A stretch of 31,961 bases of DNA from Pontiellaceae bacterium (GTDB lineage: Bacteria > Verrucomicrobiota > Kiritimatiellia > Kiritimatiellales > Pontiellaceae): NCBI GenBank assembly GCA_016937035.1, contig JAFGWS010000137.1, forward strand, positions 1-31,961. Direction: 5' to 3'. Below, one piece after another: positions 1 to 31,961 of the stretch. The stretch's first letter is position 1. The number at the start of each line of letters is the position of its first letter. The notes beneath the pieces are model-generated. The model was not told the DNA's origin and searched no databases. It saw only the letters and a program-made list of their open reading frames with translations. A program made the position numbers and the translations under genes.

Positions 1-19
1 AAATAGGCAGGCACGAACC

Positions 20-1798
20 ATGGCATACAAAAACTACATTCTCGTATGTGCTGGAACCGCATGTGAATCCAGCAAAGGTGTTGCGCTTTACGAAGCGCTG
101 GAAAAGGAGCTCAAGGCACAGGGCGTAGACGCAGAAGCTCAGTTGGTTAAAACAGGCTGCTTCGGTTTCTGCGAACAGGGCCCGATCGTTAAGATCCTTC
201 CCGACGAAACGTTCTACGTGAAAGTCGGCCCCGAACACGCAAAAGACATCGTCTCCGAACACATCGTTAAAGGCCGTAAGGTGGAAGCCCTGCTCTACGA
301 CAAAGGCCAGGCAGCGACGGCGGAAGAAATCGAATTCTACCAGAAGCAGCAGCGTATCGTTCTTCGCAACTGCGGCGTCATCAATCCGGAATATATCGAC
401 GAATACATTGCCCGCGACGGTTACGCCGCGCTCGAAAAAGTCCTCTTCGAAATGACCCCCGACGGCGTTATTGAAGAACTCAAAGCGGCGGGTCTTCGTG
501 GTCGCGGCGGCGCCGGCTTCCCGACCGCACTGAAATGGAGCTTCACTAAAAATGCAGAAAGCGATCAGAAGTATGTAGTATGTAACGCCGACGAAGGCGA
601 CCCGGGCGCATACATGGACCGCTCCACCGCCGAAGGCGACCCCCACTCCATCCTCGAAGCAATGACCATCGCGGGTTACACCGTCGGTGCCAGCCAAGGT
701 TTTATCTACATCCGTGCTGAATATCCGTTGGCGATTGAGCGCCTCGAAAACGCGATTGCTCAGGCGCGCGAATACGGCCTGCTCGGCGACAAGATTCTGG
801 GCACCGACTTCAGCTTCGACATTGAGCTCCGCCTCGGCGCCGGCGCATTTGTCTGCGGTGAAGAAACCGCCCTGCTCGCTTCAATCGAAGGCAAACGCGG
901 CATGCCGATTCCACGCCCGCCCTTCCCCGCCGTAAAAGGACTCTGGGGTAAGCCGACGGTTATCAACAACGTTGAAACCTGGGCCAACATCCCGATGATC
1001 ATCCTTAAGGGCAGCGCTTGGTTCAGCAGTATCGGCACACAAACCACCAAGGGCACTAAGGTGTTTGCACTGACCGGTAAAATCAACAACTCAGGTCTGA
1101 TCGAAGTTCCGATGGGCACGACCCTACGCGAAATCATTTATGATATCGGCGGCGGCATTCGCGGCGGAAAGAAATTCAAGGCAGCACAGACCGGCGGACC
1201 TTCCGGCGGTGTAATCACCGAAGAATTCCTCGACACTCCGATCGATTACGAAAGTCTCCAATCCATCGGCTCCATGATGGGTTCCGGCGGCATGATCGTA
1301 ATGGACGAAGACGACTGCATGATCGACGTAACCAAATTTTACCTCGAATTCACAGTTGACGAATCCTGCGGCAAGTGCGCCCCCTGCCGGATAGGCGGAC
1401 GCACCAACTATAATATTCTCAATAAGATCTCAAAGGGTCAAGGGACGATGGAGGACCTCGACAAGCTCAAGGATCTCGCTCAGGCCATGCGCAAAGCTTC
1501 GCTCTGCGGACTCGGTCAGACAGCACCCAACCCAATCATGTCGACGATGAAATACTTCGAAGACGAATATCGGGCACACATCATTGATAAGAAGTGTCCC
1601 GCCGGTAAGTGTAAAGATCTGCTGGCATACACCGTCGTTGAAGACAAGTGCGTAGGCTGTACCGCCTGTGCCCGCGTCTGCCCGGTCAGCTGCATCAGCG
1701 GTGAAGTCAAGAAACCGCATGTAATCGACCAGAGCAAGTGTATCAAGTGCGGACAGTGCTTCGATAAATGTAAATTTGACGCAATCCTCAAGGGATAA
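20..1798 (+). CDS. hydB: NADH-binding flavoprotein subunit of bifurcating [FeFe] hydrogenase (HydB/HndC-like)
   Basis: This is the 592-residue diaphorase subunit that oxidises or reduces NAD(P)H through FMN and passes electrons to the hydrogenase subunit in the cytoplasm. The N-terminal thioredoxin-like [2Fe-2S] domain shows Cys10, Cys15, Cys47 and Cys51. The NuoF core has the glycine-rich NADH/FMN motif (LRGRGGAGFPTALKW, about 159-173) and NADEGDPGAY near 190. A [4Fe-4S] site is formed by Cys450, Cys453, Cys456 and Cys496. A C-terminal two-cluster ferredoxin domain (CVGCTACARVC and CIKCGQCFDKC) fills residues 543-592. The extra N- and C-terminal domains separate it from plain NuoF and match the HydB/HndC family. 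It ends 12 bases before hydA, and its stop overlaps the hydA ribosome binding site. A HydC (NuoE-like) gene would be expected just upstream of the window. The start ATG at 20 fits the family N-terminus, but the ribosome binding site there is weak. Confidence 0.93.
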   Translation: MAYKNYILVCAGTACESSKGVALYEALEKELKAQGVDAEAQLVKTGCFGFCEQGPIVKILPDETFYVKVGPEHAKDIVSEHIVKGRKVEALLYDKGQAATAEEIEFYQKQQRIVLRNCGVINPEYIDEYIARDGYAALEKVLFEMTPDGVIEELKAAGLRGRGGAGFPTALKWSFTKNAESDQKYVVCNADEGDPGAYMDRSTAEGDPHSILEAMTIAGYTVGASQGFIYIRAEYPLAIERLENAIAQAREYGLLGDKILGTDFSFDIELRLGAGAFVCGEETALLASIEGKRGMPIPRPPFPAVKGLWGKPTVINNVETWANIPMIILKGSAWFSSIGTQTTKGTKVFALTGKINNSGLIEVPMGTTLREIIYDIGGGIRGGKKFKAAQTGGPSGGVITEEFLDTPIDYESLQSIGSMMGSGGMIVMDEDDCMIDVTKFYLEFTVDESCGKCAPCRIGGRTNYNILNKISKGQGTMEDLDKLKDLAQAMRKASLCGLGQTAPNPIMSTMKYFEDEYRAHIIDKKCPAGKCKDLLAYTVVEDKCVGCTACARVCPVSCISGEVKKPHVIDQSKCIKCGQCFDKCKFDAILKG

Positions 1799-1810
1799 GG
1801 AGATAAGAAA

Positions 1811-3559
1811 ATGTCTATGATTGAAGCTGAAATTAATGGAATTCCAGTAAGCGTCCCGGCGGGAACCACGATTCTGGATGCCGCCAAAAAGGTTGGCGTT
1901 AAAATTCCTACCCTCTGCTACCACTCCGACCTCGATGCCTGGGCCGCCTGCGGCATCTGCGTCGTCAAGGTGGAAGGCTCGCCAAAAATGCTGCGCGCCT
2001 GCGCCACGGCCATCGGCCCGGGCATGAAAGTGGTCACCCACGACCCCGAAGTCGTGGAGGTCCGCCGGACCGTGCTCGAACTGATCCTCTCTACCCATCC
2101 GGACGACTGCCTGACGTGCGGACGTTCCGGCAACTGCGAACTGCAAAGCCTGGCGGCCGACTTCGGCATCCGCGAGATTCCGTTCGAGAAGCGCGTCACA
2201 AGGATTGAGCCGGACACCTCGACCGGGTCCATCGTGCTCAACCCGGAAAAATGCATCAAGTGCGGTCGTTGCGTTCTTGTCTGCCAGCAGATGCAAGGCG
2301 TTTACGCCCTCGAATTCATCGGTCGCGGCGACGGAACCCGTCTCGCGCCGGCAGCCGATGTCTCCCTGAACGACAGCCCCTGCATCAAGTGCGGACAATG
2401 CTCTGCCCACTGTCCGGTCGGTGCCATTTTTGAAAACGACCAGACCCGCGTTGTTTGGAATGCCATCAAGGACAACAGCAGACATTGCGTGGTTCAGATT
2501 GCGCCTGCAGTCCGCGTCGCGATTGGCGAAGCCTTCGGCATGGAATCCGGCGAACTGACCACCGGTAAGCTTTACGCGGCCCTTCGCCGCTTAGGGTTTG
2601 ATGCCGTATTTGACACCAACTTCACTGCAGACCTCACCATTATTGAAGAGGGTTCAGAGTTCGTGAAGCGCCTGACCGAAGGCGGTGTTCTACCGCAAAT
2701 CACCAGCTGTTGCCCGGCGTGGACCGACTACATGGAAAAATTTGCCAACGACTTTATCCCGAATTTCTCTTCGGCAAAATCACCGCAGCAGATGCTTGGT
2801 GCAATGGCGAAGACCTACTACGCAGAAAAGGCGGAAGTTGACCCCAAGGATATGTATGTAGTTTCCATCATGCCTTGTACGGCCAAAAAGTTTGAGGTGT
2901 CGCGCGACGACAACATGAGTTCAACCGGATTTCAGGATGTGGACGTCGCGCTCACCACCCGCGAACTGGCCCGAATGATCAAGCAGGCCGGCATTGACTT
3001 TGCTTCCCTCCCGGATGACGAAGCAGACAGTCTGCTCGGTGAATACACCGGCGCGGGCACCATCTTCGGCGTAACCGGCGGCGTCATGGAAGCCGCGCTG
3101 CGTTCGGCGTACTTCCTTATCACCAAAGAAGACCTCGAAGACGTCAATTTCATGGAAGTCCGCGGTCTCGAAGGCGTGAAGGAAGCGGAGATCGACATCA
3201 AAGGTACCAAGGTGCGGATTGCCGTTGCCCATCAAATGGGCAATGTCGAAGCAGTGCTCAACCGAGTTCGTGATGCCAAAGAAAAGGGCGAAGATATTCC
3301 TTGGCATTTTATCGAAGTCATGGCCTGTCGCGGCGGCTGTATCGGCGGCGGCGGACAGCCGCACGGCGCAACGGACGAAATTCGTCTGAAGCGCACCGCG
3401 GGAATCTATGCGGACGATGAAAAATCGGTCCGCCGCTGTTCGCACCACAACCCGATGATCACCAAGATCTACGAGGACTTTCTTGGCGAACCGCTCGGGC
3501 ACAAGGCGCACGAACTGCTTCACACCAACTATCAGGAACGCCTCGTTTACAAGAAGTAA
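1811..3559 (+). CDS. hydA: [FeFe] hydrogenase catalytic subunit, group A3-like
   Basis: This is the 582-residue catalytic subunit that reversibly reduces protons to H2 at the H-cluster. In order it has: an N-terminal [2Fe-2S] ferredoxin domain (first Cys at 36); a His-Cys cluster site (His96, Cys100, Cys103, Cys109); two [4Fe-4S] motifs starting at Cys148 and Cys191; then the three H-cluster signatures. These are L1 TSCCPAW (298-304), L2 MPCTAKKFE (from 354) and L3 MACRGGCIGGGGQP (from 504). All H-cluster cysteines (300, 354+2, 506, 510) are present, so it should be active. A small-subunit-like tail closes the protein. The start at 1811 is supported by AAGGAG at 1797-1802, which overlaps the hydB stop. 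Pairing with HydB points to NAD-dependent, ferredoxin-coupled (confurcating/bifurcating) H2 metabolism. No maturation genes (hydE, hydF, hydG) lie in the window. Confidence 0.95.
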   Translation: MSMIEAEINGIPVSVPAGTTILDAAKKVGVKIPTLCYHSDLDAWAACGICVVKVEGSPKMLRACATAIGPGMKVVTHDPEVVEVRRTVLELILSTHPDDCLTCGRSGNCELQSLAADFGIREIPFEKRVTRIEPDTSTGSIVLNPEKCIKCGRCVLVCQQMQGVYALEFIGRGDGTRLAPAADVSLNDSPCIKCGQCSAHCPVGAIFENDQTRVVWNAIKDNSRHCVVQIAPAVRVAIGEAFGMESGELTTGKLYAALRRLGFDAVFDTNFTADLTIIEEGSEFVKRLTEGGVLPQITSCCPAWTDYMEKFANDFIPNFSSAKSPQQMLGAMAKTYYAEKAEVDPKDMYVVSIMPCTAKKFEVSRDDNMSSTGFQDVDVALTTRELARMIKQAGIDFASLPDDEADSLLGEYTGAGTIFGVTGGVMEAALRSAYFLITKEDLEDVNFMEVRGLEGVKEAEIDIKGTKVRIAVAHQMGNVEAVLNRVRDAKEKGEDIPWHFIEVMACRGGCIGGGGQPHGATDEIRLKRTAGIYADDEKSVRRCSHHNPMITKIYEDFLGEPLGHKAHELLHTNYQERLVYKK

Positions 3560-3580
3560 TAAAGTCGACCGAAACCGCAA

Positions 3581-3607
3581 GCCGCCCCGCTCTGGGGCGG
3601 TTTTTTT
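3581..3607 (+). terminator. Rho-independent terminator after hydBA
   Basis: A GC-rich hairpin (CCGCCCC, loop, GGGGCGG) is followed directly by seven T residues, 22 bases after the hydA stop. It separates the hydrogenase operon from the secretin gene. Confidence 0.9.
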
Positions 3608-3618
3608 ATACCTCTGCC

Positions 3619-3646
3619 TTGCTTTTTCCAATTCACAAACTAGACT
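3619..3646 (+). promoter_or_regulatory. Possible promoter of the secretin gene
   Basis: TTGCTT (3619-3624) and TAGACT (3641-3646) are separated by 16 bases, placed just after the hydA terminator and about 35 bases before the chosen secretin start. The match to the sigma-70 consensus is only moderate. Confidence 0.35.
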
Positions 3647-3681
3647 GCAATAAATCTAGAAACGAATGGTTATATACGCCT

Positions 3682-5817
3682 ATGAAACAGAAATACATTA
3701 CCACAGTCGCTTTCTCACTCTGCCTTTTGGCGGCTCCGTCAATCTCCCGCGCACAGCAGGAACCTGTCGGTCCTGGTGTTCCCGGCGGGAGACCGACACC
3801 GGCACCGGAAGCAGAAACTCTTCAGTCCTTTAAATTTGTCAGTGCCGACATTGAAACGGTTATGGAGATGTACCGTTCCTGGACCGGAAAAGACTACATC
3901 AAGTCGGAACCGTTAACCGCAACCATCTCTCTCTCGGTGGATAGAGCGACAACGGCCGAGTGCATCGACGCGCTCGAAACCGTCTTAGCCATGAACAATA
4001 TCAAGATTGTTCCTTATCAGGAAAAATTTGTAAAAGTTGTCATGGCGAACGACAACGCCGGGCCATTACCTGGTTTAAACCCGGATCAGGAATATGAGGG
4101 AACCGACCGAATCGTCAGCCAGATTATCACCGCCCAGAATGTTTCCATCACCCAGTTACAGTCCGCTGCTCAGCAGCTGATGAATTCATACGGAAAAATT
4201 CACATATTGGAAGGCAACAACAGCATGCTCGTCACCGATACGGAAGCCAATATTCTGCGCATCCGAGAGTTGCTTGACTTTATCGATCAGGCGGCCACCG
4301 AAGTCGTCATGCGCAAATATGAAATTAAATTTACGAACGCGTCCGATTTGGCATCCACTCTTCAGCAAATCATCAGCATGGCGCAGGCCAGCCAAGAGGG
4401 TGATGGGGCGCAAGACGCAGGGAACGCCAATCGAAATGCCCCAACGCCCCAAGGAGTCATACGTGCCGGCGGAACTACAACTCGAAATACCCCGGGGGCG
4501 ACGGCTCAGGCAACCGTCTCTTCGATGGCAGGAGCCGGAAGCTCTATGATGATTAGGGGCAACGTTCAAGTCACCGCCTACGAACCCTCCAATATTATCC
4601 TCGTCTTCTCACAAGAGGAAAACTTCAAGTTCTTCGACGAGATCGTCGAATTGCTCGATGTTGAGATCATACCTAACGTTAAATTTGAAGTGGTCCATCT
4701 GGAATACTCGAACGCAGCTGACATTACTTCCATCCTGAACGAATTGATCGGTGCGGCCAGCCAAGAAAGCGGAAACAATAACAATAACAACGCCAACCGG
4801 AATAATAATAATAATAATTTAATGAACATTGGCGCAGCAGCTGCGGCAACCTCAGCCGCATCGGAAAGTCTGGCGACTCTCTCAGAAAATACGACCATTA
4901 TATCGGACGAGCGCTCCAACGCCATCATCCTGACCGGACGCGAAAACGACATTGCTCTCATCAAAAGTGTGATTGCGCAGCTGGACATCATGCTGGAGCA
5001 GGTGATCATTGAAACCGCCATTTTTGAAGTTTCACTAAACGATGGTCTTGAGCACGGTATAAACTGGCTCTACCAAAACCAAACCCCAAACTCAAACCGC
5101 ACGGGCCAGTGGAATGTGAACAGCGTGGCAACAAACATCGTAGACTTAGCGATGGGTGGCGGCGCGTTAGGCTATTATCAGGACATCACCGGCATTGACA
5201 CTCAGTTGGCCATCAGACTCTCCAAGAATGAAGGTAATGCAAAGCTGCTTTCCACCCCGATCATCATGACTACCGATAATACCGAAGCCAGCCTTTCCAT
5301 TGGCGAATCAAGGCCTGTCATGACCGGAACCTCGCAAAATACCTATGGTAACAACTCCCAATACAGTTACCGCGATATCGGTATTCAGCTGACGGTAACA
5401 CCGCACATTAATCCGAATCGGTTTGTCGTCATGGAAGTCAGTCAGCAGGCCGACGAGATTGGCGGATCAACGACCATCGATGGAAATGCTGTTCCGATTA
5501 TTACTCAACGTTCATTTGATGCATCCGTCGCCGTTCCGGATCGCGGAACCGTGGCATTGGGCGGATTGATCAGAACCAAAACAACGGACAATGTCTCCAA
5601 GATTCCGGTTCTGGGCGATATCCCCCTGCTGGGTCGGCTCCTGTTCAGCAGTGTTAGCCAAGGTGAAGAACAAACTGAACTGGTCGTATTGATGACGCCC
5701 TATGTCATGACGAACAATGATGAGTTGTTGGGAGAAACCAAGAGAATCTTCGATAACACATCAATAAAACCGGAAGATTGGAAGGGATCGGACAGCGCAC
5801 TCCAATATCAAAACTGA
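3682..5817 (+). CDS. Type II secretion secretin, GspD-like
   Basis: This encodes a 711-residue outer-membrane secretin, the ring-forming exit channel of type II secretion or a type IV pilus-like machine. I start it at 3682 because the protein then opens with a clean signal peptide (MKQKYITTVAFSLCLLAAP, cleavage probably after SRA); the longer reading frame from 3619 would place a charged stretch in front of it. N0, N1, N2 and N3 type modules fill roughly residues 45-430. The C-terminal barrel domain has the family signature (ALGGLIRT followed by IPVLGDIPLLGRLLF, about 620-655). An asparagine run sits in the N3 region (about residues 363-381), and a second low-complexity Asn/Thr/Ala stretch lies in the N2 region. 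No other secretion genes flank it, so it is an orphan whose partners must lie elsewhere. The Mur ligase begins one base after its stop. Confidence 0.88.
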   Translation: MKQKYITTVAFSLCLLAAPSISRAQQEPVGPGVPGGRPTPAPEAETLQSFKFVSADIETVMEMYRSWTGKDYIKSEPLTATISLSVDRATTAECIDALETVLAMNNIKIVPYQEKFVKVVMANDNAGPLPGLNPDQEYEGTDRIVSQIITAQNVSITQLQSAAQQLMNSYGKIHILEGNNSMLVTDTEANILRIRELLDFIDQAATEVVMRKYEIKFTNASDLASTLQQIISMAQASQEGDGAQDAGNANRNAPTPQGVIRAGGTTTRNTPGATAQATVSSMAGAGSSMMIRGNVQVTAYEPSNIILVFSQEENFKFFDEIVELLDVEIIPNVKFEVVHLEYSNAADITSILNELIGAASQESGNNNNNNANRNNNNNNLMNIGAAAAATSAASESLATLSENTTIISDERSNAIILTGRENDIALIKSVIAQLDIMLEQVIIETAIFEVSLNDGLEHGINWLYQNQTPNSNRTGQWNVNSVATNIVDLAMGGGALGYYQDITGIDTQLAIRLSKNEGNAKLLSTPIIMTTDNTEASLSIGESRPVMTGTSQNTYGNNSQYSYRDIGIQLTVTPHINPNRFVVMEVSQQADEIGGSTTIDGNAVPIITQRSFDASVAVPDRGTVALGGLIRTKTTDNVSKIPVLGDIPLLGRLLFSSVSQGEEQTELVVLMTPYVMTNNDELLGETKRIFDNTSIKPEDWKGSDSALQYQN

Positions 5818-5818
5818 T

Positions 5819-7117
5819 TTGAAGAACATTCCGCAAATTCATTTTGTCGGGATCGGCGGGGTCGGCATGAACGGCCTCGCTCAACTAGCCGCTCAACGCG
5901 GCTTTTTGGTTTCCGGCTCTGATCGTGCGTATGATCCTTCCACTTCGCTCTTTTGCCACCTGGAACAGCTCGGAATTTGTCTTTATCCGCAGGATGGCTC
6001 CGGCGTGAATGCACAAACGAGTCATCTGGTTTACAGCACCGCCATCGAATCCGACAATCCCGATCTGACTGCGGCAAAGAATCTAAACATTCCCCTGCTC
6101 CATCGCGCAGAATTTCTGAATCAGCTGATCGATCGGGATGCAGAACTGATCGCCGTCGCCGGCACCGCAGGAAAAACCACCACCACTGGAATGCTGGGGT
6201 GGATTTTTGACGCACTGGGTCTTAATCCAACCGTTTACAACGGCGCTTCAGTACTCAACTGGAAACAAAACGGGATCCCCGGAAACGTTCGCTCCGGCTC
6301 AGATAAGCTCTGGATTATTGAGGCCGACGAGTCCGACAAATCGTTCCTGAATTTTCATCCCACCCATTCCATCATCACCAACATATCCAAAGACCATTTT
6401 GAACTCGACGAGCTCCACGCCCTGTTTGACCAATTCCGGAATCAAACCTCAGGGATAATAATTGAGGGTTCTCCGCTCTCGGCAGGTGCTCCCGGAACGC
6501 CGAATGGTTTCAGCCTAAACGGAGTCGAATACATTGTTCCGATGATCGGACAATACAACGCAGAAAACGCGCTTTGCGCCGTCCGACTCTGCACCGCACT
6601 CGGAATGGATCCTGAACAAGTGCGCGATGCGCTCGGACAGTTTAAAGGTATTGAACGCCGGCTTGAACATGTTGGAAGTGTAGACGGCATCACCATTATC
6701 GATGACTATGCGCACAATCCGGCCAAGATTGGTGCCGTTCTCTCCGCCGTGGCCCAAACCACGCACCGCATTCATGCATTCTGGCGTCCGCACGGGTTTA
6801 CTCCGCTGGCCACCGGTCTGAATGAATTTACAGAAACCTTCTCAAACCATTACCGAACCTACGGCGGGTCCATCTTTATTCTTCCCGTTTACTATGCCGG
6901 CGGAACCGTTAACCGCGAGGTAAGAACCGAAGATTTGATTGAAAAACTCAATTCGACTGGCATACCGGCTCAGTTTGCTCCAGACTACGAGACTTTAAAA
7001 CAGGAACTGGAAAACTGTGCCAAACCCGGCGACACCATCCTCGGCATGGGAGCTCGCGATCCGGAACTGCCACAGTTTTTGAGAAAGCTGGTAGCAGAAT
7101 GGAAGAAACGCAAGTAA
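5819..7117 (+). CDS. Mur ligase family protein, MurC/Mpl-like
   Basis: This is a 432-residue ATP-dependent amide ligase of the MurC/Mpl branch, which acts on UDP-N-acetylmuramate in peptidoglycan synthesis or recycling. The N-terminal Rossmann motif IHFVGIGGVGMNGLAQL is followed by GSD. The P-loop is GTAGKTTTT (115-123), then IIEADESDKSF near 165, ITNISKDHF and DDYAHNP near 296. MurC and Mpl normally have His at the third P-loop position (GTHGKT); here it is Ala. That change and the sequence around ITNISKDHF make a plain MurC call uncertain, so Mpl-like or a third subgroup is possible. The start must lie before the GIGGVGM motif and after an in-frame stop at 5765-5767. TTG at 5819 is the best candidate but has no nearby ribosome binding site, which suggests translational coupling to the secretin. 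Its last 19 bases overlap the next gene. Confidence 0.8.
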   Translation: MKNIPQIHFVGIGGVGMNGLAQLAAQRGFLVSGSDRAYDPSTSLFCHLEQLGICLYPQDGSGVNAQTSHLVYSTAIESDNPDLTAAKNLNIPLLHRAEFLNQLIDRDAELIAVAGTAGKTTTTGMLGWIFDALGLNPTVYNGASVLNWKQNGIPGNVRSGSDKLWIIEADESDKSFLNFHPTHSIITNISKDHFELDELHALFDQFRNQTSGIIIEGSPLSAGAPGTPNGFSLNGVEYIVPMIGQYNAENALCAVRLCTALGMDPEQVRDALGQFKGIERRLEHVGSVDGITIIDDYAHNPAKIGAVLSAVAQTTHRIHAFWRPHGFTPLATGLNEFTETFSNHYRTYGGSIFILPVYYAGGTVNREVRTEDLIEKLNSTGIPAQFAPDYETLKQELENCAKPGDTILGMGARDPELPQFLRKLVAEWKKRK

Positions 7118-7911
7118 TCGAAAGCCTTCAGAATCCACGTGTTAAGAGCGCGGTAAAGCTGCGAAAAGGCAACGTGCGAAAGCAAACCGGAACAACACTC
7201 GTCGAAGGATATCGCGAACTCCTGCGCGCCACAGAGAGCGGGTGGCGTTTTAAAGAGCTCTACATCTGCCCCGAACTCTTCATCGATCCCGGCTCGGAAA
7301 AACTGGCAAAAGAAATACAAAACTCCGGCATTGCAACCTTCCATTGCACCGAAGCCGTCTTTCAAAAGATCTCTTACCGCGACACGCCCGACGGACTGAT
7401 GGCGCTCTCGCCGCTGGTCGGGAAAAAACTACACGAATTGGAACTGCCCCCCAACCCGCTTCTGCTGATTGCCGAAGATTTGGAAAAACCCGGAAACCTT
7501 GGAACCATTCTCCGCACGGCCGACGCCAGCGGCGTGGATGCCGTCATTACCTGCGACCATAAAACGGATCTCAGCAACCCCAACGTCATCCGTTCGAGCA
7601 TCGGCACTCTCTTTTTCATTCCGATCGCCGAAGCTGACTCTGAAGAAACGCTGAACTGGCTGAAAAAAAATCAGATCCAAACCATTGCTGCTGTTCCTGG
7701 AGCGGAAAAGGAGTATACCCAAGTTGATCTGCGAGGCGGAACGGCTATCATTGTCGGCGCAGAAGACACCGGTCTCTCTCCGTTTTGGAAGACACAGTCC
7801 GACACTCAGGTATCGATCCCTATGCTGGGCAGAAATGATTCACTGAACGTCTCCACCGCAGCAGCCATCATACTGTATGAAGCTGTTAGACAGCGCCGAA
7901 GTTCTACCTAA
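7099..7911 (+). CDS. TrmH/SpoU family RNA 2'-O-methyltransferase
   Basis: This 270-residue protein belongs to the SPOUT superfamily of SAM-dependent methyltransferases, which methylate ribose 2'-OH groups in rRNA or tRNA. The N-terminal part (1-100) is a substrate-binding domain beginning with the usual IESLQNPRVKSAVKL. The SPOUT domain carries motif 1 (EDLEKPGNLGTILRTADA, about 122-140), motif 2 (VGAEDTGLS, near 220) and motif 3 (SIPMLGRNDSLNVSTAAAI, about 235-253), which form the SAM-binding trefoil knot. The target (23S rRNA G2251-type, or thiostrepton-resistance type) cannot be told from sequence reading. It starts inside the end of the Mur ligase gene, where the sequence AGAATGG gives the ATG, so the two are cotranscribed. 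Confidence 0.9.
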   Translation: MEETQVIESLQNPRVKSAVKLRKGNVRKQTGTTLVEGYRELLRATESGWRFKELYICPELFIDPGSEKLAKEIQNSGIATFHCTEAVFQKISYRDTPDGLMALSPLVGKKLHELELPPNPLLLIAEDLEKPGNLGTILRTADASGVDAVITCDHKTDLSNPNVIRSSIGTLFFIPIAEADSEETLNWLKKNQIQTIAAVPGAEKEYTQVDLRGGTAIIVGAEDTGLSPFWKTQSDTQVSIPMLGRNDSLNVSTAAAIILYEAVRQRRSST

Positions 7912-8031
7912 AAGCTCGAATACGAGTCAATACACATTGATGCTTCAACTCACATTCTTCACCATATCAAACATGAGGATTTTGCATTTAGACACACATA
8001 AAATTGCTCAAATAAATGTTCTTCTTTTTTA

Positions 8032-8059
8032 TTGCATTATGTGATTTCTGATATATATT
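8032..8059 (+). promoter_or_regulatory. Possible promoter of the small RHH gene
   Basis: TTGCAT (8032-8037) and TATATT (8054-8059) are 16 bases apart in an AT-rich stretch, about 30 bases upstream of a strong ribosome binding site. The gap from 7912 to here holds no gene. Confidence 0.45.
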
Positions 8060-8090
8060 TCTCCTGAAACAAGAAAAGGAGGTGGATAAC

Positions 8091-8270
8091 ATGGCTACTA
8101 ATCCCGCAGGAAAAGGAACAAAAACGATTGGCATTAATATGAAGATGGATATGGCAACCGAACTGGAAAAACGCGCTGCATCCATGCAACTATCAACCGG
8201 AGCCTATTGTAAGATTATACTGGGAGACTGGTTGGATTCAGGAAAAAAACTCCAGCTGAAAGAAAGCTGA
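8091..8270 (+). CDS. Small ribbon-helix-helix (CopG/Arc-like) DNA-binding protein
   Basis: This 59-residue protein has a short basic N-terminus, a single strand (TKTIGINMKMD), a helix (MATELEKRAASMQL), a turn at STGAY and a second helix (CKIILGDWLDSG). That is the usual ribbon-helix-helix layout of small dimeric repressors and antitoxins. I start at ATG 8091 and not at the upstream in-frame GTG 8082, because a near-perfect Shine-Dalgarno (AAAGGAGGTG, 8075-8084) overlaps the GTG and sits correctly for 8091. It has its own candidate promoter and a terminator, so it is a single-gene unit. No toxin gene adjoins it. Its target is unknown; a copy-number or housekeeping regulator, or an orphan antitoxin, are both possible. 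Confidence 0.7.
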   Translation: MATNPAGKGTKTIGINMKMDMATELEKRAASMQLSTGAYCKIILGDWLDSGKKLQLKES

Positions 8271-8289
8271 GAGCTCTTTGTAGAAATAA

Positions 8290-8315
8290 AAAAGCCGCCC
8301 CTTCGGCGGCTTTTT
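8290..8315. terminator. Bidirectional terminator between RHH gene and trxA
   Basis: The palindrome AAAAGCCGCC, loop CCTTC, GGCGGCTTTTT can terminate transcription from both sides. It serves the plus-strand RHH gene (stop at 8270) and the minus-strand thioredoxin gene (stop at 8353). Confidence 0.88.
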
Positions 8316-8352
8316 CATTACCTGCAAATAACGGGTATATGCATCTTCAAAC

Positions 8353-8673
8353 TTACAACGCACCCTTAATCGCCTGAACGAGCGCAGGCTGCTGCTGCAA
8401 ACCGACAAACTGCTGTTTCACTTGACCCTCCTTAAGCAGGATCAATGTCGGAATCGAACGCACCCCGTACTTGGCTGCCAGCTCCGGATTTTCGTCTACA
8501 TTCACCTTCGCAATCATGGCTTTTCCGCCGATTTCTGCCTTAACTTTTTCCAGAATCGGCCCCTGCATCTTGCAAGGACCGCACCACGGGGCCCAGAAAT
8601 CAACCAACACCACACCACTCTTGGTTGCCTCGTCGTATCCGCTGCTGCTTAGTTCAACTACGCCTTCTGCCAT
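8353..8673 (-). CDS. trxA: Thioredoxin
   Basis: This is a 106-residue cytoplasmic thiol-disulfide oxidoreductase that reduces protein disulfides and is itself recycled by thioredoxin reductase. The active site FWAPWCGPCK places the redox cysteines at 31 and 34. The cis-proline loop (VRSIPTLILLKEG, Pro near 75) and the usual length confirm a canonical thioredoxin without a signal peptide. The start is supported by AAGGAGA about 8 bases upstream on the minus strand. It lies 78 bases downstream of the nitroreductase in the same direction but has its own candidate promoter in that gap. Confidence 0.95.
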   Translation of the reverse strand: MAEGVVELSSSGYDEATKSGVVLVDFWAPWCGPCKMQGPILEKVKAEIGGKAMIAKVNVDENPELAAKYGVRSIPTLILLKEGQVKQQFVGLQQQPALVQAIKGAL

Positions 8674-8700
8674 AATCTATCTCCTTTTCTGTATGCGTTG

Positions 8701-8728
8701 ATTGTATCCACTTTCTTCAAAAAAGCAA
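8701..8728 (-). promoter_or_regulatory. Possible trxA promoter
   Basis: Reading the minus strand, TTGCTT (8728-8723) is followed after 16 bases by TACAAT (8706-8701). It lies about 27 bases before the trxA start codon and matches the sigma-70 consensus well at -10. Confidence 0.5.
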
Positions 8729-8751
8729 ACAAAATGCCCACTCCATCAATC

Positions 8752-9258
8752 TCACCAGGCATTGTGATGAAGCAACTCCTCATCATAGCGGTATTCGGGG
8801 GGAAGCACTTCATTGGGGACACCCATTGCAACCAGTGAAAACGGCGTAATTAAGTCCGGAATGCCTAGTACTTGACGACAAATCTTAACCCGTTCTTCCA
8901 GCGGATAAACCGCGATCCAGACACAGCCAATGCCCAAATCATGTGCTGCCAACTGCATATTCTGTGCAGCACAGGAGCAATCCTGCGGCCAGAAACCGGG
9001 ATAAATTTCTTTCGATTCATCACCGCAGACCAACACCATAAAAGTGGATTCCGCCAGCATTTCCGTTCCGCCCATATTGGTAAACTTTCTGATTACCTCA
9101 GGATCATCGATCTTTATAAAATGCCATGGACGTGCGTCCGCCGCCGAAGGCGCATTCATGGCGGCTTCAAGAATAGTTTTACGTTCCTCTGAAGAGACTG
9201 GCTCCGTGGTCCATGAACGGACACTACGCCGAGTCATGATGGTCTTAATCGTTTCCAT
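8752..9258 (-). CDS. Nitroreductase family flavoprotein
   Basis: This 168-residue protein belongs to the FMN-dependent nitroreductase superfamily, whose members reduce nitro groups, quinones or flavins with NAD(P)H. The N-terminal motif IMTRRSVRSWT (RRSxR, the FMN phosphate contact) is followed by LEAAMNAPSAADARPWHFI. The helix MQLAAHDLGIGCVWIAVYP is the family's second recognisable block, and the protein ends with a shortened tail. The small size is typical of the compact single-domain subgroup common in anaerobes. The natural substrate cannot be read from the sequence. The ATG at 9258 is preceded by AAAGGG on the minus strand. Confidence 0.9.
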   Translation of the reverse strand: METIKTIMTRRSVRSWTTEPVSSEERKTILEAAMNAPSAADARPWHFIKIDDPEVIRKFTNMGGTEMLAESTFMVLVCGDESKEIYPGFWPQDCSCAAQNMQLAAHDLGIGCVWIAVYPLEERVKICRQVLGIPDLITPFSLVAMGVPNEVLPPEYRYDEELLHHNAW

Positions 9259-9283
9259 ATAAAAACCCTTTCGTTATGGGAGT

Positions 9284-9311
9284 AGAATAGCACGCATCCC
9301 CGTTCGGGCAA
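9284..9311 (-). promoter_or_regulatory. Possible nitroreductase promoter
   Basis: On the minus strand TTGCCC (9311-9306) and TATTCT (9289-9284) are 16 bases apart, ending 25 bases before the start codon. The match is moderate. Confidence 0.35.
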
Positions 9312-9370
9312 GGGATTATCTTGCTCAGATAAGTTGCCTGCTGCCTTCCGCTTCACTATCTTTTCCCGCC

Positions 9371-10807
9371 ATGTACGAGAAGAAACAGATACTGGAGATC
9401 GAAATCACCGATCTAGGGGAAAAAGACCAGTGCTTTGGACGACTTGAGGAGGGAATTGCGGTCTTTGTTCAGGGTCCCGCTGCGGTCGGCGATGTTGTGG
9501 AAGCAGAAATCTTCAAGGTCAAGAAAAAGTATCTGGCCGCCCGCTTTCGCAAGGTGGTCAGACCATCACCGCATCGTATTGATCCGATTTGCCCCTACTT
9601 CGGCCTCTGCGGCGGATGCAAATGGCAGCACATGGACTACATCGAACAACTCCGCCTGAAACGCAAACAGGTACAGGATGCGCTGGAACATATTGGCGGA
9701 TTCTCCGGCATTGAATGCGATGACTGTCTCCCCGCTCCGGAACGCTTCGCTTACCGCAATAAAATGGATTTTTCCTTCACCGATCTGCGTTACCTCACCC
9801 CTGATGAAATCGGTATTGAGCCGGGAAAACACGAGAAACCACTTGATTTTGCACTCGGCTTTCACGCCCCCGGCTGCTTCTCAAAGGCGATTGACATCGA
9901 CCACTGCGCCCTTTCAACCCCGGAAATGAACATCACGCTCAACGCCGTACGCGAATTCTGCCTGCGTCATAAAAATGAGCTGCCGATCTATTCCACCCAC
10001 ACACACGTCGGCGAACTGCGCAATCTCGTGGTCCGCCAAGGAGGAAACACCGGCGAGTTTATGGTCAATCTCGTGACGACCACGCATTGCCCTGAACTCA
10101 TGCAGTCGCTCTGCACAAAACTGAAAGAAGCACTCGGCGAGCGACTGACCACCTTTGTCAACAGCACCACATCCGCCAAAAACACGGTAGCGTTTGGTGA
10201 AAAAGAATTTGTACTCCACGGCCCCGGCACCATTACCGATCGTTTGGGCGACTATGTGTACCGCATCTCAGCCAACTCCTTTTTTCAGACTAACACTGCA
10301 CAGGCCGAAACCCTCTACAATCAGATTCTGAAGAGCGCACAGCTCCAGCCCGAGCATGTGGTCTACGACCTCTTCTGCGGCACCGGCTCCATCGCTCTTT
10401 TTGCATCTAATCACTGCAAAAAAGTACTCGGAGTAGAACTTGTTGAAAGCTCGGTGAACGATGCCAGGGAAAATGCGAAACGCCACAACGTGGAAAACTG
10501 CAAATTTATCCGCCTCGACCTTAAGAATATCCGCGACATTGAACCGGATATGCGCGAATTCGGTCCGCCGGATGTCGTCATCACCGACCCGCCCCGCGCC
10601 GGCATGCACCCCAAGGCAGTCAAAATGTTAAAGGAAATGGCTCCACCTGTGATCATCTATGTCAGCTGCAACCCCGCTTCATTGGCACGTGATGGGCAGA
10701 TGCTGTGTGAAGACGGACCATATCGACTGGAGCACTGCCGGCCCGTCGACATGTTTCCGCAGACCAATCATGTCGAGAGCATTGCTCGATTTGAACTTGT
10801 TCGGTAA
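9371..10807 (+). CDS. rlmD: 23S rRNA (uracil-5-)-methyltransferase, RlmD/RumA family
   Basis: This 478-residue SAM-dependent enzyme makes 5-methyluridine in RNA, in E. coli RlmD at U1939 of 23S rRNA. The N-terminal TRAM domain (1-60) binds RNA. A [4Fe-4S] site is formed by Cys74, Cys80 and Cys83 (CPYFGLCGGCKW), with a fourth ligand probably Cys179 in DHCALS. The SAM-binding motif VYDLFCGTGSIALF lies near 335. The catalytic nucleophile Cys433 is in YVSCNPASLARD, and the general base region is HVESIARFEL at the end. The length and the iron-sulfur cluster fit RlmD better than TrmA, but several RlmC/RlmD-like paralogues exist, so the exact target is inferred. The ATG has no clear ribosome binding site. 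Confidence 0.9.
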   Translation: MYEKKQILEIEITDLGEKDQCFGRLEEGIAVFVQGPAAVGDVVEAEIFKVKKKYLAARFRKVVRPSPHRIDPICPYFGLCGGCKWQHMDYIEQLRLKRKQVQDALEHIGGFSGIECDDCLPAPERFAYRNKMDFSFTDLRYLTPDEIGIEPGKHEKPLDFALGFHAPGCFSKAIDIDHCALSTPEMNITLNAVREFCLRHKNELPIYSTHTHVGELRNLVVRQGGNTGEFMVNLVTTTHCPELMQSLCTKLKEALGERLTTFVNSTTSAKNTVAFGEKEFVLHGPGTITDRLGDYVYRISANSFFQTNTAQAETLYNQILKSAQLQPEHVVYDLFCGTGSIALFASNHCKKVLGVELVESSVNDARENAKRHNVENCKFIRLDLKNIRDIEPDMREFGPPDVVITDPPRAGMHPKAVKMLKEMAPPVIIYVSCNPASLARDGQMLCEDGPYRLEHCRPVDMFPQTNHVESIARFELVR

Positions 10808-10928
10808 ACCAGACGCTACGGTGTTTTGAGTTTCTTCACACACACCCGCCAACGTCTTAACACTGAGTACTGGGCTTCCCCCTTAATTTAGGCTGTAATT
10901 GAGTCTGAATCCCGCATACTCTGAAGGC

Positions 10929-12413
10929 ATGTCGATAAACCTGTCCAATCTATCTATCCTGGCAGCGCTGCACATCCTTGCCTTCACCGCCGTGAGCCTG
11001 CACGCTTTAAAACGGCGGAGAAATGCAAGCGCAACGATTCTTTGGATCTTTGTGGTCTGGTCCCTTCCCTTGCTCGGTGCCCTTCTTTACCTTGCTTTCG
11101 GTATTGATCGCGTCCCGAACAAAGGCCTGCGCAATCGCATGACCAACGAGTACATGATGAAACAACGCGAGAATCGACATGCCGATGAAACTTCGTTTGT
11201 TGCGTGGCATTACAACTTCCGCACGCCTCTTAGTGATATTAACAGCAGCTACAGCATAGAGTTGAATCGGTGTATGGATATCCTCAGTCCGGAACATCCT
11301 CTGCTCGAAGGCAATGTCATTCTCCCGTTGGCCGGCGGTGATGAGGCCTATCCGCTCATGCTTGAAGCCATCAAAAACGCCCGAAACCACATTCACCTGC
11401 AGAGTTTCATTATCGGCAATGACGCGATCGGAAAGGAATTCCTAAAAACCCTCGATAAAAAGGCAGCGGAAGGCGTTGTGGTCCGGCTTCTGTTTGACCG
11501 TTTAGGTTCTTCCAAAGCGCACCTTCTTGGATTGTTCCACAAATATCGCAAACAACCCAATTTCCAGATCTGTGGATGGACACAAGCCAATCCGCTTAAA
11601 AGGCAGTTCCAGATCAACCTGCGAAATCATCGAAAAAATCTGATTATCGACGGGCAGATCGCCTTCTTCGGCGGAGTGAATATTGCATCGCATAATGTAT
11701 CGACGGAAGAACGCAAGGGGATCCGCGATTATCATTTCAAAGTCGAAGGCCCCATGGTTCACGAACTGCAGTTTTCTTTTCTGCGCGACTGGTATTTCAT
11801 GACGAACGAACCGGTCGAAAAACTGATTTGCACAGAAAACTTCCCCGAAATGCTCTCGATCGGGGACGTACGAATGCGACTCATCGACAGCGGCCCCTCA
11901 CATCCCCCGGGATTGGCTACGGAAACATTTTTCAATGCGGTTATTCTTGCCCGACAGCAGATTCTTATTGTGACGCCCTATTTCGTCCCCAACCATGACA
12001 TTCTAAGAGCCCTGCGTTCTGCGGCACATCGAGGGGTGGATGTGCGGCTTATTCTTCCCAAGAAAAACAACCATCACTGTGCGGGTCTGGCCTCCCGAGC
12101 GCTCTATGAGGATCTCCTTACGGCCGGTGTTCGCATCTTTCATCGAGAACCGCCCTTCATTCACGCCAAAGCGATGGTTATCGACAGCCGTTCCGCCCTC
12201 GTCGGCACAGCCAACGTAGACATCCGAAGCCTTGAACTGAACTATGAAACGATGGCGCTGATCGATGATGAAGCAGCCGTCAACAAACTCAAACAACTGA
12301 TTCATGAAGACCTGGCGGTCAGCACGGAAGTTCTTTTGGAGGAATGGCTCTTGCGGCCTGCCGTTCAGAAACTGGGCGAAAACCTCTGTTCTCTGATGAC
12401 GCCTGTACTTTAA
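10929..12413 (+). CDS. cls: Cardiolipin synthase, ClsA-like phospholipase D family
   Basis: This 494-residue inner-membrane enzyme condenses two phosphatidylglycerol molecules into cardiolipin. Two hydrophobic segments at residues about 5-25 and 35-57 anchor it, as in ClsA. Two HKD motifs provide the phospholipase D active site: HRKNLIID (His234, Lys236, Asp241), followed by FFGGVNI, and HAKAMVID (His412, Lys414, Asp419), followed by VGTANVD. I chose ATG 10929 over the upstream TTG 10899, because the family begins with the membrane segment and the extra ten residues add nothing recognisable. The nearby GAAGG lies rather close to the ATG for an ideal ribosome binding site. It is a single-gene unit converging on rho across a shared terminator. 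Confidence 0.92.
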   Translation: MSINLSNLSILAALHILAFTAVSLHALKRRRNASATILWIFVVWSLPLLGALLYLAFGIDRVPNKGLRNRMTNEYMMKQRENRHADETSFVAWHYNFRTPLSDINSSYSIELNRCMDILSPEHPLLEGNVILPLAGGDEAYPLMLEAIKNARNHIHLQSFIIGNDAIGKEFLKTLDKKAAEGVVVRLLFDRLGSSKAHLLGLFHKYRKQPNFQICGWTQANPLKRQFQINLRNHRKNLIIDGQIAFFGGVNIASHNVSTEERKGIRDYHFKVEGPMVHELQFSFLRDWYFMTNEPVEKLICTENFPEMLSIGDVRMRLIDSGPSHPPGLATETFFNAVILARQQILIVTPYFVPNHDILRALRSAAHRGVDVRLILPKKNNHHCAGLASRALYEDLLTAGVRIFHREPPFIHAKAMVIDSRSALVGTANVDIRSLELNYETMALIDDEAAVNKLKQLIHEDLAVSTEVLLEEWLLRPAVQKLGENLCSLMTPVL

Positions 12414-12417
12414 ACAA

Positions 12418-12443
12418 AAAGACCTGCTCTCACGCAGGTCTTT
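12418..12443. terminator. Bidirectional terminator between cls and rho
   Basis: The palindrome AAAGACCTGC, loop, GCAGGTCTTT has T-rich flanks on both strands. It lies between the cls stop (12413) and the rho stop (12467). Confidence 0.85.
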
Positions 12444-12466
12444 CTCTTGGACATCGACGGATCGCA

Positions 12467-14065
12467 CTATGCGCCCTGAAGCGTCATGAGAAACTCAAGA
12501 TTGTTGTTGGTTTTCTTCAGTCGATTAATCAACAACTCCATAGCCTCAACCTGCGGCACATCCTTCAGCGCTTTACGCAACGTCCAGATGCGATGCAGTT
12601 CATCCGGATGAAGAAGCAGCTCCTCTTTACGCGTGCCGGAACGTTCAATGTTGATGGCCGGATAAATGCGCTTGTTCACCAATTCGCGGTCGAGTCCCAG
12701 CTCCATATTGCCGGTTCCTTTAAACTCCTCAAAGATCACTTCGTCCATACGGCTCCCGGTATCCACCAGCGCCGTAGCAATAATGCTCAAACTTCCGCCG
12801 CCCTCAATATTACGGGCGGCACCGAAAAACCGTTTCGGTTTATGCAGTGCGTTTGAATCAACCCCGCCGGAAAGAATCTTTCCGCTGTGCGGCGAAGTCG
12901 TGTTATATGCGCGTGCCAAACGGGTAATGGAGTCGAGCAGAATAATCACATCCTCCCCCTTCTCCACACGACGCTTCGACATTTCGATCACGATTTCCGC
13001 GACCTGCGTGTGCCGTTCCGGCGGCTCATCGAAGGTTGAGGCCAGCACTTCGGCCTGCGTATTCCGGCGCATATCGGTTACTTCTTCCGGACGTTCATCA
13101 ATCAGCAGAATGATCAGTTTGGCATCGGGATTATTCTTCGAGATGCTGTTGGCAATCTTCTGCAACAGCACCGTTTTGCCCGTCCGAGGCGGAGCCACAA
13201 TCAACCCGCGCTGGCCCTTACCGATCGGCGTAACAATATCCATAACACGCATGGAAATCTCTTTCGGATCGGTCTCCATCACCAATCGTTCGTTCGGGAA
13301 AAGAGGAGTCAAGTTTTCAAACGGGACACGCTTGCGGGCAGCTTCGGGAAGATCGCCGTTAATCTCGTCGATGCGAAACAGTGCAAAGAAACGTTCCTTT
13401 TCCTTCGGCGACCGAATGCTTCCGGTCACATAATCGCCTGTGCGCAGGCCGAATCGGCGGATTTGCGAGGGCGAAACATAAATATCATCCGGAGCCGGCT
13501 GATAGCTGTTAAGCGGAGAGCGAAGGAAACCGAAACCGTCCGGAAGCGTTTCAAGCACGCCGAACCCCAGCAAAGGGCCGCCGCGACGACCGTGCAACTT
13601 GAGGAGCTCAAAAATCAGCTGGTGTTTGTTAAATCCGGCATACTCGCTCATGCCGTACTTTTCGGCCATCGCCTTAATATCATTAATCGGCGTAACCTGC
13701 ATTTCGTGGAGAGAAAGCGGAGGAAGATCTTCACGCGGCGCTTCATCCTGATATTGATAATCTCGGTGACCGCCGCGGTTTTTACGGTTATTTCTTCCGT
13801 ACTTACCCCCCTTGTTGTTACGGCACTGTCCATCGTTGTTCTGCTGCTGAGCTGATTCATCTGGGTATGATTCAGTGGAAAATTCTTTATGTGCATCCGC
13901 TTTTTCAACTGAGGCATCGCCGTTATCCTGTTCCGTCACCGCTGCAGGAGCAGGTTCTTCTTTTTTGGATGGCGCTTTTTTTCTTGTCGTTTTCCGTGCC
14001 GGCTTCTTCGGCGCAGACTCTTCGGAGCTATCGACAACATCTTCTACTTCGTTTTCATTGCTCAT
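12467..14065 (-). CDS. rho: Transcription termination factor Rho
   Basis: This 532-residue hexameric RNA helicase terminates transcription. Residues 1 to about 105 are a disordered extension rich in Lys, Glu, Asn and Gly (AT-hook-like [10 protein letters not shown], then repeated NNK/NRG stretches), absent from E. coli Rho. The Rho N-terminal helical domain ([11 protein letters not shown]) is followed by the RNA-binding cold-shock domain ([31 protein letters not shown]). The motor domain has Walker A APPRTGKT, Walker [18 protein letters not shown] and the Q-loop/R-loop region [23 protein letters not shown] is intact. The start ATG at 14065 has AAAGG just upstream and lies two bases after the coaE stop, so the two genes form an operon. 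Extended Asn/Arg-rich Rho N-termini are known in several phyla and can affect RNA binding or phase behaviour. Confidence 0.97.
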
Positions 14066-14067
14066 AT

Positions 14068-14685
14068 TTACCTTTCAAGCATAAGGCTCTCCACGACACG
14101 CCGTGTTTCCGCCTCCAGTTCTTCCACTGTCCCAAGATTATATATCACCCGATCTGCTCGTTTTTCTTTCTCTTTCAGGGGCATTTGCGCAGAAATACGT
14201 TTCAGCGCATCCGCTCGGCACAGCCCCCTCTTTTCCAACCGCTCAAGAACGGCGGATGGGTCAGAACTGATGCAGATAATTCCATCCCAATCGATAGAAT
14301 CCATTCCGCTCTCAAACACCAACGGAAGCTGTACGGCCGCGTTTTCTCCGCACTGCCGCCGCTCTGAAATCCAATCATCCAGAGCCGCTTTTACCGCCGG
14401 GTGAACCAGTTGATTCAACCGGGTCCGTTGTTTAGAATTTTCAAAAACCAAAGCGCCCAATTTTGGACGCGAAATTTCACCATCGGGAGCCAACACCTCG
14501 TCACCGAACTGTTCAACAACCTTCCGGTGCACCGAAGTGCCCTTTTTCAGCAGCCCATGTGCAACGTAGTCCGCATCGCACATCACAAATCCCATGGACT
14601 CGAAAATACGACCTACCGTAGATTTTCCGCACGCAATCCCTCCGGTAATACAGAGGACTAGGGATTTGCACGGACTACTCAGCAT
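14068..14685 (-). CDS. coaE: Dephospho-CoA kinase
   Basis: This 205-residue P-loop kinase catalyses the last step of coenzyme A synthesis, phosphorylating the 3'-hydroxyl of dephospho-CoA with ATP. Walker A is GGIACGKST (15-23). The CoA-binding segments follow: [13 protein letters not shown], the [13 protein letters not shown] region, and [24 protein letters not shown] with the conserved PLLFE-type strand. RLEKRGL and the lid region are also present. The length matches the family. The start ATG at 14685 has no obvious ribosome binding site. It is the first gene of a two-gene unit with rho, separated from the transporter upstream by a strong hairpin. Confidence 0.93.
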
Positions 14686-14721
14686 AAATCAACAGAATGG
14701 TTTTCATGAATGGAATTACTG

Positions 14722-14760
14722 AAAAGAGGATGGTTTCATCTTTGAAACGGCCCTCTTTTT
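14722..14760 (-). terminator. Terminator after the SBF transporter gene
   Basis: A long stem is made of AAAAGAGG paired with CCTCTTTT, with an inner GTTTCA/TGAAAC stem around a TCTT loop. It lies about 40 bases past the stop of the transporter gene at 14799 and is followed by T-rich sequence on the minus strand. It is nearly symmetrical, so it could also act on the plus strand. Confidence 0.65.
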
Positions 14761-14798
14761 AGATGAAAATGTTTCTGTTGTCAACAACCGGAAGAAGG

Positions 14799-15713
14799 TT
14801 ATTCAGAACGCCGTTGCCACCAAGCGGCCACGGCGATGCCGGAGAGATTGTGCCACAAACTGAACAACGCCCCCGGCAGTGCGGCCAACGGCATGGAAGT
14901 AAAAAGTCGGGTTGCCAGCGCAACGCCCAGCCCGGAATTCTGCATACCCACTTCAATGGCAATCGTTCTGGAATCGCGGGCGTCAGCTCCCGAAATCCAG
15001 CCGGCCAAATAACCCGCACCAAGTCCCAGCAGGTTGTGCGCAATAACGAGACCGGCAATCAACAGCGGGAGATCGAGAATACGTTCCCGATTCAGGCCAA
15101 TGACCACAGCGATAATCCACGAAATACAGAGGATCGCCAGCGGCGGAAAAACAGTCAACAAACGATCCGAAATCCGACTCAGGCAACAACGCACCAACAC
15201 CCCCGCAGCCACCGGAAAAAGAACCATTAAACAGATCGAAAGCAGCATAGGAAGCACGGGAATATCGACCTTCTGCCCGGCATACAACTCGACCAGCAGC
15301 GGAGTAAGCAACGGTGACAGGAGCGTTGAAACGGTTGTCATCGACACCGAGAGCGCCACATTTCCCCGTGCCAGGTAAGTAATCACATTCGATGCCGTCC
15401 CACCCGGACATGCCCCCAACAACACAAACCCCAACAGCACTTCCTTTTCCACGCGAAACACACTACACAGCAAAAAAGCCAAGAGCGGCATACAGACAAA
15501 TTGAGCCGCTGCACCCACCGCAACCAACCTTTTCCGCCGCAGGACCTCACGAAAATTTTCGGGGCGAAGCGTAATCCCCATCCCGAACATAATCACTCCG
15601 AGCAGAAATGAAATTCCGGGTTTCGACCAGACAAACAGTGCCGGTTGAAACATGGCCGCCGCGCACAGCACAAAAGCAATCAGCATAAAATTACGTTCAA
15701 TCCAACGACCCAT
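14799..15713 (-). CDS. Bile acid:sodium symporter family (SBF/BASS) transporter
   Basis: This 304-residue inner-membrane protein has about nine or ten hydrophobic helices. It shows family marks such as FGMGITLRPENF near 45, and LLGACPGGTASNVITYLARGNVALSVSMTTVST (about 97-130), the cation-binding crossover region of SBF transporters. Family members carry organic anions such as bile acids, pantoate or keto acids with sodium; the substrate here is unknown. I start at ATG 15713, preceded by GGAGG with 8-base spacing that lies inside the last codons of pabB-pabC. The longer frame from TTG 15743 would overlap that gene. The tight spacing implies cotranscription with the folate gene upstream, so pantoate or a folate precursor is an open possibility, not shown by sequence. 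Confidence 0.88.
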   Translation of the reverse strand: MGRWIERNFMLIAFVLCAAAMFQPALFVWSKPGISFLLGVIMFGMGITLRPENFREVLRRKRLVAVGAAAQFVCMPLLAFLLCSVFRVEKEVLLGFVLLGACPGGTASNVITYLARGNVALSVSMTTVSTLLSPLLTPLLVELYAGQKVDIPVLPMLLSICLMVLFPVAAGVLVRCCLSRISDRLLTVFPPLAILCISWIIAVVIGLNRERILDLPLLIAGLVIAHNLLGLGAGYLAGWISGADARDSRTIAIEVGMQNSGLGVALATRLFTSMPLAALPGALFSLWHNLSGIAVAAWWQRRSE

Positions 15714-15715
15714 GA

Positions 15716-17518
15716 TTATTCCTCCAGAACCCCCTGCTGCCAACGCCGTACGGAGTTGATCAGATAGATTTTATCCGCCGTGCGCAGATCATCCAGCGTA
15801 ACGATCCCCTCCTCCAACGCACCATCTTTAAGCAGATGTTCCCGAAAGGTTCCACCCAGCAAACCGCACTCAATCGGCGGCGTAACCCGCCGCCCGGATT
15901 TTTCAATCACCACATTGGCGATTGTACTTTCCGTCACCTCGCCGCGCTCATTCCACAGAATAACATCGTCGCAATCGCGCCGCGCTGCTTTTGCCTGCTC
16001 ATATACCGTTCGGTGCGTTGTTTTATGAAAAAGAAAAACGTCATACGAATCAATAGGATTCTTTGATAACGCAATATGGAGGGGCGGGCGCTGTCCGCCC
16101 ACGGGCGCAGAGGCCTGCGCTCCTCCGTCTTTCATCGGAATCCGCTGCACTTCAAACGTCCCATTCTGAGAAACCAATAATCGAATTCGATGCGGGACAA
16201 CCAAATTTTCAACGACTCTTTCCAGCTCGGTCTGTATTGCACTAAGCTCCAGCGGAATATCAAAATAAGCCGCTGATTTGCTCAGCCGCTGGACATGTCT
16301 GTTGAACAAAAAAAAGCCGGACTCCGGCTCCCAAAGCATCGTTTCCAGCAATTGGAACTCCGGGCGGGGTTGCGTCAGGATCCGCGCCTTAGTGAGCGTC
16401 TCTTGATATTCCGCTTCAGCTTCTGAATCCCAAACGATTCCACCGCCCACACCATACTCCAACCTTCCCCGCGCGCGGTCAATCAGCGCCGTGCGAATGG
16501 CCACATTAAAAGAGGCCTCGCCCTGCGGTGTCACAAAACCAATACTTCCCGTATAAATTTTTCGCGGCGATTTTTCCAGCGACTGAATAATCTCCATAGT
16601 CTTCGCCTTCGGCGCACCTGTAATCGACGCACACGGAAACAATGATTTCATTACGCAAACTAATTCACCACAAAGACACGTGAAATCACCAAAATCAGCA
16701 GTCTCAGGCTTCGTGACCTTCGTATCTTCGTGGTGAATTGTTCCCCGTACAGTGGAAGTCATCTGCCAGACCGTCGGATATTTTTTGATATCGTACGTAC
16801 TGAGCGTTTCAACACTCCCCGGCTTCGCAATCCGCCCGATGTCGTTGCGGATCATATCGACAATCATAATATTTTCCGCACGATCTTTCTGCGAAGTCCT
16901 GAGCGCCTCCGCCTGCTGAATATCTTCCGCAAATGTACGCCCGCGCCGCGCCGTCCCTTTCATCGGACGCGCAAGAATCCGATCACCGCTCAGAGAAAAA
17001 AAGAGCTCAGGCGATGCCGAACAGACCGAAAAATCACCCGTATCGACAAAAGCCGCGTAGTCCGCCGTCTGTCGATCGATCAGCTCACAGAAAAAGGCCC
17101 ACGCATCGCCGGAAAAAGCGCCGCCCAGCCGATAGGTATAATTCACCTGATAGGTCGCGCCCTCCGCAATCCGCTCCTTAATCTGTTCGATCGCATTCAC
17201 GAATTCCGTCTTGGAAACGGAAGGAGACAACTCACCGAGTGTATACTTGGCTCTGGGAATTCTTTCAATTCGATCAAACACCTCCGGTGCATTGAATAAA
17301 CCCAGACAGAGCAGCGGAAACCCCTCGCTCTCCCGCGTTTTCAGCGCCGAATCAAATGCGGGTGCCGCCTCATAGGAAACAAAGCCGGCGCAAAACAATC
17401 CAGACGCCTCCGCCTCATACAGCATCGGCAGCACCTCTTCAACCCGCTCCGCCTGTAACACCTTAACCGGCTCGCTGAAATGAAGCCAGCGTCCCCCATG
17501 CTTTAATACAACCTTCAA
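15716..17518 (-). CDS. pabBC: Fused aminodeoxychorismate synthase component I / aminodeoxychorismate lyase (PabB-PabC)
   Basis: This 600-residue cytoplasmic bifunctional enzyme makes 4-aminobenzoate for folate synthesis. Residues 1 to about 382 are the chorismate-binding PabB half. It has the covalent-intermediate Lys187 in RPMKGTARRG, the RAENIMIVDMIRND block, FPCASITGAPKAKTMEII (295-311) and YGVGGGIVWDSEAEAEY. Residues about 388-600 are the PLP-dependent PabC half with Lys499 in FHKTTHR, NERGEVTESTIANV and ECGLLGGTFREHL. The start is TTG at 17518, chosen for the GAGGAG five bases upstream and the lack of any better start. Two palindromic DNA elements are read through in frame: one covers residues about 260-286 and one about 465-480, both in surface-loop positions between conserved blocks. 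No glutaminase subunit (PabA) is adjacent. Both active sites look intact, so I call it a gene and not a pseudogene. Confidence 0.92.
   Translation of the reverse strand: MKVVLKHGGRWLHFSEPVKVLQAERVEEVLPMLYEAEASGLFCAGFVSYEAAPAFDSALKTRESEGFPLLCLGLFNAPEVFDRIERIPRAKYTLGELSPSVSKTEFVNAIEQIKERIAEGATYQVNYTYRLGGAFSGDAWAFFCELIDRQTADYAAFVDTGDFSVCSASPELFFSLSGDRILARPMKGTARRGRTFAEDIQQAEALRTSQKDRAENIMIVDMIRNDIGRIAKPGSVETLSTYDIKKYPTVWQMTSTVRGTIHHEDTKVTKPETADFGDFTCLCGELVCVMKSLFPCASITGAPKAKTMEIIQSLEKSPRKIYTGSIGFVTPQGEASFNVAIRTALIDRARGRLEYGVGGGIVWDSEAEAEYQETLTKARILTQPRPEFQLLETMLWEPESGFFLFNRHVQRLSKSAAYFDIPLELSAIQTELERVVENLVVPHRIRLLVSQNGTFEVQRIPMKDGGAQASAPVGGQRPPLHIALSKNPIDSYDVFLFHKTTHRTVYEQAKAARRDCDDVILWNERGEVTESTIANVVIEKSGRRVTPPIECGLLGGTFREHLLKDGALEEGIVTLDDLRTADKIYLINSVRRWQQGVLEE
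16078..16126. repeat. Palindromic element inside the PabC half, in frame
   Basis: This 49-base element has a cloverleaf-like layout. The outer stem is GGAGG (16078-16082) with CCTCC (16122-16126). Two inner hairpins are GGGCGG/CCGCCC (16082-16087, 16095-16100) and GCGCAG/CTGCGC (16105-16110, 16115-16120). On the coding strand it encodes the Gly/Ala/Pro-rich stretch GGAQASAPVGGQRPP between PMKD and LHIALSK. Its GC content is far above its flanks. Confidence 0.75.
16662..16739. repeat. 78-base miniature inverted-repeat element inside the PabB half, in frame
   Basis: The left arm (16662-16680) and right arm (16721-16739) are 19-base terminal inverted repeats with two mismatches (AATTCACCAC-A/G-AAGA-C/T-ACG). 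The similarity continues inward. The length is 78 bases, exactly 26 codons, and the coding frame passes through it. It encodes a His/Asp/Thr/Lys stretch (HHEDTKVTK at one end, CLCGE at the other) between STVRGT and FPCASITGAPK. Sequences of the type TTCACCACGAAG are, from memory, dispersed in many environmental bacterial genomes. Confidence 0.8.
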
Positions 17519-17615
17519 CCCAACTCCTCGTGCTTTTATATATGTCAGAGATGCATGAAGCTACCACACCCAAAACCCGACATCATTATTCATTTAAGCT
17601 AAATTGAGAGCTGAC

Positions 17616-17645
17616 TTGCACCTTTGGATACCTCGTATCTATACT
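17616..17645 (+). promoter_or_regulatory. Possible fetAB promoter, giving a leaderless transcript
   Basis: TTGCAC (17616-17621) and TATACT (17640-17645) are 18 bases apart. Transcription would begin about 7 bases further, right at the fetA ATG (17653), which has no ribosome binding site. Confidence 0.45.
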
Positions 17646-17652
17646 GAACCGC

Positions 17653-18294
17653 ATGATTACATTTGAGGGCATTACATTACTGGCGCACCAAAAAACCTTA
17701 TTGAAAAATACCAACCTGCAGATTGAGCCCGGTGAAAAGGTCGTACTGCACGGTGCTTCGGGCTGCGGTAAAAGCTCCCTGCTCAAATGTGTGATCGGAG
17801 CGCTCCCGCTCAACGAGGGAACCATACAGGTTGATGGACTGACGCTGTCCGCAGAAACCGTCACTGAAATTCGAGGGCGCATTGCCTACATCGGACAGGA
17901 GCCTACACTAGGCGCTCAACGGGTTGAAGACGCGCTTTTGCTTCCTTTCAGCTTTAAAGCACACCGGTACAATCAGCCGTCAAAGGAGCGGGTGCATGAA
18001 CAGCTCAACCGCCTGCGCCTTTCCCCGGATATTCTCCAAAAACCCAGCGCACAGATCTCCGGCGGCGAAAAACAGCGGATCGCTGTTGCGCGGGCGTTGC
18101 TGCTCGATAAGTCTATCTTTCTGGCCGACGAAATTACCTCCGCACTCGACCCCGACAGCCGCTCCGCAGTGATCGAGGAACTTTTCCGCCCGGACATCAC
18201 ACTGCTCTCCGTATCGCACGATCCGATCTGGATTGAAAAAGCAGATCGAAAAATCGAGATTCAAAATCAAAACCTGGTGGAGGCACAACCATGA
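17653..18294 (+). CDS. fetA: ABC transporter ATP-binding protein, FetA/YbbL-like
   Basis: This 213-residue ATPase energises the membrane partner encoded immediately downstream. Walker A is GASGCGKSS (34-42), the signature is ISGGEKQRIAVARALL near 134, Walker B is IFLADEITSALD near 156, and the switch histidine is in LLSVSHD. The last four bases overlap the fetB start (ATGA), and the partner is a UPF0014 protein; this pairing is the FetAB arrangement, which in E. coli was described as an iron exporter linked to oxidative stress resistance. Without the neighbour the ATPase alone would only support a generic ABC call. No ribosome binding site precedes the ATG. Confidence 0.85.
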   Translation: MITFEGITLLAHQKTLLKNTNLQIEPGEKVVLHGASGCGKSSLLKCVIGALPLNEGTIQVDGLTLSAETVTEIRGRIAYIGQEPTLGAQRVEDALLLPFSFKAHRYNQPSKERVHEQLNRLRLSPDILQKPSAQISGGEKQRIAVARALLLDKSIFLADEITSALDPDSRSAVIEELFRPDITLLSVSHDPIWIEKADRKIEIQNQNLVEAQP

Positions 18295-19082
18295 GCGATG
18301 ATCTGTCGATTGTCTCCATGTTCGCCATGTATGGTCTGATGGTCGTTCCGCTGGGGATCTTTTTCTATTTTCAGCTCGGGCTGATTCGCGACACCCTGGA
18401 GGCCATGCTCCGCATGACCGTCCAATTGATTCTAGTCGGGCTGTACCTGAAATTTATCTTTCAATGGAACAATCCTCTCGTGAGCCTGGCCTGGGTTGCG
18501 GTGATGATGATCGTTGCGAATACGAGCACACTGAAAAAAGCAGGACTCCGGTGCCGCCTTCTCTTTTGGCGCACATTGGCGGGCATTGCGGGCAGCACAT
18601 TGCTGGCCAGCGGTTGGTTCATCGTCGTCAGCATCCGACCCGACCCCATCTACGAAGCGCGTTATCTTGTCCCGATTACCGGAATGATTCTGGGAAACTG
18701 CCTGCGGAGCAATGTGCTCAGTCTGGAGCGGTTCTACAGTGGAATCCGAAAAAACGAAGAGGAGTTCACCACCTACCTCATGCTCGGCGCCACCCTGCGC
18801 GAGGCCGTGCGGCCCTACTTGCGTGATGCACTCAAAGCAGCGCTCAATCCATCGATTGCAACGATGGCCACCATGGGCATCGTATCGCTGCCTGGAATGA
18901 TGACCGGACAGATTCTCGGCGGGGCGCTGCCTGTAGAGGCGATCAAATATCAGATCGGCATCATGCTCTGCATATTCACTTCAACGGCCGTCGCGGCACT
19001 GACCAACATTCTTTTGAGCCTGCCGGTGGCATTCGATGATCACCAACGCCTCAACCGCGCTATCTTTCATCCGTCTCCATAG
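18291..19082 (+). CDS. fetB: ABC transporter permease, FetB/UPF0014 family
   Basis: This 263-residue integral membrane protein has about six or seven hydrophobic helices spread over its length. The conserved UPF0014 blocks are visible: the LEAMLRMTVQLILVGLYL region, ITGMILGNCLRSNVLSLERF (the NxxxxxxLxLERF part), and MATMGIVSLPGMMTGQILGG near 195-215, the family's most diagnostic motif. It is translationally coupled to fetA by a four-base overlap. Its final 23 bases overlap, tail to tail, with the lipoprotein gene on the minus strand, and no terminator hairpin is seen between them. Metal export is inferred from the family. Confidence 0.88.
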   Translation: MSDDLSIVSMFAMYGLMVVPLGIFFYFQLGLIRDTLEAMLRMTVQLILVGLYLKFIFQWNNPLVSLAWVAVMMIVANTSTLKKAGLRCRLLFWRTLAGIAGSTLLASGWFIVVSIRPDPIYEARYLVPITGMILGNCLRSNVLSLERFYSGIRKNEEEFTTYLMLGATLREAVRPYLRDALKAALNPSIATMATMGIVSLPGMMTGQILGGALPVEAIKYQIGIMLCIFTSTAVAALTNILLSLPVAFDDHQRLNRAIFHPSP

Positions 19083-19887
19083 CATCAAGCACGTCTTCAA
19101 GCTCTTCTCCAATGGCATTCATTGTATTCTTTATCCGCTCATCAACCGCATCGTTTTCCGCCTTGGCCTTATCTGCCAAACCATCGAATAAGTCGACGAT
19201 CTGCAATCGGCAGGAATTTAAAGCAAGCAGGTGCTGAATGCGGCGGACATCCCAATACCGAACCCCGGGCTCAACAACGATACTGAGACTCATAAATTCG
19301 TAATAACTTTCATTCATCTCGTCCAATATATCACCGCCCTCGATGAACAGATAACAGCGATCCTGCGCAAGCTGACGCAGCACGGCCTCATCCACCTTTT
19401 TTTCACCCAGAAGAAGCCTTCCGTCCACCTTAAGCCATAGCCGCTGATCCAGAATCTGCTGAATGCCCCGAACGGAACACTCCGGGAGATTCTCGTTTCG
19501 CTGCAAATATTCTTCCCAAATTTGAGATGCCGGGGTGGGAGTTTCGTTGGAATCAAAATAATTTTGTTCTCCACGATAGTCAATCTGTACCCCGGAAGCC
19601 CCAATCAACAGCTCAACATTCCGTGCCGTTGAATAGGTAATATCCGGACCTAAATCAAGTTGAACGTAAATACGGTCGGGATCGTTGCCCAGCAGCCTCA
19701 TCTTCTCAGCATATTCAGAAACCCGAGCAACGAGCACTTCGTTATCTAACAACGAAGAACCTTCAAAACAGGCCCCGGAATCATTAACACGAATCAGCAG
19801 AACTTCATCAGGAATATATGCCGACCTGCGTTTGCACCCCAAAAAGAGAAACGACAGCCCTGCCAAAAAACAAAGAAGAAGCTTCAT
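19060..19887 (-). CDS. Lipoprotein, possibly with ExbD-like periplasmic modules
   Basis: This 275-residue protein starts with a lipoprotein signal (MKLLLCFLAGLSFLFLGC, lipobox LFLGC with the acceptor Cys at 18). I chose ATG 19887 because it gives this signal peptide; longer frames from 19938 put charged residues ahead of it and overlap lpxK. Two segments (about 28-108 and 150-245) each begin with a strand like VLLIRVNDSG or LWLKVDGRLL and end with a helix plus short strand. The pattern recalls the periplasmic domain of ExbD/TolR proteins, twice over and without the usual transmembrane helix. This similarity is weak and judged by eye. The C-terminal 40 residues are acidic and probably helical. 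The start is 5 bases past the lpxK stop region, so it is cotranscribed with lpxK. Function unknown. Confidence 0.6.
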   Translation of the reverse strand: MKLLLCFLAGLSFLFLGCKRRSAYIPDEVLLIRVNDSGACFEGSSLLDNEVLVARVSEYAEKMRLLGNDPDRIYVQLDLGPDITYSTARNVELLIGASGVQIDYRGEQNYFDSNETPTPASQIWEEYLQRNENLPECSVRGIQQILDQRLWLKVDGRLLLGEKKVDEAVLRQLAQDRCYLFIEGGDILDEMNESYYEFMSLSIVVEPGVRYWDVRRIQHLLALNSCRLQIVDLFDGLADKAKAENDAVDERIKNTMNAIGEELEDVLDAMETDER

Positions 19888-19891
19888 GCCG

Positions 19892-21148
19892 TCACCCAAT
19901 CGAAACTCCGCCATCACCCTGACGCCCCTCAATCTCATCCATTGTATTGATCAAATCAGAAACCACGGGCTTCTCCAGCGGGGTCTTAAAACAGATTCGG
20001 GCAATCCATTCCATGAATTCTTCTTCCCCGCTGAGCATCTCAATCTCCACGCGCATAAAGACAATCGGAACATCGCGCCGATCCACAAACGGGAAGCGGA
20101 CCGCATCCTTCTCGGTCGTCAGCACCGCCTCTGCACCGTGGTTGATGCTTTCATTAATCGTGTCGATTATTTCCTGCTGTGTAAACCGGTGATGATCCGC
20201 AAAACGGCAGTTATAAACAATTTCAGCTCCCAGTTGACGCAGTGCATTTTCAAAACTTTCCGGCACTGCAATGGCAGAAACCGCAGCTATCTTTCTTCCA
20301 TGCAGCCAACTGAGTTTGTATGTTTTTTCACCAAAAACATCCTTCAGATACTTCACCGCATGCCGACATTCTGAAATTTCCGCAATCGGATTCAATCGCC
20401 GAAGTTCGTCCTTCAGCTCGCGGGCACCGCCTTCCGGACATTTGGTAATAAAGATAAAACCGGCGCGCTTAATATTGCGCATCGGTTCGCGCAGGAGTCC
20501 ACGAGGCAGAAGGTGTCCGCCGCCGAAGGGGTTCGTGCTGTCCACCAGCGCAATATCCAACCGATTTCCGAGCTTCAGATACTGAAAACCATCGTCAAGA
20601 ATCAGCGTATCGCAACCCAATTCCCTGATCGCATACTTCCCGGCCTTCACACGATCCTTATCCACAACCACCGCCACCTCAGGAAGATTCGAAGCCAACA
20701 TGTACGGTTCATCTCCAGCTGTCCAGGAGTCGAGGAGAAGATGTCGCCCATCCGATACCACACGCGGCGGCGATTCAATTTTACCGCTTGTAATCCGCTG
20801 CTTCATCTTTTTCAAAAACGGGAGTTCCTTACTTTTGTACCCCCGGCTCAATATCGCCACCTTCCGCCCCTGCTGCTGCAGATTCCGCGCAAATACTTCC
20901 ACCACGGGGGTCTTTCCGGTTCCACCCACGGTCAAATTACCTACACTGATGACCTGACACCCCAATGTACTGGGACGAAGAATGCGATGAAAATAGAGCA
21001 GCAGACGCACCTGAACCACCGCTCCAAAAATCAGCGAAAGCCCTTTAAAAAGGAGCCGAAGCGTGCTCGGCCACTTCCCGGTGACCGTTCCTTCAAGAAC
21101 AGCAAGCAGGTAGGTTTCCAGTTGTTCGAGTTTTCGTTTTTCAGCCAT
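19892..21148 (-). CDS. lpxK: Tetraacyldisaccharide 4'-kinase
   Basis: This 418-residue inner-membrane kinase phosphorylates the 4' position of the lipid A disaccharide precursor. An N-terminal amphipathic/membrane helix ([24 protein letters not shown]) precedes the P-loop [14 protein letters not shown] (about 87-100). Other LpxK blocks are [34 protein letters not shown], the [14 protein letters not shown] motif carrying the catalytic Asp pair, [22 protein letters not shown], and [21 protein letters not shown]. The protein is longer than E. coli LpxK (328) by insertions and by a C-terminal 60 residues. The start ATG has AAGGA upstream. It implies a lipid A-bearing outer membrane. Confidence 0.95.
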
Positions 21149-21176
21149 AAGTCCTTAAAAATGAAGATGCGCAAGC

Positions 21177-21204
21177 ACTATAGCGCCGCGCATCGATTCT
21201 TCAA
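21177..21204 (-). promoter_or_regulatory. Possible lpxK promoter
   Basis: On the minus strand TTGAAG (21204-21199) and TATAGT (21182-21177) are 16 bases apart, 29 bases before the lpxK start and just after the metK terminator. Confidence 0.5.
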
Positions 21205-21217
21205 GCAGGGACACAAA

Positions 21218-21243
21218 GAAACGGCGGACGAGCCGCCGTTTTC
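21218..21243 (-). terminator. Rho-independent terminator after metK
   Basis: The hairpin AAACGGCGG, loop, CCGCCGTTT lies 25 bases after the metK stop and is followed on the minus strand by TTTCTTT. Confidence 0.8.
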
Positions 21244-21267
21244 CTCTTTTCCGACTGTAATTCGCAC

Positions 21268-22455
21268 TCAGGACATAAGCGCATTCCGCAGTGCATCAAC
21301 TTTGTCGGTCCGCTCCCACGGGAAGTGCGACCGCCCAAAGTGACCATACGCTGCGGAGTCGCGATAACTCCAGCCGCTCGGTGTCAGGAGACCCAAATCA
21401 GCAATCAGCGCCTGCGGACGAAAATCAAAAATTCCTCCGGATTTAACCACCTCTTCAATGAGATGATCATCCACCACTCCCGTACCGTACGTATCCACAT
21501 TAATACTCAGCGGCTTTGCAACTCCGATCGCATACGCCACCTGAATTTCACATTTTTCCGCCAGTCCTGCCGCCACAATATTCTTTGCAGCATACCGGGA
21601 ATAATAGGCCGCTGAGCGGTCCACTTTCGAAGGATCTTTACCGGAAAAAGCACCGCCGCCGTGACTGCCCACACCACCGTACGTATCAACGATAATCTTA
21701 CGCCCGGTCAACCCGGCATCTCCGTGCGGTCCGCCGATCACAAATTTTCCGGTCGGATTAATGAAGTATTCCGTATCTTCCTTCAGCAACCCCGTCGGCC
21801 CCAGCACCTCTTTACAGACCCGAATCAAATCCTTCCGAATCTGCTCCAGCGGAACATCGGCAGTCTGATGGGAAATCACCACGGTTTCAATCGCGGTCGG
21901 CTTCCCGTCAATATGCAGAACGGAAACCTGCGATTTAGAGTCGGGGCGCAGATAATCAATCTCTCCGCTCTTGCGGATGCGCTGGAGCTCATCCAGCAGG
22001 CGATGACTGTACGCAATCGGTGCGGGCATCAGCTCTTCGGTACCGTTAGAAGCATAGCCGAACATCATGCCTTGGTCGCCGGCCCCCTGCTCCGCATAAA
22101 GCCCTTCGCCCTCGCTCACGCCTTGCGAAATATCGGGCGACTGTCCATGCAGGCGGTTGATGTATTCAAGTGTATCGCAGCAGAATTCAAGCTCGGGGCG
22201 GTCATAACCAATATCGCGCACAACGCCCCGGGCAATCGCATCGCAATCAATATTGTCAAAACCGGCGCAGGTGATTTCACCGGCATTCACCACCAGATTG
22301 GTTGTCGCCAGGGTTTCACACGCCACGCGGCTCTTTGAATCCAGCGCCAGACACGCATCGAGAATGGCATCAGAAATTTGGTCGCACAGTTTATCCGGAT
22401 GTCCTTCAGACACCGACTCAGACGTAAACACATGATCTACTCGAATTTTACTCAC
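21268..22455 (-). CDS. metK: S-adenosylmethionine synthetase
   Basis: This 395-residue cytoplasmic enzyme makes S-adenosylmethionine from ATP and methionine, feeding the methyltransferases in this window among others. The family signatures are present: [20 protein letters not shown] at 10-29, [12 protein letters not shown] near 125, and [20 protein letters not shown] near 268. Length and order are canonical. The start codon is GTG at 22455, with AGAGGTG six bases upstream on the minus strand. It has a terminator of its own, so it is probably a single-gene unit. The 155-base upstream gap holds no SAM riboswitch I could recognise. Confidence 0.97.
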
Positions 22456-22610
22456 GGAAACACCTCTATTCGTTTATTCGGATTTATGAATATAGTCCAG
22501 AATCTACCGAACTCCGTCCGCCAAGACGATCAGAAAAATGAAAAAATCTCTACCGCTCTCAGCCTCAGAATGCACAACGAAGCAGGGATGCTCCGTCTAC
22601 GTTGCGTACA

Positions 22611-23204
22611 CTACAGCGCGGCCAGCTCACCCACTGAAATAGTTGACCAGCCGGGCTGTTTAAGCAAATGCTCCAAAAGCATCGCTGAGGCCACCGCATC
22701 ATAGAGCGCGTCGTGTGCAGAACGCGCCGGACACAACGCATCAACTTCCGGTTTCAAACCCAGCAGAACCACCAAATCCCCTAACGCATACGACAGACAG
22801 CCCGGCCAGACTTTACGAGCAATCCGCAGCGTATCGATCCACACACCGAACCGATGCATCGGCGCCATCGCACGGGTAAACTTTTTCTCCGTGGCCACAT
22901 TATGCGCACAGAGCGGAAAAGCGGTGAGCCGATGCATTATCCGCGGCCACAGCTCCTGCGGCGTCGGGGCCGCAGAAAGCTCCTCGCGCAATAAGGCATG
23001 GCGCCCCGGCGCATGAGGATTAAAGGGACGATTAATATCCACCTGCATCAAATGCTCAAACATAGAGTCCGCCGCAACCCGCCCGCCGATCAGCGAAACC
23101 ATGCCGAGCTGCCACGGTTCATTTTCATAACCGCGTACCGAACCGGTGGTCTCAAAATCGAGCACCGTGATCTCGGCATCAATAATGGGGACGGACAACT
23201 CCAT
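22611..23204 (-). CDS. DEDDh-type 3'-5' exonuclease
   Basis: This 197-residue protein has the exonuclease fold of DNA polymerase III epsilon and related enzymes. Motif ExoI is VLDFETTG (Asp16, Glu18), ExoII is centred on CAHNVATEKKF, and ExoIII is the SAHDALYDAVA block with the His and Asp of the DEDDh set. The helix WIDTLRIARKVWPG is also typical. There is no second domain, so it is a stand-alone proofreading-type or RNase T-like nuclease; the substrate cannot be assigned. It begins 13 bases after the purQ stop, so it is cotranscribed with purQ. Confidence 0.85.
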   Translation of the reverse strand: MELSVPIIDAEITVLDFETTGSVRGYENEPWQLGMVSLIGGRVAADSMFEHLMQVDINRPFNPHAPGRHALLREELSAAPTPQELWPRIMHRLTAFPLCAHNVATEKKFTRAMAPMHRFGVWIDTLRIARKVWPGCLSYALGDLVVLLGLKPEVDALCPARSAHDALYDAVASAMLLEHLLKQPGWSTISVGELAAL

Positions 23205-23217
23205 CAGGAGATCCGAC

Positions 23218-24015
23218 TCAGCGGGTCATGTGGTTAACGGCATTGCGGAACAACTTGAGACCCAGCCCCTCCTCCGGCAGCACGCCGTCGATCTTCTGCT
23301 GATCCCAGTTCGGATGATTTTCCGGGAAAAGATAGGCCTCCGGATGAGGCATCATTCCAAAGATGCGTCCAGTCGGATCAGTCAACCCGGCAATCGCGTT
23401 GAGTGATCCATTCGGATTTGCCGGAAAATCCTGCGTCGGCTGATTCTGCGCATCCACATAACGTGCGGCCACGCAGCCTTCGGCCTCAATCCGCGCCAGC
23501 AGCGCATCATCCAGTGTAAAGATTTTTCCTTCCCCATGACGAATCGGCAACGGAATGGTGCCCACTCCCTGCGTAAAAACACAGGGCGAATTTTCCTCAA
23601 ACCGGATATCGCACCAAAAATTCTGAAACGTGCCGCATTCATTCTGCATCAGCGACACCGTCGGTTCAAAATAGTTCCCGTTCAGCCCCGGCAGCAGCCC
23701 CATTTTCGTCATCACTTGGAACCCGTTACAAATACCCATGATCAGCTTGCCGTCATCGATAAACTGCTGCAGCTCCGCCTGCATATGGTGCTTCACCCGC
23801 AGAGCAAAAACATGACCGCTGGTCATGTGGTCGCCGTACGAAAAACCACCGATAAACATCATCGCCTGAAAATCGGCCAACCGCGACGGCTGCTCCAGCA
23901 GATCATTCAGATGCACCATTTCCGGCTCGGCCCCCGCCATCTTCCATGCATGAGCCGACTCTGCCTCGCAGTTGACCCCGTATCCCGTAATAATCAAAAC
24001 TTTTGGTTTGCTCAT
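23218..24015 (-). CDS. purQ: Phosphoribosylformylglycinamidine synthase, glutaminase subunit
   Basis: This 265-residue class I glutamine amidotransferase supplies ammonia to PurL in the fourth step of purine synthesis. It opens with VLIITGYGVNCEAESAHAW, has the oxyanion/nucleophile motif MGICNGFQVMTKMGLLPG (catalytic Cys near 96), the interface sequence FTQGVGTIPLPIRHGEGKI, and the His-containing end GMMPHPEAYL. The stand-alone glutaminase implies a separate PurL (and perhaps PurS), not the large fused enzyme. The length fits the longer PurQ type. AGGA precedes the ATG at 24015 by about 8 bases. PyrF lies upstream in the same orientation across a 125-base gap that contains an imperfect inverted repeat. 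Confidence 0.92.
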   Translation of the reverse strand: MSKPKVLIITGYGVNCEAESAHAWKMAGAEPEMVHLNDLLEQPSRLADFQAMMFIGGFSYGDHMTSGHVFALRVKHHMQAELQQFIDDGKLIMGICNGFQVMTKMGLLPGLNGNYFEPTVSLMQNECGTFQNFWCDIRFEENSPCVFTQGVGTIPLPIRHGEGKIFTLDDALLARIEAEGCVAARYVDAQNQPTQDFPANPNGSLNAIAGLTDPTGRIFGMMPHPEAYLFPENHPNWDQQKIDGVLPEEGLGLKLFRNAVNHMTR

Positions 24016-24029
24016 CGCTTCAGTTCCTC

Positions 24030-24140
24030 ATTTTCGATTTTGGAATCTTGATTTCGGATTTAGTGATGGACTTCACCCACACCTTTTCCCCAAAAGCTGC
24101 GGAAGCCCAAAATCGATAATCTGAAATCATCAATCTAAAA
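24030..24140. repeat. Imperfect inverted repeat, AT-rich, between pyrF and purQ
   Basis: The left part (about 24035-24062, words like CGATTTTGG and GATTTCGGATT) and the right part (about 24100-24140, with words CCAAAATCG, AATCTGAAATC and AATCTAAAAT) are related as degraded inverted repeats around a G/C-richer centre. Only short words match exactly, so the border positions are approximate. Confidence 0.4.
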
Positions 24141-24833
24141 TTATTTATTCATATCTTCAAAAACGGCTACGGCAGCCAATATCGGGTCGTCGGCCTGAAG
24201 AATGGGACGGCCCACCACCAAGTGCGTTGCCCCCTGCGCCACCGCAAACGACGGGCTGGCCACGCGCTTCTGATCACCCACATCGCCCTCCGGCATACGA
24301 ATGCCCGGCGTCACTAAAATGGCGTCAGGAAACGCTTCGCGCAGCGCCTTCGCTTCGTGCGCACTCGTCACTAGGCCGTCGATACCCGATGAAATCGCCA
24401 AACGTCCCAGTTCAATCGCCTGCTCTGAAATCGTACGTTTAATCCCCAGATCTTCAAAATCGTCCTGGCTCAGGCTTGTCAGCGTTGTTACCGCCACCAG
24501 TTTCGGCGGATTTTCACACTCTGCTGCCGCTCTGGCCGCTTCTTCGAGCATCGCGCGGCCGCCGATTGCGTGCACCGTCATCAGATTAACGCCGTGCTCC
24601 GCAGCGGTTTTGACCGCGTTGCCGACGGTCCGAGGAATGTCGTGCAGCTTCAGGTCCAGAAAGATTTTCTTACTGCGCTTTTTAAGCGGCTCCAGCACCG
24701 CAGGACCTTCTGCACAAAAGAGTTCCAGCCCCACTTTATACCACTCTATAAACTCCGGCATCTGTCGGAGTTTCGCCTCCATTGCCGCTGCATTCGGCAC
24801 ATCCAGCGCCACAATCAAATCTGCTTTACTCAT
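24141..24833 (-). CDS. pyrF: Orotidine 5'-phosphate decarboxylase
   Basis: This 230-residue TIM-barrel enzyme makes UMP from OMP in pyrimidine synthesis. The N-terminal strand LIVALDVP (Asp11), Lys33 in WYKVGLELF, and the catalytic cluster FLDLKLHDIPRTV (Asp60, Lys62, Asp65) are all present. The phosphate-binding end is LVTPGIRMPEGDVGDQKRV and then THLVVGRPILQADDP. I use ATG 24833, preceded by AAAGGA on the minus strand, because the reading frame from 24983 adds fifty residues unrelated to the family. The size then matches the short bacterial type. Confidence 0.95.
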   Translation of the reverse strand: MSKADLIVALDVPNAAAMEAKLRQMPEFIEWYKVGLELFCAEGPAVLEPLKKRSKKIFLDLKLHDIPRTVGNAVKTAAEHGVNLMTVHAIGGRAMLEEAARAAAECENPPKLVAVTTLTSLSQDDFEDLGIKRTISEQAIELGRLAISSGIDGLVTSAHEAKALREAFPDAILVTPGIRMPEGDVGDQKRVASPSFAVAQGATHLVVGRPILQADDPILAAVAVFEDMNK

Positions 24834-24987
24834 CCAAAAAAATCCTTTCTGCGTTCGAAAGATCCTGAACTTAACAGATAATCTCCAGCGGCGGGAACTC
24901 AATTTGCCGCGCATTTTTCCACCCTGCGAATATTCTCGATCATAATCTGACAAAATGTACGAACACAAAAATATGCACACCACAATA

Positions 24988-25016
24988 TTGAGTATTTATT
25001 AATACAGCGATACATT
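24988..25016 (+). promoter_or_regulatory. Possible promoter with embedded palindrome for the secreted protein gene
   Basis: TTGAGT (24988-24993) and TACATT (25011-25016) are 17 bases apart. The spacer contains the perfect inverted repeat GTATT-TATT-AATAC (24992-25005), which could be an operator. Confidence 0.4.
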
Positions 25017-25042
25017 CCGACGATGTCAAACAAGGAGAGATC

Positions 25043-25552
25043 GTGAATAAAATCATTCCTATTGCTTTGTTGTTGTGCACCACCGCCCCGACCTTTGCAG
25101 AAAGCACAGAGGAAATCTGGAAAAACCTCGCGGTACACAGCCAAAACCTGGCCTATAAATTTCAAACCATGGGAGGCTACAGCTCCGATGAAGGTTCACG
25201 GGACATCCACCATTACACCAACGAACTCGACGCAGTCGAAAACGACCTAAAGGCTTTGGTGAAACAAAACGTAGTGAACGAAGAAACCTTGGAGCTCAGT
25301 GAAGCGGAGATAAACACGCTTTGGGGTGACGATGAATATCAGGAACTCATGGAAACACTATTCGATCGTTACGGCGGCTACACCGCCAGAGAAATGTTGG
25401 ATATCGGTACCCGTCTGCGCCTGCAGAACACCAACTTGCCGATCCAAGTCTCCATCAGGCTGCCCGAAAATGAATTAACCCAGTTCAAAAAAATCGCTGA
25501 ATCATATCTCCTCGAAGATCCGCCTAACAACTCCAACGCGCCGAAGGAATAA
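25043..25552 (+). CDS. Small secreted protein of unknown function
   Basis: This 169-residue protein begins with a short signal peptide (MNKIIPIALLLCTTAPTFA, cleavage probably after TFA). The start is GTG 25043 behind AAGGAGAG. The mature part is acidic and mostly helical: residues 20-95 look like two long helices (EEIWKNLAVHSQNLAYKF and YTNELDAVENDLKALVKQ), and 95-160 contain a DRYGGYTAREMLDIG block and a strand pair. I do not recognise the family. It probably acts in the periplasm. The next small gene follows at 25624 with its own good ribosome binding site, so the two may be cotranscribed. Confidence 0.7.
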   Translation: MNKIIPIALLLCTTAPTFAESTEEIWKNLAVHSQNLAYKFQTMGGYSSDEGSRDIHHYTNELDAVENDLKALVKQNVVNEETLELSEAEINTLWGDDEYQELMETLFDRYGGYTAREMLDIGTRLRLQNTNLPIQVSIRLPENELTQFKKIAESYLLEDPPNNSNAPKE

Positions 25553-25623
25553 CCTTAAGCCGCACGCGTAAACATCTCGCCAAACCGAAGACAATCTGCT
25601 TACGTACTCAACAGGAGGTTGTT

Positions 25624-25866
25624 ATGAGCATATATACACTGACAAAAGTATTCGGATGGATGACCGCAATCAACTTGGGAATGTTTATTTTGGCGGCGAT
25701 CATGTGCATTTTCGCCAACAACTTTATTGCCCGGGTGCACGGTAAAATGTTCGGGCTTGCGCCGGAAACCATCAAGACCACGCTCTACGGATTTCTCGGA
25801 ATCTACAAGCTGCTCTTTATCGTTTTCTGCCTCATTCCGTGGATTGCGCTGAAGATCGTTAGCTAA
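25624..25866 (+). CDS. Small two-helix membrane protein, DUF6868-like
   Basis: This 80-residue inner-membrane protein has two hydrophobic helices: about 14-33 (AINLGMFILAAIMCIFANNF) and about 56-77 (FLGIYKLLFIVFCLIPWIAL). They are joined by a short loop with RVHGKMFGLAPETI. The layout FGWMTxINLG at the start and YKLLxxVFxLxPWIAL at the end matches what I recall of the uncharacterised DUF6868 family. GGAGG sits 7 bases before the ATG. No function is known for the family. Confidence 0.75.
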   Translation: MSIYTLTKVFGWMTAINLGMFILAAIMCIFANNFIARVHGKMFGLAPETIKTTLYGFLGIYKLLFIVFCLIPWIALKIVS

Positions 25867-25914
25867 GGAATCTCCCAGCACACGACCGTAGACGAGAGTT
25901 CTCTCTCATAAACT

Positions 25915-26139
25915 TCAGAATGGATTCGCGCCGGCTTCGTTATGCACCATTTCAACGCACACAATGGAGCTGGTCGCGAAGCGATTCCTGCCGAACGAAA
26001 GAGAACCGACATCAACATTCAGCAGAGCAGGCTGCACGGCATTGAACCCAAGGCTACGCAATACAGGTTCAGCAAATGCACGTAGTTCAGTCTTTAGGCT
26101 GTCAGGAAAAGCCCCCCCCCGCGTGTTGGCCTGATGCCT
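25915..26139 (-). pseudogene. Headless open stretch, possible 3' remnant of a gene
   Basis: On the minus strand a frame of 74 codons runs from a stop at 26140-26142 to a TGA at 25915-25917. It has a plausible protein composition (segments FPDSLKTELRAFAEPVLRSL and VDVGSLSFGRNRFATSS) but no ATG before its last 12 codons, and its 5' side runs straight into the C-tract and palindrome. It could be the tail of a gene cut by repeat insertion or a chance open frame. I recognise no family. Confidence 0.25.
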
Positions 26140-26175
26140 TCATCGGGCGCACCGGGTGCGGAGACCCGGCCTACA
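26121..26175. repeat. REP-like palindromic repeat next to a C-tract
   Basis: It contains the perfect hairpin CCGGGT-GCGGAG-ACCCGG (about 26152-26169), preceded by a GCCTGATGCC/CATCGGGC half-palindrome and followed by GGCCTAC. Its style is that of dispersed extragenic palindromes. No second copy lies in this window. Confidence 0.5.
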
Positions 26176-26303
26176 GTAGTGAGCGGGCAGAACGCTTTCA
26201 CCATAAAGTGCAATGGTTCGAGCGGCGTTATGGCGCAGTACCTGTTGGTCCGGCGGGTTTTCCGTCTATTTTAATCCATGGTTAATTCGGGGATGTTCGT
26301 TTA

Positions 26304-26987
26304 ATGGGAATGAATAAGGAAAAGAGTCTGGGGGCCGTCCCATCGCACAGGAAAATGTCGGTTGAGTCGGTGGCTATCGTACTGGTCGCCTGCATTTGCG
26401 GCTGGTTCATGATGCAACTGGAAATCCTGGGGGTCCGCATTCTGGTGCCCCACTTCGGCAGCTCGGTCTACGTATCCGGCAGCGTGATCGGGGTTTTCCT
26501 GCTCAGCCTTTCGGTGGGCTACATGCTGGGCGGATGGTTGAGCAGCAGGCGCGATGCATGGATCATGCTTGGAAGCGCGATGCTGGCGGTGGGGATCTGG
26601 AAATGCCTGATTCCCTTGATAGATAAGCCGCTCTGCGATTCGATCTTTAATACCGGGGTCAATGAAAAATGGGGATCGCTTCTGGCCTCCCTTGCCCTGT
26701 TTGGCTTTCCCACCGTATTGCTGGGGACGATTTCGCCGGTGGTGGTTCATTGGTTGACGACTCGCACCGGCCAATCTGGATTCAGTGCCGGCTTGGTGCT
26801 TGCGACCTCCACCATGGCCAGTTTTGCGGGGTGTTTGGTTACGGCATTCTATCTTGTGGAGCTTTCGTTGAGGGACACGCTCTACGTTTCGGGGGGGATC
26901 ATGGTGGTCTTGGGTTGCGTTGCGTTGGTTGTTGCAGCGATAAGATCTCGAATGGTTCGAGTTGGTAACAAAGGAGTTGAACAATGA
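26304..26987 (+). CDS. Membrane protein resembling the N-terminal half of fused MFS/spermidine synthase proteins
   Basis: This 227-residue inner-membrane protein has about six hydrophobic helices. The first carries CICGWFMMQLEILGVRILVPHFGSSVYVSGSVIG, the arrangement of the N-terminal membrane domain of long 'fused MFS/spermidine synthase' proteins (conserved MxLExxxxRxLxPxFGxSxxxW-type block). Other helices are at GVFLLSLSVGYMLGGWL, LLASLALFGFPTVLLGTISPVVV and GLVLATSTMASFAGCLVTAFYL. It ends by a four-base overlap (ATGA) with a gene for the matching soluble domain, so the usual single protein is split in two here. GC-rich runs of G make its base use unlike the C-leaning genes around it, which hints at transfer. 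Its role is unknown; the start could also be the second Met at 26310. Confidence 0.7.
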   Translation: MGMNKEKSLGAVPSHRKMSVESVAIVLVACICGWFMMQLEILGVRILVPHFGSSVYVSGSVIGVFLLSLSVGYMLGGWLSSRRDAWIMLGSAMLAVGIWKCLIPLIDKPLCDSIFNTGVNEKWGSLLASLALFGFPTVLLGTISPVVVHWLTTRTGQSGFSAGLVLATSTMASFAGCLVTAFYLVELSLRDTLYVSGGIMVVLGCVALVVAAIRSRMVRVGNKGVEQ

Positions 26988-27937
26988 AAATTCGGTTTAC
27001 GCGTAGCGCGCTGCTGGGATGTGTCTGCTTTTCTTGTCTCTTCCCGCAGGCGTCGACCCTTGCCTTCAATCCCGACTTCGGGGAAATGGCACATGAAAAG
27101 AATTCGCTCTACACGAGCATCTATGTCTACCAGTCCGGAACCATGGCCACGCTCCAGTTCGGCAAGCGGCAGACATCCACCGTACAAAGCCAGGTCGACC
27201 TGGCCAAGCCCCGCGTCCACATGCTTGAATATTCGGAAATGACGTTCAGCAGCCTGCTGTACAATGCCGAACCGAAACGACTGCTTGTGCTGGGCCTGGG
27301 CGGCGGCGTGATTCCCCGCGAGATGCGGCACTATTTCCCGGAGTTGGAGATCGACGTCGCCGAGATCGACAAGGCAATCGAGCCGATCGCCAGCAAATAT
27401 TTCGGGTTCAAGACCGACAAAAAACTCAAGGTGCACGAGGTCGATGGCCGTGTGTTTGTCAAGCGGCAGCTCAGACTCGATCCGGTCCCGAAATACGACA
27501 TCATCATTCTCGACGCCTTTAATGGCGACTATATTCCCTTCCATCTGATGACGAAGGAATTCTTGGAGGAGCTGAAGGGATTGCTGTCCGACAAAGGAGT
27601 GGTGGTTGCCAATGTGTTTTATACGAACCAACTGTTTGACGCCGAATTCAAAACGTTTCTGGACGTGTTCGGGCGCTGCCAGGCCTACTACGGAGAAAAC
27701 TCCGGGAACGCCATGCTGGTTTCCCTCGCTCCGGGAATTCCGCTCCTGACCAATACCGAAGCGGTTTCCAAGGCAAGCGAAGTTCAGAAAAAGGTGGGCT
27801 TGTCCTTTGATCTGGTTCGTATTGCAGGAATGCTGAACACAGAGCATAAACCGGACGCCTCGGTCAAGGTGCTCACCGATGACCGCGCGCCTGTAAACCA
27901 GTTGAAAGAGCGGGAAGCCAAGGTCGACAAGGATTGA
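26984..27937 (+). CDS. Spermidine-synthase-like protein with N-terminal signal or anchor
   Basis: This 317-residue protein has a hydrophobic N-terminus (about residues 8-28, with three cysteines) after a basic start, so it is exported or membrane-anchored. The methyltransferase-like Rossmann fold shows LLVLGLGGGVIPREM near 105, the acidic strand VAEIDKAIEPIA, VDGRVFVK and DIIILDAFNGDYIPFHL near 167-183. True spermidine synthases have DxxD at this last site; here it reads DAFN, so the second catalytic Asp is missing. This variant is, as I recall, common in the MFS-fused subgroup, and aminopropyl transfer should not be assumed. GGAG lies 8 bases before the ATG, within the end of the membrane gene. 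The pair must act together at the membrane; substrate unknown. Confidence 0.75.
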   Translation: MKIRFTRSALLGCVCFSCLFPQASTLAFNPDFGEMAHEKNSLYTSIYVYQSGTMATLQFGKRQTSTVQSQVDLAKPRVHMLEYSEMTFSSLLYNAEPKRLLVLGLGGGVIPREMRHYFPELEIDVAEIDKAIEPIASKYFGFKTDKKLKVHEVDGRVFVKRQLRLDPVPKYDIIILDAFNGDYIPFHLMTKEFLEELKGLLSDKGVVVANVFYTNQLFDAEFKTFLDVFGRCQAYYGENSGNAMLVSLAPGIPLLTNTEAVSKASEVQKKVGLSFDLVRIAGMLNTEHKPDASVKVLTDDRAPVNQLKEREAKVDKD

Positions 27938-27956
27938 TCCTGGATTCGACAGTGCT

Positions 27957-28379
27957 CTAGCTGACGTCAATCAGTTCGAGCGCAAAGTTCAGATTTTTTC
28001 CAGCGAGCTGATGATTCGCATTGATGGTGATGGTGGTTTCCTCAATCGAAGTAATGTAAACCGGAATCGGAAGCCCCTTCGGACCCTCCATATGGAGCGT
28101 CATTCCGACTTCCGGCTCCAAGCCTTCGGGGAGTTGAGAGCGCTCGAGCTGAAGAACCAGATCCTCACGATATTCCCCATACGCTTCGGCTGCAGGAATG
28201 TGAATGGTCTTTTTTTCACCCACCGCCATATCAGCCACGCCCTTCTCGAAACCGGGAATAACCTTACCGGCACCCATTTCGAATTCGAGCGGCTCGCGCC
28301 CAACGGAGGAATCAAACTGCGTCCCATCGTCCAGCGTTCCTGTGTAGTGGATTTTCACCGTTTTGCCGTTTTCGATCAT
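27957..28379 (-). CDS. FKBP-type peptidyl-prolyl cis-trans isomerase, SlyD-like
   Basis: This 140-residue cytoplasmic folding helper catalyses proline isomerisation. The FKBP core starts VKIHYTGTLDDGTQFDSS and continues PLEFEMGAGKVIPGFEKGVADMAVGEKK. The inserted chaperone flap follows (about 70-120, with AEAYGEYREDLVLQLERSQLP). The core resumes with NHQLAGKNLNFALELIDV, the standard SlyD-type ending. The metal-binding His-rich tail of E. coli SlyD is absent. I start at ATG 28379 with AAAGGA upstream; the frame open to 28445 adds 22 residues not seen in the family. Confidence 0.92.
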   Translation of the reverse strand: MIENGKTVKIHYTGTLDDGTQFDSSVGREPLEFEMGAGKVIPGFEKGVADMAVGEKKTIHIPAAEAYGEYREDLVLQLERSQLPEGLEPEVGMTLHMEGPKGLPIPVYITSIEETTITINANHQLAGKNLNFALELIDVS

Positions 28380-28516
28380 AATAAGATTTCCTTTCAGGTT
28401 TCCCTCGCAAGTTAAAGGTGTAACTGACTTACACCCTAAAAGCAACAGCTAAACCAAACGCTTTCTACACCAGCGGTTTAAAAAGGATTTATCTTCAGAA
28501 AGTTCGCCTAAAACCG

Positions 28517-30433
28517 TCAGCCGCACTCGCCCAACTCCTCAACCGTTGTTTCCCACTCGGATTCAAGCTGTTGGATCCGTTTCTGAATATCAGCAAGGCG
28601 CGTGTTGATCGCGGCAAAATCAGCATCGCGCCGACTCATCATCTCTTCAGTAAGCGCAGCCTGCTCCTCCGTCAATGTATCGATTTGAACCTCAATTTTC
28701 CGAAGGGCCTTTTCCGCCTCACGCTGTTGAGCGCGCGCCTTACGTGCATCCTTGCCTTTGGCGGCAGGTTTAGTCGCCTCCTGCCCCGGAATTTTTTTCA
28801 GGTTTCCAGTTTCAGGTTTCAGGTTTCTTTCTTCCTGCTTCTCTAAATAGTAATCGTACCCGCCGGGGAACCGCGATACCCCGCTGTCATCAATCGCCAC
28901 AATATGCTCAGCAATTTGACGCACAAAAGTCACGTCATGGCTGACCACACACAATGCGCCTTTATACTCCTTCAGCGCCGACTCCAGCGCCTCGCGCCCG
29001 TTAATGTCCAGATGCGTCGTCGGTTCGTCGAGCAGCAGAAAGTTGGGCGGATCAATAAACAGACGAGCAAACGCCAACCGGATTTTTTCACCGCCGCTGA
29101 GTACTTCACATTTTTTATCGACGTAGTCGCCGCTGAAGCCGAACCCGCCGAGCAGACCGCGCACCTGTGCGTCGGATGCCGCGGGATTCGCCTCCTTAAC
29201 GATGTGGAAGGCACTCTTTTCAGGCGGCATGGTTTCTGCAAAATCCTGGCTCTGGTAACCGATAACCACCTTATGGCCGAGCACCCGTTTTCCTTCCACC
29301 GGCTCCAGTTGTCCGGCCAGTGTACGCAGCAGTGTGGTCTTCCCCATCCCGTTATACCCCACCAGCGCGACCTTCTCTCCGCGGTTAATATTCAGGCTGA
29401 GTCCTCTGTAAATCCACCGTTTCTGATCATACGTAAATCCGGCATTTTCCAATCGAATAATTTCATGCCCGCTGTGCGGCGGCTCAGCCAATCGGATCCG
29501 AGAAAGGTTTGGCGCCGTCGTCGGCGCTTCAATGGTTTCCATCTTTTCGAGCTGCTTAATCCGGCTCTGTACCTGCGAGGCCTTCGTACTCTTGGCGCGG
29601 AAACGACGGACAAAGCTTTCAATCCGTTCGCGTTCGCGATCCTGGTTGCGCTTTGCCGCCAACTGATGCTCCATGCGCGTTACGCGTTCCTTCAGGTAAT
29701 AATCATACCCGCCCTGATAACGCGTAGCGTTTCCGCCGGCGATTTCCAGCGTCACCGTCGCCAGCGAGCGCAGTAGATAACGGTCATGGGAAATCAGCAG
29801 CATGGTTCCTTCATAGCCGCGCAAAAATTTCTGCAGCCACTCCACGGCGGGCAAGTCAAGATAGTTCGACGGCTCGTCCAGCATCAGCAGATCCGGATGG
29901 GCAATGAGCGTACGCGCCAGCTCCGCACGCATCTGCCACCCGCCGGAAAAGGATGCGAACGGCCGACCGAACTCCGCCTCATGAAACCCGAGTCCGCCCA
30001 ACGCCGCCTCCGCCCGTGCGCGCATTTCATATCCGCCCAAATGCTCGAAGGTATGCTGAAGTTCACCGATCCGGCGCAGCGACCGCTCCTTCTCCTCCAA
30101 CGTCATCGAACCGATGCGCGACTCCAGCGTATGAATCTCCACCGGAATCGTCTTGAGCTCAGGAATTGAATCCTCGGTATACCCGAGCAGCGACTGATTA
30201 ACTGCGTGCGGATTGAGCTGCTGATGCAGGTGCCCCAGACGCACGTTCTTCGGCAGTGTAATGTCGCCGCCATCCACCTCCGCCTCGCCGCAGAGCAGAT
30301 TAAAGATCGTACTCTTCCCCGCCCCATTCGGCCCAACCACACCAACCCGCTCGGCCGCGTTAATGCGGAACGTCACATCGCACAGCACCTCCTGTGCGCC
30401 AAACCGCTTCGTTACCTGTATAAAATCGATCAT
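28517..30433 (-). CDS. ABC-F family ATPase (Uup/YbiT/EttA class)
   Basis: This 638-residue cytoplasmic protein has two ABC domains and no membrane part, as in ABC-F factors that act on ribosomes. Domain 1 has Walker A GPNGAGKST (34-42), signature FSGGWQMRAELA and Walker B LLMLDEPSNYLDL. A charged helical linker follows (ERERIESFVRRFRAKSTKASQ). Domain 2 has Walker A GYNGMGKTT, signature LSGGEKIRLAFA and LLLDEPTTHLDI. A C-terminal coiled coil (about 550-638) resembles the DNA-binding tail of Uup. Just ahead of that coil a short tandem DNA repeat is translated as KPETGNLKK. I start at ATG 30433, where the family begins (MIDFIQVTKRFG); no ribosome binding site is seen there, and the upstream frame to 30562 looks non-coding. 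Confidence 0.92.
   Translation of the reverse strand: MIDFIQVTKRFGAQEVLCDVTFRINAAERVGVVGPNGAGKSTIFNLLCGEAEVDGGDITLPKNVRLGHLHQQLNPHAVNQSLLGYTEDSIPELKTIPVEIHTLESRIGSMTLEEKERSLRRIGELQHTFEHLGGYEMRARAEAALGGLGFHEAEFGRPFASFSGGWQMRAELARTLIAHPDLLMLDEPSNYLDLPAVEWLQKFLRGYEGTMLLISHDRYLLRSLATVTLEIAGGNATRYQGGYDYYLKERVTRMEHQLAAKRNQDRERERIESFVRRFRAKSTKASQVQSRIKQLEKMETIEAPTTAPNLSRIRLAEPPHSGHEIIRLENAGFTYDQKRWIYRGLSLNINRGEKVALVGYNGMGKTTLLRTLAGQLEPVEGKRVLGHKVVIGYQSQDFAETMPPEKSAFHIVKEANPAASDAQVRGLLGGFGFSGDYVDKKCEVLSGGEKIRLAFARLFIDPPNFLLLDEPTTHLDINGREALESALKEYKGALCVVSHDVTFVRQIAEHIVAIDDSGVSRFPGGYDYYLEKQEERNLKPETGNLKKIPGQEATKPAAKGKDARKARAQQREAEKALRKIEVQIDTLTEEQAALTEEMMSRRDADFAAINTRLADIQKRIQQLESEWETTVEELGECG
28799..28827. 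repeat. Short GTTTCAG-type tandem repeat within the ABC-F gene
   Basis: Four imperfect copies of CAGGTTTC/CAGTTTC follow one another, read in frame as part of NLKPETGNLKK in the linker before the C-terminal coiled coil. Confidence 0.6.
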
Positions 30434-30755
30434 AATGCAAAGGAGGAGAACGCTACCGAACCATGGCCCCGCTGAGTAGCTTAGAATTTGATTTTCTCTT
30501 TGCGCCCTCACTTCTACCGTTCCCCCTATTGGGATATACGTGCACCACCTTAAAGTACGCACTGCGCAGATTGACCGAACTGAATACCTTGTCGGTCAGG
30601 CAAATCCATTTCGTTTCCTTTCCAATTCCTGGTGAACCAGCACATAGTTATCGCTCGCCGCCGCCTCTTCCCGAGCGCCGTCTTCATGGTAAGCAGCCGT
30701 TTCAGCGAATCAAACGTACGCGTTTCCAGCACTCAACCCGGATAAATCCGTTTGA
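30434..30755. other. 322-base gap without an intact gene
   Basis: It separates the pseudouridine synthase from the ABC-F gene, both on the minus strand. It contains frame fragments with protein-like composition on the minus strand (see the possible reverse-transcriptase remnant) but no intact gene, and the plus-strand frame at 30463-30783 looks spurious. Promoter elements for the ABC-F gene are not evident. Confidence 0.55.
30453..30650 (-). pseudogene. Possible remnant of a group II intron-type reverse transcriptase N-terminus
   Basis: On the minus strand one frame reads GSPGIGKETKWICLTDKVF and then SSVNLRSAYFKVVH before losing sense and stopping at 30453. From memory this resembles the N-terminus of group II intron or related reverse transcriptases (W-x-SLTDKVY-x-x-x-NL-x-x-A-x-x-KV). 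The GAGVDG motif that should follow is absent, and a second protein-like frame (EEAAASDNYVLVHQELERKR) abuts it in another phase. If real it is a short, decayed fragment. Confidence 0.3.
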
Positions 30756-31487
30756 TCAGAAACGTTCATCCTCCCGAAGATAACGCCACTGGCCGTTCGG
30801 GAGGTTGCCGAGCATAATTTTCCCGATGCGAATGCGCTTGAGGCCAACCACCTGAAGCCCGACCATCTCGCACATACGGCGAATCTGTCGCTTCTTGCCT
30901 TCGTGCAGAATAAAACGCAGCTGATCGTTGTTCTGCCAGCTTACCTGCGCACGCTTGAGCGGCTTTCCGTCTAACTCCAGCCCATGATTCAACAACCGAA
31001 GCCCTTCCTCCGAAAGCGATCCATGAACGCGTACGAGATATTCCTTATCGACCGATGAATCCTCGCCGATAATTTGACGGGCGACACGGCCGTCCTGTGT
31101 AAGCACCAGCAGGCCGTTTGAATCAATATCGAGCCGCCCAGCGGGGGCCATTCCGCGGAGTTGCGCCGGGTTAAATTTTCGAGGAAACCGATCTTCGCGC
31201 CATCGGGTTTTGGCAGAGATCAGCGAAACCGCCGCCTTATACCCATCCTCCGGCTGACCGGAAACATAGCCGATGGGTTTATTCATCAAAATCGTCACCT
31301 GTGCGTCGCGCCGTTTGCGCCCCGCTTCAGCCAGCTCAATGACCGCATCCGGAGGCACGCGCGTCCCCAGCTCAGAAACCACCTCGCCGTCCACCAACAC
31401 GAGCCCGCGCTCAATATAGCGATCGGCCTCCCGACGGGAACACATGCCCCGCCCCGCCATTATTTTTGATAATCGTTCCATCTGCAT
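30756..31487 (-). CDS. RNA pseudouridine synthase, RsuA/RluB/RluF family
   Basis: This 243-residue enzyme isomerises uridine to pseudouridine in rRNA. An N-terminal S4 RNA-binding domain ([20 protein letters not shown], about 4-50) precedes the catalytic domain. That domain has [10 protein letters not shown], the catalytic Asp120 in [19 protein letters not shown], the VDKEYLVRV strand, and [28 protein letters not shown]. The tail [12 protein letters not shown] resembles that of RluF (23S U2604) more than RsuA, but I would not fix the target. The start is one of two close ATG codons (31487 or 31481); no ribosome binding site is seen. The frame beyond 31487 adds 20 residues outside the family. 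Confidence 0.9.
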
Positions 31488-31587
31488 GTAGAGGAGTGTC
31501 GAGATTTGATACACAATTTTCAAGCGGCGAGCGCACGGATTTATCAAAAAAAATAAACTGGTAAAACCCCGAGTGGTTTAGTAACCA

Positions 31588-31621
31588 TTGGTTCGTTAAT
31601 ATGTGGCACGCAACGAACCAA
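31588..31621. promoter_or_regulatory. Perfect inverted repeat upstream of the DUF485 gene, possible operator or leader hairpin
   Basis: TTGGTTCGTT (31588-31597) and AACGAACCAA (31612-31621) are exact inverted repeats around a 14-base centre. The element ends 5 bases before the ribosome binding site of the DUF485 gene, so it could be a repressor site or a leader RNA hairpin. There is no T-tract after it, so it is not a simple terminator. Confidence 0.55.
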
Positions 31622-31643
31622 ACCATTGAGGGGGAATATCAGT

Positions 31644-31931
31644 ATGTTACATGAACCAGCCACGAAGACGGAGAAGGACAATGCGTCGGAGTGGAAATCG
31701 AAATTGGGCATTAAGCTGTTTTGGCTTTACTGCATCGTATATATGGGCTTTGTTGGGATTGCTGTATTTGCACCCGACGCGATGAAAACGCCTGTTCTCG
31801 CGGGAACAAACCTCGCGATCATCTATGGAGTGGCATTGATTATTTTCGCGATCATTCTCGGGATCATTTATAATCATGTATGCACGAAAAAAGAGGATGA
31901 GATGAACAACAAAGACGAGGAGGCTGAATAA
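31644..31931 (+). CDS. DUF485 family small membrane protein
   Basis: This 95-residue inner-membrane protein has two hydrophobic helices (about 25-45, FWLYCIVYMGFVGIAVFAP, and about 57-80, NLAIIYGVALIIFAIILGIIY) joined by a short TPVLAG loop, with an acidic tail. This is the DUF485/YjcH layout; family members sit next to ActP-type acetate/cation symporters. I start at ATG 31644, behind GAGGGGG at 31627-31633, and not at the TTG at 31626. Its stop codon shares one base with the next start, so the two are coupled. Ribosome binding site spacing is about 10 bases. Confidence 0.8.
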   Translation: MLHEPATKTEKDNASEWKSKLGIKLFWLYCIVYMGFVGIAVFAPDAMKTPVLAGTNLAIIYGVALIIFAIILGIIYNHVCTKKEDEMNNKDEEAE

Positions 31932-31961
31932 TGAATTATACAGCAAACCCTCTTGCCGTCG
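31931..31961 (+). CDS. Start of next gene, probably sodium:solute (acetate-type) symporter, cut by window end
   Basis: Only the first ten codons (MNYTANPLAV) are present. The ATG overlaps the DUF485 stop (TAATG). The symporter call rests only on the usual DUF485-symporter pairing and not on the visible residues. Confidence 0.5.
   Translation, partial: MNYTANPLAV

Follow-up and report, generated by a model that had tools for sequence, protein, structure and literature searches.

A palindromic element in frame within a Pontiellaceae pabB gene and its probable kinship with iteron-ended elements that carry GxxExxY, a predicted nuclease

A 78-nt palindrome that lies in frame within the pabB gene of a Pontiellaceae bacterium is probably a MITE-like derivative, without a gene of its own, of mobile elements that have inverted-repeat ends and a single gene, that of the predicted nuclease GxxExxY. 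The palindrome and its neighbouring features (Table 1) are located by their positions in the window, by which we mean the whole stretch of 31,961 nt that was analysed.

Table 1. Features of the pabB locus in the window. Iteron coordinates were counted by hand.
Feature	Position	Strand	Basis
PabB (chorismate-binding) and class IV aminotransferase fusion, 600 aa	15716..17518	minus	Open ORF; Pfam PF00425 and PF01063
Palindromic element, 78 nt, in frame, peptide about IHHEDTKVTKPETADFGDFTCLCGE	16662..16739	minus	Inverted repeat; hairpin; missing from the 12-residue loops of homologues
5' arm (gene orientation), iterons CACGAAG / TACGAAG / CACGAAG	16709..16739	minus	Iterons at about 16732-16726, 16724-16718 and 16715-16709; spacing 8 and 9
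Other arm, read inward, CACAAAG / CACGTGA / CACCAAA	16662..16693	plus	Second and third iterons decayed (judged by eye)
Second variable insert, GC-rich, in the linker that precedes the aminotransferase domain (GGAQASAPVGGQRPPL); less well supported	16085..16132	minus	Length and type differ among 120 homologues; residues 464-474 at pLDDT <50

The host gene encodes a PabB fusion that is 69% identical to a protein of Pontiella sulfatireligans, and the named close relatives of this protein are Pontiellaceae. A preliminary description had pointed to an inverted-repeat element with 19-base arms that differ at two positions and to 26 in-frame codons free of stops, and both observations hold: the arms (16662-16680 and 16721-16739, with 40 nt between them) are complementary at 17 of 19 positions (89%), and the 78 nt lie inside the open 600-aa frame. 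Because the element begins at a third codon position, the frame is kept by its length and not by its phase. Searched for inverted repeats (exact 8-nt seed, no more than 400 nt apart, score of at least 13), the window gave two, the pabB palindrome (score 14.0) and a pair at 16244-16263/16403-16422 (score 15.0), and it yielded no Rfam match and no tRNA. Folded as RNA, the 90 nt of the gene strand from 16656 to 16745 reach -39.2 kcal/mol (z -6.7), a stability equalled in none of 200 shuffles; the plus strand folded as DNA has a z of -3.25, and again none of 200 shuffles was equally stable.

The palindrome falls in the loop between the STVxG and LFPC motifs, which is 33 residues long in the window protein; among 81 loci (80 genome loci with PabB relatives and the window itself; the 33 unreadable loops were dropped) 48 loops could be read, and 30 of these have 12 residues. 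This agrees with the earlier estimate of a loop some 20 residues longer. On balance the loop has grown by 21 residues and not by 26, which implies that about five native residues were lost or replaced. The expectation that relatives would lack the insert was borne out for these short loops and for 38 of 118 loops in a larger protein set, which have at most 14 residues, but not for the closest homologues: P0002 (81% identical) and P0003 (79%) share the insert, with a diverged middle, indicating that it is inherited and not recent. Its peptide was not found among the distant PabB loops that were read, where the preliminary description would have taken its presence as a sign of native protein. 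An AlphaFold2 model of the window PabB, itself only moderate in quality (mean 77.7), has pLDDT values below 50 at residues 211-221, 266-283, 297-303 and 464-474; the second and the last of these segments fall in the two variable inserts, so that insert residues 266-283, whose place on a structure it had been proposed to predict, form a low-confidence segment. From these comparisons we take the 78-nt palindrome to be an insertion into the pabB loop. No inverted repeat scoring at least 13 was found in the linker insert at 16085-16132, a site that also appears prone to insertion, with several repeat-like peptides among homologues.

The arms of the element consist of short repeated units, or iterons. 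In the 5' arm the three iterons agree at 19 of 21 positions, a level reached in none of 300 shuffles, and the CACGAAG iteron with spacings of 8 and 9 is the same as that in the arms flanking two GxxExxY genes (L164 and L099). The window element ends outermost in TTCACC, as does one solo palindrome of P. sulfatireligans, a genome in which TTAACC or AACC is commoner. Judged against the family of elements associated with GxxExxY, it thus has the inverted orientation and the outer end, with the three-iteron arm on one side; as a candidate MITE, it shares terminal inverted repeats with the gene-bearing element through both iteron and spacing, and we infer that the gene-bearing form is the autonomous one. 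As read from the sequences, an end of this family typically comprises about three 7-nt iterons of a C[A/G]CNNA[G/T/A]-like type placed 8-10 nt apart, often with AACC outermost, and two such ends in opposed orientation, with a short spacer between them, form a solo palindrome, which spans 66-97 nt in 14 examples found by pattern.

Solo palindromes of the same design recur in related genomes. In 1.6 Mb of P. sulfatireligans there are 80 inverted repeats with scores of at least 17, of which 16 contain iterons (spans of 68-189 nt), while shuffled sequence gave none. Genes called by a simple ORF rule place 12 of the 16 iteron palindromes of this piece between genes, which suggests that the copy in pabB is rather a tolerated exception. 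The recurrence of the design and the insert-free homologues together support the original proposal of an in-frame insertion of a palindromic element. The exact arm pattern, 17 nt long, has two matches in P. sulfatireligans, one in pabB and the other 1.2 kb away from a GxxExxY gene, and five matches in four of 12 genomes; matches are few because the arms diverge, and later arm counts use a looser pattern and inverted-repeat scans in its place.

Two further observations were made in P. sulfatireligans. A different family of near-perfect palindromes of 58-73 nt (AGGGGTCAGTCC...GGACTGACCCCT) occurs at positions 368176, 369366, 614018, 1363409 and 1373451 of contig G001:C2 (within loci L216-L295), lying in frame in four ORFs, with two copies in one of them; three of the encoded peptides have an EGSV-like start and a GLTP-like end. 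On the minus strand of the same contig, at about 1422757-1425760 (L287:2758-5760), an uninterrupted ORF of 1000 aa has the features of a PriA helicase, with domain matches at residues 6-102, 486-632 and 904-995, and a Y1 transposase domain (260-352) lies in frame within it, flanked by palindromes.

The pabB loop has been altered many times. Among 120 PabB proteins, the best-listed homologues, 118 loops could be assigned to peptide classes that we defined ourselves, 38 of them empty (14 residues or fewer, as above) and 80 expanded; two (P0017 and P0077) could not be parsed, 16 were left as 'other', some of which resemble class C, and P0029 fell into class A by the order of the rules. The expanded kinds include NHEDTKNTK..SCLRGE, LAQRRKDAK..APLRLC, KPRMDANGHE, KPRNTPNTRK, TEDRKESKG..LGGLCGLGV and VDATPSSR. 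A FastTree tree from which the variable regions had been left out, with 29 of 117 inner branches well supported, needs 60 changes to explain the ten loop states, where 9 would be the minimum and shuffled states average 72.9; the HEDTK class taken by itself requires nine, at least six of which are forced by well-supported branches alone. An insert is present in one sister and absent from the other in pairs such as P0031/P0107 and P0049/P0118, and P0072 carries a second insert nested inside one that is also present in its sister, P0063.

These patterns bear on a reading in which the loop is simply native, fast-evolving protein and the palindrome arose by chance or is a regulatory RNA hairpin within pabB. 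The strength of the RNA hairpin fits such a reading, as does the inheritance of the insert by P0002 and P0003, through which it could by now have acquired a function, but at this point sister proteins have no insert or one of an unrelated kind, related genomes carry iteron palindromes of the same design at further sites, and part of the insert is modelled with low confidence. As the sole explanation, a native loop is contradicted by the different inserts at one site, and we regard it as very improbable; insertion leaves room for a retained regulatory role of the hairpin.

Among the loops for which DNA was available, 15 exceed 14 residues, and six of these (the window, L001, L004, L006, L014 and L042) have iteron arrays of a strength reached in two or fewer of 300 shuffles. 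Strong GC-rich palindromes occupy four others (L002, L010, L016 and L041, with z of -7.1, -9.0, -3.7 and -5.6, respectively), and that of L011 is weaker (z -2.2). The palindromes of L002 and L010 have, by eye, a GTAG at one end and in this resemble known REPs, the tag being of the type described in the part of PMC3733652 available to us. The loop is thus a recurrent hotspot or landing pad for elements of several families, some of them REP-like. The company of such palindromes raises the question of whether the window element is itself a REP or REPIN of a RAYT system, an assignment we consider most unlikely: by eye its ends bear no GTAG, at 78 nt it is longer than the 20-40 bp of a tagged REP palindrome, and in type its iterons match those beside GxxExxY genes.

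The arm match 1.2 kb from a GxxExxY gene led us to test the genes of this family (PF13366/TIGR04256) for flanking inverted repeats. The best flank-to-flank repeat scored above 13 for 90 of 112 genes from 45 genomes and above 11 for 102, whereas only 0.86% of 2338 control windows taken at these loci exceeded 13 and their 95th percentile was 11; the remaining 22 genes had no flanking inverted repeat above 13. Repeats above 13 flanked 72 of 85 genes from the phylum of P. sulfatireligans (including four Pontiellaceae genomes) and 18 of 27 from genomes of other groups, reached through their PabB loci. The 112 genes are full-length or near full-length matches picked by hand from three lists (17 of 34, 69 of 114 and 27 of 86), which overlap in the P. 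sulfatireligans genome; the set omits fragments and most relatives of 260-280 aa, L148 (one of the 69) was skipped because it lies at a contig end, and near-copies such as L138/L182 and L094/L095 are included. Among the 77 of the 90 arm pairs that were long enough for an iteron test, 68 exceed the 95% level of shuffles with three iterons of 7 nt, spaced for the most part at 8-10 nt. The iteron types include CACAGAG, CACAGAT, CACGAAT, CACGAAA, CACTAAT, CGCAAAG, CACGAAG and ACAGGAT.

Similarity between arms follows similarity between the encoded proteins, to a small extent. In Mantel tests with 300 permutations the correlation for whole arms was weak (r 0.158; permutation maximum 0.083), as compared with 0.074 for the inner spacer (maximum 0.085) and 0.028 for the outer flank, and for whole arms it was 0.108 (maximum 0.091) among proteins of similarity below 0.6. 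The iteron consensus gave an r of 0.120, about three standard deviations above the permutations yet below their maximum of 0.137, and no significant correlation at protein similarity below 0.6 (r 0.069, SD 0.042).

GxxExxY is predicted to be a PD-(D/E)XK nuclease on the strength of its family, its fold and its D..ExK residues. K87 is invariant and D75 nearly so in 72 GxxExxY proteins, and dN/dS values of 0.07-0.31 in the seven pairs for which they could be computed, including 0.09-0.13 in three displaced pairs, point to purifying selection on the gene. A profile search of PDB sequences returned only T7 endonuclease I, with E-values (0.37 and 0.58) that are not significant. PF13366 is mentioned in PMC9756366, and in the portions of two papers that we could consult GxxExxY is named once, in passing, in text that does not speak of inverted repeats or mobility.

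Arms are concentrated in genomes that have a GxxExxY gene; the tendency is strong in one phylum, weak in a second, and has exceptions. Across 59 genomes of the P. sulfatireligans phylum, the arm pattern, which also counts the arms that flank genes and covers only some iteron types, has 696 matches in the 26 genomes that encode GxxExxY and 15 in the other 33; a reversed-pattern control has 35 (29 of them in one genome, G016) and 8, respectively. Four or more arms were found in 21 of the 26 genomes with the gene and in none of the 33 without, the genomes being related by descent and thus not independent; the other five of the 26 have fewer than four arms, and two of those have none. More than two arms per gene are present in 15 of the 26. 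The trend is weaker in the second phylum (that of G074, a Desulfobacterales MAG), where at least four arms were found in seven of 19 genomes with the gene and in four of 40 without it (96 and 62 arm matches; Mann-Whitney p 0.02).

Within genomes, the type of the arms can also follow that of the gene. The single GxxExxY gene of G034 has CGCGAAT ends with a spacing of 10, and all 19 arms of this genome, including three close to the gene, are of the CRCGAAT type with the same spacing; among the 21 genomes of its genus, only G034 has the gene, and the other 20 have one arm or none, the nine congeners with a single match each lacking a pair of CRCGAAT iterons. In G056, which has two genes, both iterons are CRCRGAT, the type of gene L131, in 11 of 14 arms. 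The one gene of G030 is of the CACAGAT type, and CACAGAT and CACGAAT arms are mixed there, half of them not of the exact type of the gene; G029 has 157 arms, mainly of three types in the part listed. In G030 we also noted a cluster of iteron arms of both types (C1:2194362-2232637; L316, L319, L322 and L325), nearly all listed on one strand and many of them 70-210 nt apart. Among the exceptions, genomes of the second phylum with arms and no detected GxxExxY gene, are G132 (nine arms) and G135 (35 arms). In G135, where the arms listed are mostly of the CACAGAG type and there is no Y1 transposase match either, loss of the gene, an incomplete assembly or another partner are possible reasons.

The arms might instead be the substrate of an ordinary transposase, for example of the Y1/RAYT or DDE kind, that moves the element in trans, with GxxExxY as mere cargo, perhaps a defence or addiction gene. 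Flanking inverted repeats by themselves do not identify the acting protein, and mobilisation of REP palindromes by RAYTs has already been proposed (in the part of PMC2817692 available to us); a Y1 transposase domain is present in P. sulfatireligans, Y1_Tnp scores above its cut-off in five of nine genomes searched (most often in G050, with 14 matches), and G135 has its 35 arms without the nuclease gene. On the other hand, Y1_Tnp has no match in G056 or G029 and only a broken fragment below threshold in G034, genomes with 14, 157 and 19 arms, respectively, which suggests that Y1 transposases are not the general answer; the uniform match between the arms of G034 and its one gene also speaks against cargo, and the four GxxExxY proteins that were tried matched no PADLOC defence model. 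We regard a transposase acting on passenger GxxExxY genes as a serious but rather unlikely alternative.

Several pairs of loci suggest that the GxxExxY elements have moved. In three pairs, at different loci, the likeness is confined to the element: L120/L125 (88% over 500 nt), L187/L188 (86% over 495 nt) and L203/L215 (94.6% over 427 nt), a pair within one genome, in which the right end of L215 differs from the arm expected there. One intergenic site, upstream of a gene whose first codons resemble aspartokinase, is occupied in L151 by a solo palindrome of the CACGAAA type and in L173 by a full GxxExxY element of the CGCGAAT type, and thus by elements of different iteron types. At the ends of these four pairs, neither a target-site duplication nor a precise empty site was evident by eye. 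In three other loci (L206, L179 and L150) the GxxExxY gene has a whole palindrome in each flank, as if adjoining elements had piled up, and the G030 cluster is a further arrangement of this piled-up sort.

In the mechanism we propose, the palindrome would have entered the pabB loop as a gene-less member of the GxxExxY-associated family and would have persisted because its length is divisible by three, because it contains no stop codon and because the loop tolerates changes of length. GxxExxY would bind the iterons and cut at the ends of the element or at an extruded hairpin, host repair would then move or copy the element, and gene-less palindromes would be mobilised in trans; we infer this role of GxxExxY in mobilisation from the distribution and design of the arms. 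A more general proposal, whose truth we judge to be evenly poised, is that a lone PD-(D/E)XK nuclease of about 125 aa, with neither transposase nor recombinase, recognises three-iteron ends and spreads hairpin-forming solos in trans in several phyla. Such elements would form a previously unrecognised class of transposable element in which the sequence and spacing of the iterons have diversified along with the nuclease, and solos inserted in frame in permissive loops such as that of PabB would be a continuing source of new protein segments.

The proposal suggests a role for GxxExxY, a widespread family of small proteins to which the literature searched assigns none, and makes it a candidate partner for the short palindromes of several bacterial groups. 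If it is true that the nuclease alone moves palindromes, then PD-(D/E)XK-driven mobility without a transposase would be a new mechanism. The pabB gene, for its part, lends itself to counting recurrent in-frame insertions and to testing how they affect the enzyme.

Each of three known systems shares features with the elements described here. Rickettsia palindromic elements (RPEs), according to the part of PMC10969869 we had, are short palindromes that lie in frame in genes and are read as peptide inserts; the pabB palindrome likewise lies within an ORF, keeps the frame and has empty homologues, but it differs in its iteron-array arms, its candidate autonomous member and its host lineage, and the iteron copies in the P. 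sulfatireligans piece are mostly intergenic. RAYT genes, in the available portions of PMC2817692 and PMC3733652, lie between palindromic ends in inverted orientation; the ends correspond to the gene they enclose, gene-less copies, with an abundance tied to the gene, occur elsewhere, and intragenic REPs are reported in PMC3733652. The logic of gene plus solos is the same as in GxxExxY elements, whereas the proteins and ends differ, RAYTs being Y1/HUH transposases acting with GTAG-tagged REPs and GxxExxY a predicted PD-(D/E)XK nuclease with three-iteron ends. The repeat units (RU) of enterobacteria are small MITE-like mobile repeats that add in-frame peptides to genes; compared by description only, they differ in host, and no nuclease partner is named for them in the portion of PMC2759123 that we consulted. 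Among the titles and abstract openings returned by searches of openly available papers, none described a nuclease partner or iteron ends. Set beside these sources, as far as they were available to us, in-frame palindromes and the logic of a gene with its solos are known, and the nuclease partner and the iteron ends are new.
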